Assembly (NCBI GenBank): GCA_029856145.1
Contig: JAHQWK010000008.1
Location: 124,001 to 188,000, forward strand
Source of the DNA: Promethearchaeia archaeon
Lineage (GTDB): Archaea > Asgardarchaeota > Lokiarchaeia > Sigyniarchaeales > SOKP01
Length of the DNA stretch: 64,000 nt
Direction of reading: 5' to 3'
Below the pieces are notes generated by a model, which saw nothing but the letters and a program-made list of their open reading frames with translations, did no database searches and was not told the DNA's origin. Shown here in pieces: positions 1-64,000 of the stretch; within the stretch, counting starts at the first letter, position 1; each line of letters opens with the position of its first letter. The position numbers and the translations under genes are program-made.

Positions 1-200
1 TCTAAGAATCTTTGTTTTGTCTTTTCAGCAAGTTCAGTATAATTCCCCTTCTTATACATTGCATAGGCTTGATTTAATAATTCAAGACATTTACGATATT
101 CTATATTCTTGAAATGATTTTCAGAAAGAGACACTAAGTAGTCTCCTTTTTTTTTATAAAATTCGATAAATTGCTCCGATGTATCAATTTTCCTATCCAT
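1..200 (-). CDS. hypothetical protein, N-terminal part only (runs off window start)
   Basis: Reading the minus strand from an ATG at 200 gives an open frame of 66 codons to the window edge, starting MDRKIDTSEQFIEFYKKKGD. It is too short for the ORF track and its C-terminus lies outside the window. The visible part is charged and helical, with a stretch (CLELLNQAYAMYKKGNY) that looks like one TPR-type helical hairpin, but one hairpin is not enough to name a family. An AT-rich upstream stretch could carry its promoter. No function is proposed. Confidence 0.55.
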   Translation of the reverse strand, partial: MDRKIDTSEQFIEFYKKKGDYLVSLSENHFKNIEYRKCLELLNQAYAMYKKGNYTELAEKTKQRFL

Positions 201-269
201 TCTATTTTAACTATCCGAAATTTGAATTTAAATATATGATATCTTATATTGTTAATCATAATAAATTAA

Positions 270-698
270 CTATTGAAGATAGTTAAAAAAATCAGCATAC
301 CTTAAAACATGGCTTACCTCCAGAATTCTACCTGGCTCCTCTACTTTCTGCACTATTTTAATACAATCAGTTAACCTATTTGCCATCGGATTTTCTAACA
401 AAACATGATATCCTTTTTCTAATGTTAATAAAGTATGCTCTGTGTGCATCTGGTCACGAGTAAAAATAAATGCAACATCAACGAACTTTTTCTTAGAAAG
501 TAAATTCTCCCAACTTTCAAAATATCTTTCAGAAGGGATGTAATGTAATTTTGCAAAATTCTCACGTCTATTTTTTATAGGTTCTGCTACAGCAACAATT
601 TTCAGTTTTTTTTTATTTTTTATAGCATAATTTCCATAGACATAAAATCTTCTTCTTCCAGTTCACAATAAAACTGCTGTAACTGGCAATCTCATCAT
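270..698 (-). pseudogene. Gfo/Idh/MocA-type oxidoreductase, N-terminal remnant with in-frame stop
   Basis: Translating the minus strand from the ATG at 698 gives MMRLPVTAVLL, a TGA stop, then TGRRRFYVYGNYA and a continuous frame to a TAG at 270. The downstream part (KLKIVAVAEPIKNRRENFAK, VAFIFTRDQMHTEHTLLTLE, GYHVLLENPMANRLTDC) is the Rossmann domain of Gfo/Idh/MocA dehydrogenases. The stop falls on the first glycine position of the GxGxxG nucleotide loop, and the usual EKP catalytic motif reads ENP. Only about 140 codons of a normal 340-400 aa protein remain; the C-terminal sugar-binding domain is absent. The combination of internal stop, altered motifs and truncation supports a dead gene rather than a sequencing slip. 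Confidence 0.85.
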
Positions 699-792
699 AA
701 AAACCAAAAGAATTAACTTAATAGATAGTAGAATTGAGTTTAAAAATATAATATATTTAATTTAATCGATTAAATTCTGATTTTATACTTTA

Positions 793-1044
793 TTAATCAA
801 TCTCTCTCTTACTTTTAAGATTTTCAAGTTGTTCTCTATAAGTAAAAACAGTTTTGGCTATCTCTCCCAAATATTCAGCGGGATTCATAGTTTTTCCACA
901 TTTGCTACATTTGAAGTCAAGCATTCCATCGATTGAAATTAGTGTTCCATTTTCACAATGAGCACATTGTTCAAATGACCATCTGTCTATAATTTTTATA
1001 ATATCTTCGATGAATTTTTCTTGGTTTAGTTTAGGCATGATCAT
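793..1044 (-). CDS. small zinc-ribbon-like protein
   Basis: An 83-aa protein with two CxxC pairs (CAHC near residue 27 and CSKC near residue 46), spaced as in a small zinc ribbon. Flanking segments are predicted helical and charged. A second ATG two codons downstream gives MPKLNQ, so the start could be either. It lies between the decayed oxidoreductase and aroC on the same strand but about 75 bp before aroC ends, so it is probably its own unit. Zinc binding is inferred from the cysteines; I do not recognise a named family. Confidence 0.6.
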   Translation of the reverse strand: MIMPKLNQEKFIEDIIKIIDRWSFEQCAHCENGTLISIDGMLDFKCSKCGKTMNPAEYLGEIAKTVFTYREQLENLKSKREID

Positions 1045-1119
1045 TCACTTATTATTACACTCCAAATTATTAGTATTTTTAATTTTTTATTTTGGATTTT
1101 CATGATTGTAAATATCCCT

Positions 1120-2235
1120 TTAAGATTTTAAAACCCTGGGAATGAATCCTTCAAGCAGTAAAATGTCAAGTAAAACATTCGCAATCATAGCCTCTATAAC
1201 TGGGATCACTCTAGGTACTATACATGGGTCGTGTCGTCCTGAAAATTCAATTTCTACATTTTTCTTCGTTTCAATATTAACAGTTTTCTGAAGAATACCT
1301 ATAGAAGCAGTTGGTTTAACTGCAACAGTAAATTCAATTGGCATGCCTGTTGAAATTCCCCCGATAATTCCGCCAGCATCATTCTTAGTGGTTTGGACTT
1401 TCCCGTCCTTTATAATCCACGGGTCATTATGTTCAGAACCTTTCATTTTAGCCGCTTTAAAGCCAGCACCAAACTCTATCGCTTTTATCGCAGGAATCGC
1501 AAAAATCGCCTTACTAATGTTTGACTCAATACTATTGAATATAGGACCTCCCTTCCCCACGGGAAAATTTATAACTATACATTTTATAGTTCCGCCGATA
1601 GAATCTCTTTGTTTTTTAACCGTTTCGATTAATAACTCCATTGATTTTGATTTTTCCTGGTCAATTGCTCCAATAAGAGATTTTTCTCTTAACTCAAATG
1701 ATTTTTTAATCTCTTTTAGAGAATATTCTCTTTTATCAATAATGTTTCCAATACTTTTAGTATAAGCAAAAATCATGATTTCATATTTTTTTAAAATTTG
1801 TTTAGCGATAGCCCCTGCCATTACAAACCCTGCTGTAATTCTCCCAGAAAAACGGCCTGATCCACGTGGATCAGAGAATCCACGATATTTTCTTAATGCA
1901 GTATAATCAATATGTGATGGACGTAAAAAATTTCGATATTTTTCATATACTGATGAATCGATGTCTTTATTTTCAATTATTAAACAGAGAGGGGCTCCTG
2001 TTGTTTTATTTTCGAAAACACCTGACAACACTTTAACTTGTTCTTCTTCAAGACGAGGAGTTGTTAAATGTGATTGGCCTGGTTTTCTTCTATCAATTTC
2101 CCTTTGGATAAATTTTAAATCAAACTCTAATCCAGCGGGTACTCCATCTATTATAATTCCTACTAATTCTCCATGACTTTCTCCAAATGAAGTTATTCTA
2201 AAGATAGAACCAAATGAATTATCCAAATTTTTCAC
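1120..2235 (-). CDS. aroC: chorismate synthase
   Basis: Converts 5-enolpyruvylshikimate-3-phosphate to chorismate, the last shikimate-pathway step, using reduced FMN. Family signatures are present in order: FGESHG near residue 17, RRKPGQSHLTTPR near residue 48, SGRFSGRITAGFVMAGAIAK near residue 125, and RHDPCIVPRVIPVIEAM near the C-terminus. The length of 371 aa is normal. The start is a GTG at 2235; no ATG precedes the GESHG motif, and the N-terminus LDNSFGSIFRITSFGESHG fits the family. It is divergent from aroA across 81 bp, so the two steps that follow each other in the pathway share one promoter region. Confidence 0.96.
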   Translation of the reverse strand: MKNLDNSFGSIFRITSFGESHGELVGIIIDGVPAGLEFDLKFIQREIDRRKPGQSHLTTPRLEEEQVKVLSGVFENKTTGAPLCLIIENKDIDSSVYEKYRNFLRPSHIDYTALRKYRGFSDPRGSGRFSGRITAGFVMAGAIAKQILKKYEIMIFAYTKSIGNIIDKREYSLKEIKKSFELREKSLIGAIDQEKSKSMELLIETVKKQRDSIGGTIKCIVINFPVGKGGPIFNSIESNISKAIFAIPAIKAIEFGAGFKAAKMKGSEHNDPWIIKDGKVQTTKNDAGGIIGGISTGMPIEFTVAVKPTASIGILQKTVNIETKKNVEIEFSGRHDPCIVPRVIPVIEAMIANVLLDILLLEGFIPRVLKS

Positions 2236-2316
2236 GTCTATTGTGGATTAATAATACAATAGTCTTTCTTGATTATTTAATTAATATTATATCTATTACT
2301 TTCTATTTATTACTTA

Positions 2317-3633
2317 ATGAATTTTAAAATTAATCCAATAACTAACAGTTTAAATGGTGAGATCACAGCACCCGGATCTAAAAGCTATTCACATAGAGCC
2401 TTTATTGCCGCTAGTCTAGCTGAGGGTATTTCAATAATTAAAAAGCCCTTAACGAGTGGAGATGTCGCGTTTACCGTAAATATCTTAAAATCATTAGGAG
2501 TAAGAATTCTAAGAAGAAGCGATAATACATATATTATCAAGCGTGATAAAGATGCGTACAAACCCCTCAAAAAACCTTTTGATTGTGGAAATTCAGGTAC
2601 AACTCTAAGGATCTTCAGTGCTTTAAGTTTAATAATCGAAGGAGGACTTACACTGAAAGGAGATTTTTTAAGTCTTCAAAGACCAATAATACCTCTACTA
2701 AATTCATTACAACAATTAGGTGCGGATTTCAATTTATCAAAAAAGAAACTTAAAATTAAACGAATTAGTGAAGGATGTAATAAAGTTAAGATTCAAGGAG
2801 ATTTGAGTTCCCAGTTTTTAACTGCATTGCTCATATTATGTCCTCAATTAAAATGCAAAAAGCAAGATTATATCGAAATCGAACTTACATCTCCATTAGT
2901 CTCTAAACCTTTTGTAGAAATCACATTAGACGTATTAGATGTGTTCGGAATAAATATTCAAGCTAATTTCGAAACTAGAAAATTTTACATCACGAATGAA
3001 CAAAATTATCGTTCCCAGTCTTACGATATACCCGGAGATTTCTCTTCTGCAGCAAATATTATTGCTGCAGCAGTCTTGTCCAAAAAGCCATCATCAGTGA
3101 TTATTAATAATCTTACTTTTAAAAATAAACAAGGAGACAAAAAAATAGTTGAGATTCTAGAAAAAATGGGAGCAAATATCAAAATTAATAAAGATAATCA
3201 TCAGGTTATCATAAATGGGGAATTAACAGACAATCAATTAAAAGGAATTGAACTTGATTGCACTGACGTTCCAGATTTGTTTCCAATATTATCTGTTATT
3301 GGTGCTTTTGCCAAGGGAAAAACCATTCTTCATAATGCATCTAATCTACGATTAAAAGAAACTGATAGAATAACTACCATGGCTAGAGAATTAAAGAAGA
3401 TGGGAGTTAAAGTTATTGAAGAAGATGATAAATTGACAATATTTCATTGTGATAAACTTAACGGAACTACAATAAATCATAATAATGATCACAGAATTGC
3501 AATGGCATGCACTATAGCAGCTTTATATGCAGATTCTAGTTCATATATACAAAGTAGCGAAATTGTAAAAGATTCATATCCTTCTTTTTTTGAAGATTTG
3601 AAAGAATTAGGCGTCCAATTAGAAGCAGTTTGA
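2317..3633 (+). CDS. aroA: 3-phosphoshikimate 1-carboxyvinyltransferase (EPSP synthase)
   Basis: Transfers enolpyruvyl from PEP to shikimate-3-phosphate, giving the substrate of the divergent chorismate synthase. Visible hallmarks are APGSKSYSHRAFIAASLAEG near residue 19, the GNSGTTLRIFSAL loop near residue 90 and the LRLKETDRI motif near residue 340. The length of 438 aa is typical. It starts with ATG; the upstream 80 bp shared with aroC is very AT-rich. It converges with the uS9 gene, with only 11 bp between the stop codons. Confidence 0.96.
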   Translation: MNFKINPITNSLNGEITAPGSKSYSHRAFIAASLAEGISIIKKPLTSGDVAFTVNILKSLGVRILRRSDNTYIIKRDKDAYKPLKKPFDCGNSGTTLRIFSALSLIIEGGLTLKGDFLSLQRPIIPLLNSLQQLGADFNLSKKKLKIKRISEGCNKVKIQGDLSSQFLTALLILCPQLKCKKQDYIEIELTSPLVSKPFVEITLDVLDVFGINIQANFETRKFYITNEQNYRSQSYDIPGDFSSAANIIAAAVLSKKPSSVIINNLTFKNKQGDKKIVEILEKMGANIKINKDNHQVIINGELTDNQLKGIELDCTDVPDLFPILSVIGAFAKGKTILHNASNLRLKETDRITTMARELKKMGVKVIEEDDKLTIFHCDKLNGTTINHNNDHRIAMACTIAALYADSSSYIQSSEIVKDSYPSFFEDLKELGVQLEAV

Positions 3634-3644
3634 GCGTTTATAAC

Positions 3645-4055
3645 TTATCTAAACGACTTTTGACGTCGAGCCCTAGCTTTTTTGCCTCCAAATTTTTTTG
3701 GCTCTGTCCTTCTAGAATCACCAGATAATAGAGAATCATCATATTCTCTAAGGGTTTTCTCAATTGTTTTTGTACCAATAAACTTATTAATAGATTTAGC
3801 TATTGCTATCCGAACTGCATCTGTTTGACCCATGATCCCACCACCCTTAACCTTGACATTGATATCACATTTTTCAAGCTTAGGATGATTAATAATTTCT
3901 AGGACTTCTTGAATTCTCAATCTTGCAATTTCAGGTTCATATAATTGTAAAAGAACATTATTTATCTTTACTTGGCCTTTTGCGGGATGTTTTAAAATAG
4001 CCCTTGCTATAGCAGATTTCCTTTTTCCTGATGCTTGAATCATTTTCATTGACAT
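3645..4055 (-). CDS. rps9: 30S ribosomal protein S9 (uS9), archaeal type
   Basis: A 136-aa small-subunit protein whose basic C-terminal tail reaches toward the P-site tRNA. SGKRKSAIARAI at the N-terminus, VKGGGIMGQTDAVRIAIAKS in the middle and GKKARARRQKSFR at the C-terminus are characteristic. It is the last gene of the Rpo3-eL18-uL13-uS9 set and begins 3 bp after the uL13 stop, consistent with translational coupling. In many archaea rpoN and rpoK follow uS9; here the next gene is convergent aroA, so those subunits must be elsewhere. Confidence 0.97.
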   Translation of the reverse strand: MSMKMIQASGKRKSAIARAILKHPAKGQVKINNVLLQLYEPEIARLRIQEVLEIINHPKLEKCDINVKVKGGGIMGQTDAVRIAIAKSINKFIGTKTIEKTLREYDDSLLSGDSRRTEPKKFGGKKARARRQKSFR

Positions 4056-4058
4056 TTC

Positions 4059-4532
4059 TTACACCTCAATTTCATTTTTCTTCCAACCTATTCGTTGACA
4101 TAGATCTTCTAAGGTAATATACCTGTTATAATAAGAAAGCCGAGTTTTATCTACGTTATTAACTTCATTAGGGACTAATGTTTGATACTTTTTTTTAAAC
4201 CGTTCTGGGATATCTGAAATATAAAGATGAACTCTCTTAATAGCTTCTTTTCCTCTAAGCTTCTTTCTTGGTAACATTTGTTTTATTACTCTTCTCATAA
4301 AAGTATCTGGTCTCCTTTCATGAAATGGTCCTCTACGTGGATTAGTAGCAGTAGATATTTTCAATTTTGCTAAATATTTTTCATGAATATCTTCTTTTCT
4401 TCCACTAATGATCGCATCCTTCGTATTAATAATTACTATATACTCTCCTAAAAGAGCTTTTTTAGCAATTATTGAACAGAATCTACCTAATATTTTGTTT
4501 GTTGCATCATATAGTTGATATTCGATTGACAT
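4059..4532 (-). CDS. rpl13: 50S ribosomal protein L13 (uL13), archaeal type
   Basis: A 157-aa large-subunit protein. The N-terminal fold starts YDATNKILGRFCSIIAKKAL, followed by VIINTKDAIISGRK and the conserved GPFHERRPDTFMRRVIKQMLPRKK region, where archaeal/eukaryotic uL13 carries RAPS/RGM-like residues. It lies between eL18 (33 bp upstream) and uS9 (3 bp downstream), the standard archaeal order. The ATG at 4532 gives a normal-length N-terminus. Confidence 0.96.
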   Translation of the reverse strand: MSIEYQLYDATNKILGRFCSIIAKKALLGEYIVIINTKDAIISGRKEDIHEKYLAKLKISTATNPRRGPFHERRPDTFMRRVIKQMLPRKKLRGKEAIKRVHLYISDIPERFKKKYQTLVPNEVNNVDKTRLSYYNRYITLEDLCQRIGWKKNEIEV

Positions 4533-4565
4533 ATACGTTTCACGTTTAAATTATTATTTGATATT

Positions 4566-4922
4566 TTAATGTAGGATTTTTACTCCACTTCCTTTAGGAT
4601 TTTGCTCTACTAATTCTTCAATTGAAATTAATTTACTTCCTGATGATTCAATTTTTTTTTTAGCTGTTTTTGAATATTCTAAGCATGCGATTGTGAGAGT
4701 GTGATCCAATTCTCCCATCCCTAATATTTTTCCAGGAACAACAATTTTATCGCTTTTTTTCGTATTCTTATTTATATGATATAAATTTGCTTTAACTCTA
4801 TTCCTTCTGGGACCACTTAAGCTTTTTGAGACAGTTTTCCATATTTTTATCTGTGTTTTCCATAAATCTCTAATTAATTTTCTTACGTAATAATTCGACG
4901 GTCCGGTTATTTTATGAGACAT
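4566..4922 (-). CDS. rpl18e: 50S ribosomal protein L18e (eL18)
   Basis: A 118-aa archaeal/eukaryotic large-subunit protein with no bacterial counterpart. Matching features are the N-terminal SNYYVRKLIRDLWK, the SLSGPRRNRVKANLYHIN segment, IVVPGKILGMGELDHTLTIACLEYSKTAKKKI and the terminal NPKGSGVKIL. It sits between Rpo3 (70 bp upstream) and uL13, as in other archaea. The 70-bp AT-rich gap could hold a second promoter for the three ribosomal genes, but I cannot single out an element. Confidence 0.95.
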   Translation of the reverse strand: MSHKITGPSNYYVRKLIRDLWKTQIKIWKTVSKSLSGPRRNRVKANLYHINKNTKKSDKIVVPGKILGMGELDHTLTIACLEYSKTAKKKIESSGSKLISIEELVEQNPKGSGVKILH

Positions 4923-4992
4923 GTAAAAAAACGCTCTAATTCATTAATTCTGATATCTTAAATTTTTAATATTTTAATAATTTTTTGATAAT

Positions 4993-5826
4993 TCACGATT
5001 CTATCTCTACTTCTCCAAGTTTTTCAACAAATTCATCGATTTTTTCTAAGAAAATCTCAAAGGTTTTCTTCAAAATAACATCAAACGCAAGAACTCCATC
5101 ACTCTCGATTAAAAAAATATAACTTTTTTCTTTCCACGATACTTTTATCGCTTCCTCTGGACAATCATTCTGACAAGAGTTACAAAGTGTGCAAGTTTTC
5201 CAATAGTCTTCTAATAATATTGGTGTTTTTTTATTGGAAAAGTCATATAATCCTTCTGGACACATTCTTGAAACAATACACTTATCTGGGCATTTTGCAC
5301 ATTTAGAATCATCAAAATCTATTTGAGGATAAAACCTATAGAAAATATTTGAGACTGTTTGAAATTTGACATGTTCTTTTCCTATTCCTAATACAGCATA
5401 AGCTTCAATTATCACTTTATCATTTTTATCAATTTTTACTAATGGAATATTTGGTTCTACGGGTACTATTTTAGGGTCATTTGAATTTAAATCCCTAGAA
5501 TAAATTTCCATAGGTGTATTTGTTGTATTAGTAACCTCACATGTTAAAGATACCTGGCAAAGAGGGCATCCAAATCCTCCGCACTCACACTCTCTTGGTA
5601 GTTTATACGTTTCTAGGTCAGTAGTTAAAGGAATTAAGCCTAAACGATGACTGATTATCTCATCATAGAGAGGCGAATCATTCTTCAGTATGATAACCTC
5701 ATCTACTGCCATTACAGGTATTTCAGAAATTATAATTCTTCGAATAGCGTTTGCCATCTCAATAGATATATTCTCAACAACAAACTTTAAATTACGCTTT
5801 GTTCTTTCAAGAATTTCGAGGCTCAT
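4993..5826 (-). CDS. rpoD: DNA-directed RNA polymerase subunit D (Rpo3) with ferredoxin-like domain
   Basis: Archaeal counterpart of bacterial alpha/eukaryotic Rpb3; pairs with subunit L to nucleate the polymerase. The dimerisation part appears as VENISIEMANAIRRIIISEIPVMAVDEV, followed by ECECGGFGCPLCQ, the cysteine-rich loop of archaeal Rpo3. An inserted ferredoxin-like domain around residues 175-225 has two four-cysteine sets: CAKCPDKCIVSRMCP (spacing 2-3-5) and CTLCNSCQNDCPEEAI (classic 2-2-3). Some archaeal Rpo3 carry one or two Fe-S clusters; the second set looks fully competent, the first has unusual spacing. It is the first gene of the ribosomal protein cluster. Confidence 0.95.
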   Translation of the reverse strand: MSLEILERTKRNLKFVVENISIEMANAIRRIIISEIPVMAVDEVIILKNDSPLYDEIISHRLGLIPLTTDLETYKLPRECECGGFGCPLCQVSLTCEVTNTTNTPMEIYSRDLNSNDPKIVPVEPNIPLVKIDKNDKVIIEAYAVLGIGKEHVKFQTVSNIFYRFYPQIDFDDSKCAKCPDKCIVSRMCPEGLYDFSNKKTPILLEDYWKTCTLCNSCQNDCPEEAIKVSWKEKSYIFLIESDGVLAFDVILKKTFEIFLEKIDEFVEKLGEVEIES

Positions 5827-5931
5827 AATGATACAAAATATTAATCTTCTATATAAAATTCGAATAAATTAAAAAATCTATCATTTTAGATAAATTTTAT
5901 TATTCTAAAGAAAAAATAAGAATATTGATAA

Positions 5932-7260
5932 TTAGTAAAACTTCAAATATTCATATGCTTTATTTTTAGGCTGAAAACAATATTTTATTTCTTGGAAATC
6001 TTTTCGAAATTCTGCTACTTCATTTTTTACTTTTTTAGGGTCTTTCTTCTCAATAATCAATTTCTTAAAAAAATCTGCAATATCAACCATTTCACTTTTA
6101 CCCATTCCTAGCCTTGTAACTTCAGAAGTTCCCATTCTCAAACCACCTGGATTTTGATAATGTCTACCATGAGTAAGATCATATGGTAAAAGATTACGAT
6201 TAAGTATTATATTAGCCTCTTCTAATAATTTCTCAATGTCTCCACCTAAACCAATAGTTTTCTCAAATTCAGTTATATCAACCACAATCTGATGAGATTC
6301 AGTAAACCCTTTATGTTCCATCAATACTTTTAAACCTTGGTCAGATAAAGCTTGACCAAGAGCTTTTGCATTTTCAATAACATTTTTATGATAATTTTTC
6401 CCAAATTCTAGCATTTCTGCTAAAGCAACAGCCAAACCGGCAACATGATGAAGATGATGATTAGATAGTAAGGCTGGAAAAGCGCAAGCTCTCAGTTTAT
6501 CAATTAAGTCTTCTCTATTTGATACTAATGTGCCATGTTGAGGTCCGGGAAGTGTCTTATGTGTACTCATTGTCATGGCATCTGCTCCTTCTCTTAGTGG
6601 GTCTTGAAAATATCCTGAACCAATCAAACCAGCAACGTGTGCTGCGTCATAACCAACATATGCTCCAACTTCTTTCGCAACATCACCAAGCTCTTTAACA
6701 GGATGAGGGAATAAAAATACAGAACCACCAAATAAGACCAGTTCAGGTTCAAATTCTCTGATAATTTTTGCTGAAGCATCAATATCAAGATTCATTTCAT
6801 CATTATCAAATGCTAAATATTCAACATTTATTCCTCTTGTCGTTCCAGCAGTACCAAAAATCTCTCTCCCGCTTTTTGCAAATCTTGGACCATGGGAAAT
6901 GTGACCTCCCCGAACAATAGACATACAACACATTTTACCATTATTATCTGAAGTAAATGCATTATACATAACTAAATTCGCTACAACTCCAGATACAGGT
7001 CTCACGTCGGCATGAATACAATCATAATATTGCTTAGTAAGTTCCATACAAATATCTTCAATTTGGTCAATGTAAGTGCATCCAGCATAAACCCTCTGGC
7101 CACTCCATCCTTCTGCATAGCGATGTGAGAAATCAGAAGCACATGCCTCATCAACAGCGGGACTAGTGATATTTTCAGAAGCAATTAGAGGAATGGATTT
7201 TTGGAACCATTCATGATGTGCTAATAAAAGATTTCGGATTTCACTTAGTTTTTTTTTCAC
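5932..7260 (-). CDS. glyA: serine hydroxymethyltransferase
   Basis: PLP enzyme that interconverts serine and glycine while loading a one-carbon unit on a folate-type carrier. The N-terminal IPLIASENITSPAV, the RYAEGWSGQRVYAGC stretch, the VGYDAAHVAGLIGSGYF PLP region and the lysine-bearing STHKTLPGPQHG motif near residue 232 are all present. The length of 442 aa is typical. The start is a GTG at 7260; no upstream ATG fits. The carrier is not proven by sequence, but folate-type MetF enzymes elsewhere in the window make tetrahydrofolate plausible. Confidence 0.95.
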   Translation of the reverse strand: MKKKLSEIRNLLLAHHEWFQKSIPLIASENITSPAVDEACASDFSHRYAEGWSGQRVYAGCTYIDQIEDICMELTKQYYDCIHADVRPVSGVVANLVMYNAFTSDNNGKMCCMSIVRGGHISHGPRFAKSGREIFGTAGTTRGINVEYLAFDNDEMNLDIDASAKIIREFEPELVLFGGSVFLFPHPVKELGDVAKEVGAYVGYDAAHVAGLIGSGYFQDPLREGADAMTMSTHKTLPGPQHGTLVSNREDLIDKLRACAFPALLSNHHLHHVAGLAVALAEMLEFGKNYHKNVIENAKALGQALSDQGLKVLMEHKGFTESHQIVVDITEFEKTIGLGGDIEKLLEEANIILNRNLLPYDLTHGRHYQNPGGLRMGTSEVTRLGMGKSEMVDIADFFKKLIIEKKDPKKVKNEVAEFRKDFQEIKYCFQPKNKAYEYLKFY

Positions 7261-7436
7261 CTTTAATCAATCCTTTCCATTAATTTTAAATGTTATTTAA
7301 ATAATAACTTTACAATTTTTTTAAACCTTTTTCAGATCTCTCAATAATTAGTTAAAATTTACTAAAAAAACAAGAAATATGAAAGAAATTTACTTAAAGG
7401 AGTTAAATGTGAAAATTATATAAAATCTATTAGTAT

Positions 7437-8354
7437 TTAATCTTTAGATCTTTCAAGAATTAATCTGGCTTCAAATAAATTTAATTTTTTACCAGCTTTT
7501 TGCTTTTCTAAAGCTGTTTCTAGTTGCTGTTTTTTCATTTTTTCAATCATTTCATTCTTTTTTCTTCTTTCATTAAATTTTGCTGTTGGCTTTTTTCCTG
7601 GAATGTAAGGTTTTTTACCTTTGTACATCTTTTTACTTTGATTCATTGATTTCAAATATTGCTCATGAAAACGATCAGCTGTCTTTTTATTCTCAATTAA
7701 ATCCTCTTCGAGTTTTCTTTTATCTTCTTTTAGTTTGTCTACATTCTGGAACTTCTGTAGCATTTTAGAATGATTTTCTTGGGATTTATCTGACCATTTG
7801 CTTAATTGTTCATAGATTTTATTAAGATTGATCTTTACTATTTCAATTTTTCTCTCGATTTTGAAAAGGTCGTTATTTTTCTGCTCTGATAAATACTCTT
7901 GTTTCATAGCTGCTAATTCTCTTATTTTATCAACTATAGTATTTTCTTCATTTATATCGAGTTTTTCGGTTTCAATTATTCTCTCTAAATTTTCTATTTT
8001 ACGTTCTATTTGTTTCATCGAGAGAGGTTGTTTGTTATCCTTTGTATCTTTTCCTAATTTTTGTATATTTCTCTTTTCTTCAAATAAATTATCTAATAAA
8101 GTTTTATATTCAATTTTTTTTTCTTTTAATTGTTTAACTTTATTATTCCAGTAATCTCTTTTCTTTTTGTATTTCTCCTTAGCAATTTTTAACGAATTAG
8201 CAATTTCTATTTCAATTTCTTGGAGATCATTGATAAACTTTTTTGTCTTTTGATTTAAACCGTCTCTTTTTTGCCGTGAATCTTCAATCTGGAACTGAAG
8301 ATCTCTAAAAGATGTTCGGGACGTTTGGGTGTTCCGGTTTCTTTCTTTACTCAT
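7437..8354 (-). CDS. archaeal coiled-coil protein, COG1340-like
   Basis: A 305-aa, highly charged protein that is almost entirely predicted coiled coil: long runs of E, K, R and I/L heptads from about residue 12 to 225, then a basic tail (MYKGKKPYIPGKKP, LNLFEARLILERS). The arrangement resembles the archaeal coiled-coil family COG1340, whose tail often contains a short lysine-rich motif followed by a final helix. It has no signal peptide or membrane segment. The function is not established for the family; it is single-cistronic here, 82 bp from glyA's promoter side. Confidence 0.7.
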   Translation of the reverse strand: MSKERNRNTQTSRTSFRDLQFQIEDSRQKRDGLNQKTKKFINDLQEIEIEIANSLKIAKEKYKKKRDYWNNKVKQLKEKKIEYKTLLDNLFEEKRNIQKLGKDTKDNKQPLSMKQIERKIENLERIIETEKLDINEENTIVDKIRELAAMKQEYLSEQKNNDLFKIERKIEIVKINLNKIYEQLSKWSDKSQENHSKMLQKFQNVDKLKEDKRKLEEDLIENKKTADRFHEQYLKSMNQSKKMYKGKKPYIPGKKPTAKFNERRKKNEMIEKMKKQQLETALEKQKAGKKLNLFEARLILERSKD

Positions 8355-8523
8355 AAATTAATTCATTAAAGAGTATTTATAAAAAGATTTTTATAAGTTT
8401 AATATTATTGAGAGTTGTATATTTTTTATATATTTTCGTAAATAAATTAATAATAAAAGAAAGCTTTCTTATCAAGAATTAAAGATTTAAATACTCTTGA
8501 AATGGAAAAAGATAGAACTTAAT

Positions 8524-9390
8524 ATGAGCTCTGAAGTAATTAAAGAAAATGATTTAATCTTTTTGATTCTTGATCAAAAAAGAAGATGGCTAGTTCAAGT
8601 GAGATCTGGGGGCACTTTTCATACGCATAGAGGAATAATTGAGTTTAACGAAATTATTGGTAAAAATTTTGGTTCTGTTGTATTTTCCAAACCGTTTGAA
8701 ACTCAAGGTTATAAGTTCTTTGTATTAAAACCATTACCATCTGATTATATTCTTCATATGTCTCGGAAAACTCAAATTATATATCCTGAAGATACTGGAT
8801 TAATTTTAGTATATTCCGGAATTGGTCCTGGGAGTGTGATTGTTGAAGCAGGATGTGGTTCTGGAGCTCTCACATGTATATTAGGTAATTTTGTCAGTCC
8901 AAATGGACATATTTACTCATATGATATTAATGAAAAATCAATTAAAAGAGCAAAATTAAATGTAAAAAAAGCGGAATTAGAGGATGTTGTCACAATTCAA
9001 TATGGAGATATTCTAAACGATGATCTTCAACATAAAAATGTAGATGTTGTTGTCTTAGATATGGCTACTCCCTGGAATGCTATTGAGAAAATTAAAAACT
9101 ACTTAAAATATAGTGGAACAGTTGTATCTTTTTCTCCAACAATAGAGCAGGTTAAAAAAACAGTCTCGGCGATGAAAAGTCAAAACTTTATTGAAGTAAA
9201 CACATATGAATTAATAAAAAGAAAAATCCAAGTAAAGGAAAATGCTACACGACCAGAAGTAAGAATGATTGGCCATACGGGATATTTAACATTTGGGCGA
9301 AAAATTGAAGATATAAAAAATCCATATAGAGAACAAAAACCAAAAGCAAAAGAAGTAATAAATATGAATGGAATGCCGTTAAGAGGATGA
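8524..9390 (+). CDS. trmI: tRNA (adenine-N1)-methyltransferase, TrmI family
   Basis: SAM-dependent enzyme that makes m1A at position 57/58 of the tRNA T-loop. The protein shows a beta N-terminal domain, then the TrmI linker DYILHMSRKTQIIYPEDTGLI, SAM motif I VEAGCGSGALTCILG near residue 110, the YDINEKSI acidic loop and the VVLDMATPWNAI motif IV region. The ORF track begins at a TTG (8497); I prefer the ATG at 8524 (MSSEVIKEND), which gives 288 aa, matching archaeal TrmI. The next gene encodes a tRNA-binding domain 7 bp downstream, so the pair probably forms a small tRNA-related operon. Confidence 0.92.
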   Translation: MSSEVIKENDLIFLILDQKRRWLVQVRSGGTFHTHRGIIEFNEIIGKNFGSVVFSKPFETQGYKFFVLKPLPSDYILHMSRKTQIIYPEDTGLILVYSGIGPGSVIVEAGCGSGALTCILGNFVSPNGHIYSYDINEKSIKRAKLNVKKAELEDVVTIQYGDILNDDLQHKNVDVVVLDMATPWNAIEKIKNYLKYSGTVVSFSPTIEQVKKTVSAMKSQNFIEVNTYELIKRKIQVKENATRPEVRMIGHTGYLTFGRKIEDIKNPYREQKPKAKEVINMNGMPLRG

Positions 9391-9397
9391 TTTTTTT

Positions 9398-9730
9398 ATG
9401 GAAATTGACTATAAAGATTTTTTAAAATTAGATATACGAGTTGGACTAGTTAAAAGTTGTGAAAAAATTCCAAAATCAAACAATCTCTATAAATTAATGG
9501 TGGATTGTGGAGAGAAAGACTTAAGACAAATTATTACTGGAATTGTTCATTATTATACCCCAGAAGAATTGATTAATGAGAAGATTGTTGTTTTAACAAA
9601 CCTAAAACCACGAAAAATTATGGGTATCGAAAGTCAGGGGATGTTACTTGCGGCTGATCTTAACAATGAACCATTCTTATTAAAAATAGACGAGAAAAAG
9701 CCGATTCCCCCGGGAGCCAAAATAAAATAG
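9398..9730 (+). CDS. tRNA-binding OB-fold protein (MetRS C-terminal / CsaA-like)
   Basis: A stand-alone 110-aa OB-fold tRNA-binding domain: FLKLDIRVGLVKSCEKIPKSNNLYKLMVDCG, then LRQIITGIVHYYTPEEL and LKPRKIMGIESQGMLLAAD. These strings are typical of the EMAP-II/Trbp111/CsaA domain that also occurs as the C-terminal domain of MetRS. In archaea a free copy may act in trans with MetRS or as a tRNA chaperone; which applies cannot be read from sequence. It follows trmI by 7 bp. It is convergent with the next gene, with the two stop codons adjacent. Confidence 0.9.
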   Translation: MEIDYKDFLKLDIRVGLVKSCEKIPKSNNLYKLMVDCGEKDLRQIITGIVHYYTPEELINEKIVVLTNLKPRKIMGIESQGMLLAADLNNEPFLLKIDEKKPIPPGAKIK

Positions 9731-10153
9731 TTAAAATCCTTTTAATTGAGACCCAGTTTTAAACTCTTTCTTTTTCTTAAATCGTTCTGTTTTAAAAAAA
9801 TGCTTCTTCTTTTCTGGTAATATTTCTATATATTTTCTTAATATATTTTCAACATAATCCTTTGTAGGCTTACTACTTGTAATTTTATTCGGTTGAGATA
9901 AATATTCTAATATTTCTTTATTTTTTGCATTGTAGGATAAGCCTAAATTCTTTAATGGAATATGTATAGAATGTAAAAACCATCCAGATGTTTTCTTATC
10001 ATGAGCCATTACTTTTAAGATATTAACATTTTCTTTTTTTATTTTAACATCAATTAACTTTTTACCAGGACGGATGATTATTGATACATATTCTGGAATC
10101 TGATTTCGCTGATTGTGTATCTTTTTATAAAAATTTTCAAGTCTTTTACTCAT
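9731..10153 (-). CDS. hypothetical basic protein
   Basis: A 140-aa protein, strongly lysine-rich, with no cysteines, no membrane segment and no motif I recognise. The first half has alternating hydrophobic strands (VSIIIRPGKKLIDVKIKKENVNILKVMAH) suggesting a small beta domain; the last 40 residues are mostly basic (KKKHFFKTERFKKKKEFK), consistent with nucleic-acid or membrane contact. It has its own promoter region, divergent from the gene at 10285. Function unknown. Confidence 0.6.
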   Translation of the reverse strand: MSKRLENFYKKIHNQRNQIPEYVSIIIRPGKKLIDVKIKKENVNILKVMAHDKKTSGWFLHSIHIPLKNLGLSYNAKNKEILEYLSQPNKITSSKPTKDYVENILRKYIEILPEKKKHFFKTERFKKKKEFKTGSQLKGF

Positions 10154-10284
10154 AATTAATTCAATAAGTTAACATTGCATTGTTGAAAACTATATCATAT
10201 TAAAAAGAATAAATTAAAATTCATAATTAAATTTATTATTTAAAAGATTTAGCCTATATTCTTTAATAATTAAAGGAAGGCAAA

Positions 10285-11328
10285 ATGAGCTCATTAGAAA
10301 CTCCCCTACAAGAAAAATTTGTATTAAAGAAAAAGCTCTGTATCTTAGGAGGAACTGAAAATTATAAGGATGAGTTTCAAAAAAAGTTGAGTTCTAATAG
10401 TCTACCAATCGAAAATAAACGAAATATTGGTGTAAACATAAGTAAGGTTGATTTTTTCTTTAAAAAAAATGAAAAATTTGAATTTCTTTTATGGAATATT
10501 GATTGTAGACAACCAAGGTCCTATTTACGAACAATTTTTTATAATGGGGCTGAAGCTATTATAATATTTATTTCAGAAACAAAAGTGGATCAAATTCTAC
10601 TCTACTTTAAAGAAATTCAAGCTCGGATTTCATCAATAACCATTGTATTTTGTATAATCCTTGAACAACACACTAGAGATGACATAATTAATAAATATTT
10701 TAAGAATGATGAATTTAATTCAATGATTAAATCAAATAACGTCCAGATTAATGAAATTTTTGAGGATTCAGAAATTCTAAATCAAATTTGTTTAATTTCA
10801 TTGAAGAGAACTAAATATAAAGAATTAGAAAATACTTATTTCATAGACTTTATTCCTTTACCTCTCCTTTTTGAGAATGATGAGATTACGGATGAATGTA
10901 GTGATTATTATGAACCTGAGACTCGTAATATAAATATCAACATAACCATAAATACAGAACAATTGATTAAGTATATTTTGAAATTAAAGCTGAATGTAAA
11001 TTTTGAATCTGAGAATTGGATTAAAGTTAAAAATAAAAAACTCGGTATATTTTCAATTTATCTTAAAAATGGTAATGTGTATTATTATCCTAAAGTTTGT
11101 GAGAGATGTAAGGATCATACATGCCTGAAACTCAAAAAATCTCCATTTTTTATTTGCATTGAATTAGGAGAATCAGAAGGGTGGACTAATATTAATGGAT
11201 TTGACCAACCTGAACTCCTTATCTTAACAAAAATTTTTGCCTTGATAGAAGGTAACGAAAATAATTTACCAAGATCAGTATTAAAGCAAATTAAAAGTAT
11301 TAACATATGTGAGAAAGGTAGAAAATAA
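10285..11328 (+). CDS. degenerate Ras-like (pseudo-GTPase) protein with C-terminal cysteine cluster
   Basis: The N-terminal 130 residues have the layout of Ras/Rab-type GTPases: beta-1 KKLCILGGTENYKDEF where a P-loop should be, GVNISKVDFFFK in the switch I/beta-2 position, and FEFLLWNIDCRQPRSYLRTIFYNGAEAIIIFIS where WDxxGQ...GA would stand. The P-loop lysine-serine/threonine pair, the DxxG glycine and an NKxD motif are missing, so GTP hydrolysis is unlikely. Residues 270-290 carry CERCKDHTCLKLKKSPFFIC, a possible metal site. A good ribosome site (GGAAGG) precedes the ATG, and yjbQ starts 3 bp after the stop. The homology is inferred from motif layout only. Confidence 0.6.
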   Translation: MSSLETPLQEKFVLKKKLCILGGTENYKDEFQKKLSSNSLPIENKRNIGVNISKVDFFFKKNEKFEFLLWNIDCRQPRSYLRTIFYNGAEAIIIFISETKVDQILLYFKEIQARISSITIVFCIILEQHTRDDIINKYFKNDEFNSMIKSNNVQINEIFEDSEILNQICLISLKRTKYKELENTYFIDFIPLPLLFENDEITDECSDYYEPETRNININITINTEQLIKYILKLKLNVNFESENWIKVKNKKLGIFSIYLKNGNVYYYPKVCERCKDHTCLKLKKSPFFICIELGESEGWTNINGFDQPELLILTKIFALIEGNENNLPRSVLKQIKSINICEKGRK

Positions 11329-11331
11329 AAA

Positions 11332-11754
11332 ATGACAGCAGTATTAAAAACTTTTGAGTTAAAAACAAAAGCTTATTGTGATATTATCAATATAACTGAA
11401 CAAGTTCAACAATGCATAAACAAAAGTGGTATAAACGATGGAATCATAAATGTCCATGTAGCTGGGTCCACAGGTGCAATTTCAACTGTAGAGTATGAAC
11501 CAGGACTTGTAAAGCATGACATCAAGCAGCTGCTAGAAAAATTAATACCGTATGACGAAGATTATGCTCATCATAAAACTTGGCATGATTATAATGGAGC
11601 TGGACATTTAAGGAGTTTTCTAATTAAAACCTCCCAAGTTTTTCCATTTAAAAATCAAAAATTGATTTTAGGAACTTGGCAGCAAATTATTTTTATTGAA
11701 TGTGATGAACGAGCCAGATCCAGAAAAATATACTGTACGATTGTTGGCGACTAA
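11332..11754 (+). CDS. YjbQ/UPF0047 family protein
   Basis: A 140-aa member of the small UPF0047/YjbQ family: NVHVAGSTGAISTVEYEPGL, DEDYAHHKTWHDYNGAGHLRSF and LGTWQQIIFIECDERARSRKI are the three conserved blocks, with the clustered histidines that line its active site. Some bacterial members have weak thiamine-phosphate synthase activity, but the physiological role is unsettled. It is translated directly after the pseudo-GTPase-like gene with a 3-bp gap, a linkage that may matter for that unknown protein. It starts at an ATG. Confidence 0.93.
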   Translation: MTAVLKTFELKTKAYCDIINITEQVQQCINKSGINDGIINVHVAGSTGAISTVEYEPGLVKHDIKQLLEKLIPYDEDYAHHKTWHDYNGAGHLRSFLIKTSQVFPFKNQKLILGTWQQIIFIECDERARSRKIYCTIVGD

Positions 11755-11790
11755 GAATTTCAGAGTATTTTAAAAAAAATAAAAAGTTTA

Positions 11791-12030
11791 TTATTTTGGC
11801 TTAGCGTTTTTTATTAAATTATCCAATTCTGTTATTATTATTTGGTATTTATCTCGAATCCGAATTTTCTCGAATTTATTTGTAAGACCCATGACTGATT
11901 GATCAAACTGATTTACTTTTTGAGTAAATACAGGGATTTTCTTAAGTGTTTTATATGTGTTTTCTTTTAGACTAATCTGATATTCTAAATTTTGTAAAAA
12001 TTTATTTTCTATTTCTATCAAATACATCAT
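11791..12030 (-). CDS. small hypothetical helical protein
   Basis: A 79-aa, charged, helical protein without cysteines or membrane segments. The heptad-like spacing (IEIENKFLQNLEYQISLKENTYKTLKK) suggests a short coiled coil. It begins MMYLIEIENK, so the second ATG could be used. It is convergent with yjbQ and lies about 210 bp downstream of another minus-strand small gene. I do not recognise it; coding status rests mainly on a clean frame and biased amino-acid composition. Confidence 0.45.
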   Translation of the reverse strand: MMYLIEIENKFLQNLEYQISLKENTYKTLKKIPVFTQKVNQFDQSVMGLTNKFEKIRIRDKYQIIITELDNLIKNAKPK

Positions 12031-12193
12031 CCTATTTCATAAATTATATTATTGAGTAAAATCAGTCCATCTGCTTTAAAAAATATAAATGTCATATAAA
12101 TATCATCGAAATTACTCTAAAATCACTATTCTTTTAGTGGTTTCTCTTAATAAATTGAAATTATAAACATAGGAATAATATTTAGATGAGATC

Positions 12194-12208
12194 TCGATAT
12201 TATATCGA
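12194..12208. repeat. 15-bp inverted repeat (7-bp arms, 1-nt centre)
   Basis: TCGATAT-T-ATATCGA is a perfect inverted repeat in the 209-bp gap between two minus-strand small genes, about 165 bp upstream of the 79-aa gene. It is AT-rich and has no following T-run, so an operator-like site is more plausible than a terminator. No regulator is implied by its position. Confidence 0.35.
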
Positions 12209-12239
12209 TCAATATACATTTTAGCGCAAAAATTCTAAC

Positions 12240-12551
12240 TTAAAAACTCTGTTTTACTAGGTTATACAAGAGGATGCCCAGCAATTCTCTTTGTTCTCTG
12301 ACAGTTCTAGCAATTCCGTTCAGGTTTATTATCATTGCTCCAAGACAAAGTATTCCCCCTGAAAACACGATAACCCATCCTAATGAAGGTTCACGGAGAG
12401 GAAAGTTATCCCATGCAAGTAAAAATCCAACAATTCCTATTATATACCAAAAAAGCATGAAAGAAAAATAACATTTAATCTTTCTATTACTGTATATATT
12501 TAACCTTCTAATTAGGATTTTAAATTTTATGATAAATTTTGAATTGGTCAT
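12240..12551 (-). CDS. small membrane protein, two transmembrane helices
   Basis: A 103-aa protein with a basic N-terminus (KFKILIRRLNIYSNRKIK), a first hydrophobic helix around residues 31-45 (FMLFWYIIGIVGFLLAW) and a second around residues 58-75 (GWVIVFSGGILCLGAMII), then a charged tail. Positive residues at the N-terminus suggest cytoplasmic ends. It is divergent from the TPR gene. No family recognised. Confidence 0.55.
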   Translation of the reverse strand: MTNSKFIIKFKILIRRLNIYSNRKIKCYFSFMLFWYIIGIVGFLLAWDNFPLREPSLGWVIVFSGGILCLGAMIINLNGIARTVREQRELLGILLYNLVKQSF

Positions 12552-12670
12552 ATCTCTGAATTTAAATTATAAGGTATCAATTTAAACAAAAAAAAACCAA
12601 AGAGTTTTTTTTTTAAAAAGTTATAGTTAATTAGATTTTATAAAAAAAATATAATAAAAGACAAAAAATC

Positions 12671-13993
12671 ATGAATTTAAATGCAAATGAATTTATGAAA
12701 AAAATTCAACTTTTAATGTCTCAGGGGCAAGTTGAAGAGGCAATTGATTTACTTGAAGACTCTATAAAGTCCAACCCTAAGTTTGTTGAGAGATGGATGT
12801 TGCTTGCATCGATTTTTCGAGCTGTGGGGCGAATTGATAAGTCAATCGAGATTTGTAAAAAAGCCTCAGAGATTATACCTGACAATTCAATAATCTGGAA
12901 TAATCTTGGGCATCTATATATTGAGAAAAATCTTTATGAGGAAGCGATTGACCCAATTAAAAAAGCATTATCCATTGACTCTAAAAATGCGAGTGCGTGG
13001 TTTTCTCTTGGTCGAGTATATGTGTCGAAAGAGGATTATACCCAAGGTATTGAAGCTTTTGAAAAAGCGGTAAAAATCGCACCAAATCGAGTTGAATTAT
13101 GGAATGCTCTGGGATCAGCATTAGATGATAATAATCAGTATAAAGAATCAATCAGAGCCTATAAGAAAGCGTTAGAACTTCAACCGGATTCATTTAATAC
13201 TATGGTTGGTTTAGGTATGGTCTATGCAAATGCTGGAGATTTTAAGGACGCAATAAAGACTTATGAAAAATGTTTAAAAGTTGAACCTGATAACGAAGTG
13301 TTATGGTTTCAACTTGGTAAGGCACTTTCAGGTGCGGGGAAATTAGATGACGCAGTTAGGGCAATCAAGGAGGGATTAGCTCTCAATCCTAGTATTGTTC
13401 AAGCATGGATGGATCTCCACGATGTATATGAAAAGAAAGGAGAACAAGAGCTTGCAATTGAAGCCATGAGAAAAGCTATGGTAACGGGAAAAGTGGATAT
13501 TGCATTCGCAGGTAGTGAAGAAGAAGCAATATCCAAAATTGGTGAATGGGGTCAAGAGCAAAAAAACAAGGAAACTGAGCTTGATTCAATGGTAGAAAGA
13601 CGATTATTCCCTTCTTGGTCATTTAAGGTCCCACCAGATTTTGAAGAGCGTCCAGACGGAAACAGAACTCAGTTGATTTCGCCTGATGGAGAAAGATGCA
13701 TTACAACAAGTGCATTAACTTTTGGAGAACAAGCACTCCCTGAAATTATTGCTGATATTGGCAGACAATATGAACAAGCGGGATTTAAAAAAAGATTTGA
13801 TATAAAATACAAGGATTACACCGGTTTTGTCTTTGAAAATGACCAGTACGCTCATATGGGTACTTTTGTAATACAAAGGGCAATGGCTGCACCTTCAGGA
13901 GTCCTTATGTTGACATTCTCTGTCGCCGACACAAAAGAAAATAAAGATTGGGCTTTGCTTGTAATTAATACAGTGAAGTATTACAAAAACTAA
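12671..13993 (+). CDS. TPR-repeat protein with C-terminal DcrB/PsbP-like domain
   Basis: Residues about 5-275 are roughly eight tandem 34-residue tetratricopeptide repeats with the usual W/L/G/Y/A/F/A/P spacing (for example NASAWFSLGRVYVSKEDYTQGIEAFEKAVKIAP), a scaffold for protein-protein contacts. Residues about 300-440 form a different domain (FPSWSFKVPPDFEER, FVIQRAMAAPSGVLMLTFSVAD, DWALLVINTVKYY) resembling the compact DcrB/PsbP/DUF1795 fold. There is no signal peptide, so it is probably cytoplasmic. It stands alone, followed 60 bp later by the LRR gene on the same strand. The partner is unknown. Confidence 0.75.
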   Translation: MNLNANEFMKKIQLLMSQGQVEEAIDLLEDSIKSNPKFVERWMLLASIFRAVGRIDKSIEICKKASEIIPDNSIIWNNLGHLYIEKNLYEEAIDPIKKALSIDSKNASAWFSLGRVYVSKEDYTQGIEAFEKAVKIAPNRVELWNALGSALDDNNQYKESIRAYKKALELQPDSFNTMVGLGMVYANAGDFKDAIKTYEKCLKVEPDNEVLWFQLGKALSGAGKLDDAVRAIKEGLALNPSIVQAWMDLHDVYEKKGEQELAIEAMRKAMVTGKVDIAFAGSEEEAISKIGEWGQEQKNKETELDSMVERRLFPSWSFKVPPDFEERPDGNRTQLISPDGERCITTSALTFGEQALPEIIADIGRQYEQAGFKKRFDIKYKDYTGFVFENDQYAHMGTFVIQRAMAAPSGVLMLTFSVADTKENKDWALLVINTVKYYKN

Positions 13994-14053
13994 TGAGGTT
14001 TCAAGACTCAAAGTAAGACAGAACAATGAATTAAAAGTTTATAATCATATTTC

Positions 14054-16810
14054 ATGTTTAGTATGGAAGAAAATATCTTAAAATGTAAAAATTGTGGTTC
14101 TACGGATATTTTACAAACTATTGAAGGATTTGTGTGTAGAAGCTGTGGAATACTCTGGAATGATGATATGGAATATAGCAAACTTACTAAACCGAAAGAG
14201 TTTAAAGTTAACGATTATCTAAGTTTAAAGTTAGAGGGTAATAGTACCAATATCTATGTTAAAGGAAGATTATTCCAACAGTGCAAATTTCTCTTATTGA
14301 ATATACCTATTGATGAGATAACATCGTTTGATGCTGTTGAATCGATCGATGAAGCAGCAGATAAGTTGGATCGCTCATTAGAAAACCCTTCAAGTAATTT
14401 TATGATCCCTCCTGAAACGGAATTCTGGGGTCACTGTTCAAATCTACAAGTCTGGTATGAAAATAATTACGATACACGTTTAATCCATAGTAATTTGGCA
14501 TTTCCTTTATTGAAAAGACTAGTGGAAGCCGGGGATGTGAATGCTAAGAAAGTCTCTAAAGAGGAGATTGTTAACCGATATATCGAAGGAAATGAAACAG
14601 TTCAAACCTATTTAATGGAGCAAGGCTATTTAACCAATCTAGAAAGTGAAGAACTCAAATTATTAGCCATGGAATTATTCGGAAAAGAGAATTATACTGG
14701 TTTGGCTCTCTTTAACATAAACACTATTCAACATATTAGGTTTAGAAAAGATGAAGTAATAGACTTAATTTTTGATTCGAATTATGAATTTAAAAGTTGG
14801 ATAAATAAATTCTTAAAAGAAAGACTTAATGCTGGATTATTCATTCATAGATTATTATTATCTTTATTTACTACTAGCCTGAATAAAACCGATGAGTTTA
14901 CAAAGAACTTATATAAAAATGGTTTTAAGAAATGTTTTCTCCAAGCTGATAATAGAACAAAGTTAGAGTTAGCCTATAGGGCAGAATTACAGATCTTTGA
15001 TAATAAAGAGAGAGAACACCTTCTTAATTTTATAGATTTTGAGGTAATAAATGAATATCAACCAGAAGAAGCACTCCATATATTAAGTCATTTTGTATAT
15101 TATGAGTCGACTAAAGCTAGAAAAGTCCTTCACGAAAAGATAAAAAAGTATTTTGAAAATAAAAATAAGGCTATGATACGACATATAATTGAATGTAAAT
15201 ATATACAATACTTAGAGCCTCGTGAATTAGATTTTTTAATAGAAAATTTTGATTACACAATTATAACTGAACAGGAAGTAAGAAAACCTTTTGAAGATGA
15301 AGCGTATAAGCAATTAGGAATCTTAGGTAATTTTGGATATTCTAAGGCAAATCAGATTCTTAAGGAAGAATTTTTGAAAAGATTTAAAGAGGATCAGCTT
15401 AAGGGAGTTGATTTCTTAAGGGGATATCTAAGTCATTTAAAAAGAACTGAGTTAGAAGATTTTTTAAAAGATTTAGATTATACCACAATCCTCAATCAAG
15501 ATTTTTCACATACTTTCAATATATTAAGCACATTAGAGGAAATGGGGATTCAGAAAGCAAGAAGAATATACAAGCAATTATATGGATCCCGTCCACTAGT
15601 TAAACTTTTTTCCTCTATGGATACCAGCAAACAGGAGAGCATTTATGAAAAAAAGTTAGAATTAATACGAAGTATTTTACCTCCCTTAGAATACACTTTT
15701 CTACAAGAGCTTCAGTTACTAATTGACGAGAAAATTCAAATTTTTATAGATCCAAGAATTAGTAATTCTCCTTCCATTGTAATTAAGCAAAAGAAAATTT
15801 CACAAATAAGGATGGAGAGACAAAATATAGAAGTAATACCGAAATCTATTAGAAATTTAAAATCTTTGAAAATTTTAAATCTCAATTACAATCGATTGAA
15901 AGCCCTACCTGAAGAAATTGGTGAAATAACCTTTCTTGAGGATCTTTTGCTAATGGACAATTCAATCACAGGATTACCCGAGACAATGGGAAAGTTAGTT
16001 CATTTACGGTATTTAGATTTGACGAGGAATAAACTAGATTCCCTACCTCGTTCGATTACAAAGCTTAAAAAATTAGAATATTTAAATTTAAATTTCAACA
16101 ACTTTCGAAACATGCCTAAAATTATTGGGAAATTAGAATCTCTAAAGTATCTTTTTTTTGATTATAATCAATTACATAATTTGCCTAACATTTTTCATAA
16201 ATTAGGAAATTTAAAACGAATTGACCTGCAAGGGAATAGATTAAAGACAATACCTGGGGCATTACTAAAATTAAATTCTATTAAGAAGATATCTTTATCC
16301 AAGGAGTTTTTAGATATGAAGACCATTAATCTGCTTGAGTCAATAAAAAAGGAGTATTCTAAATTTGTGAAAGAAGCGGATAGAAAACCTTCAATCTGGA
16401 GTATGCTATGGGAGGAACCCATGGTAAAACCCTTAAATATTTTGTTTGATAAATACATTCTTCGATTTTTTTATGAATGGGGGGGATTTACCAACATTTT
16501 TTGGTCTTACAATGATGAAACTATCACTAAATATGGATATCCTGCTAGACTATACAGTTTACCTTTATCTTCTGATATAATAGATAAATTTAGGTCTCTT
16601 TCTATGAAGTGGCAAAAAATAAATAGATTTTTCATGTATAAAGAAAAATATAATATTGGCTCAAATCTTGAAGTCGAAGCAATGGAGAAGGAACTAGAGG
16701 TATTAAAAAATGAGACTAAAGATACATTTTTAAAGGCGATAAAGCAATTAGGGCCTAATTTTCAGGTTAAGTTCCAAATGGAAGGATATGGACTTCCATA
16801 TGAGAGATAA
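14054..16810 (+). CDS. large zinc-ribbon / helical / leucine-rich-repeat protein (Lokiarchaeia-type)
   Basis: A 918-aa protein. Residues 9-35 form a zinc ribbon (CKNCGSTDI ... CRSCGILW). Then comes a beta segment (KVNDYLSLKLEGNSTNIYV) and a conserved block (CKFLLLNIPIDEITSFDAVESIDEAADKL, PPETEFWGHCSNLQVWYENNYDTR) that, from memory, recurs in many Lokiarchaeal LRR proteins. Residues about 240-560 look like HEAT-type helices. Residues about 580-755 hold seven 23-residue LRRs (LKILNLNYNRLKALPEEIGE and relatives). The C-terminus ends in coiled-coil-like helices. The ATG at 14063 is an alternative start. Intracellular LRR proteins often bind small GTPases, and a Rag-like GTPase is the next gene; a link is only inference. 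Confidence 0.75.
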   Translation: MFSMEENILKCKNCGSTDILQTIEGFVCRSCGILWNDDMEYSKLTKPKEFKVNDYLSLKLEGNSTNIYVKGRLFQQCKFLLLNIPIDEITSFDAVESIDEAADKLDRSLENPSSNFMIPPETEFWGHCSNLQVWYENNYDTRLIHSNLAFPLLKRLVEAGDVNAKKVSKEEIVNRYIEGNETVQTYLMEQGYLTNLESEELKLLAMELFGKENYTGLALFNINTIQHIRFRKDEVIDLIFDSNYEFKSWINKFLKERLNAGLFIHRLLLSLFTTSLNKTDEFTKNLYKNGFKKCFLQADNRTKLELAYRAELQIFDNKEREHLLNFIDFEVINEYQPEEALHILSHFVYYESTKARKVLHEKIKKYFENKNKAMIRHIIECKYIQYLEPRELDFLIENFDYTIITEQEVRKPFEDEAYKQLGILGNFGYSKANQILKEEFLKRFKEDQLKGVDFLRGYLSHLKRTELEDFLKDLDYTTILNQDFSHTFNILSTLEEMGIQKARRIYKQLYGSRPLVKLFSSMDTSKQESIYEKKLELIRSILPPLEYTFLQELQLLIDEKIQIFIDPRISNSPSIVIKQKKISQIRMERQNIEVIPKSIRNLKSLKILNLNYNRLKALPEEIGEITFLEDLLLMDNSITGLPETMGKLVHLRYLDLTRNKLDSLPRSITKLKKLEYLNLNFNNFRNMPKIIGKLESLKYLFFDYNQLHNLPNIFHKLGNLKRIDLQGNRLKTIPGALLKLNSIKKISLSKEFLDMKTINLLESIKKEYSKFVKEADRKPSIWSMLWEEPMVKPLNILFDKYILRFFYEWGGFTNIFWSYNDETITKYGYPARLYSLPLSSDIIDKFRSLSMKWQKINRFFMYKEKYNIGSNLEVEAMEKELEVLKNETKDTFLKAIKQLGPNFQVKFQMEGYGLPYER

Positions 16811-17040
16811 AGAGCTTACACGGTTAGCATCTTGAATAACAAATAAATAGGTATTATAAATTAAGATCGCTTTTCATTCAAAAAAAAATAAGTGGATGAA
16901 ATTATAGAAATTACATTAAAATTGAAATAGAAATTGGATTTTGATGAGTGACGGTAAGCAAATAAATAAAGTAGATTTTTACATAAGTTAAAAAATATGG
17001 AATTTATTAATTTTATAATTAGAAAACTTAAGGATTAACA

Positions 17041-17964
17041 ATGGAAGGCTTATTAAAAATTATCGTGAGCGGGCTTGACAATGCAGGTAAGACATCAATC
17101 TTAACAGCTTTAGATAAAAAGTATGATTTTGCGAAAGATATCCTTCAGCTCAAGCCAACTATTAGAGTTGAGTATCATAAGATGAATTTCTTGCGCAGCA
17201 ATTGTGTGATATGGGACATGGGTGGCCAAGAAACATATCGTGAGATTTACATTAATTACCAAGATGTTTATTTTGATGCTACTGATTTACTTATCTATGT
17301 AATTGATATTCAAGATCCAGAACGATTTGATAATTCACTTGAATATTTAAATGCGATTTTAACCTTTTTCTCAGAAAGTGAAATGGACGTTCCAATAATC
17401 ATAACTTTTCATAAATATGATCCTGAATTAAAGGCTGATGAAGAGATCCTCGCAAATATTGAAAAATTAAGGGAAAAAATATTAAATGAATATCCTGATA
17501 TAAATATATTATTTCAGCAGTCGTCCATTTATGATATTATTTCTATTGTCCAGCTAGTTTCATATGGTCTTTCTGTGTTTGATAAAAAGTTTTTTGAACT
17601 TTCAGAATTATTGGAATATTATTTGGAAATTTTTAATAGTCAAGCTCTAATCGTATTTGATCGTAATGGGATCATTATTTCTGAATATTACAATGATATT
17701 GAACCAGAAGTCTATGTTGAGTTGTTAGATTCAATTAAAGAACATATCTTCTTACTTAAGCGGATGGAAGAGGAAAAAATTGAAGGAAATTTTGATTTTA
17801 CCTCAACTGAAGGTATACTCTTTTCCTATTTACTCAGAAAGAAAATAAAGAATGAAATGTTTTTCGTGTCAGCAGTACTTAGAGAACAGCAAAAAGAGAA
17901 TTTCTTTGAAAAATTCCCTGCTTTTCTTGATGATTTAGTTAAGATTTTAGAGCAAATAATATAA
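17041..17964 (+). CDS. Rag/Gtr-like small GTPase with C-terminal roadblock-like domain
   Basis: G1 P-loop GLDNAGKTS lies at residues 11-19, a switch-I threonine in KPTIRVEY, G3 WDMGGQETYRE near residue 58 with the catalytic glutamine, and G4 reads FHKYDPE near residue 123. HKxD instead of NKxD is the Rag/Gtr signature. After residue about 190 the chain continues with LEIFNSQALIVFDRNGIIISEYYND and a further alpha/beta stretch to 307 aa, the strand-helix pattern of the longin/roadblock dimerisation domain that follows the G domain in eukaryotic Rag proteins. The gene is monocistronic behind 230 bp of AT-rich DNA. Probably cytoplasmic or membrane-peripheral. Confidence 0.8.
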   Translation: MEGLLKIIVSGLDNAGKTSILTALDKKYDFAKDILQLKPTIRVEYHKMNFLRSNCVIWDMGGQETYREIYINYQDVYFDATDLLIYVIDIQDPERFDNSLEYLNAILTFFSESEMDVPIIITFHKYDPELKADEEILANIEKLREKILNEYPDINILFQQSSIYDIISIVQLVSYGLSVFDKKFFELSELLEYYLEIFNSQALIVFDRNGIIISEYYNDIEPEVYVELLDSIKEHIFLLKRMEEEKIEGNFDFTSTEGILFSYLLRKKIKNEMFFVSAVLREQQKENFFEKFPAFLDDLVKILEQII

Positions 17965-17990
17965 ACTAAATTAAAGGGAAAAGAATAATA

Positions 17991-19091
17991 TTAATCTATA
18001 TTTAGAAGACTTCGAGCTTTATCTATTAGTTTTTCTTTTTTCTTTTTATGGCTTTTTATGAATTTTAATACTTTCTCAACACATTCTTGTTTATGATCAC
18101 CACACATCAATTCACCTTTAACACACATTTCAAAGTCCTTGGCTAATTTTTCATCATCTTCTTCAAAGTGATACATGAGTATCTTATAAATCATGCATTT
18201 CTGAGGTTCACCACCTAATTCCTTCTGTTCCTTAAGATTTTTTCTGCCACCAGTAAGCGCTCCTTTAACCTTCTTTTCAATTGATTCTAGCGATTCATTA
18301 AACGTGAAGTAACTGTTTGGATGCCTTTTAGCCATTTTTTCGGAACCATCAATTCCCGCTAATAGATAATGATAAGTAGCGCCTGGCAAGAAAAATTTCT
18401 TATAATTTCTTCTGGTTAAATCCCTAGTAAGACGAATATGAGGATCTTGATCTATTCCTACAGGTACAAGAGTCGGTTGAGGCCCTTCTCTTACTTGTGG
18501 AAGTATGATATCTCCTACTTGAACCAATGAGGAAATGTAAAGACCAAATGTTCGCTCACCATAAATTGCTTTTAACATATTCTGTGTGACTAACCTACTA
18601 ACCTTAAAACAAATATCTTTGACTTTTGGCTCTAGTGATTGTCTCCAAATATATGCTTTTTCTGGAGATGGGTCCAAACCGAGTGCTAATATATCTGCAA
18701 GATTATCTACCGCCGTTATTTCTGCTTCCTCCCATGGTATTCCATTGTCTTCCCAACTTTCAATATCTGCAATTCCATAATACGCTTTTCCTCCCATTTT
18801 CTGAAATTCTACGATCTCTAAGGCTGTAGTTGATGTTCCTAAATGAAATGGTCCAGAAGGTTTAATTCCGCTCATTACTGCCCATGGTTGACCTTTTTCT
18901 ATAGCCTTGAAAATAAGGCCTAAATCGCGATGTCCAAAAATGATTTTTCTTCTAATAAATCGATTCTCTATCATTTTTTGTCTAAGAGATTCTGATATTT
19001 CCTCGATCCCAAACTTTTTAATTAATCTAGTATAATCTTCTTCTTCGATTGCTGAGCCTCCCCAAGGATCTATTTTAAAATCGTCGACCAT
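17991..19091 (-). CDS. trpS: tryptophanyl-tRNA synthetase, archaeal type
   Basis: Charges tRNA-Trp. The N-terminal leader DPWGGSAIEEEDYTRLIKKFGI ... RRKIIFGHRDLGLI is typical of archaeal/eukaryotic TrpRS. The class-I HIGH motif appears as GPFHLGTST near residue 81, GIDQDPHIRLTRD near residue 213 is the TrpRS-specific block, and the KMSKS loop reads EKMAKRHP near residue 255. The length of 366 aa is normal. It starts at an ATG. It is convergent with the Rag-like gene. Confidence 0.93.
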   Translation of the reverse strand: MVDDFKIDPWGGSAIEEEDYTRLIKKFGIEEISESLRQKMIENRFIRRKIIFGHRDLGLIFKAIEKGQPWAVMSGIKPSGPFHLGTSTTALEIVEFQKMGGKAYYGIADIESWEDNGIPWEEAEITAVDNLADILALGLDPSPEKAYIWRQSLEPKVKDICFKVSRLVTQNMLKAIYGERTFGLYISSLVQVGDIILPQVREGPQPTLVPVGIDQDPHIRLTRDLTRRNYKKFFLPGATYHYLLAGIDGSEKMAKRHPNSYFTFNESLESIEKKVKGALTGGRKNLKEQKELGGEPQKCMIYKILMYHFEEDDEKLAKDFEMCVKGELMCGDHKQECVEKVLKFIKSHKKKKEKLIDKARSLLNID

Positions 19092-19241
19092 GCTTTATTT
19101 CACTCTTTTCATATTTGTTGATATTAAAAATATATACAGAATAATAAATTTTGATACATTTGAATTAAGTTCCAAAAAGTCTATAAAAATTGATGTTAAA
19201 AAATTTTCAATGAAAGTTTTATAAAATGAAATTTTTCTAAA

Positions 19242-19251
19242 CTTTTATATA
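19242..19251 (+). promoter_or_regulatory. putative TATA box for the Lrp/AsnC gene
   Basis: CTTTTATATA lies 64 bp before the ATG at 19315, in a very AT-rich gap. It resembles an archaeal TATA element, but the AT content makes chance matches common, and the implied leader of about 40 nt is only a guess. Confidence 0.3.
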
Positions 19252-19314
19252 GTTCTCAAAATAAAATATATTGATCGAACTTAAACTTCGTAATTATATT
19301 AAGGTTTGTTCTTA

Positions 19315-19773
19315 ATGAAGAAAGAGAAAGCCCTGGACGAAATCGACCGGAATATACTCAGAATTTTGCAGGGAAATGCTAGAACATCCTATAGAGAGAT
19401 CCAAGATAAATTGGGCATTTCAATAGGAACTATTCACAATCGAATTTCGAAGTTAAAAAAGAATAGTGTGATTGAGGGATATACTTTACGCTTAAACAAT
19501 GAGAAATTGGGTTATAAATTAGCTTTCCTCATAAGAATCAATTGTGATGGTAAATTTACTGAGGAAATCTTAAATGACCTTACGCAAATTCCTGAAGTAT
19601 GTTCCATCTTTCATACAACTGGAGAACAGTCAGCAGCATTAATTTGTCGTTTCAAAGAAAGTGATGATGTCCATGAATTCATTCGAAATCTAAATCAAAA
19701 AGAATATATTACACGAACGAATTCAAATATGATTCTTAAAGAGTACAAAAACACTTCTTTCGTAGAAATTTAA
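19315..19773 (+). CDS. Lrp/AsnC-family transcriptional regulator
   Basis: A 152-aa protein with the two Lrp domains: an N-terminal winged helix (LDEIDRNILRILQGNARTSYREIQDKLGISIGTIHNRISKLK) and a C-terminal RAM ligand-binding/oligomerisation domain (TQIPEVCSIFHTTGEQSAALICRF). The ORF track starts at a TTG (19306); the ATG at 19315 (MKKEKALDEID) fits the family better. It lies 114 bp before the thermosome gene on the same strand, with a separate TATA-like element between them. The effector is unknown, presumably an amino acid or other small metabolite. Confidence 0.9.
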   Translation: MKKEKALDEIDRNILRILQGNARTSYREIQDKLGISIGTIHNRISKLKKNSVIEGYTLRLNNEKLGYKLAFLIRINCDGKFTEEILNDLTQIPEVCSIFHTTGEQSAALICRFKESDDVHEFIRNLNQKEYITRTNSNMILKEYKNTSFVEI

Positions 19774-19842
19774 ATTTTTTAATTAAAGTAATTTTATTTT
19801 TAATATTTCCATAAACTTTTTTTAATTTTGTGATTTAGAGAT

Positions 19843-19852
19843 CTATATAAAT
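19843..19852 (+). promoter_or_regulatory. putative TATA box of the thermosome gene
   Basis: CTATATAAAT stands 35 bp before the thermosome ATG, which would place a transcription start near 19870 and a leader of about 15 nt containing GAAGTGA ahead of the ATG. The position and sequence fit a strong archaeal promoter, as expected for an abundant chaperonin. Confidence 0.55.
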
Positions 19853-19886
19853 AAAGTTTTAAAATTACATTAAAGAAGTGAAATAG

Positions 19887-21464
19887 ATGAGCAATGTTCC
19901 AATAATCATTTTAAAGGAAGGAACAGAGGAAGTTCGTGAGAGAGAAGCGCGAAAACAGAATATTACAGCAATGGTCGCGATCGCTGAGACTGTACGTTCC
20001 ACACTAGGCCCTAAAGGAATGTCAAAAATGCTTGTTGATTCAATGGGCGATGTTACTATTACTAATGATGGCGCAGAGATTCTTAAGAACCTTGATATCG
20101 AAAATATAGCAGCGAATATGATGGTTAATGTAGCAAAATCCATTGATGATGATATCGGTGATGGAACTACATCAGCAGTAATTTTTTCTGCTGCTTTATT
20201 AAATAATGCTTTAGAATTGATTGAACAAGATATTCATCCAAAACCTATTACTCATGGATATAAACTAGCAGCTGATAAAGCGCTTGCTATAATTAAAGAA
20301 ATTGCGGTAAAAATTACGAGTGATAATGATGAGGTTCTTAAAGACGCCGCTAAAACTGCAATGAATGCCAAAGAAATTGCTCCGTTAAAAGATTTTTTTT
20401 CAGATTTAGCATTAAGAGCAATGAAACAAATTACAGATGATGATGGAAAAACATTTAACAAAGTAAGCAATGTAAAAATCGTAAAAGCTCCAGGAAAATC
20501 CCTTAAAGAAACAGAATTAATTAATGGAGTCTACACTCAAAAAGACAAAGTAAATTCTATGATGCCAGATACTATAAAAGATGCAAAGATCGCTGTTATT
20601 AGAAGAAAATTAGATGTAAAAAAGACAGAATTTGATGCCCAAATTCGGATCTCTAGTCCCTCTGAAATCCAAAAATTCCTCGACCAAGAAGATAAAATAC
20701 TCACAGATTACTTAAAAATATTTAAGGACTTAGGAGTTAATTTGATTGTAAATAGTAGTGACGTTTCCGATAAATTTGGTGCCTTTTTAGCAAGGGAAGG
20801 AATTGCAGCTATTAAAAATGTTGGTGAGAGTGATTATAAATCGATTTTAAAAGCTGTTGGCGCTAAACTTGTTGATGATTTATCATCCCTCTCAGAGGAC
20901 GATTTAGGGTTTGCCGAAAAAGTACATTTTGAAAAATTAGGTGATGATGAATATACATTATTCTCAGGGTGTAAAAATCCTAAATCAGTTTCTATCTTAC
21001 TCAAAGGTGGGCTTGATAAGATTCTTAGTACCGCGGAAGTCTCTTTACACGATGTATTATCAGTTATTGCTAAAATAATAGATACAAAAGCAGTTGTAGC
21101 AGGAGGAGGAGCAATTTACATTGAACTTGCCAAAAGGATTAGAGCATATGCAAATGAAATTAGTGGAAAAGAGCAGCTAGCTGTAAATGCATTTGCCTTA
21201 GCTCTTGAAGAGATCCCAAAGACGTTAATAAGGAATGCCGGATTAGAAGAAATCGAAAAATTAACTGAATTAAGAGCAGCTCATAAAACTGATGATGACA
21301 AATGGGTGGGAATTGATACCATTACAAATACTATCGGAGATAATTTTGAAAAGGGAATCGTTGAGCCTGCAGAACTAATCAATCATATCATAAAATCTGG
21401 GAGCGAATTAGCTAACTTAATCTTGAGAGTAGACAGAATTATTAGTGCTAAAGGTAGCAGATAA
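19887..21464 (+). CDS. thermosome subunit (group II chaperonin)
   Basis: ATP-driven double-ring folding chamber subunit. Classic blocks: RSTLGPKGMSKMLVD near residue 35, VTITNDGAEILKNLDIE near residue 52, DDDIGDGTTSAVIFSAALL near residue 85 with the ATP-binding GDGTT, and VVAGGGAIYIELAKRIR near residue 400. The length of 525 aa is slightly short because the C-terminus stops at RVDRIISAKGSR without the flexible GGM-rich tail seen in many thermosomes. Only one subunit is in the window; others may be elsewhere. It starts at an ATG with a nearby TATA box. Confidence 0.96.
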   Translation: MSNVPIIILKEGTEEVREREARKQNITAMVAIAETVRSTLGPKGMSKMLVDSMGDVTITNDGAEILKNLDIENIAANMMVNVAKSIDDDIGDGTTSAVIFSAALLNNALELIEQDIHPKPITHGYKLAADKALAIIKEIAVKITSDNDEVLKDAAKTAMNAKEIAPLKDFFSDLALRAMKQITDDDGKTFNKVSNVKIVKAPGKSLKETELINGVYTQKDKVNSMMPDTIKDAKIAVIRRKLDVKKTEFDAQIRISSPSEIQKFLDQEDKILTDYLKIFKDLGVNLIVNSSDVSDKFGAFLAREGIAAIKNVGESDYKSILKAVGAKLVDDLSSLSEDDLGFAEKVHFEKLGDDEYTLFSGCKNPKSVSILLKGGLDKILSTAEVSLHDVLSVIAKIIDTKAVVAGGGAIYIELAKRIRAYANEISGKEQLAVNAFALALEEIPKTLIRNAGLEEIEKLTELRAAHKTDDDKWVGIDTITNTIGDNFEKGIVEPAELINHIIKSGSELANLILRVDRIISAKGSR

Positions 21465-21615
21465 TATGTTTTATAATAGTTAAATAGAATTATTTTTTAT
21501 TTTCTTTTTTTTATATTCAATCTTTTAATTTTAGGATATACCATAAGAAATCATCTTAGAAAACTAAAAAAATCAAAAAAGAAAAATTAAAAGTATAATT
21601 GCTATTTGAAATAAT

Positions 21616-23487
21616 ATGGAAATTATTGATAAAAAAAATTTGGAAAAAATAAAGGCTCTCAATAATCAATTTGTTTTAAAGGTTGTTGATGAGTTTATTT
21701 CTCTTTGTAAGCCTTTAAAAGTCACTGTTATAACAGACTCTCAAGAAGATATTGATTATGTAAGAAACAGAGCTATTGAGCTTAGTGAAGAAACAAAACT
21801 GAGTTTAAAAGGGCATACTGTACATTATGATGGGTTCTTCACAATGAGTAATCATGATCAAGCTAGAGATAAAGGAAATACTCAGGTTTTGGTACCTAAA
21901 GATGAAGAAGGTTCATATCCTTGGATAAATACGATGGAAAGAGAAAAGGGATTAAAAGAAGTCTTGGATATCATGGATGGATGTATGAAAGGCCATGAAT
22001 GTGTAATAAGGTTTTTTTGCTTAGGCCCAAAAAACTCCAAATTTTCAATTCTTGCACTTCAATTAACAGATTCTTTTTACGTTGCCCATTCAGAAGATCT
22101 TCTTTATAGAGCAGGCTATGAAGAATTCAGAAAACTCAACGGATCCGATGATTTCTTCTATTTTATACATTCTTCTGGAGAATTAACTGGTAAGCCACCA
22201 GTTACAAAAAATCTCGATAAAAGGAGAATCTATATAGACTTAAAAGAAGGACGTGTACTCTCAGTAAATAATCAATATGCAGGAAATTCACTTGGATTAA
22301 AAAAACTTGCTTTAAGATTAGCAATTTATAAAGCTAATAATGAAGATTGGTTAACAGAGCACTATTTTATAATGGGGGTTCATCCAAAAGGAAAAAATCG
22401 AACTTCATTCTTCTGTGGTGCATTTCCTTCTGCATGTGGCAAAACCAGTACCGCAATGTTACCAGGGCAAACTATAGTTGGAGATGATATAGCTTATCTT
22501 CGAGTTTGGGAGGATGGTTATGCTCATTCGGTAAACATTGAGAGAGGAATTTTTGGAATTATCAAAGATGTAAATGCTAAAAACGATCCTGTTATATTTG
22601 ATGCACTGACAACTCCTAGAGAAACTATTTTTTCTAATGTGCTAGTTAAAGATGGAAAACCTTATTGGATTGGAGATGGAAGTACAATCCCAGATGGAGG
22701 ACATAATTATTCAGGTAATTGGAATAAAGGAAAAAAAGATAAGAATGGGAGAGATATACCTCTCGCACATCCAAATGCTCGCTATACAATTCGTATTGAA
22801 GAATTGAATAATGCTGATCCTAATCTCCATAAACCAGATGGAGTACCAGTACATGGTATTTTTTATGGAGGGCGCGATAGTGATACAATGCCCCCAGTAA
22901 TTGAAAGTCTTGATTGGGAGCATGGAGTTTTCTTGGGTGCCTCAATTGAATCAGAAACTACTTCTGCTACGTTAGGTGAGGAGGGAGTAAGAATGAAGCA
23001 GCCTATGGCCAATCTAGACTTTATGGTTGTTAGTTTGGGAAAATATATCAAAAATCACCAAGTCTTTGGCAACAGGTTAGAACATTGTCCAAAAGTATTT
23101 GCTACTAATTATTTTCTTAAAAACAAAGAAGGAAAATATTTAAACGGTATTTTAGATAAATTATGTTGGGTAATCTGGGCAGAGGGTCGAGTTCATAATG
23201 ACTTTAATGCTATAAAAACGCCCATTGGCAATATACCCAAATATTTAGATTTAAAAACACTGTTTAAACAATATCTTGATAAAGATTATAAAGAAGAGGA
23301 TTACATTAAACAATTTTCTATAAGACCTAAAAAAATATTAGAAAAATTAGATCGTATTGAAGCTATGTATAAAAAAGAAAAGGACGTCCCAGAATTTTTC
23401 TGGAATATCTTTAATAATCAAAAAAATCTTTTAATAAATTTAAAAAATAAGTCTGATTCTGAAGAAATCTCTCCCTTATTATTTTAA
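21616..23487 (+). CDS. pckG: phosphoenolpyruvate carboxykinase (GTP)
   Basis: Interconverts oxaloacetate and PEP with GTP/GDP, linking C4 acids to gluconeogenesis. GTP-class features are visible: FFCGAFPSACGKTSTAMLPG near residue 266 (kinase-1 loop with the hyper-reactive cysteine), VGDDIAYLRV (kinase-2, metal site), VNIERGIFGIIKDVN and FATNYFLK. The length of 623 aa is typical. It starts at an ATG. It has its own promoter region 150 bp after the thermosome gene. Confidence 0.95.
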   Translation: MEIIDKKNLEKIKALNNQFVLKVVDEFISLCKPLKVTVITDSQEDIDYVRNRAIELSEETKLSLKGHTVHYDGFFTMSNHDQARDKGNTQVLVPKDEEGSYPWINTMEREKGLKEVLDIMDGCMKGHECVIRFFCLGPKNSKFSILALQLTDSFYVAHSEDLLYRAGYEEFRKLNGSDDFFYFIHSSGELTGKPPVTKNLDKRRIYIDLKEGRVLSVNNQYAGNSLGLKKLALRLAIYKANNEDWLTEHYFIMGVHPKGKNRTSFFCGAFPSACGKTSTAMLPGQTIVGDDIAYLRVWEDGYAHSVNIERGIFGIIKDVNAKNDPVIFDALTTPRETIFSNVLVKDGKPYWIGDGSTIPDGGHNYSGNWNKGKKDKNGRDIPLAHPNARYTIRIEELNNADPNLHKPDGVPVHGIFYGGRDSDTMPPVIESLDWEHGVFLGASIESETTSATLGEEGVRMKQPMANLDFMVVSLGKYIKNHQVFGNRLEHCPKVFATNYFLKNKEGKYLNGILDKLCWVIWAEGRVHNDFNAIKTPIGNIPKYLDLKTLFKQYLDKDYKEEDYIKQFSIRPKKILEKLDRIEAMYKKEKDVPEFFWNIFNNQKNLLINLKNKSDSEEISPLLF

Positions 23488-23512
23488 AAAGCATTTAACT
23501 TAAAAAAAGCAA

Positions 23513-24193
23513 TTAAACTAAATATTTTAACCCAGATCTCACTTTATAACTTTTTTTTATCCTATCAAGTTCAATAAATCGTTTAATTTCCAAATTATTT
23601 AAGAAATCTCGCATTTGTATTTTATCTTTTTTCAATTCTTCGGCTAAACCTTCAATATCAGTTTCATAAGTACGTAGTGTTTGAAGTAATGATGAATATT
23701 CTTCAAAAACATGGTTGACTAAATAAGTAATAGATTCTTTTATGTTTAAACTAGTTTTTGTGCTTGTTGGAAACATTTTGTTATCTTCGGGTAAATAATT
23801 TTGTGAGCGAATTACTTCTGGAGGTCGAGCACCTTCAATATCCTGTTTATTTGCTAAAAAGATTATTGGAGTATTTGGAGGTAATATTTTTCTTATTGAA
23901 TTTAATATCATAATTGCACTATCATCTTTTTCAGGAGAAGCAGCATCAAAGAGAAAAATGACTCCATCTGAGCCACTCGTACAAATACTTCTCATAACTG
24001 AAAATCTTAAAAGCCCTGGTGTTCCAAACAAAAATACATCGAACCCGTTTAGTTTTACACTCCCTAAATCCATCGCAACGGTGTAAAACTTCTCATCTTT
24101 ACCTTTTGCTTCCACATTCATTGCATTATCATCTAGAGCCTTTATATAACTTGATTTTCCCGATTGTAGTGGCCCAGAAACTAAAATTTTTAT
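23513..24193 (-). CDS. small GTPase, COG2229/Srp102-like, no canonical start codon
   Basis: The ORF track begins at the ATG at 24121, but the frame stays open upstream to a TAA at 24212-24214 and encodes IKILVSGPLQSGKSSYIKALD, a complete P-loop that the short form would lose. No ATG, GTG or TTG occurs in that extension. GGTGA at 24201-24205 lies 7 nt before an ATA codon at 24193, so initiation at ATA (or the ATT at 24187) is the simplest reading. Other motifs: FLFGTPGLLRF in place of DxxGQ, FLFDAASPEKDD, and G4 LANKQD. The C-terminal tail is helical. Alternatives are a lost start (dying gene) or a base error. Confidence 0.7.
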   Translation of the reverse strand: MKILVSGPLQSGKSSYIKALDDNAMNVEAKGKDEKFYTVAMDLGSVKLNGFDVFLFGTPGLLRFSVMRSICTSGSDGVIFLFDAASPEKDDSAIMILNSIRKILPPNTPIIFLANKQDIEGARPPEVIRSQNYLPEDNKMFPTSTKTSLNIKESITYLVNHVFEEYSSLLQTLRTYETDIEGLAEELKKDKIQMRDFLNNLEIKRFIELDRIKKSYKVRSGLKYLV

Positions 24194-24205
24194 TATTATT
24201 TCACC

Positions 24206-24901
24206 AAACTTTTAATAATGCAATTGAAACTTGATTTTACTTTACTTATTTTTATATTTAAAAGGATAATATACTTGGATAATATATTTTATTTTTTATT
24301 AAATAGTTAATTTGTGGTAAAATATTAAAATCTTAACTTTCATTTCAAGTTTTTGAAGACCTTTACTATAATAATTTATACATAAATTGAATTGGATTTT
24401 ATAAATCCTTTAAAAAAAGAGAATATGAATTTTCATACAGGTTTACCTTTTATTTTTTCTTCTTTGTTAACTAAATTTTATTACATCTTTTAATATCAGA
24501 ATTTTTGTTAAAAAAACTCTATGAAAATACTATAAATCGCATATTTCTTACAAAATAAAAATAGAATTTTGAATGATTTTCCCAATTTAAGAATTTTATT
24601 TTTTTAATCATATTATTCCAAAAATAACTCTCTCTCATGATATTTTGAATTAATATTCAATATCGACAACTTAAAAAGTAAAAAATTCCTAAATTAATAC
24701 TTTTTTCTTACTAATTTTTCGAAATGACAAATGAAAATGTCGGAGATTTTAAAAAAAGTTACTAAAATCCGAAATGGTAAAGAATCTTTAAATATTAAGA
24801 TCGATCTAAATTCTAATATTGAAAAATATTATTGTAATCCTTAAAAATATAATAAATATATTATTAAAAATATCAATATTTATAAAAGTAGATAATTAGC
24901 A
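24206..24901. other. long AT-rich intergenic region without a supported gene
   Basis: About 700 bp between the divergent GTPase gene and hdrC. It has many stops in all frames and numerous TATA-like strings. The only coding-like item is a 37-codon frame at 24731-24844 (+) starting MKMSEILKKVTKIRNGKESL, which has no recognisable family and may be chance or a gene remnant. I see no tRNA, palindrome or repeat. Its size suggests regulatory input for the Hdr/Met operon. Confidence 0.5.
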
Positions 24902-24910
24902 TTTAAAATA
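24902..24910 (+). promoter_or_regulatory. putative TATA box of the hdr-met operon
   Basis: TTTAAAATA lies 34 bp before the hdrC ATG, which predicts transcription starting about 10-15 nt before the start codon. No clear ribosome site precedes hdrC, consistent with a near-leaderless message. AT-richness weakens the call. Confidence 0.4.
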
Positions 24911-24943
24911 GATTATATTAATCAGATTATGGTTTAAGAAATT

Positions 24944-25450
24944 ATGCAAACGGTGGATTTTGAATTTCGAAATGAGCTTATCAAGGAAGATTTCTCATTA
25001 AATTATTGTTATCAGTGTGGAACTTGTTCCAGCGCATGTCCTGTAGCTTTTATAACTAATGGTGAATATAATCCCCGAAAAATTATAGAACAATCACTTT
25101 TAGGACTTAAAGACTTATTAATAAAAGATCAAAAACCTAATGTGTGGTTATGCTGTACATGCCAGATGTGTGTTGAAGAGTGTCCCCAAAACGTTTTTTT
25201 AACAGAAATTTTTGAGAAGATTAAAAACAGAATTGTAGTTTTAGGGGAGCCTTATCCTGAAACTTATAAAGTACAAGCAAAGAGTGTATTAGAAAATGGT
25301 TTAGCGATACCACTTACACAACCAATTATTCGTAGAAGAGATCAATTAGGACTTCCAAAGATAGAGTCTGCGAATATTGAAGAGATAACCAAATTATTAA
25401 ATGCTACAAATTTTGAAAAAAAAATAAATTTAATGGGGGAAAACAAATAA
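24944..25450 (+). CDS. hdrC: heterodisulfide reductase subunit C-like iron-sulfur protein
   Basis: A 168-aa electron-transfer subunit with two [4Fe-4S] motifs: CYQCGTCSSACPVAF near residue 24 and CCTCQMCVEECPQNVF near residue 68. Both have the 2-2-3 cysteine spacing of HdrC, which passes electrons from HdrA to HdrB. There is no membrane segment, so it is the soluble HdrABC type. It is the first gene of a same-strand run through metF and ends 1 bp before hdrB. The partner disulfide or other acceptor cannot be read from sequence. Confidence 0.92.
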   Translation: MQTVDFEFRNELIKEDFSLNYCYQCGTCSSACPVAFITNGEYNPRKIIEQSLLGLKDLLIKDQKPNVWLCCTCQMCVEECPQNVFLTEIFEKIKNRIVVLGEPYPETYKVQAKSVLENGLAIPLTQPIIRRRDQLGLPKIESANIEEITKLLNATNFEKKINLMGENK

Positions 25451-25451
25451 A

Positions 25452-26321
25452 ATGTCATATAACTACTTTTTAGGATGTGTAATTCCTGGAAGACTCCCGT
25501 TTATAGAAGCTTCTGCTCGAAAAGCATTTGAAGAAATTGGCATTAAGGTTGGAGATCAAGCTAAATGTTCGTGCTGTCCGGATCCAACTGGAACAGCTCA
25601 ATTAGATCATGAATCTTTCTTGGCTTTAGGAGCAAGAAACTTATGTCTTTTTGAAGAAAATAATAGTAATATATTAAGTCTTTGTTCTGGCTGTACAGAA
25701 ACTCTTAAAACAGTTAAACATATTTTAGATAATGATAATGATAAGAAAAAAGAAATTAATTCGAAATTAAGTGCAATAGGAAAAAATTATAAAGGAAATG
25801 CTGAAATTAAACATTTTGCTGAAGTATTATACGAAAATATTGACAAAATTAAGGAAAAAGTTAAAAAACCTTTAAAAGATCTAAAAGTTGCAGGTCATCC
25901 CGGTTGCCATTATCTAAGACCATCTGAAATAATAAATTGGGATGATCCACTCAATCCTAAAACATTAGATGAATTAATAGAAGCAATTGGAGCAGATCCC
26001 GTTGATTATAGTTTGAAAAATGATTGTTGTGGTAATCCAGTTGAAAAGTCTGATAAAGATATATCTTTAAGTATGTTAGAAAATAAACTCCAAAGCATGA
26101 GAGAAGCAGGAGCAGACTGTATTGTTTGTGTCTGTCCAGCATGCTATCAGCAATTTGATTTCAATCAGAGAGAAGTAAATAAAAAGAAAAATACTGAATA
26201 TAATTTTCCTGTTTTTTACATAACCGAGTTAATTGATTTAGCACTAGGAATGGATACGGAAGGACTTGGATTAAATTTCCATAGAATTAAAGTTAATGAA
26301 ATTTTAGAAAAAATTACTTAA
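25452..26321 (+). CDS. hdrB: heterodisulfide reductase subunit B-like protein (two CCG domains)
   Basis: The catalytic subunit of Hdr carries two cysteine-rich CCG domains binding non-cubane [4Fe-4S] clusters. Both are intact: FLGCVIPGRLP ... CSCCPDP ... LCSGCTETL in the N-terminal half and GHPGCHYLRP ... NDCCGNPV ... CVCPACYQQ in the C-terminal half. The length of 289 aa is normal. It begins with an ATG 1 bp after hdrC. In methanogens the substrate is CoM-S-S-CoB; in a non-methanogen next to metVF the acceptor may differ. Confidence 0.93.
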   Translation: MSYNYFLGCVIPGRLPFIEASARKAFEEIGIKVGDQAKCSCCPDPTGTAQLDHESFLALGARNLCLFEENNSNILSLCSGCTETLKTVKHILDNDNDKKKEINSKLSAIGKNYKGNAEIKHFAEVLYENIDKIKEKVKKPLKDLKVAGHPGCHYLRPSEIINWDDPLNPKTLDELIEAIGADPVDYSLKNDCCGNPVEKSDKDISLSMLENKLQSMREAGADCIVCVCPACYQQFDFNQREVNKKKNTEYNFPVFYITELIDLALGMDTEGLGLNFHRIKVNEILEKIT

Positions 26322-26341
26322 AAGGTAGGAAGTGTTCTAAT

Positions 26342-27637
26342 TTGGGTGAAAATTTAAAAAGAGTAATGGTTATTGGAGGAGGGATTGCAGGTATTCAAGC
26401 ATCTTTAGATTTAGCTGAAAGAAATATAAAAGTTGATCTAATTGAAAAAAATGCCTGTATTGGTGGAAGGATGGCTCAACTGGATAAAACGTTTCCTACT
26501 AATGATTGTTCTATTTGTATTTTAGCTCCTAAACTTGCAGAATGTTTTCGACATCCAAATATTACATTGCATATACTTTCAGAAGTTAAAAACTTATCAG
26601 GCCAACCAGGGAATTTTAAAGTGAAAATACTCAAGAAAGCAAGATATATTAAAGAAGATGAATGTATAAATTGTGGACTTTGTATAGAAAAATGTCCAAT
26701 GAGGGTGGATGACGAATTTGATATGAGATTAAGAAAACGTAGAGCAATTTATATCGATTATGTTCAAGGAGTCCCCTCAATTATGACTATAGATAGAGAG
26801 AACTGCTTATTTTTTACAAAAAACGCTTGTAGAATTTGTGAAAAAGTATGTGAAAAAGAAGCAATTGATTTCGACCAAATTGATGAAGAAATTGAATTAA
26901 ACGTAGGATCAATTATTGTAGCAACTGGTTATGATATCTTTAATCCTAAATCTATTGAAACTTTAGGATATGGACGATACCCTAATGTTATTACTGCTTT
27001 AGAATTTGAACGTTTAATTTGTGCCTCTGGACCTTTAGGTGGACATTTAACGAGACCCTCAGATAAAAATGATCCTAAAAAACTTGCATTTATTAATTGT
27101 GTAGGTTCAAGGGATATAAAAAACAATCCATATTGTTCATCTTGCTGCTGTATGTATACCACTAAAGAAGCTATGATTGCTTTTGAGCATGATAATGAAA
27201 TAGAGACTTCAATATTTTATATTGATCTTAGAGCCGCTGGTAAAGGATTTCGAGAATATATTCAAAGAGGAGTAAATAATTATGCTATTAAATACATTAA
27301 AGGAAAAGTGGCAAAGATATTAGAAGATGATCAAAGAAATCCTCTCATTATTTATGAAGATATTAGTACTTCGCAAGTTAAACAACTTAAATTTGATTTA
27401 GTTATTTTAGCTACGACTATGGTACCTAAAAAAGATGCAAATGAATTAGCAAAAACTTTAGGAGTTAAATTAGATAACTTTAACTTTTTTAAGGGAGAAA
27501 GTTTCCATCCACAGAAATCATCGAAAGAAGGGATATTTCTTTGCGGTGCTTGTAGAGAACCAATGGATATTCCAAATTCAGTAATAGATGCAAGTGGAGC
27601 AGCCGCTAAAGCTGCAGAAATACTAATGAGGGGATAA
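26342..27637 (+). CDS. hdrA: HdrA-like flavoprotein, short form lacking N- and C-terminal domains
   Basis: A 431-aa HdrA core: FAD Rossmann VMVIGGGIAGIQASLDLAE at residue 10, the HdrA hallmark QLDKTFPTNDCSICILAPKL near residue 48, an inserted ferredoxin with CINCGLCIEKCP near residue 107 and a second less regular set (CRICEKVCEK) near residue 163, then NCVGSRD and SSCCCMYTTKEA. The N-terminal GVFxCHCG domain and the C-terminal 2[4Fe-4S] domain of full HdrA are missing; the next gene supplies them. The start is TTG at 26342 after a purine-rich AGGTAGGAAG. The FAD would be the branching site if the complex bifurcates electrons. Confidence 0.9.
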   Translation: MGENLKRVMVIGGGIAGIQASLDLAERNIKVDLIEKNACIGGRMAQLDKTFPTNDCSICILAPKLAECFRHPNITLHILSEVKNLSGQPGNFKVKILKKARYIKEDECINCGLCIEKCPMRVDDEFDMRLRKRRAIYIDYVQGVPSIMTIDRENCLFFTKNACRICEKVCEKEAIDFDQIDEEIELNVGSIIVATGYDIFNPKSIETLGYGRYPNVITALEFERLICASGPLGGHLTRPSDKNDPKKLAFINCVGSRDIKNNPYCSSCCCMYTTKEAMIAFEHDNEIETSIFYIDLRAAGKGFREYIQRGVNNYAIKYIKGKVAKILEDDQRNPLIIYEDISTSQVKQLKFDLVILATTMVPKKDANELAKTLGVKLDNFNFFKGESFHPQKSSKEGIFLCGACREPMDIPNSVIDASGAAAKAAEILMRG

Positions 27638-27642
27638 AAAAA

Positions 27643-29310
27643 ATGTCGGATGATGATATTAGAATTGGAGTTTTTATTTGTCATTGTGGTACTAATATAG
27701 GTGGTGTTTTAGATATTTCTGAGTTAATAGAATATGCCAAAACTTTACCAAATGTAGAGTATAGTGCTGCTAACCTTTATACATGTTCTGAAGTTGGACT
27801 AAATGAGATCAGAGAAAATATAAAGGAACAAAACTTAAATCGTGTTATAGTTGCATCTTGTTCTCCACGAACTCATGAACCATTATTTAGATCAACTTGT
27901 CAAGAGGCAGGTTTAAATCCTTATTTATTTGAAATGGTAAATATTCGAGATCAAGATTCTTGGGTTCACATGAAAGAACCAGAAAAGGGTACCGAAAAAG
28001 CTAAAGATCTTATTAGAATGGGCGTTTATAAAGCGGCTTTGTTAGAATCTTTAGAGAAAATGCAAGTTAGTGTAATACCTTCTGCTATAGTAATTGGTGG
28101 AGGTATTGCAGGAATGAATGCTGCATTAACTTTAGCAAATCAAAATTTTGAAGTAAGTTTAATTGAGAAGGATTCTGAATTAGGAGGATTGATCAGACGC
28201 CTAAATAAAGTATATCCAACTAATGAAGATGCTTCAAATTTATTAGAAATAAGAAACTTAGTAGAAAATCACAAGAAAATAAATATACATAAGTCTGCTA
28301 TAATTGAAAAAATTGAAGGGTTTGTAGGAAACTATAAAGTAATTATTCTCCAAAATAAAAAGACAATCGAAATTGAGGCAGGTGCTATTATTGTTGCTAC
28401 TGGGGCTATAGCTTTATCACCAGAAGGCTATTATGATTATAATGGAAAAACTATAATAAGTCAATTAGAATTAGAAGAAATATTAAAAGAGAGTGAATTC
28501 AGTGCGAATAACATTACCATGATTCAATGTGTGGGCTGTAGGAATGAAGAAAGAAAATATTGTTCGAATATATGTTGTATGACTGCTCTAAAAAATGCAA
28601 TCTTAATAAAAGAACAAAATCCGGCGGCTAATATCACTATAATTTTTAGAGATATACAAACACAGGGTGTCACTTATGAAGAATACTATAGAAAAGCAAG
28701 AGAAATAGGAATATTGTTTATAAAATATTTACCCGAAAAACCTCCAATTATTAAGAAAGATCACATAGAGGTTTATAATGAATTTATGAACCAAGTTATT
28801 GGGGTTCCCTATGATCTTGTTGTATTATCAATGCCTCTTATTGCTAATGAAGATTCAGAGCAGTTAGCTAAAATGTTAAAAGTTCCATTAGAAGAGAATA
28901 ATTTCTTTTTAGAAGCTCATGTGAAATTAAGACCTGTTGATTTTGCTACAGATGGCGTATTTGTATGTGGTTCAGCTCATTGGCCCGCAGATATTTCAGA
29001 ATCTATATCACAATCAAATGCAGCAGTTTCTAGAGCAAGTACAATAATTTCTAAAGATATGTTGGAAGTAGAAGGTTCTACAGCTGAAGTGGATACTGAT
29101 TTATGTGTAGGTTGTGAAGCGTGTATTAAAATTTGTCCCTATAGTGCGATATCTAAAGATGAAGAGACAGATATCGTAGTAGTTAATAAAGTAGTTTGCA
29201 AAGGGTGTGGAGTCTGCGGTGCTAGTTGTCCGCAAAATGCAATTACTATTCACCACTTTACAAGTGATCAACTTATTGCTGAAATTGTAACTTATGGAGG
29301 TGGAGAATAA
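27643..29310 (+). CDS. hdrA: HdrA-like flavoprotein, form with N-terminal domain and C-terminal 2[4Fe-4S]
   Basis: A 555-aa HdrA paralogue. It starts with the IGVFICHCGTNIGG domain, including NLYTCSEVG and VASCSPRTHEPLF, then an FAD core (AIVIGGGIAGMNAALTLANQ near residue 147) without the inserted ferredoxin, the QCVGCRNEERKYCSNICC motif, and a C-terminal bacterial-type ferredoxin (CVGCEACIKICP and CKGCGVCGASCP near residues 488-535). It begins 5 bp after the preceding hdrA and ends directly against mvhD. Together the two HdrA proteins contain every part of a canonical HdrA plus one extra flavin domain, suggesting a heterodimer. Confidence 0.92.
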   Translation: MSDDDIRIGVFICHCGTNIGGVLDISELIEYAKTLPNVEYSAANLYTCSEVGLNEIRENIKEQNLNRVIVASCSPRTHEPLFRSTCQEAGLNPYLFEMVNIRDQDSWVHMKEPEKGTEKAKDLIRMGVYKAALLESLEKMQVSVIPSAIVIGGGIAGMNAALTLANQNFEVSLIEKDSELGGLIRRLNKVYPTNEDASNLLEIRNLVENHKKINIHKSAIIEKIEGFVGNYKVIILQNKKTIEIEAGAIIVATGAIALSPEGYYDYNGKTIISQLELEEILKESEFSANNITMIQCVGCRNEERKYCSNICCMTALKNAILIKEQNPAANITIIFRDIQTQGVTYEEYYRKAREIGILFIKYLPEKPPIIKKDHIEVYNEFMNQVIGVPYDLVVLSMPLIANEDSEQLAKMLKVPLEENNFFLEAHVKLRPVDFATDGVFVCGSAHWPADISESISQSNAAVSRASTIISKDMLEVEGSTAEVDTDLCVGCEACIKICPYSAISKDEETDIVVVNKVVCKGCGVCGASCPQNAITIHHFTSDQLIAEIVTYGGGE

Positions 29311-30081
29311 ATGGTATTTGAACCTAAAATTTTGGGATTTTTATGTAATTGGTGCTCTTATGCAGGAGCGGACTTAGCAGGTGTGAGTCGAATCCAATAT
29401 CCAACAAATGTTAGAGTTATACGCGTTATGTGCTCTGGAAGGGTTGATCCTGTGTTTATAGCTGAAGCATTTATAAATGGCATTGATGGAGTACTTGTTT
29501 TAGGATGTCATTTAGGAGATTGCCATTATATAAGTGGTAATTATGAAGCAGAATTAAAAATGAAAATGGTAAGTAAATCATTATCCATGATAAATTTTTC
29601 TGATCGAGTACGTCTTGATTGGGTTTCTGCTGCAGAAGGAAATAGATTCGCTCAAATAGTTACTGATTTTACTGAACATATTCGTACATTGGGTCCATCT
29701 CCCGTTAAAAATAAAAAGATTAAAAAACGAATAATTGATAATCTAAATGCTGTTAAATTTGCCATAAGTGATTCCAGATTAAGAGCTTTAGTTTCTAGGC
29801 AAAGAGAATTAACAACAGAAGGGAATGTATATGGTGAAATAATACCAACAGAAGAATTTGAGGAAATTCTTAATAATGCTATTAAAAATGAAATTATTCG
29901 TCATGAAATTTTAGAAAAAATAAAGAATAAAGGTAAATCTGTTCTTGATATCGCAAAGGAAATTGAGGTTGAACCACATAAAGTTTTACAGCATATTGTA
30001 ACTTTAAGAGCTCGAGGTTTAGTTGATGTTGATCAAATAAATGAAGAAATTCCCACATTTATATCGATTAAAGAGGCTTAA
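29311..30081 (+). CDS. mvhD: MvhD-like electron-transfer subunit with C-terminal winged helix
   Basis: Residues about 1-140 are MvhD, the [2Fe-2S] protein that connects HdrA to an electron donor: FLCNWCSYAGADLAGVSR, VMCSGRVDPVF and LGCHLGDCHYISGN supply the conserved cysteines. Residues about 195-250 (ILEKIKNKGKSVLDIAKEIEVEPHKVLQHIVTLRARGLVDV) look like a winged helix-turn-helix, giving 256 aa against about 140 for plain MvhD. It directly abuts the preceding hdrA and lies 2 bp before the fused gene. The donor hydrogenase MvhAG is not in the window. Confidence 0.9.
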   Translation: MVFEPKILGFLCNWCSYAGADLAGVSRIQYPTNVRVIRVMCSGRVDPVFIAEAFINGIDGVLVLGCHLGDCHYISGNYEAELKMKMVSKSLSMINFSDRVRLDWVSAAEGNRFAQIVTDFTEHIRTLGPSPVKNKKIKKRIIDNLNAVKFAISDSRLRALVSRQRELTTEGNVYGEIIPTEEFEEILNNAIKNEIIRHEILEKIKNKGKSVLDIAKEIEVEPHKVLQHIVTLRARGLVDVDQINEEIPTFISIKEA

Positions 30082-30083
30082 AG

Positions 30084-33000
30084 ATGGAAAAAATTGGGTC
30101 TGTTTTAGTAGTAGGAGGAGGAATAGCAGGAATCCAAGCATCAATGGATTTAGCAGATTCAGGGTTTAAAGTCTATTTAGCTGAATCATCAATGAGTATT
30201 GGAGGCGTTATGTCTCAATTAGACAAAACGTTTCCTACTAACGATTGTTCTATTTGTATACTCGCGCCTAAGTTAGTAACTGCTGGGCGTCATGAAAATA
30301 TTACACTTTTAATTAATACGACTTTAGAAAAAATTGATGGAAATCCAGGTAATTTTACTGTTGAGCTACAACAAAAAACATTATTATTAGATCAAGAAAA
30401 ATGCACTGGTTGTGGTGTATGTGCTCAAGAATGTCCTGTAGAAGCGATGGACTTCTTTAATGAAGGGTTATCGATTAGATCAGCAATATCTGTAAAATTT
30501 CCGCAAGCAGTTCCATTGGTTTTTTCAATAAACCAAGAAATATGTATAGGATGTGGATTTTGTAAAGGAGTTTGTAAAGCTAAAGCAATAGATTACACTC
30601 TTGAGGATAAATTTACTACTTTGAATGTTGGAGCTATTGTTTTAGCACTTGGGTTTGATGAATATGATCCTAGTCTTACTCAACAATATGGATATAGTAA
30701 ATATTTGAATGTGGTCACTAGTATTGAATTTGAGCGGATATTAAGCGCAAGTGGCCCACATTCAGGACTTATCCTTAGACCATCTGATGGAATAATTCCA
30801 AGAAAAATAGCATTCCTACAGTGTGTAGGATCAAGAGATAAGAAACATGGCGTAGAATATTGTTCTTCAGTTTGTTGTATGTATACAGCTAAAGAGGCGG
30901 TAATTGCCAAAGAACATATGGAAATCATTGAACCTACGATTTTTTCAATGGATGTGAGAGCTGTTGGAAAAGATTTCGATAAATATATTGAACGCGCTCA
31001 AGATGAATATGGCATAAGATATATTAGAAGTAGAATATCAGATATTACAGAAATACTCGGGACTAAAGACCTAATCCTTCATTTCGAAAATGAGGAAGGA
31101 AAAGTAGTTAGTGAGGTTTTTAATTTAGTTGTTTTAGCTGTAGGGGCTTTACCAAATCATAGCACAAAAGAATTAGCAAAAAAATTAAACATTGAATTGA
31201 ATAATTATGATTTCTGTAAGACAAAACCTTTTTCCCCAGTAGAAACATCTAGAGAAGGAATTTATGTATGTGGCATGATTTCAGAACCTAAAGATATTCC
31301 AGAAACAGTTGTAGAGGCAAGTGCTGCAGCAGGTGCTGTAAATATTCTTTTATCTGATGTGAGAAACACATTAATTACTAAAAAAGAATTACCAAAAGAA
31401 ATTGATACAAGTGGAGAACCCCCTCGCATCGGCGTTTTTATATGTCATTGTGGGATTAATATCGGAGGTGTTGTAAATGTTCCTGAAGTTGTTGATTATG
31501 CAATTCAATTACCGGATGTAATTTATGCAGAAAGGAATTTATATACGTGCTCGGCGGATACCCAAACTAATATTAAAGAACAAATTAAGGAGCATAATTT
31601 AAATCGAGTAATAGTTGCTTCATGTACCCCAAGAACCCATGAACCTTTATTTCAAGCAACCATTAGAGAGGCAGGCTTGAATAAGTATCTCTTTGATTTA
31701 GCAAATATTCGAGATCAATGTTCATGGGTACATATGCATAAACCAGAAGAGGCAACAGAGAAAGCCAAGGACTTAGTAAGGATGGCTGTTGCTAAAGCTC
31801 GAAAATTAGTCCCTCTTCAAGAACAACAAGTAGAAGTAATTCACAAGGGAATGGTAATTGGAGGAGGAGTTGCAGGGATGACAGCAGCCTTAAATCTTGC
31901 AAATCAAGGATTTGAAGTTTTTCTCGTGGAGAAAAGTGATAAATTAGGGGGATTTTCTACTAATATTTATCAAACTATAGAAAATTATAATGTTCAAGAA
32001 TTTCTAAAAGATTTAATAAAAAAAGTTAATGATAATAAGTTCATTAATGTATTTCTTAACGCTAGAATTAGTTCAATAGGAGGATATGTTTGTAACTTTA
32101 CAACCAAAATTACCTATGGTGAAGATAAACAAAAGAAAGAATTCCAGCACGGTATTATTATAGTGGCTACTGGTGCTCATGAATATCAACCTAAAAATAA
32201 TGAATTTCTTTTTGGGAAAGATAAAAGAATTATTTTACAATCAGAACTCGAAAAAATTCTTTTTACTGAAGAAGAGAAAATTAACAATCTAAATTCATTA
32301 GTAATGATACAATGCGTTGGCTCACGAAATGAGGAACATCCTTATTGTAGTAGAATGTGTTGCAGTGAAGCTATTAAAAATGCTTTAAAGGCAAAAGAAA
32401 TTAATCCAAATCTTAATATCACTGTTTTATATAGGGATATAAGAACCTATGGTTTTAAAGAAAAATATTATGATTTAGCAAGAGAAAAAGGAGTTATTTT
32501 TCTTAGGTTTAAAGATGATAAACCTCCAGAAATTAAGCTAGAAAATGGTAAATTAAGCATTTATATAGATAAACCGGATATTGGAAATATCAAGATAAAT
32601 TCAGATCTAGTTGCTCTAAGCGCCGGTATAGTTACCGATGGCCAAGCAAACGAAAATTTGGCAAAAATGCTGAAGGTCCCTACTAATGACGATAATTTTT
32701 TCTTAGAGGCTCATGTAAAGCTCCGACCATCAGATTTCGCAACTGATGGTATCTTTTTATGTGGTACTGCTCGTGGAACTGCAACAATTAGCGAAAGTGT
32801 AGCACAGGCAATGTCAGCTGCCTCTAGAGCCACTACAATTTTATCTAAAGATATTTTAATTACTGAAGGTGTTATTTCAAAAGTTGACCCTGCCCTATGC
32901 ATTGGTTGTAATAGATGTGCTGACGTCTGTAATTACGGTGCTGTTGGGGTAAAATTTGAAGAAGGTTTAATGATATCTGAAGTTAATCCGTTACTTTGTA

Positions 33001-33545
33001 AAGGATGTGGAGATTGTGCTGCTGAGTGTCCAGCAGAAGCTATAACAATGAGTCATTTTGGTCGAATTCAAATAGAACCAATGATAACTGAAGCTGCTAA
33101 AACTACAGTTGCAAATGGTCAACCTAGAATTGTTGCCTTTCTCTGCAACTGGTGTAGTTATGCCGGGGCCGATTTAGCTGGAGTAAGTCGATACCAATAT
33201 CCTCCAAATATAAGAACTATAAGAGTTATGTGTTCTGGTGGTATTCCAAAGAGTTTTATATTACAAGCATTTTTAGAAGGGGCTGATGGTGTTTTTATTG
33301 GAGGATGCCATCTTGGAGATTGTCATTATATAGCGGGAAATCAAGATACTTTAAGAAGAACCGATGAAATTGAAAAAGTAATAGAATCCCTTGGAATTAA
33401 TCCAGAAAGATTCATGCGAAAATGGGTTTCTGCAAGTGAAGGAAAAATATTTGCTGACACCATTACAGAATTTACCGAAAAGTTAAAAAAATTAGGCCCA
33501 ATTGAAAATGATTATAAAAAAAAAGAAATAATCATAACAGAATAA
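30084..33545 (+). CDS. HdrA-HdrA-MvhD fusion protein
   Basis: A single 1153-aa chain. Residues 1-430 match the short HdrA type (VLVVGGGIAGIQASMDLAD, QLDKTFPTNDCSICILAPKL, inserted CTGCGVCAQECP and CIGCGFCKGVCK). Residues about 448-1000 match the second HdrA type (IGVFICHCGINIGG, MVIGGGVAGMTAALNLAN, QCVGSRNEEHPYCSRMCC, terminal CIGCNRCADVC and CKGCGDCAAECP). Residues about 1012-1150 are MvhD (FLCNWCSYAGADLAGVSR, VMCSGGIPKSF, GGCHLGDCHYIAGN) without the winged helix. It thus repeats, in the same order, the content of the three separate genes upstream. Two FAD sites, about six [4Fe-4S] and one [2Fe-2S] site are predicted. Confidence 0.93.
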   Translation: MEKIGSVLVVGGGIAGIQASMDLADSGFKVYLAESSMSIGGVMSQLDKTFPTNDCSICILAPKLVTAGRHENITLLINTTLEKIDGNPGNFTVELQQKTLLLDQEKCTGCGVCAQECPVEAMDFFNEGLSIRSAISVKFPQAVPLVFSINQEICIGCGFCKGVCKAKAIDYTLEDKFTTLNVGAIVLALGFDEYDPSLTQQYGYSKYLNVVTSIEFERILSASGPHSGLILRPSDGIIPRKIAFLQCVGSRDKKHGVEYCSSVCCMYTAKEAVIAKEHMEIIEPTIFSMDVRAVGKDFDKYIERAQDEYGIRYIRSRISDITEILGTKDLILHFENEEGKVVSEVFNLVVLAVGALPNHSTKELAKKLNIELNNYDFCKTKPFSPVETSREGIYVCGMISEPKDIPETVVEASAAAGAVNILLSDVRNTLITKKELPKEIDTSGEPPRIGVFICHCGINIGGVVNVPEVVDYAIQLPDVIYAERNLYTCSADTQTNIKEQIKEHNLNRVIVASCTPRTHEPLFQATIREAGLNKYLFDLANIRDQCSWVHMHKPEEATEKAKDLVRMAVAKARKLVPLQEQQVEVIHKGMVIGGGVAGMTAALNLANQGFEVFLVEKSDKLGGFSTNIYQTIENYNVQEFLKDLIKKVNDNKFINVFLNARISSIGGYVCNFTTKITYGEDKQKKEFQHGIIIVATGAHEYQPKNNEFLFGKDKRIILQSELEKILFTEEEKINNLNSLVMIQCVGSRNEEHPYCSRMCCSEAIKNALKAKEINPNLNITVLYRDIRTYGFKEKYYDLAREKGVIFLRFKDDKPPEIKLENGKLSIYIDKPDIGNIKINSDLVALSAGIVTDGQANENLAKMLKVPTNDDNFFLEAHVKLRPSDFATDGIFLCGTARGTATISESVAQAMSAASRATTILSKDILITEGVISKVDPALCIGCNRCADVCNYGAVGVKFEEGLMISEVNPLLCKGCGDCAAECPAEAITMSHFGRIQIEPMITEAAKTTVANGQPRIVAFLCNWCSYAGADLAGVSRYQYPPNIRTIRVMCSGGIPKSFILQAFLEGADGVFIGGCHLGDCHYIAGNQDTLRRTDEIEKVIESLGINPERFMRKWVSASEGKIFADTITEFTEKLKKLGPIENDYKKKEIIITE

Positions 33546-33582
33546 GAATTTTATCAAGTTCATAAAATTAGGAGTTTTTAAT

Positions 33583-34281
33583 ATGATAATAACTAAACAA
33601 AAAGATATTGAAGAAATATACGATATGATAAAACCATACTCGAAAATCCTTGTTGCTGGGTGTGATGGTTGCTGTCAACCTCCACGTTCAATAAATGAAG
33701 CAAAAGTTCTAGCCCAAATGCTCGAATTAAAAGCAAGGAGTGAAGGAAAAGAATTAAAATGGAGGGCTATAACGGTTTTAAGACAATGTGATGACAGAAT
33801 TGCCGCTACAACAATTAGACCCTTTATTGAAGAATATGATGCAATTGTTTCATTAGCATGTGGTTTAGGTGTAGGAATGCTGAATAAAATCTTTCCTACA
33901 ATTCTCACTTTCCCGGCACAAAATAGTATGTTTGGAGGTGCAGAGATTAATGGAGAAAATTATTTTGCTGAATACTGCGAAACTTGTGGGGATTGTCTAC
34001 TGGGAGTTACAGGTGGGATTTGTCCTATGGCGGGGTGTGCTAAAAACCTCAGTAACGGTCCTTGTGGAGGACAAGTCGAAGGTAAATGTGAAGTAGGAGG
34101 GTATATACATGATTGTGCGTGGGTAAAAATGTGGGAACGCCTGAAGCAATTTAACAGATTAGATCTATTCACAATCTATAGACCACCTCGTAATTATCAG
34201 TTATGGTCAAGTCCAAGATTTTTACATATTTATGAACCCATTTCAAATGAGGAAGAACAGAAAAAGGAGGAGAAAGTATAA
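33583..34281 (+). CDS. metV: MetV-like zinc/Fe-S subunit of methylenetetrahydrofolate reductase
   Basis: A 232-aa MTHFR C-terminal family protein, the small subunit paired with MetF in acetogenic bacteria. It has an N-terminal cysteine site (VAGCDGCCQPPRS) and the conserved C-terminal set CETCGDCLLGVTGGICP ... CAKNLSNGPCGG ... GKCEVGG ... DCAWVKMWERLK. These cysteines bind metal clusters that would connect MetF's flavin to the Hdr module. The ribosome site AGGAG precedes the ATG by 8 nt. It is 37 bp after the fusion gene, and metF starts 1 bp after its stop. Confidence 0.92.
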   Translation: MIITKQKDIEEIYDMIKPYSKILVAGCDGCCQPPRSINEAKVLAQMLELKARSEGKELKWRAITVLRQCDDRIAATTIRPFIEEYDAIVSLACGLGVGMLNKIFPTILTFPAQNSMFGGAEINGENYFAEYCETCGDCLLGVTGGICPMAGCAKNLSNGPCGGQVEGKCEVGGYIHDCAWVKMWERLKQFNRLDLFTIYRPPRNYQLWSSPRFLHIYEPISNEEEQKKEEKV

Positions 34282-34282
34282 G

Positions 34283-35215
34283 ATGCCAAACAGACCTGCT
34301 TTCAGTAATTTAGTAAAAACAATCAGAGAAGGTAAATTTGTGTTCACGGGCGAATTAGAACCTGAGAAAGATTTTGATTTAAAGCATGTTCTGCATTCTG
34401 CAGAAGAAATGAAAAAAACTGGAAAAATAATTGCAGCTAACGTTACTGATGGCCCCCAAGGAGATGCTTATACCTGCTCCATGGTGCCTTGTTACTTAGT
34501 TCAAGAAAAAGTTGGATTAGAAGCGATTTGGCAGATGACCGTGAGGGATCGAAATCGAATTGCGTTATTTGGCGATATCTTAGGTGGAGCTATACTTGGC
34601 CTTAAAAATTTACTTGCATTAACAGGAGATCATTCTGCCCTTGGAGATCATCAAAATGCTAGAGCTGTATATGATTTAGATTCCACTCAATTGATAGAAC
34701 TAATTTCAAAAATGGTTGATGAAGGAACTGATTTAGAAGGTAATGAAATACAGGGGGGAAAACCCCAGTTAAATGTTGGCTGTGCAGCAAATCCAAATTC
34801 AAATCCAAGAGAACCAGAAATCCTAAAAGTTGGTAGAAAGGTAGAAGTAGGAGCAGATTTTATTCAAACCCAAACATCATTTGATGTAGATGATGCTAAG
34901 GAATTCCTAAAAGAATTAGAAAGATTCAATATCCCTGTTTTGCTTGGCTTATTTCCGATAAAAAATTATGGTATTGCATGGTATTTTAATGAATATATTC
35001 CCGGTGTTTCAGTTCCTAAGGATTTTCTTGATGCCTTAAAAGCAACTAAAAAAATAAAAGATAAAAAAGAAAAATATGCTGCGATCGATAAAATTAATCT
35101 AGAGTTTTACGAACCATTTATCAAAGAAATTAAGAAAACTACGAAAGCTGCAGGAATTCATTGCATGGCAGTACATTATGAAAGATTATTTGGACCACTC
35201 CTTAAGGACTTCTGA
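34283..35215 (+). CDS. metF: 5,10-methylenetetrahydrofolate reductase
   Basis: FAD TIM-barrel enzyme that interconverts methylene- and methyl-tetrahydrofolate, the last reduction of the methyl branch of the Wood-Ljungdahl pathway. FTGELEPEKDFDL, AANVTDGP, LTGDHSALGD, GCAANPNS and FIQTQTSFDVDD mark the barrel strands and flavin/folate site. The ORF track starts at an in-frame ATG inside metV (34232); the ATG at 34283 with a strong AAGGAGG upstream is the likely start, giving 310 aa. No pyridine-nucleotide-binding extension is present, which fits the use of an attached electron-transfer partner. Confidence 0.95.
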   Translation: MPNRPAFSNLVKTIREGKFVFTGELEPEKDFDLKHVLHSAEEMKKTGKIIAANVTDGPQGDAYTCSMVPCYLVQEKVGLEAIWQMTVRDRNRIALFGDILGGAILGLKNLLALTGDHSALGDHQNARAVYDLDSTQLIELISKMVDEGTDLEGNEIQGGKPQLNVGCAANPNSNPREPEILKVGRKVEVGADFIQTQTSFDVDDAKEFLKELERFNIPVLLGLFPIKNYGIAWYFNEYIPGVSVPKDFLDALKATKKIKDKKEKYAAIDKINLEFYEPFIKEIKKTTKAAGIHCMAVHYERLFGPLLKDF

Positions 35216-35292
35216 AAATGGGTGCATTTAATAAAAGAAATATAATTTTTTAAATTTTAAATTAAAATAAAAAAGAAACGAAGGAATTAATA

Positions 35293-35760
35293 ATGAAAAA
35301 TTTGGATGATAAGGATAAGAGAATTCTGGAAATGCTTCTTGAGGATTCTAGAAGACCATACCACGAAATTGCAGCAGATGTAAATGTAAACTTATCTGAA
35401 TCTACTGTAAGAAAAAGAGTTATCAAGCTTCAAGAAGAAGGAGTAATTGAAAACTTTACTATAAAGATCTGTCGTGAAGATGAGAGATGTATTATTGCAT
35501 TTATTACATTAATTCCAAAAACTCAGGCTGAGACAAAAGAATTGTTGAGAGAAGCACAAATTCTTCCTCAATGTGAGGAAGTTTATTTTCTCGCGGGAGA
35601 ATGTGGTGTTTTAGTAAAAGTTAATGTACCAGAAATAATTGAATTAGATGCGTTAATAGAGTCATTTCGTGGTCGTGCTGATGTAAAAAGCGTTGAGAGA
35701 GTATGCGTTGTTTTAAGACCAATAAAAACAGTCTTACAATCTAAAGATAGAGTTTTATAA
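35293..35760 (+). CDS. Lrp/AsnC-family transcriptional regulator
   Basis: A 155-aa protein: winged helix (LDDKDKRILEMLLEDSRRPYHEIAADVNVNLSESTVRKRVIKLQ) and RAM domain (ILPQCEEVYFLAGECGVLVKVNV). It begins with ATG after GAAACGAAGGAA, 77 bp downstream of metF on the same strand, and could be the local regulator of the Hdr/Met operon; a binding site cannot be assigned. It differs clearly from the other Lrp protein at 19315. Confidence 0.9.
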   Translation: MKNLDDKDKRILEMLLEDSRRPYHEIAADVNVNLSESTVRKRVIKLQEEGVIENFTIKICREDERCIIAFITLIPKTQAETKELLREAQILPQCEEVYFLAGECGVLVKVNVPEIIELDALIESFRGRADVKSVERVCVVLRPIKTVLQSKDRVL

Positions 35761-35788
35761 AGATAAAATAATTAAGGTCTAAAGTAAT

Positions 35789-36391
35789 TTAATTGAACCA
35801 GTTTACAGTTGAAACTAATTTGTGTTTGTAGTACTTTCCTAGAATTAATCTTAGAATCTCTTCAAAACAATCTAGAACCCCCTCTCCGCTGATTGCAATA
35901 GTAAATCTTGTCTCCACTTTTTGATACATATCAAGCTTTATTTCTCTTAGGAAAACTCTGGAATTAAATTTTTCTGGTAAATCTTGTTTATTAAATGCAA
36001 TTATTATTGGAATCTCTTTAAGTGATTCACGAAAATATGAGATAAGTTCTTGCCAAGACGCTAAATTACGCTCATAAACTTTTTCTTGTGAATCTGCCAC
36101 GAAGATTATCCCATCAACTGCCCGTAATGTGACTGGTCTAGTAATAAAATAAAAATCTTGACCTGTTGTGGTATAAATATGAAGTTTCAATCTCCATTCT
36201 TCATTTTGAAATGTAACTGTACCATAGTCAAAAAATAAAGTCCTATTCACAGTACTCTCAATACTGTGGAGTGCTTCACCCTTACCAAAATGAGAAAATA
36301 AAGTTTTAATAGATGTAGTCTTACCTGAAAAAGCGGGTCCGAAATAAACAATTTTAATGGAAATGGTTTTGTCAATATGGTCAATTATCAA
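35789..36391 (-). CDS. MglA/Arf-like small GTPase
   Basis: G1 YFGPAFSGKTTSIKTLF sits at residues 17-32. The sequence EWRLKLHIYTTTGQDFYFITRP carries the TxGQ form of switch II seen in MglA-type GTPases, and G4 is FNKQDLPEKF near residue 136. G5 may be AISGEG. The 200-aa length is a bare G domain plus a short tail. The start is TTG at 36391; no ATG precedes the P-loop. It is convergent with the Lrp gene. MglA family members control polarity and motility in bacteria; in Asgard archaea their role is unknown. Confidence 0.85.
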   Translation of the reverse strand: MIIDHIDKTISIKIVYFGPAFSGKTTSIKTLFSHFGKGEALHSIESTVNRTLFFDYGTVTFQNEEWRLKLHIYTTTGQDFYFITRPVTLRAVDGIIFVADSQEKVYERNLASWQELISYFRESLKEIPIIIAFNKQDLPEKFNSRVFLREIKLDMYQKVETRFTIAISGEGVLDCFEEILRLILGKYYKHKLVSTVNWFN

Positions 36392-36548
36392 TATAAACTC
36401 AACTTTTAATCTTCTTAACTGTTAATTTTAAAATAGCTTTAAAAAAGACTTGAATTATTTTCGTGTCTAAGTTAAAACAAAAATATAACAGATTTATTTC
36501 AATTTTAATACTTAAGTTAAAAAAATAAAATCATATCTAAAGACTATA

Positions 36549-37706
36549 ATGATTGAAGAAGCCCGAATTATAAAAAATCTTAAAAATTTTGCTTTTCCTC
36601 GATTATCGGGAACGGGATTTGAACTTAAAGCTTTTAATAAAGTAAAGAGAGAAGTAGAGAATTTGAATTTAGAATATAAAGTCCGGCGCTTTACTTTCAG
36701 TTCTTTTTATTCGAGATTATATCCTAAAATAGCATTTTTATCCGTCTCGTTAATTTTATTATTACTATACTTGAATATATATATGATTATGTCTTTAGTT
36801 TTTATACTCTTATTACTTGGAATAGTTATTGCGTCCATTATATTGACGAGAAAACCTGAAAAAATTCAATTTATTACAAAATTAAATTCCCAAAACCTTA
36901 TAGTAAGGATTAAATCTATGTCGAATGAAATAAAGAATAACGACAGGATTGCATTGTTTATTAGTCACATAGATTCCAAAGGACAAAGATTCAAGATTAG
37001 AATCCGGATAAGAATAATAAAACTTTGGATCTATTCTTCAATTGTTCTAGCTCTAATTATACTCTTTAAAAACTTCAGATTTATTGGATTTGAAATAATA
37101 TTTTATATTATTGGGTTGTTTCCGTTAATATTGAACATGTTCGCAACAATACTAATGATTCTTAACACTACAAATAATACTTCTGAAGGTGCTGTTGATA
37201 ATGCTTCTGGTATAGCATGCAATTTAGAGCTTTTAAACCATTATAATAATCCTGAAAACAGATTAATTAATTATAATATGTGGTTTCTTTTTACTGGAGC
37301 TGAAGAATGTGGAACAATGGGTATAAGGCATTTTTATAATAATTTGGAAAAATTTGATCGCAATAAATCGATAATATTTAATTTTGAATCTATTGGTAAT
37401 CATGTATATATATTTCCAGGAGTAAAAGGGGATCACGCCAAAAATATTGATTATTTGCTTTTGAATAATAAGAGAAATCTTCCTATCAGACATTATCATA
37501 CAGAAAGAGTTCTAGGGACTCATTCTGATGGAGTATTTTTAGGAGATAGTGGTCTTCAAGGCTTTGAATTTGGTCAGGTGGAAGCATATGATTATATGCA
37601 TACTCCTAATGATACAATTGACAAAATTGATACGAAGCTTTTAAAGAAATTATGTTTAATTCTTACAGACGCTTTAAAAAAGCACGACTCCAATTTTATT
37701 TCATAA
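36549..37706 (+). CDS. membrane-embedded M28-family zinc peptidase
   Basis: A 385-aa protein with all five M28 zinc/catalytic positions recognisable: SHIDSKG (His), VDNASGIAC (Asp bridging both metals), TGAEECGTMG (catalytic Glu pair), NFESIG (acidic ligand) and MHTPNDTID (final His). A hydrophobic hairpin at about residues 57-98 precedes the domain, and a second hydrophobic pair at about residues 160-205 is inserted between the first His and the Asp. M28 enzymes are usually aminopeptidases. The insertion would place the active site against the membrane. It starts at an ATG. Confidence 0.8.
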   Translation: MIEEARIIKNLKNFAFPRLSGTGFELKAFNKVKREVENLNLEYKVRRFTFSSFYSRLYPKIAFLSVSLILLLLYLNIYMIMSLVFILLLLGIVIASIILTRKPEKIQFITKLNSQNLIVRIKSMSNEIKNNDRIALFISHIDSKGQRFKIRIRIRIIKLWIYSSIVLALIILFKNFRFIGFEIIFYIIGLFPLILNMFATILMILNTTNNTSEGAVDNASGIACNLELLNHYNNPENRLINYNMWFLFTGAEECGTMGIRHFYNNLEKFDRNKSIIFNFESIGNHVYIFPGVKGDHAKNIDYLLLNNKRNLPIRHYHTERVLGTHSDGVFLGDSGLQGFEFGQVEAYDYMHTPNDTIDKIDTKLLKKLCLILTDALKKHDSNFIS

Positions 37707-37758
37707 ATTAAAGCAAAAATATATATCTTAAAAGTAAAAAGAGATATAACTAAAAAAA

Positions 37759-37925
37759 CTACAATATAATTTTACCTTTTTTTGCTAACTCCTGAGCTCC
37801 CTCATCTGTACTCTCTAGAATCTTAAACATCTCCTCAGGTGCGACAATTAAGGCACCATCAAGCAATTTTTATAAACAAATCATAGTACTAATGCGCACA
37901 TTCTTCTGTCAATGAAAAATTACAC
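37759..37925 (-). pseudogene. nonsense-containing partial copy of the gene at 41825-42166
   Basis: On the minus strand this stretch reads VIFH, stop, QKNVRISTMICL, stop, KLLDGALIVAPEEMFKILE and on to GAQELAKKGKIIL, stop. It matches the last 54 codons of the 113-aa gene at 41825, where the frame is intact (VIFHLQKNERINTVIGL). Two internal stops and a missing 5' half show it is dead. DNA similarity ends abruptly near 37925. Intact gene and copy lie on the same strand about 4.07 kb apart. Confidence 0.88.
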
Positions 37926-38019
37926 ATTTTTTTGATTCATACAAAAAATTAAATTTAAAAGTTGTATCTTATATAAAAATACTCTTTAACTAAAAAATCT
38001 AAAATAATGTGTGAATAAT

Positions 38020-38781
38020 ATGCCATTAGAAAGAAAGAATTTTATTGGATTTATTATTGGAACTTTTCTCGTAGCAGGGGTATCCGGTGGATTTATTGGT
38101 TATTTTTTCCCTAGAATAGCAGAAGGGGGGGCGTTTAATGTTGTTATTGATGGTAATTTTAATGCAGCTGAAGGGTGGCAATACTCCGATTGGCAATTTA
38201 TAGAATATTTATTAACTGATGATGACAATTTAGATACGCATAATTTCTTTTATGTTCATTTAACATCAACATCACTTTATATTTTAGTAGATTTTGCAAG
38301 TGATATTACTGCTAATACAACTGACGAATTTCTTGCTGTTTGGATTGATACTGACAATTCCCTCAGTGAATTTATTAGTGAGGGTCATTGGAATACCTTC
38401 GCTGCAGATCCAGGACATGAAATGTTATGTTATATACCAGAAGCGGAACATATCAATGATACACTTAATTTAGGGGGTCGTGAATATACTGCAACATTAA
38501 ATAACACAAATTCTATAGTTGAGTATGGATTCCAATCTTCTATAAATTCGCCAAATTTGCATCGAATTTTTGAAATAGAAATAGATAGAGCTGCTTTAAA
38601 AGGGTTCAATTCTACTAATTTCAATGTAGGATTTTTAGGATATGGAACAGTTTTTATTCCAATATATACTGATTTTGGTTTTTGGGGCGCTCCAACACTT
38701 TTTGTTTCAGAATTCTATGATCATAGTGGATGGGTAAGAGAACGGACTTTCTTTAAATGTGGATACGGAGTAGAAATGTAA
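38020..38781 (+). CDS. membrane-anchored extracellular beta-sandwich protein
   Basis: Residues about 7-32 (FIGFIIGTFLVAGVSGGFIGYFFP) form one N-terminal hydrophobic segment after a positive end (MPLERK), either an anchor or signal peptide. The rest is beta-rich and acidic: VIDGNFNAAEGWQYSDW, FFYVHLTSTSLYILVDFAS, EFLAVWIDTDNS. The opening VIDGNFNAAEGW resembles CBM9/DOMON-type sugar-binding domains, where DGxxxxxEW begins the fold. The ORF track starts at a GTG (38011); the ATG at 38020 is equally good. Extracellular location is inferred; ligand unknown. Confidence 0.6.
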   Translation: MPLERKNFIGFIIGTFLVAGVSGGFIGYFFPRIAEGGAFNVVIDGNFNAAEGWQYSDWQFIEYLLTDDDNLDTHNFFYVHLTSTSLYILVDFASDITANTTDEFLAVWIDTDNSLSEFISEGHWNTFAADPGHEMLCYIPEAEHINDTLNLGGREYTATLNNTNSIVEYGFQSSINSPNLHRIFEIEIDRAALKGFNSTNFNVGFLGYGTVFIPIYTDFGFWGAPTLFVSEFYDHSGWVRERTFFKCGYGVEM

Positions 38782-38878
38782 AATTAAAAAAAACCTAATT
38801 AACTTTTTTTATTTTTTTTACAGTTATTCAATTTTTTACATGTTTAATTAAGAAGTAAAAATTTCTCGAGAAAATCTT

Positions 38879-39814
38879 TCACATTATTTCTTTTTTAAAG
38901 AATTTAAGAGGATCTTCCAATTCGGGACTTTCTACAACTATAACCATTTTTTCTACTCCTAAATTTTCGACTTCCCGTATTTTTTCTTTAATATCCTCAA
39001 TATTTCCCATGAAGACGTATTTCAAATTTGATTTAAAGATCTTTTTTTCTTTTCTTATTCTTTCAAGCGCTTCATGACTACTCACTATTGTTATATTAGT
39101 ATATATAGAAATTTCAAACTCTGATAAAGCACGACCGTATTTCTTTAATTTTTCATTAATAATAGAAATACTTTCTCTAAATCTTTTTAGATCTCTTGGA
39201 ATTACATAAGCAAGGTTTACTCCATCTGCTTCTCTACAAGCAATATCGATCATTCTTTTCCCATTGTTTGTTCCAACAACGATCTGCGGGTAAGGTTTCT
39301 GAATTGATTTAGGAAAATTCCTATGGTTTTCCAGTTTCCAAAATTTTCCTTCAAAATTAGTTTCATCTTCAGTAAATATTTTCTTATAAATAGTTAGTGA
39401 CTCCTCCAACTCATCAACTCTTCTTTTTGGTGACGCAAATGGATAACTATAGGCCTCATATTCCCCTCTAAACCACCCCGCTCCCAACCACAGTAAAATA
39501 CGACCATTAGAAATATGATCTAAGGTTAAAATAATTTTTGCTAAATAAGCTGGGTTACGATAGGAATTACACAAAACAATATGACCTAATTTAATTCTGT
39601 CTGTTTCTGTAGCTAAAGCAGCTAAAAGGGTATTAGATTCTAAAAAAGGTTGTTGTCTTATTTTAAGGTCAAGAGCTTTAGTCACCCCCGCCCTAAAAAA
39701 ATGATCAGTAATATGAACAGACTCAAACCCTAATCCTTCAACCTTTACTGTTAAATCTCTAATTTCAGGATATGTATGATGTTTTAGATCTCTTACACAA
39801 TACCCAAATCTCAT
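38879..39814 (-). CDS. LLM-class F420-dependent oxidoreductase
   Basis: A 311-aa member of the luciferase-like monooxygenase TIM-barrel superfamily: MRFGYCVRDLKHHTYPEI, GFESVHITDHFF, ALATETDRIKLGHIVLCNSYRNPAYLAKIILTLDHISNGRILLWLGAGWFRGEYEAY and PQIVVGTNNGKRMIDIACREADG. In archaea such proteins normally use deazaflavin F420. Methylene-H4MPT reductase (Mer) belongs to the same superfamily, but this protein resembles generic LLM oxidoreductases more than Mer; the substrate is unknown. It is divergent from the MFS transporter. Confidence 0.85.
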   Translation of the reverse strand: MRFGYCVRDLKHHTYPEIRDLTVKVEGLGFESVHITDHFFRAGVTKALDLKIRQQPFLESNTLLAALATETDRIKLGHIVLCNSYRNPAYLAKIILTLDHISNGRILLWLGAGWFRGEYEAYSYPFASPKRRVDELEESLTIYKKIFTEDETNFEGKFWKLENHRNFPKSIQKPYPQIVVGTNNGKRMIDIACREADGVNLAYVIPRDLKRFRESISIINEKLKKYGRALSEFEISIYTNITIVSSHEALERIRKEKKIFKSNLKYVFMGNIEDIKEKIREVENLGVEKMVIVVESPELEDPLKFFKKEIM

Positions 39815-39839
39815 AGTCTTAAAAAAAACCTAACAATAT

Positions 39840-39867
39840 TAAGTCTTATCATTTTCCTCGAAAAATG
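39840..39867 (+). repeat. 28-bp direct repeat, copy 1 (upstream of MFS gene)
   Basis: This copy matches 41243-41270 at 24 of 28 bases, sharing TAAGTCTTATC and TCGAAAAATG. Copy 1 ends 134 bp before the MFS start and copy 2 ends 131 bp before the next gene's start, so the spacing to the downstream start codon is nearly the same. A common regulatory element or the edges of an inserted segment are both possible. Confidence 0.5.
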
Positions 39868-39882
39868 CAAATATAAGTAAGC

Positions 39883-39913
39883 ATTACCAAAATCATTACC
39901 AAAATTACCAAAA
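39883..39913 (+). repeat. three ATTACCAAAA iterons
   Basis: ATTACCAAAA occurs at 39883-39892, 39895-39904 and 39904-39913, followed by TTTTTGG. It lies 87-118 bp before the MFS start codon. Tandem direct sites in a promoter region suggest cooperative regulator binding, though the run is short. Confidence 0.5.
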
Positions 39914-40000
39914 TTTTTGGTTATAAAAGCTTTAATCTATTCAAAACTTCAGTTATTAAAGAAAATAATTTTCTTATTAAGTTTAAATCATTGGCGAGTT

Positions 40001-41209
40001 ATGTCTTCTACATTACAACCTCAGAAAAATAAATTCAATAGACATTTGATAATTATTTTTATTATTATGTTTACTGAAGTGCTGGGCTTCAGTATGGTTT
40101 TACCCATATTACCCTTTTTAGGGTTATCATTAGGTTTAAACGCTTTTCAAGTAGGTTTAATTATGAGTTTTTTTAGTTTTAGTCAGTTATTTGCAAGCCC
40201 TATTACAGGTAAGCTTAGCGATCGTTTTGGTAGGAAACCTATTCTATTAATAAGTCAGACTAGTACCTTAATTGGATTTTTACTTCTTGGCTTTGCGAAT
40301 TCTGTCTGGCTCTTAGTTGCTGCACGGCTTATTGATGGGCTTATAGGTAGTAATATGACTGTGAGCCAAGCATATATTAGCGATGTAACCTCTCCGCAAA
40401 ATCGAACAAAAATTTATGGATATTCAAGTGCAGTCTTCGGAGCAGGGCTAATTTTTGGTCCCGTTATTGGCGGAACATTATCAACAATTAACTACTCCAT
40501 TCCTATGCTGTTTGCGGCTGGAATAAGCCTAATCTCTATAATTTTAGTGATATCATTCTTACCAGAATCATTGTCATTAAAAAAGGAGAAATTTAAATTT
40601 AAATTTAATGAAATTATTCCCTTCGATGAAGCAAGACGCTTTTTCAAAGATTCAAATGTGCGAAAGCTCTTATTGCTCTTCTTTATCTATAATTTCGGAT
40701 TTATGCTTTTTATATCAAGTTTCACATTATTTGCAAAAGAACAAGTACAAATTACTGCTCAAGAAGTTGGATTCTTAATGGCATGGATTGGTATTTTAAG
40801 AGTAATTTTTCAGAGTCTTCTTATCAATCCCATTCAGAATAAATTTGGTGAGGATTCAGCACTGTCAATGGGTATAATTTCAATGGTATTTACCATGGTA
40901 ATACTTGTTTTTACAACAAATTATGTCTTTGCATATATTCCCCTTATTTTTATCGCATTTGGAACTGGTGTGTGTCGGCCAATTTTTACAAGTAAATTGA
41001 CAAAAAGTGTAACTAAAGAAGAAACTGGTAGTGTTTTAGGTGTGAATAATGCTTTATCCAGTATTGGACAAATAATTACACCAATTTTAGGTGGAGCACT
41101 CATTCAATATCTTCCTTCCCACTTTCTCCCGGCTCTGTCAGCAACTTTTTTCGCTATATTACTCATTCAATGGATAAAAGGATCAAAAAATTCTCAAATA
41201 TATAATTAG
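40001..41209 (+). CDS. MFS transporter, multidrug/tetracycline-efflux type
   Basis: About 12 hydrophobic helices and the MFS signature between TM2 and TM3 (GKLSDRFGRKPILLIS). IIIFIIMFTEVLGFSMVLPILPFL, ARLIDGLIGSNMTVSQAYISDVT and SSAVFGAGLIFGPVIGG place it with drug:H+ antiporters of the TetA/DHA1 kind. The ORF track extends to a TTG at 39917; the extra 28 residues overlap the iterons and do not look like a normal N-terminus, so I use the ATG at 40001, giving 402 aa. The substrate is not predictable. Confidence 0.9.
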   Translation: MSSTLQPQKNKFNRHLIIIFIIMFTEVLGFSMVLPILPFLGLSLGLNAFQVGLIMSFFSFSQLFASPITGKLSDRFGRKPILLISQTSTLIGFLLLGFANSVWLLVAARLIDGLIGSNMTVSQAYISDVTSPQNRTKIYGYSSAVFGAGLIFGPVIGGTLSTINYSIPMLFAAGISLISIILVISFLPESLSLKKEKFKFKFNEIIPFDEARRFFKDSNVRKLLLLFFIYNFGFMLFISSFTLFAKEQVQITAQEVGFLMAWIGILRVIFQSLLINPIQNKFGEDSALSMGIISMVFTMVILVFTTNYVFAYIPLIFIAFGTGVCRPIFTSKLTKSVTKEETGSVLGVNNALSSIGQIITPILGGALIQYLPSHFLPALSATFFAILLIQWIKGSKNSQIYN

Positions 41210-41242
41210 CACCCTCATCGTCAAAATATACACTTGAAATAA

Positions 41243-41270
41243 TAAGTCTTATCGTTTATATCGAAAAATG
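41243..41270 (+). repeat. 28-bp direct repeat, copy 2 (downstream of MFS gene)
   Basis: Second copy of the element at 39840-39867, located 34 bp after the MFS stop and 131 bp before the ATG of the 98-aa gene. Confidence 0.5.
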
Positions 41271-41400
41271 ATGATATCTTAATTTCAAGAAGAACTTTTA
41301 AATAGGTTGAAATAATTAAAGTCTTAGTACAAGGATTTGTACATGAATGTCCAATGATTAGAAAATTTCAAATCAAAAAAATTTTTGAAGGTGATAATTT

Positions 41401-41697
41401 ATGGGTAAATATTTAGTATTATGGGAAGTAGATTGGACCAAAATTCCAATCAATCGAAAAGAAAGAGGTATGGGCTGGAATGCTTTATTAGTCTTAGTTA
41501 AGAAAGATATAGAACAGGGTATACAAAAGGATTGGGGTGGTTTTGTAGGCGAAACAAAGGGTTATGGCATTATAGAAGCATCTGAAGTTGAAATTGGTAA
41601 ACAATTACAAAAATATGTTCCGTTTACCAAATTTGAAGTAAAAGCAATCGCAACAGTGGATCAAGTTCAAGAAGTTATAGATGATTTAAAAAAGTAA
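41401..41697 (+). CDS. 98-aa protein, possible dimeric alpha/beta-barrel (DUF3303-like)
   Basis: The sequence KYLVLWEVDWTKIP, a central helix (MGWNALLVLVKKDIEQG), KDWGGFVGETKGYGIIEASEVEIGKQLQKYVPFTKFEVKAIATVDQVQEVIDDLKK suggests a small ferredoxin-like alpha/beta fold as in DUF3303/muconolactone-isomerase-like proteins. The family assignment is by overall pattern only. The ribosome site AAGGTGAT precedes the ATG. It shares the 28-bp upstream repeat with the MFS gene. Confidence 0.6.
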   Translation: MGKYLVLWEVDWTKIPINRKERGMGWNALLVLVKKDIEQGIQKDWGGFVGETKGYGIIEASEVEIGKQLQKYVPFTKFEVKAIATVDQVQEVIDDLKK

Positions 41698-41824
41698 ATT
41701 ATACTTTGCTAAATAAGCCAAATAAACCTTTCTAACTTCATTTTTTTTTGTGAATTATTATATTTCTCCTTTTTTTTATTGAAAATTCCATTCATAAAAT
41801 TAAGGAAGAATTGAAAAAAATTGT

Positions 41825-42166
41825 TTACAAAATACTTTTAATCTTTTTTGCTAACTCCTGAGCTCCCTCATCGGCACTCTCGAGAATCTTAAACATCTCC
41901 TCAGGGGCGACAATTAAGGCAGCATCAAGAAGCTTTTGAAGACCAATAACCGTGTTAATGCGCTCATTCTTTTGTAAATGGAAAATTACCATCCCCAATT
42001 GGTTTTTGAGCTTTCCTTTCTCCGATTCTAATGCCAACCGTAAAAGTGCAGGACAGACCTCCTCTATCGTCTCTCGACTTACCCTGCGAGCATACTCATA
42101 AATTTCGCTCCTTTGGACATCAGTTAGCTGTTCAACCTTCTCTTCTATTTTCGAAATTTGTTCCAT
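41825..42166 (-). CDS. hypothetical helical protein (parent of the pseudogene at 37759)
   Basis: A 113-aa, all-helical, acidic/basic protein without cysteine motifs apart from a single Cys, beginning MEQISKIEEKVEQLTDVQRSEIYEYARR and ending GAQELAKKIKSIL. The base composition is richer in G+C than its surroundings, and a decayed partial copy lies 4 kb away, both hints of recent movement. It has no recognised domain and stands alone ahead of the motif-rich intergenic region. Confidence 0.6.
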   Translation of the reverse strand: MEQISKIEEKVEQLTDVQRSEIYEYARRVSRETIEEVCPALLRLALESEKGKLKNQLGMVIFHLQKNERINTVIGLQKLLDAALIVAPEEMFKILESADEGAQELAKKIKSIL

Positions 42167-42259
42167 TTTTCTTACTCACATCCTACTTTTTTGATTTTTT
42201 TATTTTGTTTTTTAATAATTTTTGACTAATTACTTTATTATCACTCTCATATTTAAATG

Positions 42260-42564
42260 TTTTCGGTCAAAAAAGAGAATAATTTTCGCGGATTCTGTCA
42301 AAATAGAAATTTTAGTATTTATTTATTCTACAAAATGACGAAAAAATGATCATTTGATCTTTTGGGATGTTTATGGGCAAAATCCAATTTTCAGTATTTT
42401 TTGCTTAGAATTAAAGAGACAAATTCGGAACGCATTCGACCGAAAATGGCAAACTATGGTGGGCAAAGTAATTTTTCGGTCATATGACGACAAAAAGATG
42501 ATCAATAATAGACATAACTTTTTGATACACTAATGAAATCAATCACAACTGCCGTTTTTCGTCA
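42260..42564. repeat. array of six TGAC(C)GAAAA-type motifs in both orientations
   Basis: Copies: TTTTCGGTCA at 42260-42269 and 42473-42482 (inverted form), TGACGAAAAA at 42336-42345, GACCGAAAA at 42438-42446, TGACGACAAAAA at 42485-42496, and TTTTTCGTCA at 42555-42564 (exact complement of the copy at 42336). Copies four and five form an imperfect palindrome around CATATG. The palindrome AAATGATCATTT is at 42344-42355. The stretch has no supported ORF, so the density suggests a protein-binding region or a decayed mobile-element end. Confidence 0.55.
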
Positions 42565-42653
42565 CTAAAAATTAATATTATTGTGCTTTATGAATTTTTA
42601 AACTCGATAAAATTTGTGATAATATTCATAAATTTTGGTGCAATTATGTAAAA

Positions 42654-42665
42654 GAACGATCGTTC
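42654..42665. promoter_or_regulatory. perfect 12-bp palindrome, probable operator
   Basis: GAACGATCGTTC is a perfect palindrome 90 bp before the ATG of the 89-aa gene. Its half-site GATCGTTC recurs at 42706-42713, 43 bp before the same ATG. Two related sites close to a start codon are a typical repressor-operator arrangement. Confidence 0.55.
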
Positions 42666-42755
42666 TGACTATACAAATGATCGAAAAAAGCAGTTACTTA
42701 AATATGATCGTTCGTATATATTAATTGAAAACAAAAAAATAAATGAGGGAATAAG

Positions 42756-43025
42756 ATGGGTCAAATAAATTATACTGGAAAATTGGATGATGTAATGGAA
42801 TATTATGTAAAAATTAGAGAAGCCTTAACAGGGTTATCCGATATTATTAATATTAATTTTAATGAGAAGGACTTCTATCATCAAGCTGCTTTTGATAATT
42901 TAAAGGCCTTACATGATAATATGGTAAAAGTCTTAAATACTTCGTTTACGACTCGTGAGATTCGAATGCGATTGCGGGAGTTAGAATTTGACGAGAAGGA
43001 AGCTGAAATAGTTTTTCCTTTATAA
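42756..43025 (+). CDS. hypothetical 89-aa helical protein
   Basis: MGQINYTGKLDDVMEYYVKIREALTGLSDII ... TTREIRMRLRELEFDEKEAEIVFPL; helical, charged, no cysteine or membrane segment. A good ribosome site (GAGGGAATAAG) precedes the ATG. The upstream 500 bp is rich in repeated motifs and a palindrome, and 490 bp without genes follows, so it is isolated and probably tightly regulated. No family recognised. Confidence 0.6.
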   Translation: MGQINYTGKLDDVMEYYVKIREALTGLSDIININFNEKDFYHQAAFDNLKALHDNMVKVLNTSFTTREIRMRLRELEFDEKEAEIVFPL

Positions 43026-43490
43026 ATTTTCTAAATTTTATTTTTAGCTTGTTTTTTGATTTATATTTTGGATTTTATTATTTTTAAGAGATGATTTCTT
43101 AATGATATATTCAAGATAATGAGGAGAATAGTTTTATTTTCGACACCCTATAATAACGACAACTTTCATGAAATCTTGAAATTGATATTTCCATCCGTCC
43201 AGACCTAAGAAGATATTCTATTTAAGCGATGGGAATAGAAGTTATTAGGACACTTATAGATTTGAAACTTGATATTGGGTATCCCTCACAAAAATACGAT
43301 TATCAGTTTGGTTTAGCGTGTTTTAAATGAAACTTTCGATTTATGATCAAATTTATTTTGCAACGATAGACAATTTTTATTTTCCTTATGATTATTATTT
43401 TTAATATTCTTCTTTTCGAAAACATTACATTTTATAATTCAAAATAATAAATATCTTGATTAATTTCAATACTTAATATTAAAAAATTAC
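43026..43490. other. intergenic region without a supported gene
   Basis: About 465 bp between the 89-aa gene and the second metV. It contains a 33-codon ATG frame at 43229-43330 (MGIEVIRTLIDLKLDIGYPS), with an in-frame stop two codons upstream and no family match that I recognise. Otherwise I see AT-rich DNA with no repeat or structured RNA. Confidence 0.4.
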
Positions 43491-43500
43491 TTTTTATAAA
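43491..43500 (+). promoter_or_regulatory. putative TATA box of the second metVF operon
   Basis: TTTTTATAAA lies 15-24 bp before the ATG at 43515. That close spacing implies a leaderless or nearly leaderless transcript if the ATG is used, and argues against the GTG at 43506 as a leadered start. Confidence 0.4.
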
Positions 43501-43514
43501 ACACTGTGAAAAAA

Positions 43515-44186
43515 ATGGTTGTTATAACTACTAAAAAGCCAGTTGATGAAGTTCTTAATATTCTGAAGGATAGTGATGTTAATAAGGTGTTTCTTGTAAG
43601 TTGTGGGGTTTGTTCAGCGTTATGTCAAACAGGTGGCGAACAAGGCTTAGAGGAATGGAAAAAAATCTTAGAGAATGAAGGATTTGATATAGTTAATGGC
43701 ATAGTTGTGGATGATGTCTGTGATAATAGGGAAATGGCAAAAGCTATACGTAAAAATGATGCTGACGTCCAAGAAGCTGATACTATTGTTACTTTAAGCT
43801 GTGGACTTGGTGTTCAATCTATAGTTCAAGTGCTTTCTAAGAAATATCCTGAAAAGAACGTTTTTGTTACAAATAATACAGAATTTATGGGTATGACGGA
43901 GAGGATCGGTAGATTTTATATGCGATGTTTAGGATGTGGAGATTGCCTTCTAAATGACACAGGAGGAATCTGTCCTATAACAACATGTGCAAAAGCATTA
44001 ATGAATGGACCATGTGGAGGTATGGTTAATGGCAAATGTGAGGTTGGCAATTATGAAAACGATTGTGGATGGGTTCTAATTTATAAACGTTTAAAAGAAA
44101 TTGGAAGGCTGGATTTGTTTAAGAAGTTAAGAGAACCAAGAGATTGGAGTAATTCTGGGCATCAACGAGAGGTAGTATGGAGGTAG
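43515..44186 (+). CDS. metV: MetV-like protein, second copy
   Basis: A 223-aa paralogue of the MetV at 33583. The N-terminal half differs (VSCGVCSALCQTGGEQG in place of GCDGCC), but the C-terminal cysteine set is the same: CLGCGDCLLNDTGGICP ... CAKALMNGPCGG ... GKCEVGNYENDCGWVLIYKRLK. The ORF track starts at GTG 43506; MVVITTKKPVDEV from the ATG at 43515 matches the family N-terminus better. metF follows after 7 bp. No Hdr gene is adjacent, so the electron partner of this pair is unclear. Confidence 0.9.
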   Translation: MVVITTKKPVDEVLNILKDSDVNKVFLVSCGVCSALCQTGGEQGLEEWKKILENEGFDIVNGIVVDDVCDNREMAKAIRKNDADVQEADTIVTLSCGLGVQSIVQVLSKKYPEKNVFVTNNTEFMGMTERIGRFYMRCLGCGDCLLNDTGGICPITTCAKALMNGPCGGMVNGKCEVGNYENDCGWVLIYKRLKEIGRLDLFKKLREPRDWSNSGHQREVVWR

Positions 44187-44193
44187 AATCAAA

Positions 44194-45126
44194 ATGGCAG
44201 AAAAAAAAATATATTCAAAATTAGGTGAAATGCTTGCCAAGGGAGAATTTATTTTAACAGGGGAACTTGAACCTGAGAAAACATGTGATTTATCGCACAC
44301 TATTCAAGAAGCTAAGGAAATGGCTCCGTATGTAGTTGCTGCGAATGTTACTGATAGTCCTCTTGGAATCGTTACAATAAACAGTATGGCTGCTTCTCAT
44401 ATAATACAAAAGGAAGCCGGTTTAGAAGTGATTTGGCAACTCACAGTAAGAGATGTAAATAAATTAGGCATTGCTGGAATGATAATGGGCGGTCATGCCT
44501 TAGGGCTAAGGAATGTTTTATCACTCACTGGAGATCATCCTGCTCTAGGAGATATGCCAGAAACTAAACCTGTATTTGATCTTGATTCAGCAACATTAGT
44601 CAAATTAGTAAGAGAAATGGTTGATTCTGGGACTATAAATGGTCATGAAATTGAAAATCCTCCTACTTTTCATGTAGGTGCCGCTGCAAATCCAAATTCA
44701 GATCCTATGGAATCAGAAATTTTAAAGATCGGAAGGAAAGCCGAAGCTGGGTGTGAATTCATACAGACACAAGTTGTTTACGATTTAGACAGAACTATTG
44801 AATTTTTAACTGAGATTAATAAGTATAATGTACCCATTCTCTTAGGTATCTTTCCTATGAAGAGCTATGGTATTGCAAAGGGTTTTGATACTTTTGTACC
44901 AGGCGTAGATGTTCCAAAAGATATATTGGCTAAATGGAAAAATATCAAAACTGAATTTAAAACCGATAAGGCAGAACAAAAAAGAATGTACGACCAAGCG
45001 AATTATGAATTTTTCAAACCATTTATTTCTGAACTTAAGAAAAAAGGTTTATTAGCTGGTGTACATTGTATGGCGGTTCATTACCCACGAATTTTTCCCA
45101 AATTAATGGATGTAATTCAAGCTTAA
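44194..45126 (+). CDS. metF: methylenetetrahydrofolate reductase, second copy
   Basis: A 310-aa MetF barrel: ILTGELEPEKTCDLS, AANVTDSPLG, VIWQLTVRDVNKLG, LSLTGDHPALGD, GAAANPNSDP and FIQTQVVYDLD. It is the same length as the first MetF with the same motifs, but clearly diverged along the chain. The ribosome site GGAGGT precedes the ATG by 8 nt. It forms a two-gene operon with metV. It might work in the opposite direction, on a different carrier, or with a different donor than the Hdr-linked pair. Confidence 0.93.
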   Translation: MAEKKIYSKLGEMLAKGEFILTGELEPEKTCDLSHTIQEAKEMAPYVVAANVTDSPLGIVTINSMAASHIIQKEAGLEVIWQLTVRDVNKLGIAGMIMGGHALGLRNVLSLTGDHPALGDMPETKPVFDLDSATLVKLVREMVDSGTINGHEIENPPTFHVGAAANPNSDPMESEILKIGRKAEAGCEFIQTQVVYDLDRTIEFLTEINKYNVPILLGIFPMKSYGIAKGFDTFVPGVDVPKDILAKWKNIKTEFKTDKAEQKRMYDQANYEFFKPFISELKKKGLLAGVHCMAVHYPRIFPKLMDVIQA

Positions 45127-45248
45127 AAGCATTAAGTTTTTTTTTTTATTTTTATATTTATTTAAGATTATAAAATTTTGATATCTTTCCCAACTTTTAA
45201 GTTAATGCTCTAAAAAAAAAGTGAAATTAGAGATTTCTTAAGATTAAT

Positions 45249-46841
45249 TTATCTCTTCTTTTTATATAATGCTACTGATATTACTCCTATTGACAGAATT
45301 CCAATGATTATAGAAGCTACGAGAAATGCATTTGGTAGAATTCCATTATTATTACTATTCTCATTTGGAGGAATTTCAACGACAATACATTCACAATTTG
45401 AGAGTATATGACCGTATTCATTGTAAGCTACAACTAAATAATAATAAACTGCATTTTGCATATTTTCTACGTTATATGAATTGCCAGTTAAATCCGATTC
45501 AATTAAAGTAAGGCTCTGGTTTAGTTCGATTATCTTATTATGATACCAATATAATGAGTATGTATCTGCTTTAGCTGAATCTGTCCAACTTAGAGTATAA
45601 TTTCCATCATCGTCAGGAGAATCTGCATCTGAAGTTAATTCAAAACTTTCTGGTAGTACACCATAATAATCCATAAGGCAATGCACCCAGTGCGATTCAG
45701 ATATGATATCAAGATCGCAATCCTTATAGATAAACTGTCCATTTATTGTTGCTCCATCAGATTGATATTTGCTTAATGTAGGTGGAAACCATAAATTCAA
45801 TCCATGTGGAATTTCTCTAAATTGGCGGCTATGTGCTTCAGCTATAAGCGAATTATTATATATTTGTTCGAATTTTTGTATTGCATTCTGAAGGTCAGGA
45901 TCAGGTATGAATTGAAGATCATTAAAGAATGTATATACATCTACCATATAATTTGTGCTTGCAATGACACCATCAGGCCCTAGAAGTGAATGATCTCTAG
46001 CTGGTGCTACAATATTTCTATATTGTTCCATTTTATCCTTAAGGATTTCAGTGACCTTACTAAAAGCATCTCCAACTATCTCTATGTTTGACATATTAAA
46101 AGCTGAAATTGTAACACAATCTTGAAGGGGATATTCATTATAATATATATCAACAATTTCTTCTGCAAATTCTACTGGTTGAATCTCCGGGTTTTGAGTA
46201 AGGTTACCTAATATTATATCGTAAGGTATACCTGCGGAGGGAATTGAAGATTCTGAAGCAACCATATAAGAAACAACATCTCTTAGCTCATATGCAACTT
46301 CTAATGAAGCCATTGATTCACCATCTAGCAATAAGAGATCAATCTCATTTCCTTTCAGAGCATCAACAAATCCGTTAGTATTCATAATTAGATTATCATT
46401 TGTTTCATCCAAGCAAATACCTCTCCAACCAAATCCATGATCCTTAATAGAGAGCATTATTTTTTCACTAGGATAATTTTCTATACCATAATGAATAAAT
46501 TCTTCTAGAACCAAGGGATTTGCAGTGTTTTTTTCGCCAAAACTCATTACAAGAGAGCGTTCATTGTTAATTATTTCATATATCCATGCACCTTCAGAGG
46601 ACAATTTATCAACCATTATAACAATTTTAATTCCTTCTTCAGAAGTATTAATTTCTTCTAAATTCAATAATAAATCTTCAATTTGATTCTCAAGATCATT
46701 ATCTGCTACAAAATATATTAAAATAGTCCATTCACTTTCAAGATTTTCTTCGTTATTTTCGGTTCCAATGACTGTGGTAAATGATATATTTATAGCCAAT
46801 ACTAAAATTATTAGAATAGTAAAAATATCTCTTTTTTTCAT
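45249..46841 (-). CDS. anchored clostripain (C11)-like protein lacking the catalytic cysteine, with FnIII domain
   Basis: N-terminal signal peptide (FTILIILVLAINISFTTVIG), then a C11-type domain: WTILIYFVADNDLENQI, LSIKDHGFGWRG (expected catalytic His). Where active clostripains have DACLMxxxEVAY, this reads LLLLDGESMASLEVAYEL, so the nucleophilic Cys position appears to be Glu or Ser. A fibronectin-III-like domain follows (TLSWTDSAKADTYSLYW), then a C-terminal membrane helix (FLVASIIIGILSIGVISVALY) and KKKR. The ORF track starts at TTG; I use the ATG at 46841, giving 530 aa. Outward-facing, single-pass anchored, probably non-catalytic. Confidence 0.75.
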   Translation of the reverse strand: MKKRDIFTILIILVLAINISFTTVIGTENNEENLESEWTILIYFVADNDLENQIEDLLLNLEEINTSEEGIKIVIMVDKLSSEGAWIYEIINNERSLVMSFGEKNTANPLVLEEFIHYGIENYPSEKIMLSIKDHGFGWRGICLDETNDNLIMNTNGFVDALKGNEIDLLLLDGESMASLEVAYELRDVVSYMVASESSIPSAGIPYDIILGNLTQNPEIQPVEFAEEIVDIYYNEYPLQDCVTISAFNMSNIEIVGDAFSKVTEILKDKMEQYRNIVAPARDHSLLGPDGVIASTNYMVDVYTFFNDLQFIPDPDLQNAIQKFEQIYNNSLIAEAHSRQFREIPHGLNLWFPPTLSKYQSDGATINGQFIYKDCDLDIISESHWVHCLMDYYGVLPESFELTSDADSPDDDGNYTLSWTDSAKADTYSLYWYHNKIIELNQSLTLIESDLTGNSYNVENMQNAVYYYLVVAYNEYGHILSNCECIVVEIPPNENSNNNGILPNAFLVASIIIGILSIGVISVALYKKKR

Positions 46842-47061
46842 TATAAGACATCTCAATTTTTTATTTACATTATTAATTGGTTCTGTTTTTCAACGTGAAA
46901 AATTCATTTAAAATCATTAAGGTATAATTTTTCCCATTATTGTAAAATTATTTTTATTTGAAAGAGGTAAATAGTTAGTGGGATTAATTAAGTAATCATT
47001 AATTCCATTTTGAGAAATATGACTTATATAAGAAATCAAATTGATTAATAGGTGGTATTAA

Positions 47062-47301
47062 TTGAGCTCTAGGCATGAAGAACATATTGTTGGTGGAGGT
47101 AAGATTCGCAGTGTTATTTTAGTGTTAAATGATGGATTGATTTCAACTTTTACATTATTTGTTGGAGTTGTAGTCGCTATATTGGTCTCAACAGGTAGTA
47201 ATTCCATTGTTATTTTAACAGGATTTGCCGTTATGGTTTCAGGAGCTATTAGCATGGGATTTGTGTATATTGTAGCACTTTATTTAAATATAATAAAGTA
47301 A
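47062..47301 (+). pseudogene. truncated VIT1/CCC1-family protein
   Basis: A 79-aa frame starting at TTG after AGGTGG: RHEEHIVGGGKIRSVILVLNDGLISTFTLFVGVVVAILV ... ILTGFAVMVSGAISMGFVYIV. This matches the first two membrane helices of VIT1/CCC1 iron/manganese transporters (their NDGxxST and AGAxSM motifs), but the family needs about 150-240 aa and five helices, and the metal-binding region is missing. The 3' end overlaps the end of the MBL gene by 18 bp, as if a rearrangement cut it off. A functional mini-protein cannot be excluded. Confidence 0.7.
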
Positions 47302-48306
47302 TTTTCCATTTTTTTCAATTGTTTTTACTTTGTTTTGAGCTTCAAGATAAAAAAGATGTCCTAAAACTTCGCTTAAAGCCATATAAGAATTCATTTCGTC
47401 TAAATCTTCTCCAAAATGGATTTGAGAAATTCTATAGGCTGTTAATGGATTATCTTTAATTACACTTGAGATCTCCTTTAATCTATTTATATGATGTTTT
47501 TTGATTTCTAGAATCCGTTCATGGGGATTGTAAATTATCTCTTGGTGAGCAGGAAAAATTATATTTGGATCTAAACTGTCAATTTTATCTAATGAGGTTA
47601 GGTAATGCTTTAAAATATTATTAAAATCATGATCTTTATATTTTTCTGCCATATCAGTAGGAATTATGAAATTCCCTATGTGAGGAGTAATTCGGCTCAA
47701 AATATGGTCACCAGAAAAGAGATACTTTTTCTTTTTATCAAAAATACAAATGTGGCCAAAACTATGTCCTGGAGTCCAAATAATTTCTAAATTATCAAAT
47801 AAAATGTCTCCATCGTGTACTATAATATCAGGTTTTTGATACTGTAAGAATTTTGACCAGTATGTAAAAAACTGAACGATTCTATTTCCTTGTTCTTCAC
47901 TTATTCCATATTTTATCAATTGGTTTGCAGTTGCTCTAGCTTCTTGTTCTAATTCTTTTAAGTTCGCATCATTAGTTTCCCATTTTAATAGTTCATGAGT
48001 TATATCATGCATTAAAATTTTAAGCTTAGGATTCTTTTGTTTGAGAATTGGTACTAAAGATATGTGATCTAGATGAAGATGAGATATTATGCAATAGTCA
48101 ATATCTTGAATTGAAATGTTTATTTCTTTGAAGGCAGAAAATAATTTTTTTTTCCAGTTTCCCATATTTAAACCAGAGTCAATCAAGACTTTTTTATCTT
48201 CAATATTAAAAAGATAAAGACATACAAACTTAACGGGAAAAGGTACATCTATTTTAATTTGATAGATCCCTTCAATTTCATTCACTTCAAATTTAGAACT
48301 CGACAA
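47284..48306 (-). CDS. metallo-beta-lactamase-fold hydrolase
   Basis: A 340-aa MBL-fold protein with zinc motifs SHLHLDHISLV near residue 77, IIWTPGHSFGHICIF near residue 180, LFSGDHIL near residue 205 and IIFPAHQEII near residue 260. The C-terminal 80 residues are helical (ITAYRISQIHFGED-like region, EVLGHLFYLEAQNKVK), as in glyoxalase-II/lactonase-like subfamilies that end in a winged-helix-like cap. The start is TTG at 48306; a GTG at 48285 is an alternative. The substrate is unknown. Confidence 0.88.
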   Translation of the reverse strand: MSSSKFEVNEIEGIYQIKIDVPFPVKFVCLYLFNIEDKKVLIDSGLNMGNWKKKLFSAFKEINISIQDIDYCIISHLHLDHISLVPILKQKNPKLKILMHDITHELLKWETNDANLKELEQEARATANQLIKYGISEEQGNRIVQFFTYWSKFLQYQKPDIIVHDGDILFDNLEIIWTPGHSFGHICIFDKKKKYLFSGDHILSRITPHIGNFIIPTDMAEKYKDHDFNNILKHYLTSLDKIDSLDPNIIFPAHQEIIYNPHERILEIKKHHINRLKEISSVIKDNPLTAYRISQIHFGEDLDEMNSYMALSEVLGHLFYLEAQNKVKTIEKNGKLLYYI

Positions 48307-48467
48307 TGTTAACGCATTTAATATCCTTACTTTTTTAGGTAAAACTTTGAGAATTTTTGTACTTTCTTATATCAATATTAAGAATTGATGTGACAAAAAA
48401 TTAAAAATTATAAGCTTAGAAAATATAATAATCAATAATCCATCGAGATTCTATATTTCAGAAAATA

Positions 48468-49088
48468 ATGCCAGAAATGAATGGATTAATTAAGCTCTCA
48501 AAAAAACATATCAAACCTGCTTCTCACGTATTATCTAGGGCCTTTCAGAATGATCCAGTAATTCGTTGGCAAATTTCTGATGTAAATAAAAGATTATCTA
48601 ATCTTCACTATTTCTGGGAATTCGTGCTTCAGATTGGAATCAAATACGGTGAAGTATATGGCACCTCCGAAGATTTAGAAGGAATTGCAGTATGGCGGCC
48701 TCCCAAAAAAGTAAATCTCTCTTATTGGAAATATGTTAAAAATGGCGCAATCAAATTACCGTTTAAATTTGGAATCAAAGCTACAAAACGAATAACATTT
48801 TTTCAAGCGGTTAACGATTCTATACGAAATATCTATATGAAAGTTCCATATTGGTACTTAGGACCGATAGGTGTAGATCCAAAGTATCAAGGAAAAGGTT
48901 TTGCAGGTATGCTCCTAAGACCAATGTTAAGAAGGATAGATAAGGAAAATTTACCAATTTGGTTAGAAACTAATTTAGAGAGAAATATATCTTTTTACCA
49001 GCATTTTGATTTTTATATACTTGAGGAAATTATTATACCTAAGACAAATATAGTTAATTGGTTTATGATTAGAGAAAGTGAGACTTAA
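48468..49088 (+). CDS. GNAT-family N-acetyltransferase
   Basis: A 206-aa protein with GNAT motif A VDPKYQGKGFAGMLLRPMLRR (Q-x-x-G-x-G/A acetyl-CoA pyrophosphate loop) and motif B LETNLERNISFYQHFDFYILEE. LGPIGVDP forms strand beta-4. The N-terminal half (HVLSRAFQNDPVIRW) fits the common GNAT subtype with that opening. The substrate cannot be inferred. The ATG at 48477 is an alternative start. Confidence 0.88.
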   Translation: MPEMNGLIKLSKKHIKPASHVLSRAFQNDPVIRWQISDVNKRLSNLHYFWEFVLQIGIKYGEVYGTSEDLEGIAVWRPPKKVNLSYWKYVKNGAIKLPFKFGIKATKRITFFQAVNDSIRNIYMKVPYWYLGPIGVDPKYQGKGFAGMLLRPMLRRIDKENLPIWLETNLERNISFYQHFDFYILEEIIIPKTNIVNWFMIRESET

Positions 49089-49127
49089 ATCAGTTAATAT
49101 AAAAAAAATAAAAAATAAATTTATAGA

Positions 49128-49907
49128 TTAAAATTTGGTTTTTTTCTGAAAAATTAAGATACCAATTAATATGAAAGCTGCTGTATATGCTATAACAATT
49201 AAAAGTCCACCTAGTAATGTAATTGGAATTTGCTGAGCAGTTGTACCTATTAATGAACTATTATACAAAGGATCAAATAATCCATCACCCAATACAGTTA
49301 TTTGAAGAAAAATTTGTTTTGCCCAGAAAGGAGGGGTGAAAAATACAATTGGACTTTCAAATGGCCATAGACTTCCCGAAAGAAACAAAATTGGCATGTA
49401 ATAGAATAACGAAATTGCATTTGCTATTTCGGGGGTTTTTGCTATTCCTGAGATAATGATACCAATTCCAACAGATGAAATACCGAATAAAATCGCAATG
49501 AAGAAACCAATAAATAATTCTAAAATGCCTTTATATGGGACTTGGAGCACACCATACCCAAGTATGAACATGATGAGAATCTGAAGCGAAATCATAAAAG
49601 TATCAGATAATAGGGCTCCTAAAAATAAATTTTTTCTTCCTGTGGGCATTGTATCTAATCGTTCAAGCATACCAGATGTCTTATCTACTGCAAATGATAT
49701 AGCCGCACTTGTTGTACCTGCTGCGGTTGTATATATGATCATACCTGGAAAACCATATTGAAATTCCTCACGACCCAGAAAAAAGTAGAACATCAATGTA
49801 AACATAACTGCAAAGCCTAGAGAAAAAACCATATATTGCCAATGACGTAACTTATCTTTGATATTTTTGATCGCTATTTGTATAGCCTTATTTTCTAAAA
49901 AATTCAT
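49128..49907 (-). CDS. ABC-2 type transporter permease
   Basis: A 259-aa protein with six hydrophobic segments and the ABC-2 pattern: VFSLGFAVMFTLMFYFFLG, GTTSAAISFAVDKTSGMLERLDTMPTGR (cytoplasmic coupling loop), and YYMPILFLSGSLWPFE before the last helices. Its ATG lies 1 bp after the ATPase stop, so the two form one exporter. Relatives include DrrB-type drug or lipid exporters; substrate unknown. Confidence 0.92.
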   Translation of the reverse strand: MNFLENKAIQIAIKNIKDKLRHWQYMVFSLGFAVMFTLMFYFFLGREEFQYGFPGMIIYTTAAGTTSAAISFAVDKTSGMLERLDTMPTGRKNLFLGALLSDTFMISLQILIMFILGYGVLQVPYKGILELFIGFFIAILFGISSVGIGIIISGIAKTPEIANAISLFYYMPILFLSGSLWPFESPIVFFTPPFWAKQIFLQITVLGDGLFDPLYNSSLIGTTAQQIPITLLGGLLIVIAYTAAFILIGILIFQKKTKF

Positions 49908-49908
49908 T

Positions 49909-50880
49909 TTAATCTCTTAACCTCCTTCCGGTTAAATTTAGAAATACATCCTCAAGTGAGTTTTGCCTAAACTTCAAATTTTCAACCTCATCAATGTTGT
50001 CAATAAGCCCTTGTTTTAAGAGTTTCACAAGGTTTTTTAACCCACCTTGGAAAGAAATTAATAGAGTTTTTCTTTCTTTCCTGTGAATTTCACTCGAATT
50101 TACAACAAACGGTATATCTTGTATATTTCTTTTCACTAAATCAAGGTCTTCTTGTTCAATGAAGGAGACTTCTAATGCATTATCGCTCCCATGCTTCTCT
50201 TTTAATTCAGTAGGAGTTCCTAAAGCAATTATTTTGCCATGGTCTATTATTGCGACACGATCACTCAAAGAATCAGCCTCTACCATATCATGGGTCATAA
50301 GAATGATTGTAATATTTTTATTTTTCAAATCTCGAATAAAATCCCATACAAGACGCCTTGCTTGTGGATCAAGACCTGCGGTAGGTTCATCAAGAAATAA
50401 AATCTCTGGTTCAAATACCAAAGACATTGCGAGATTTAAACGTCGTTGCATACCCCCTGAGAAACGTTTAGACCAGTCATTTCTTCCCGCTATGCCAAAA
50501 TCTTCCAGCAATTTTTTAGCTTTCTCTTTCGCTTTTTCACGAGGTATTCCATGCATAGCTGCGACAAATTCTACATTTTCTTCAGCCCTTAGAACTTCAT
50601 AAATTGTTATAACTTGGGGACACACACCAATTTTTTTAACAATTTCATTTTTTCCAGTTAAAATACTATATCCATTGATATTAGCATCACCATCGGTAGG
50701 AGTTAAAACAGTGGTTAACATGCGCACTAATGTAGTTTTTCCAGCACCATTAGGACCAAGGATACTAAATAATTCTCCTCTTTTAATTTTCAAGGACACA
50801 CCATCTACTGCTTTAACTTCTTTAAAGTGCTTTTTAAGATCTTTAATTTCAATAATGACAGAATTATTAACCATGCTCAT
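49909..50880 (-). CDS. ABC transporter ATP-binding protein (DrrA-like)
   Basis: Walker A GPNGAGKTTLVRML near residue 39, signature SGGMQRRLNLAMSL near residue 140, Walker B EILFLDEPTAGLDP near residue 160 and the H-loop LMTHDM near residue 192. A C-terminal extension (about residues 225-323) as in DrrA-type exporters follows. MSMVNN gives two possible ATGs. It is coupled to the ABC-2 permease, and a membrane winged-helix gene lies upstream on the same strand. Confidence 0.94.
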   Translation of the reverse strand: MSMVNNSVIIEIKDLKKHFKEVKAVDGVSLKIKRGELFSILGPNGAGKTTLVRMLTTVLTPTDGDANINGYSILTGKNEIVKKIGVCPQVITIYEVLRAEENVEFVAAMHGIPREKAKEKAKKLLEDFGIAGRNDWSKRFSGGMQRRLNLAMSLVFEPEILFLDEPTAGLDPQARRLVWDFIRDLKNKNITIILMTHDMVEADSLSDRVAIIDHGKIIALGTPTELKEKHGSDNALEVSFIEQEDLDLVKRNIQDIPFVVNSSEIHRKERKTLLISFQGGLKNLVKLLKQGLIDNIDEVENLKFRQNSLEDVFLNLTGRRLRD

Positions 50881-51166
50881 AATTTCAAAATCACATTTAT
50901 TTTTTTTTTATTTTCATCATAACTAACTCATTGATCTAAAAAAATAATTTAAAAAAATGGGAGTCCAAATTTTGACGAATTTCAACAATATGTAAAACAT
51001 TTTCTTTAATTGATAAGTATCAATCTTTTAATTTTAATACCTTCGTGGAAAGAGTTTTAGTAAAGAGTTTTTTACTATTTTTAAATGTGACGAAATTAAT
51101 TGGTTTTTCAATTCAGTGAGATTTTTCATCTCAACTAGTAATTTAATTGAAAATAAATTATAATTT

Positions 51167-51658
51167 TCAATATTTTTTTCTTAGAGTCCAAACTATTATA
51201 GAATTTATGGTAAAAATTATTGTAATCACAATATTTATAAACATAATTGTCCAATAACCAAGATCCGCAATCAATATTAAAGGAATAATTGTCGATGCGC
51301 TTATCCAGCAAATTACTGTAACACAATAAGCATAAAGGAACTTTCTCTTATAGCGCGAAATCCTAACTGACTGATCAGTTTTACTCAATAAATTAAACGC
51401 AGCATCTCCGATCTCAGAAAGTTCATACTTATTTTCTTTTTGTATTAATAATGGTTGTAAGCTTTTTATATGATAAGAAAGAGTTGGACTATCAATAAAT
51501 TCTAAACTATTTTTAATTTCTGTAAAAGATAAAGGGCTTTCTCCTAAAGATTTGATGATATCTCTCCTTACTTGATGGTTTAATGATTTAAAAATTTCCT
51601 CTTCATCGATAACAGATTTCTTCTTCTTTTTTTCATCTAATCCTACATTCATTACCAT
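51167..51658 (-). CDS. membrane-anchored winged-helix (ArsR-like) regulator
   Basis: Residues about 17-90 are a winged helix: EEEIFKSLNHQVRRDIIKSLGESPLSFTEIKNSL, SPTLSYHIKSLQPLL. After a basic linker come two membrane helices (FLYAYCVTVICWISASTIIPLILIA and TIMFINIVITIIFTINSIIVW). This one-component, membrane-tethered design recurs in Asgard and other archaea. It is about 290 bp upstream of the ABC exporter on the same strand and could control it; no operator was found. MVMNVG offers a second ATG. Confidence 0.8.
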   Translation of the reverse strand: MVMNVGLDEKKKKKSVIDEEEIFKSLNHQVRRDIIKSLGESPLSFTEIKNSLEFIDSPTLSYHIKSLQPLLIQKENKYELSEIGDAAFNLLSKTDQSVRISRYKRKFLYAYCVTVICWISASTIIPLILIADLGYWTIMFINIVITIIFTINSIIVWTLRKKY

Positions 51659-51849
51659 ATTATAACCAAATCATTTTTTTTTTATCAATAAATAAGGTTT
51701 ATTCTGTTTAAAATATACGTTTGTACTAGATAAGTGATAATGATAATTTATGGGCTTCTTCTCATTACTGTAGCCATCCAATAATATTTTATATAACTAG
51801 TTCTATTATTCTAATTACTTAAATTCATTATATAAAACCTATTAAAAAG

Positions 51850-53340
51850 ATGACAAATAAAATGGAAAGAAACTTAGAAATGGATTTAGCTAAAATTCTC
51901 AAAAAAGAGAGCTTTCAAGGTAAAATGATAAGCTACATGTCTAAAGTGGGCAAGCTCTTACTTTTTATATTACCATTAGTCTTGTTAATAGTTACACTTC
52001 TTGCTTTTTTTTTTACTCAAGCACTTGATTTCACATTAAAAATCATTTACTTAATAATTTTATTCATATACACATTTAATTCCTGTATGTTATTATTAGG
52101 TGCTAGTTCTACTGAAAGTTCTCTTAAAATGAGATTAAAATTTGAACGAAAACGAGGGAGACCAATAGATAGTCTTGATGGGTTTGACTTACTTTCAAGC
52201 AGTGTCAAAAGAGTTACAAATTTATTAAAAATTATCTCACTTATTTGTTTTACCGCAATTGTATTATTTGCGATTATGTTAGCTCTGGATCTTCTTGACA
52301 TTGGATTTGCCGCTGCGGGTTTCGCATTAATTGGTTTAGGATTATCTATATTAATCCGTAGTTTAAACCTCAACATTCATGATGTAAATGGTCTTCAAGA
52401 TTTCTATAAACCAACTACACACCAGATATTTTTAGATAATTTTTTCGCAGAAATTTTCTCAAACCACTTAGATCCAGTCACATTCCTTAAATGGGATGAG
52501 TATTTAGCAGAATTAAACAAAATCTTAACTCCTAATTTCATTCAAAAAATAAAAGAAGCCGAACCGGATGAGTTGCCTATTACTTTTGCTATGGAAAAGC
52601 TATTATTTCTCTATTACCTGAAATTTCAAGAAGTTTTATCACAAGATCAATTAATTCAAGAATTAAAAGAAATTATTGATGTAGATTCAGATTATTTTAA
52701 TGTTGAAAAAGGTGTATACATGGAAGGTGCTTGGTATTTCTCTATGAAAGACATATATAAATTATTTAATTATATTAAAAAATTCAATCCTGGCTTTTTC
52801 AACATAATAGATAGACTACAATTAGAAATAGCAGATAATATTGAACGTATATCAAAAGACCCAATATATTTAGACTCTACAGCTCAAGAAGTTATATATC
52901 TTAATTCAGAATTGAATATTTTTTGTTTCCTATATAACAACGCTCCAGAAGATAAAAAATATATTATAAAAGTAAATGCTCCTGGATTTGAACCTAATAA
53001 ATTAAAACTTGACATACAAGTAGAAGGGCGAGGTAATTTTTTAATTCCTAGTGAACCAATTCCCTTGATCTCATCCGAAGGGAGAGATATTGCAGGAGTA
53101 TTATCGACAATGTTAGAGAATGGAGATACTACATGGTTAACATTAGAACCTCGAGAAACTGGAGAACAGACTATCCAAATTTTCTTACTCTCTGAAGATG
53201 GTACAATTATTGAGGGAAAGACGCGTGTAGTCAAAGTAACAAAAAATATTAAAGATTATCTTAAAAAGTTAAGCTCTATTGGAAGTCTCCTTGGAGGATT
53301 GGCGATACCCATTGCGAAAATTTTACCCTCACTATTATAA
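51850..53340 (+). CDS. unknown membrane protein with large C-terminal soluble region
   Basis: A 496-aa protein. An N-terminal amphipathic region is followed by two hydrophobic hairpins at about residues 33-80 (LLLFILPLVLLIVTLLAFFF ... IIYLIILFIYTFNSCMLLLG) and about 125-165 (IISLICFTAIVLFAIMLAL ... AAAGFALIGLGLSILI). Then a 200-residue helical soluble part and, from about residue 375, a beta-rich segment (YIIKVNAPGFEPNKLKLDIQVEG, TWLTLEPRETGEQTIQIFLLSEDG) resembling an immunoglobulin-like domain. I recognise no family. It is monocistronic. Confidence 0.6.
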   Translation: MTNKMERNLEMDLAKILKKESFQGKMISYMSKVGKLLLFILPLVLLIVTLLAFFFTQALDFTLKIIYLIILFIYTFNSCMLLLGASSTESSLKMRLKFERKRGRPIDSLDGFDLLSSSVKRVTNLLKIISLICFTAIVLFAIMLALDLLDIGFAAAGFALIGLGLSILIRSLNLNIHDVNGLQDFYKPTTHQIFLDNFFAEIFSNHLDPVTFLKWDEYLAELNKILTPNFIQKIKEAEPDELPITFAMEKLLFLYYLKFQEVLSQDQLIQELKEIIDVDSDYFNVEKGVYMEGAWYFSMKDIYKLFNYIKKFNPGFFNIIDRLQLEIADNIERISKDPIYLDSTAQEVIYLNSELNIFCFLYNNAPEDKKYIIKVNAPGFEPNKLKLDIQVEGRGNFLIPSEPIPLISSEGRDIAGVLSTMLENGDTTWLTLEPRETGEQTIQIFLLSEDGTIIEGKTRVVKVTKNIKDYLKKLSSIGSLLGGLAIPIAKILPSLL

Positions 53341-53566
53341 ATAATAGTGTTTATTTTTTTTATTATTTCTAATTAAATATTTAAATTATATCATGCCTAA
53401 ATGAGAATGCTCAAGATCAAGATTTTGTCGCATAAGTTTAAATATAATTATTTGACTAGATATGTGTTTGAATTAAATACTAGGAAGGAATTGAATATAT
53501 CTTATAGCCTCTTTTCAATAATATAGTAGGCTTACCTTCTTTTAAAAAATAAATAGGTAGATACGA

Positions 53567-55636
53567 TTGGTTGAATCAGAACTTTATCAAACTGAAAAAT
53601 TGTTTAAGGTGCTTTTTGAGAATATAAATAGTGGAGTTGCAATATATGAAACAATTGATAATGGCGAAAATTTCATAGTTAGGGAAATGAATAAAGCAGG
53701 GTTGGTTATATGTGAGGTTACTAGAAAAAATCTTATTGGAAAGAATTTAAGTGATGTTTTTCCCAGTGTAGATGAATTCGGATTTATTGATGCTTTAAGA
53801 AGGGTTTGGAAATCAGGTAAACCCGAGCGTACTCCAACAGCTTTATATCAAGATGATAGAGTTTACGGGTGGACTGAAATGTATATATATAAGTTGCCTT
53901 CAGAAAAGATAGTTGCTATTTTTGAATCACAGACAAAACTAATTGAAGTTGAACAAAATTTCAAGAAGAAAGTAGAATTTGAAAAGACTCTCTCTACTAT
54001 CTCAACCCGATTTGTTAATCCTGATAATATTGATGAAGCTATAAATTCTTCTCTAAAAGATATCGGAATCCTAAGTCAAGCTAGTAGGAGTTATATTTTT
54101 ATATTTAGCGACGATAAAGTCACTATGAGTAATACTCATGAATGGGTTAATAAGGGAGTTAGTTCACAATTAGCTCAACTCCAAGATCTTCCAATAGAAT
54201 TTTTTTCTTGGTCAATAAATAAAATCAAAAAAGGAGAGGATCTCAATATTGAAAATGTCGAGGAACTCCCTCCCGAAGCGTCATCTGAAAAAGAAGAGTT
54301 CTTAAGGGAGAATATAAAATCTCTTATTATTCTACCAATAGAGATAGGGGAGAAAATATCTGGATTTATTGGTTTTGATAATGTGAAAGCTCAAGAGAAA
54401 TGGAATAAAGATGATTTAAACCTTCTAAAGATAACTTCTGACATTATAGGAAACGCTCTAAAGCGTAAGAAAACAGAACGAGAATTAGAAAAATTAAATG
54501 AAGAGTTAAAAAATATTGTTAATATAAGGAATAAAGAATTACTAAAATCTGAAAATGAAAAATCTGTTATCTTAGAAAGCATTTCGGAACATATTGTTTT
54601 TCAAACCTTAGATAATACAATTCTTTGGGTTAATAAAGCGGCTGCCGATTCTGTAAATTCAACACCAGAACAATTAATTGGACGTAAATGTTATCAAATT
54701 TGGAATAAATGTGAAGAACCATGTGAAGGGTGTCCTATAGTAAAATCTTTAAAATCAAATCAGCCAGAGACTAGTGAAATGCATACTCCCGATGATAGAT
54801 TTTGGATTGTAGCAGGTTATCCAGTCCGGGATAAATATAATAACATTACTGCAGTTGTTGAGGTTACACGAGAAATTACAAGGGAAAAAATTGCTGAGCA
54901 AAAATTAATTGAATCAGAAGAAAAATTTCGTAAAGCTTATTATCAAGCGAATCTCTATAGAGACATTTTTGCTCATGATATTAATAATATCCTTCAAAAT
55001 ATTAGTTCCTCAGTTGAGCTTAGCTCTATTTACCTCAATAATCCTGAAAAATTACACACAATAAAGGAATTATTTGAAATTGTAGATGAACAAGTTAATC
55101 GAGCAAAAAAACTAATTTCAAACATTAGAAAAATAACTGAAATCGACGAATCGGAAATATTTTTAGAAAAAATAGATGTTAATCGAGTACTAAACAATGC
55201 AATTGAATTTTTAGAATCTAGTTTTCAAACAAGAAATATCAATATTCAATTTAGTACGCCTACCAAAAGAAATTATGTCTATGCGAACACTCTCTTATTA
55301 GATGTGTTTGAAAATATTTTAATAAATACTGTCAGACATAATAATAAATCCAAAATTGAGATCATTATTGATATTAGTAAAGAGCAAAAGGAAGATAAAA
55401 ACTACGTTAAGATGGAATTTAAAGATAATGGAGTAGGTATTTCTGATTATCGTAAGAAAAGCATATTTGAAAGAGGAACGCAAAAATCTCGAAAAAGTAA
55501 AGGAATGGGGCTTGGATTATCTCTTGTGAAAAAGATAATAGATATTTATCATGGTGATATCTGGGTTGAAGATAGGGTTAAAGGTGATTACAAACAAGGA
55601 AGTAATTTTGTAGTCTTAATTCCATTTGATTCTTAA
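53567..55636 (+). CDS. PAS/GAF sensor histidine kinase
   Basis: A 689-aa soluble kinase. PAS 1 at about residues 5-120 (LFKVLFENINSGVAIYETID), GAF at about 130-305 (SRSYIFIFSDDKVTM), coiled coil 305-335, PAS 2 at 335-440 with CYQIWNKCEEPCEGCP. The phospho-acceptor is probably His in IFAHDINNILQN near residue 467, and the ATPase domain shows N-box FENILINTVRHN, G1 KDNGVGIS and G2 SKGMGLGLSLVKKII. No membrane segment, so it senses an internal signal. The start is TTG after AGGTAG. The only receiver-domain fragment in the window is at its far end. Confidence 0.92.
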   Translation: MVESELYQTEKLFKVLFENINSGVAIYETIDNGENFIVREMNKAGLVICEVTRKNLIGKNLSDVFPSVDEFGFIDALRRVWKSGKPERTPTALYQDDRVYGWTEMYIYKLPSEKIVAIFESQTKLIEVEQNFKKKVEFEKTLSTISTRFVNPDNIDEAINSSLKDIGILSQASRSYIFIFSDDKVTMSNTHEWVNKGVSSQLAQLQDLPIEFFSWSINKIKKGEDLNIENVEELPPEASSEKEEFLRENIKSLIILPIEIGEKISGFIGFDNVKAQEKWNKDDLNLLKITSDIIGNALKRKKTERELEKLNEELKNIVNIRNKELLKSENEKSVILESISEHIVFQTLDNTILWVNKAAADSVNSTPEQLIGRKCYQIWNKCEEPCEGCPIVKSLKSNQPETSEMHTPDDRFWIVAGYPVRDKYNNITAVVEVTREITREKIAEQKLIESEEKFRKAYYQANLYRDIFAHDINNILQNISSSVELSSIYLNNPEKLHTIKELFEIVDEQVNRAKKLISNIRKITEIDESEIFLEKIDVNRVLNNAIEFLESSFQTRNINIQFSTPTKRNYVYANTLLLDVFENILINTVRHNNKSKIEIIIDISKEQKEDKNYVKMEFKDNGVGISDYRKKSIFERGTQKSRKSKGMGLGLSLVKKIIDIYHGDIWVEDRVKGDYKQGSNFVVLIPFDS

Positions 55637-55764
55637 TTTTCATACAAAATCCCTTCTTATGATCTTATTAAAATTTAGGGAAATCTAAATAGTTCCATTT
55701 TTTCAAAACCATCCTTTAAAATATTACTATAAACTTTAAAAGCAATATTGATAAAAATGAAATT

Positions 55765-57288
55765 ATGGAAACATATGACTTAGTCGTTATTGGAAGTGGA
55801 GTAGGATTAAATGTTTTAAATGCTGGACTTCAAATAGGAATGAAATGTGCTCTTGTAGAAAATACTAAAATGGGAGGCACATGTTTAACGCGAGGGTGCA
55901 TTCCTTCAAAAGTATTGGTCCATCCCGCTGATTTAATCCGAGAATCTCAGCATGCGAAAAAAGTCGGAATTGAGTTCAATATAGAAAATATCGATTGGGA
56001 TTTAATAACAGAAAGGATGTGGTCCCAAATCGATGAAAGTAAGATGATTGATCAAGGACTTTCTACTGTACCTAATTTGAAACTATTCAAGGGAATTGGC
56101 GAATTTATTGGAGAATATGAAATGAAAGTTAGAGATACTAAAAATGGTAAAGAGCTTGGACATTTTAAAGGTGAGCGATTTGTAATTGCATCAGGAGCAA
56201 GATCATTCATACCTCCAATACAAGGAATAAAAGGACTGGACTGCGTTACTAATGAAAACTTCTTTGGAGATAGATTTCCAAAAAAACCATGGAAGAGTCT
56301 TATAATAATTGGTGGTGGGGTAATTGCAGCTGAATTTGCCCATATTTTCTCAGCAATGGGTACTGAAGTAACTATTGTGGAGATGCTTCCGCGCTTAGTT
56401 GTAACAGAAGAACCTGAGATTAGCCAATTATTAGAAAAAAGTTTCAGTAAGTATATGAAAGTTTTGTTAAATGAAAAGGCAGTTAAAGCATATTTGAAGC
56501 AAAAGCAAAAAGCAGTTTTGATTAAAAATATGCAAACTGGTGAAGAGAAGGAAATAATGGCAGAAGAAATTCTCATAGCTGCAGGACGACGTTCGAATTC
56601 AGATATACTAAAGGTTGAAAATACTGGAGTTGAAACAGATGAGAGGGGTTGGATAAAAACTAACCTATACTTAGAAACCAATAAAAAGAATATTTGGTGT
56701 ATAGGTGACGCCAACGGTCTTTATCAATTTAGGCATAAGGCAAATTATGAAGCAGAAATTTGTACAAATAATATATTTAGCCCAGAAGATCAAAAAAGAT
56801 CTGTAGAATATTCTGCAGTTCCTTGGGCGATCTTTACATATCCACAAATAGGGCATGTTGGAATGACTCAAGCAGAAGCTATTGAAAAAGGTTATGAGAT
56901 TTATGTGGCTATCAAAAATTATTCAACTGTAGCAAAAGGATTTGCAATGGGTTTTGAGAATGGTCAAGAAGATGATGGTTTTGTAAAATTAATTATCGAT
57001 AAATCTTATAAAATGTTAGGAGCACATGTCATCGGTCCTCATGCAGCTCTTTTAGTACAACCATTCGTATATTTGATGAATTCAGGATTTACTTGTACAT
57101 TACCAGAATATAGGGATAAAAAAGACTTAACTAAATTAGAAAGAGCTTGTCCAGAAGCTGGTTCATTTATGCCTATTTATCATTCAATGGTTATTCACCC
57201 TTCCCTTAATGAAGTTACAGGTTGGGCAATTGGTAATTTAAAACCTGTGAATATTAAAATGGAACCTCATGAACATCATCATAGTTGA
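55765..57288 (+). CDS. dihydrolipoamide dehydrogenase-like flavoprotein disulfide reductase
   Basis: A 507-aa class-I pyridine nucleotide-disulfide oxidoreductase: FAD site VVIGSGVGLNVLNAG, redox pair GGTCLTRGCIPSK (Cys near residues 39 and 44), NAD(P) site LIIIGGGVIAAEFAHIFSAMG near residue 180, and the C-terminal HPSLNEVTGW with the catalytic His-Glu dyad. It is 30-40 aa longer than usual Lpd and ends in a His-rich tail (EPHEHHHS). No 2-oxoacid dehydrogenase or glycine-cleavage gene is adjacent, so the disulfide substrate may be lipoyl protein or a low-molecular-weight thiol. Confidence 0.88.
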   Translation: METYDLVVIGSGVGLNVLNAGLQIGMKCALVENTKMGGTCLTRGCIPSKVLVHPADLIRESQHAKKVGIEFNIENIDWDLITERMWSQIDESKMIDQGLSTVPNLKLFKGIGEFIGEYEMKVRDTKNGKELGHFKGERFVIASGARSFIPPIQGIKGLDCVTNENFFGDRFPKKPWKSLIIIGGGVIAAEFAHIFSAMGTEVTIVEMLPRLVVTEEPEISQLLEKSFSKYMKVLLNEKAVKAYLKQKQKAVLIKNMQTGEEKEIMAEEILIAAGRRSNSDILKVENTGVETDERGWIKTNLYLETNKKNIWCIGDANGLYQFRHKANYEAEICTNNIFSPEDQKRSVEYSAVPWAIFTYPQIGHVGMTQAEAIEKGYEIYVAIKNYSTVAKGFAMGFENGQEDDGFVKLIIDKSYKMLGAHVIGPHAALLVQPFVYLMNSGFTCTLPEYRDKKDLTKLERACPEAGSFMPIYHSMVIHPSLNEVTGWAIGNLKPVNIKMEPHEHHHS

Positions 57289-57406
57289 TTTCATCCATTA
57301 GAATTTTTTTTCTTGTCCTTTATTATTATTTTTTAAACTTTTGCTAAAACTTAGATATAGATACAACCATCAACTATTTAGATTCTTAATCCAATATTAA
57401 AATTAG

Positions 57407-59362
57407 ATGGTATTAAAAAACATTAATTCTAAAAGAGATAATAGAATTGGACAGATTTTTACTCCAAGTTATATTGCCGAATTTATGGTTAATAATATCA
57501 TCAAGTTTATCGGAAATGAGAAAAAAAAACCTCAGACATTAAAAATTTTAGAGCCCTCAGTAGGAGAAGGGATTTTTTTGAAATTTCTCTTAAAAAATAA
57601 TTTCATTGATATAACTGCATATGAAATGGATAATGGTTTAAGAGAAAATCTTTTGAATTCTTATCCTAATGTAAATTTCAGATTTGAAAATTTCCTAGGC
57701 TCAGATTCAAACGAAAAATTTGATCTAATTATCGGAAATCCCCCATATTTAGGGCAAAATTATAACGCAGGAATTTTTCAAGACTATAGCAAGAATTATC
57801 CATTTTGTGCTAAATATTTTGTAGGAAATATGGATTTATTTTACTTTTTCATTCACTTGGGAATAGAAAAGTTAAACCCCGGAGGTATTTTGACATATAT
57901 TACAACAAACTACTGGATTACAAAATCTAAAAAAACAGGAATAAAATTTTTAAAGCCACATTTGATAGAAAAGTGTTACTTCACACAATATTTAGATTTA
58001 TCGCATCTGAAGCTATTTAAGGGAGCGAAAGGTCAGCACAATTGTATTTTTGTTTTACAGAAAAAAACTGAACAAGAAAAAATTCAAAAGATAAATAAAA
58101 ATATTGAAATAATTCAGTTATTTGGAAACAAACGATTTAATCAAAAAGATATCTCATTTAATAAAAGAATTTTCAAAGATCTAACGTATAAAATGGATTC
58201 AGACCATGTGAAGAGGTATACATCTGCATTAACTAATAATGATTTAAGAAAAGATGAAAGTTGGAACCTTCTTTATCCAAAGGAAATAAAATTAATTGTA
58301 GATGAAATTGAAAACTATTGTAGAGTTAACGGAAAAGTTTCATTATTAAAAGATTATTTCGTAATCCGTAATGGGTTAATTCTAATAAAAGATTCAATTT
58401 TTATTGTGAATGAGGGAAAAGATTTAATTATTAAGAATAATGATTTTTTTATCCGCATTAATGAGGACTTCCTAAAACTCAATGAACTTGAAAAAACTCG
58501 GCTTAAAAAAATATACAAGAGTAAATCGATTAGGTCATACGGATACGATCAGAACGAATATATAGGATATGCAATTTATTTTAAAAAGACTGAGTTTAAA
58601 GCACAAGCTAATCATAAGCGGAATCAATTACTTAAAAGGAAATATCCTAATCTATCAAAATACATACAACAATATGAAAATCAACTACGAGAAATCTTAA
58701 TAAACGCTAAAGAAAATCCAGAAGACTTTTATTATCCAAGAAGAGGTTCTTTTATCCGTCAAACTGAAGGAAATAATAAAGACTTACTAATTGATCTTGA
58801 ATCTTCATATGATAATGCTGAGAAAATCTTCTTTAAATTTATATCAAAAGAAAATATTTTTGGATATTCGAATACCTCATACTATGCTACATCTGATACA
58901 TATTTCTTTTGGTCAAAATTTCCAGGTGGTAAAATCGATTATATGTTTATTCTTGCTTACTTAAATTCCAAACTTGTTCATTTCTTGTTTAAAGCTAAAA
59001 ATATATCAATAAAAAGAAGTAAAACTAAACTTGAACAAGGATTACCGATACCCAATCTAAATAATTTCAAAAATAAAGAGAAGAAAGCTATTTTAGGATT
59101 AATAAAAATACTTTCTACTTATTTAGTTAAAACCTCTAACAACCTTTTTAACAAAAATACAGAAAGCTTTATTGACAAGATACTTAAATCAAATAATTAT
59201 ACCTCCACCAAATATACTGGATTGAACGAAATTATTATTAGATCAATAGAAAAAAAAGATAGGGAAAGCATAAAAAATGTATTAAACCAACTATTTTTTC
59301 AGCTATTTAACTTAGATGAAGATGTGATGAATAATTTATTAATAGAATATTATGATCTTTAG
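57407..59362 (+). CDS. N6-adenine DNA methyltransferase, Eco57I/TaqI-like
   Basis: A 651-aa gamma-type adenine methyltransferase. The N-terminal IGQIFTPSYIAEFMV is the common opening of this family, motif I is ILEPSVGEGIFLKFLL near residue 47, motif IV is FDLIIGNPPYLGQN near residue 108. The C-terminal half (about 330-600) fits a target-recognition region (PRRGSFIRQTEG, ATSDTYFFWSKFPGGKIDYMFILAYLNSKL). No endonuclease motif or separate restriction gene is visible, so it is either an orphan methyltransferase or a fused type II enzyme whose nuclease part I cannot see. It is very lysine/asparagine-rich. Confidence 0.88.
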   Translation: MVLKNINSKRDNRIGQIFTPSYIAEFMVNNIIKFIGNEKKKPQTLKILEPSVGEGIFLKFLLKNNFIDITAYEMDNGLRENLLNSYPNVNFRFENFLGSDSNEKFDLIIGNPPYLGQNYNAGIFQDYSKNYPFCAKYFVGNMDLFYFFIHLGIEKLNPGGILTYITTNYWITKSKKTGIKFLKPHLIEKCYFTQYLDLSHLKLFKGAKGQHNCIFVLQKKTEQEKIQKINKNIEIIQLFGNKRFNQKDISFNKRIFKDLTYKMDSDHVKRYTSALTNNDLRKDESWNLLYPKEIKLIVDEIENYCRVNGKVSLLKDYFVIRNGLILIKDSIFIVNEGKDLIIKNNDFFIRINEDFLKLNELEKTRLKKIYKSKSIRSYGYDQNEYIGYAIYFKKTEFKAQANHKRNQLLKRKYPNLSKYIQQYENQLREILINAKENPEDFYYPRRGSFIRQTEGNNKDLLIDLESSYDNAEKIFFKFISKENIFGYSNTSYYATSDTYFFWSKFPGGKIDYMFILAYLNSKLVHFLFKAKNISIKRSKTKLEQGLPIPNLNNFKNKEKKAILGLIKILSTYLVKTSNNLFNKNTESFIDKILKSNNYTSTKYTGLNEIIIRSIEKKDRESIKNVLNQLFFQLFNLDEDVMNNLLIEYYDL

Positions 59363-59457
59363 TTAAACTAATATCTCATTCTTTTCTTCCTTATTTTTCA
59401 GAATCGATAGGTTTTTATAGATCAAATTTAATATTTAATTGACAACAAAAGATTGAC

Positions 59458-60093
59458 ATGATCCAAAATTTGGTGAAAAGTATGCGGGATGAATTTGATG
59501 ATATTATTGATAGAATTAAGAAATATTTTAGTTTAGATTCTGATATATTTGATGTGGATTTTTTATTTATTCCAGAATCGGAAAAAAACTTAAATTTAAA
59601 ACCCCAAAATAATAAATCAAAGGGATTTAAGATATCATATCATTTTGAAACAGGTATGAAAAATCCTGAGTTTAAGATTGAAGGAAATATTGATGATAAA
59701 AAAATTCGAGATCTAATAAAGAATGTAGATCTATCAAAATATCCAACTTTAGAAAAACGATTTGAGACTAGATCTGTGGAAGAAATTGATGCAGATAAGC
59801 TTTCATTAGACTTTACTAGACAAGAAGAGGATTTAACACTATTAGAGCCACTAACTGAGATTAATGATTATAAAGAGTATTCTGAAATTATCTTTGATAT
59901 TCCAGGGATGAATGAAGAAGATGTTATGATTAATATAAGTGAAAGAGGAACCGAGTTAATATTTAATGCCGAGAATAATATACGAATGTATAAGAAAACT
60001 GTTTATTTACCTTTCAAAACTTCCGTTGACAATTTTGAAATGGAAGTAAAAAATGGACTAGCAATAATTACAGTAAAGAAATTGAATAAATAG
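59458..60093 (+). CDS. Hsp20/alpha-crystallin-like small heat-shock protein
   Basis: A 211-aa protein whose last 75 residues form an alpha-crystallin domain: DYKEYSEIIFDIPGMNEEDVMINISERGTELIF and FEMEVKNGLAIITVKK, with the conserved GLAIITV block. The N-terminal 135 residues are unusually long and acidic/lysine-rich, and the C-terminal IxI oligomerisation motif is missing, so it may form small assemblies. It lies 75 bp before cdc48 on the same strand, pairing a holdase with an unfoldase. Confidence 0.8.
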   Translation: MIQNLVKSMRDEFDDIIDRIKKYFSLDSDIFDVDFLFIPESEKNLNLKPQNNKSKGFKISYHFETGMKNPEFKIEGNIDDKKIRDLIKNVDLSKYPTLEKRFETRSVEEIDADKLSLDFTRQEEDLTLLEPLTEINDYKEYSEIIFDIPGMNEEDVMINISERGTELIFNAENNIRMYKKTVYLPFKTSVDNFEMEVKNGLAIITVKKLNK

Positions 60094-60168
60094 GAATTAA
60101 TATTTATTTAAATTATAATAATTTGTATCAATCCTTAAACAAAAATTAAAATTAAGTGATGAAAAAGA

Positions 60169-62394
60169 ATGAGTGGGATGACTCGTGAGTATAAAGGAGA
60201 TGGAAAAAAAGTAAGAGTAAAAGATGCTTATAAGAGTGATGCTGGGAGAGGTAGAATAAGAATGGATCCTAAAGTAATCAATGATCTTGAACTTCGAACA
60301 GGTGATGTAATCGAAATCGTTCATCAAGCAGTGGGGAAAAAAACTGCTGCCCTACTATACCCTGGGAAGATAGAAGATAAGGGTACTAATACGATCAGAA
60401 TAGATTCTTCATTGAGAAGGAATATTGGTGCTTCTTTAGATGATATTGTGGAAATTCGCAAAATTCAAGCAAGTTTAGCTGATAGAATTACATTTGCGGG
60501 ATTAGAAGAGTCAATAATTTTAAGAACTCCTCAACAATTAACACAGATATTAGAAAATCGGGTTGTTACGAGGGGAGATATTTTAAGTTTTAATGCTATG
60601 GGTCGTAGAATAGACTTTGTTGTTATTGATTACCATCCTAAAGCTGATGCTATAAGGATTGATTTAGATACAAAAATTACCATATCAGAAAAAACTAGTA
60701 AAGAACTTGAAGAATTAGAAAGAAGAAAAGTTACATATGAAGATATTGGGGGTTTGGAAGAAGAGATCCAGAGAATTCGTGAAATGATTGAATTACCAAT
60801 AAGGCACCCTGAATTATTCAAAAGGATTGGAATTGATCCACCTAAAGGAGTATTGCTTCATGGCCCACCCGGTACAGGAAAAACTTTACTGGCTAGAGCT
60901 GTAGCTGGCGAGACAGATGCTCACTTTGAAACAATAAGTGGACCAGAAATTATGAGCAAATTTTATGGTCAAAGCGAAGAAAATCTTCGTAAGGTTTTTG
61001 AAAAATCTAAAGAAATGGCCCCATCGATAATATTTATAGATGAGTTAGATTCAATAGCACCTAAAAGGGGTGAAGTCACTGGTGAAGTTGAAAGAAGAGT
61101 TGTAGCTCAGTTACTTTCATTATTAGATGGTTTAGAAGGGAGAGGAGAAGTCATTGTCATTGGTGCAACAAATAGAGTAAATGATATAGATCCTGCCCTC
61201 AGACGCCCAGGAAGGTTTGATAGAGAAATCGAGATTGGAGTCCCTGATACAGATGGGCGATACGAGATCTTATTGATTCATACACGTGGAATGCCTTTAC
61301 ACAGTGATGTTAACCTTCGTCTTATAGCAGAAAAAACTCATGGATTTGTAGGTGCAGATGTAGAAGCCTTAGCAAAAGAAGCTGCTATGTTAGCGATAAG
61401 AGAATTATTACCGAGAATAAATTTAGATAAACCTATACCTCCTGAAATATTAATGGAACTTCAAATTTTGATGAAAAACTTTGAAGCAGCAAGAACCAGT
61501 ATTGAACCTTCAGCTTTAAGAGAAGTATTAATTAGTCAACCTACTGAAACATGGGATGATATTGGAGGTTTAGAAGATGCTAAACAACAACTACAAGAAG
61601 TCATTGAATGGCCTTTAAAATATCCAGAATTGTACAGTTATTTAAACTCTAAACCTCCTAGTGGTATATTACTTTTTGGACCCCCAGGGACAGGAAAAAC
61701 GCTTTTAGCTAAAGCATTAGCTCATGAAAGTGAAGTCAACTTTATTTCAGTAAAAGGACCTGAATTTTTATCTAAATGGGTAGGTGAAAGTGAAAAAGCG
61801 GTAAGAGAAACATTTCGAAAAGCAAGAGCAGCTTCTCCTTGCATTATCTTCTTTGATGAAATTGATGCAATAGCCGGAATGAGGGGTAGATTTGCCAGCT
61901 CTCAAGTAACTGAGCAAGTAGTTTCACAATTATTAACAGAAATGGATGGTTTAGAAGGTCTAAAAGATGTAATTTTATTAGCAGCAACAAATAGATCAGA
62001 CATGCTAGATCCAGCATTATTACGGTCAGGGAGATTCGGTAGACATATTGAGATCCCTATGCCAGATAAGGATGCACGTGTTGAGATATTCAAAATTCAT
62101 CTTAAAAATAAACCTCTAGCTGAAGATGTGGATATTGACCAAATGGCACAGGCTCTAGAAGGATATACCGGTGCAGACATTCAGGCAATCTCTGAAGAAG
62201 CCACACTTTTGACAATTCGCAGAGCCGTCGCAGATACAAACATAAATACGCAGAATGCAGATTCTGTTAAAGCAGTAAAAATCTCAAAAGCAGAGTTTGA
62301 TAAATCTATTGAGAAAATTTTAAGATCTGCTGATAAAGCTAAAGAATCTCACGAAATGCATGCAAAAGAACCTTCAGAAGAATTATATCGTTAA
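60169..62394 (+). CDS. Cdc48/VAT AAA+ ATPase
   Basis: A 741-aa unfoldase with the N-domain double-psi barrel ([30 protein letters not shown]), D1 with Walker [15 protein letters not shown] near residue 228 and Walker [15 protein letters not shown], and D2 with [17 protein letters not shown] near residue 503 and [15 protein letters not shown]. Arginine-finger regions ([27 protein letters not shown]) are present. The last residues EELYR end in an HbYX-type tail (Leu-Tyr-Arg) suited to docking on the 20S proteasome. It starts at the ATG giving [10 protein letters not shown]. Confidence 0.96.
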
Positions 62395-62446
62395 AAATTA
62401 TTAACAAATTTAAATTAATTAAGAGAAAAAAAGAGGAGTAATTCTA

Positions 62447-63235
62447 ATGGAATTAGAAGAACAAGAAGGAGAAAATGTCTTTCTTAGTATAGATAATTTA
62501 TTTGAAATATTAGGGAACCCTACAAGAAGAATTATTCTTTCTAAATTAGCTAAAGTTCCATTAGGTGCTTCAGAGTTAGCAGCTTCATTTGGGAAAAAGA
62601 TCTCTAGACAAGCGATTCACAGTCAACTTAAAATGCTGTCTTATTATGGTATGATTGAAAATTATGGTGAAGATCCAAGAAATATCAAATATCGCATTAA
62701 TAGTCATCTATCTTTAAGAATTAATATCACCCCAGATTATTATAAAATAAATTATGATGTGTCTAAAATTGATGATACTAAAAACAATTTAGAACTTAAA
62801 GAAACTGGATGTCATGTAGATTATCAAAAAATCAGGCATCCTGATAAGAAGCTTAGATTTTTAGGGGAAAAAATTAAGGAAATTGAACATAATTTGAGTG
62901 GCTTAGAACGAGAAAGAAATGCCCTTTTGCATAATAAAGAATGTTTCATAATAGAATTAAAAAATGTCATCCGAGATCAATATGAAGAAGAGATCAAAAC
63001 GAAAGAGCAACCTAATTTAGAAAAAGAGATTTTTTACACACTATTTTTCAATCCAATAAAATATTTCGATAGAATAAATATTGATACATTATTGGATGAT
63101 ATGTTCTTTTCAGGAATGGGACCTATTAGAAGAGATCAACATAAAGTGTCTATAAGACATCTCCTTAAAGACTTGTCTAAATTGATGGGTTTCTTAAAAG
63201 AAGATGAGGATGATTTTTGGTTCTTCGATATTTAA
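62447..63235 (+). CDS. ArsR-like winged-helix regulator with coiled-coil region
   Basis: A 262-aa protein: winged helix at residues about 10-90 (LFEILGNPTRRIILSKLAKVPLGASELAASFGKKISRQAIHSQLKMLSYYGMIENY), then a beta segment (YRINSHLSLRINITPDYYKINYDV), a coiled-coil stretch near residues 140-165 (LGEKIKEIEHNLSGLERERNAL) and a helical C-terminus. It begins with ATG after AAAGAGGAG, 52 bp behind cdc48, and is followed 44 bp later by the HExxH gene on the same strand, so these may be co-transcribed. Confidence 0.82.
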   Translation: MELEEQEGENVFLSIDNLFEILGNPTRRIILSKLAKVPLGASELAASFGKKISRQAIHSQLKMLSYYGMIENYGEDPRNIKYRINSHLSLRINITPDYYKINYDVSKIDDTKNNLELKETGCHVDYQKIRHPDKKLRFLGEKIKEIEHNLSGLERERNALLHNKECFIIELKNVIRDQYEEEIKTKEQPNLEKEIFYTLFFNPIKYFDRINIDTLLDDMFFSGMGPIRRDQHKVSIRHLLKDLSKLMGFLKEDEDDFWFFDI

Positions 63236-63279
63236 TCTTATCTTTTAAAATTATAATATCTAATATTATTAGGTGAACT

Positions 63280-63780
63280 ATGAATTTACAAGATTTAAAG
63301 AAACAAATGCCTGAGATATTCGAACGGGTTAAAAAAGATGTAAAGAAGGTTTATGGACGTCATCGGGCAGGATTAAGTCTTGGACTTGTCGAAATGGGTA
63401 TGTATAGGGGGGGTTTTATAGGGGGGATGCATTTCAATCCCGGAACGGATATAGTAATGAATAAAACTCCACTAGAAATTATTTTAAGAGAACAACCTTA
63501 TGAAATAGTTTGGGCTTATACATATCACGTTCTATTACATGAATATATTCATTCATTAGGGATTCTAAATGAACAACAATGTAGAGCTATTACACTTAGA
63601 ATATGTGAGAATGTATTTAAAAAGACTGACCATCCTGCAATAATCCTAGCAAAAAATGGTATTGGAACTTATTTCCCTAATTTACCTTTAATTTATGCCC
63701 CTCCAGATCTTAGTCCTGATGGAATTCCAATTGAATATATATATAATTTTGATCATGAGAGCTATGACTATTACTCATGA
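63280..63780 (+). CDS. small HExxH metalloprotease-like protein
   Basis: A 166-aa protein with a zinc-protease core YHVLLHEYIHSLGILNEQQCR near residue 85 (HEYIH = HExxH). Upstream are MNKTPLEIILREQPYEIVWAYTY and a glycine-rich stretch (MGMYRGGFIGGMHFNPGTDIVMN). The third zinc ligand is not obvious, with Glu/His candidates after GILNEQQC. There is no signal peptide, so a cytosolic enzyme. Conserved archaeal proteins of this size and layout exist, but a function is not assigned. Confidence 0.75.
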   Translation: MNLQDLKKQMPEIFERVKKDVKKVYGRHRAGLSLGLVEMGMYRGGFIGGMHFNPGTDIVMNKTPLEIILREQPYEIVWAYTYHVLLHEYIHSLGILNEQQCRAITLRICENVFKKTDHPAIILAKNGIGTYFPNLPLIYAPPDLSPDGIPIEYIYNFDHESYDYYS

Positions 63781-63856
63781 GAAATCTAATAATCTAGCAT
63801 AGGCAAATTTAAGCTTTTTATTTAATTAAAATAAGTAATGAATAAATTAAGTTCCT

Positions 63857-64000
63857 CTAACTTAAAAGTTCATTAAGGGTATTTATTAATTTTTTATGAG
63901 TAAAAGGCTTGTCCAAGAACCCCTTTGCCCCATAGGAATAGACTTCTTCTCTTATTGTTTTGTCTGCACTAGCAAATATAACTCTTGAATTATGATCAAT
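63857..64000 (-). CDS. response-regulator receiver domain, C-terminal end (runs off window)
   Basis: The minus strand from the window edge reads IDHNSRVIFASADKTIREEV, then YSYGAKGFLDKPFTHKKLINTLNELLS and a TAG. VIFASAD corresponds to receiver strand beta-4 with its Ser/Thr, and GAKGFLDKPF holds the invariant Lys-Pro before the last helix. The domain ends the protein, so it is a CheY-like stand-alone or C-terminal receiver. The phosphorylated Asp lies beyond the window. Confidence 0.85.
   Translation of the reverse strand: MDHNSRVIFASADKTIREEVYSYGAKGFLDKPFTHKKLINTLNELLS

Follow-up and report, generated by a model that had tools for sequence, protein, structure and literature searches.

A single-copy Rag-like GTPase with its own roadblock domain, conserved across a Lokiarchaeal family

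The stretch of DNA analysed here (64,000 nucleotides, G000:C7:124001-188000, referred to as the window) belongs to a host assembly of 3.55 Mb that is 97% complete with 5.4% contamination. On the forward strand of the window, positions 17041–17964 carry a gene, running from ATG to TAA, for a protein of 307 aa (P0001), which was characterised as a Rag-like GTPase–roadblock protein from its reading frame and translation, Pfam matches, an AF2 model searched with Foldseek, and dN/dS ratios. The reverse strand of this stretch is full of stops. The GTPase domain comprises residues 1–180 (17041–17580, + strand), as delimited by the Pfam Arf and Gtr1_RagA matches and by the model elements E4-11 to H166-178. 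It is followed by a C-terminal roadblock domain, residues 182–307 (17584–17961, + strand), assigned from the AF2 elements, an hhalign comparison and the alignment of RagA to profile position 289.

Orthologues of P0001 are syntenic across one Lokiarchaeal family, and the named orthologous loci are from Candidatus Lokiarchaeota/Lokiarchaeia MAGs. Identities range from 71 to 89% in 17 of the 18 congeneric genomes and from 55 to 60% in other genera of the family; in one congener (G004) the best match is just 38% identical. The dN/dS ratios calculated against seven orthologues were approximately 0.06–0.09 (an eighth was saturated), and codon changes among the orthologues are mostly in the third position. 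It is apparent that the ORF is real, far beyond chance, and that it is under strong purifying selection. In a phylum-wide search, the P0001 profile gave matches of ~1e-130 or better within the family versus ~1e-62 or weaker elsewhere, genomes with broken copies aside, and from this drop the orthogroup looks to be family-specific. A second GTPase copy, 61% identical and in tandem, was seen in one genome (L080, 4603–5532, + strand).

The usual gene order in the relatives is a tRNA methyltransferase (GCD14), a tRNA-binding domain protein, a 140-aa protein, a 347-aa protein, UPF0047, a 79-aa minus-strand frame, P0001, a W/Y-type tRNA synthetase, an Lrp regulator and a gene that we take, from its sequence, to encode a thermosome. 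Apart from the tandem copy in L080, no Rag-like or roadblock gene was found in this conserved neighbourhood. The 347-aa protein (10285–11328, + strand in the window) has a predicted Rab-like fold, with Foldseek matches to Rabs at E values of ~1e-6 from a model with a pLDDT of just 69.8. Its P-loop, DxxGQ and NKxD motifs are lost in 16 of 16 orthologues, as in a conserved pseudo-GTPase; it has a C-terminal Cys cluster (CEKCKxxxC-like) and stays near P0001 across the family. The 79-aa frame (11791–12030, − strand) is conserved, is likely to be helical and, in the relatives, is divergent to the adjoining P0001 gene. The DNA that contains it is 71–83% identical across most of the genus, and the conserved stretch at 11755–12258, which is partly this frame, contains no Rfam element. 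It is improbable that P0001, the pseudo-GTPase and the 79-aa protein constitute a functional module in which the dead Rab-like protein regulates the Rag-like switch. Closer to P0001 in the window are genes for a 440-aa TPR protein (12671–13993, + strand) and a 918-aa LRR protein with an N-terminal zinc ribbon (14054–16810, + strand). Both were rejected as partners of P0001 because the 4.7 kb that hold them (~12259–16978) could not be matched at the DNA level to any of the compared genomes.

Pfam matches to P0001, within residues 6–214, were to Arf (1e-22, 80.9 bits) and Gtr1_RagA (2.5e-20, 73.3 bits). The cut-off for PF04670 is 22 bits, and this model was matched by 63 of 63 family members. 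The expected GTPase motifs were located by alignment with homologues and with reference GTPases, of which the RagC and ARF1 sequences agree with their PDB entries throughout and the others were read from PDB alignments. The G1/P-loop, GLDNAGKT (residues 11–18; 17071–17094, + strand), is Arf-like in its wording, and G11, L12, G16, K17 and S19 are invariant among the 63 homologues, as are Pro39 and Thr40 of G2/switch I (17155–17160, + strand); with their flanking residues, these two elements read SGLDNAGKTS and KPT in P0001. G3 is WDMGGQE (residues 58–64; 17212–17232, + strand; WDCGGQD in RagA), with D59 and G61 invariant and G62 and Q63 conserved in at least 90% of the same homologues; Q63, a catalytic-type Gln, aligns with Q66 of RagA. 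Relative to Arf1/Arl3, switch II has an insert of approximately four residues within residues 72–76 (17254–17268, + strand). A similar insert is found in RagA and LokiRagO, and Tran et al. 2024 (PMC10933270) had already described this feature in GTPase–roadblock proteins. G4 is HKYD (residues 124–127; 17410–17421, + strand), K125 and D127 being invariant and H124 conserved in at least 90% of the 63 homologues, compared with HKMD in RagA, HKVD in RagC and NKQD in Arf1. The G5 region is SSIYD (residues 161–165; 17521–17535, + strand), compared with TSIWD in RagA and TSIYD in RagC. Thus the switch II insert, HKxD and a TSIxD-like G5 are shared by P0001 and the Rags and, where covered, are not present in Arf1/Arl3. 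Nearly all members of the Lokiarchaeal expansion carry HKxD, however, so this motif is not diagnostic of a eukaryotic Rag, and HKYD was discarded as such a marker.

The AF2 model of P0001, built on the 63-homologue alignment, has a pLDDT of 84.5 and a pTM of 0.74, with residues 31–50, including switch I, at low confidence (block pLDDT 56–68). The C-terminal domain of the model has the topology alpha-beta-beta-alpha-beta-beta-beta-alpha (H182-198, E202-206, E212-217, H222-244, E251-257, E260-269, E272-281 and H282-306). When this domain was compared by hhalign with the Robl_LC7 proteins of the host genome, 116 columns were aligned (P 2.5e-5, probability 75%), whereas the control comparison of the GTPase domain with the host Robl_LC7 profile gave five columns and nothing of significance. 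Pfam Robl_LC7 did not match P0001, nor did it appear among the matches listed for the 63-member family; this model commonly misses diverged roadblocks. Foldseek placed 8YL2 first (TM 0.77–0.82, 28% identity), followed by RagA, Gtr1 and RagC (TM ~0.57–0.76 over ~300 columns), whereas Arf/Arl proteins matched over just ~180 columns. When the 63-homologue profile was compared with the PDB, the best matches were LokiRagO (8e-94) and LokiRagM (4e-59); RagA (2e-32 over positions 5–289) and SpGtr1 (1.5e-31), the best eukaryotic matches, were covered through the C-terminal domain, and RagC and Arl3 trailed at ~1e-21. These results uphold the principal claim of the sequence-only reading, that of a Rag-like GTPase with a roadblock domain of its own. 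The WDMGGQE (W58–E64) and HKYD (H124–D127) motifs and the alpha/beta tail (residues 182–307) that it named are all present, and a C-terminal fold unrelated to roadblock was looked for, with a roadblock fold found instead.

Phylogenetic analyses were performed with the GTPase domains. In a first tree (98 rows, 181 columns, short search), 31 rows formed a clade containing eukaryotic RagA, Gtr1 and RagC together with Asgard proteins (support 96), and 60 rows formed a second clade that includes P0001, LokiRagO and LokiRagM (SH-aLRT 94); each of these 60 rows whose origin is shown belongs to the same class as the window. In a second, more careful tree of 47 rows, rooted on Arf1/Arl3, the eukaryotic-Rag clade (99/97) and the P0001 orthogroup (99/96) were both recovered, and the remainder of the Lokiarchaeal group was a fan without resolved order. 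RagC and the host protein L020 are long branches, and their exact positions are therefore unsure. A single Lokiarchaeal clade was not rejected (p-AU 0.53), whereas a grouping that unites the eukaryotic Rags with the P0001 group and leaves out the other Asgard clade was rejected (p-AU 0.026, a post hoc test of a group named after the tree had been seen). The placement of the eukaryotic Rags in a different Asgard clade argues that P0001 is best regarded as a Rag-like protein of a Loki-only expansion, and not as a eukaryotic Rag orthologue. The match to the eukaryotic Rag architecture previously claimed for P0001 thus stands for the two-domain build but does not extend to a close relationship with the eukaryotic Rags.

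P0001 belongs to an archaeal branch that has already been described, with solved structures (8YL2, 8ZLA and 9M28). LokiRagO (PDB 8YL2, 'Homo Tetrameric RagA-like small GTPase from Asgard Lokiarchaeota') has the same GTPase and C-terminal roadblock domains, the switch II insert and HKxD, belongs to the same Loki-only group and matches P0001 structurally over its whole length, although it falls in a different orthogroup, together with the host paralogues L006/L007. LokiRagM (PDB 8ZLA, 9M28) is likewise a Rag-like GTPase with a C-terminal domain, from the same broad group, but its C-terminus is longer and it is described as a monomer; its overall superposition on the P0001 model is poor (TM 0.44, rmsd 16 Å), which indicates a different domain arrangement. 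Fusions of roadblock domains with Rag-like GTPases were described from Loki in a 2016 paper that cites an earlier re-examination of the Loki genome and asks whether such proteins might open archaeal nutrient sensing (PMC4917890), and GTPase–roadblock architectures of strain MK-D1 were modelled in 2024, one operonic Rag-like pair as a heterodimer (PMC10933270). Because of these reports and the PDB entries, P0001 adds little to the record of eukaryote-like GTPases in Asgard archaea, contrary to what had been suggested. What it confirms is that the standard two-domain Rag-like build is kept, single-copy and strongly constrained, across a Lokiarchaeal family.

P0001 shares a GLDxAGKT P-loop and WDxGGQ with Arf/Arl3. 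That Pfam Arf is the top single-domain match for P0001 alone, together with a P-loop that matches that of Arl3, could be taken to indicate an Arf-family GTPase, not a Rag, to which a roadblock domain has been added. Such an origin is highly unlikely, given that Arf/Arl3 lie outside all of the Rag-like proteins (100/100), have NKxD in place of HKxD and possess neither the switch II insert nor a roadblock domain. Furthermore, the G5 of P0001 is of the Rag type, its N-terminus has no amphipathic helix region and its full-length fold matches are Rags. The proposal that P0001 is the archaeal orthologue of RagA/Gtr1, with an ancestral nutrient or TOR-like function, draws on the ranking of RagA and Gtr1 above RagC and Arf among eukaryotic profile matches, on the shared architecture and switch II insert, and on the host roadblock proteins, on which the LAMTOR3-type profile PF08923 reaches its cut-off. 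The last of these may reflect just the shared roadblock fold; the LAMTOR5 profile remained below its cut-off in the host, and NPR2, the one GATOR1 family tested, had no match there, although its controls were equally silent. The P-loop of the eukaryotic Rags is worded differently, and they are obligate heterodimers in lysosomal TORC1 control. They group with host proteins L012, L016, L020, L023 and L027, and the topology test described above counts against moving them to the P0001 group. The host proteins L013 and L020 have Gtr1/RagA as their top PDB matches, ahead of LokiRagO, and the conserved neighbours of P0001 are the tRNA methyltransferase, tRNA synthetase, Lrp regulator and thermosome genes. 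Orthology with RagA/Gtr1 is accordingly very improbable. The role in TOR signalling that had been proposed for P0001 is not supported, and P0001 has no conserved operon partner.

The data make it highly probable that P0001 is a single-copy GTP switch of the LokiRagO kind, one of a Lokiarchaeal expansion, in which the roadblock domain provides a dimerisation platform and the assembly is most likely homo-oligomeric. The N-terminal domain would bind, and probably hydrolyse, GTP by means of switch I Thr40 and switch II Gln63, while the roadblock domain would tie the subunits together, as it does in Gtr1–Gtr2 and RagA–RagC. Homo-oligomerisation appears the most likely state by analogy with LokiRagO (~28% identical) and from the absence of an operon partner. 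In a variant of this explanation that differs only in the partner, P0001 would pair obligately with a Rag-like paralogue of the host to give a heterodimer, in the style of Gtr1–Gtr2. Eukaryotic Rags are heterodimers, the host genome has many Rag-like paralogues and the MK-D1 pair was modelled in this way; such pairing of P0001 is nevertheless rather unlikely, since P0001 stands alone in conserved synteny, with a Rag-like neighbour just in L080, and its nearest solved relative is a homotetramer.

The P0001 sequence has a single Cys, at position 55, with neither an N-terminal amphipathic extension nor a C-terminal lipidation cysteine, and the protein is predicted to be soluble. Given these features, any membrane role would need recruitment by another protein, for example a separate roadblock protein of the host. 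Eukaryotic Rags likewise have no lipid anchors and rely on Ragulator (PMC4917890). There are 16 Robl_LC7 matches in the host genome, and the proteins concerned could act as recruiters of P0001.

Among Loki genes, those with the greatest likeness to the eukaryotic Rags lie elsewhere in the host genome, and studies on the origin of the Rag/TOR system should therefore start there. The host genes in question comprise L012/L013 (C29:72451-73062), L016/L029 (C3), L020 (C9:379868-380269), L023 (C2:151891-152547) and L027 (C3:185773-186426). Clusters of Rag-like GTPase genes, some encoding proteins of 320–335 aa and others of ~500 aa, are situated at G000:C13:72854-93319 and G000:C3:173912-186426. Two further small-GTPase-like genes were observed in the window, one that is Ras-like by Pfam (23516–24121, − strand) and one that is Arf/Roc/Ras-like by Pfam (35792–36391, − strand).
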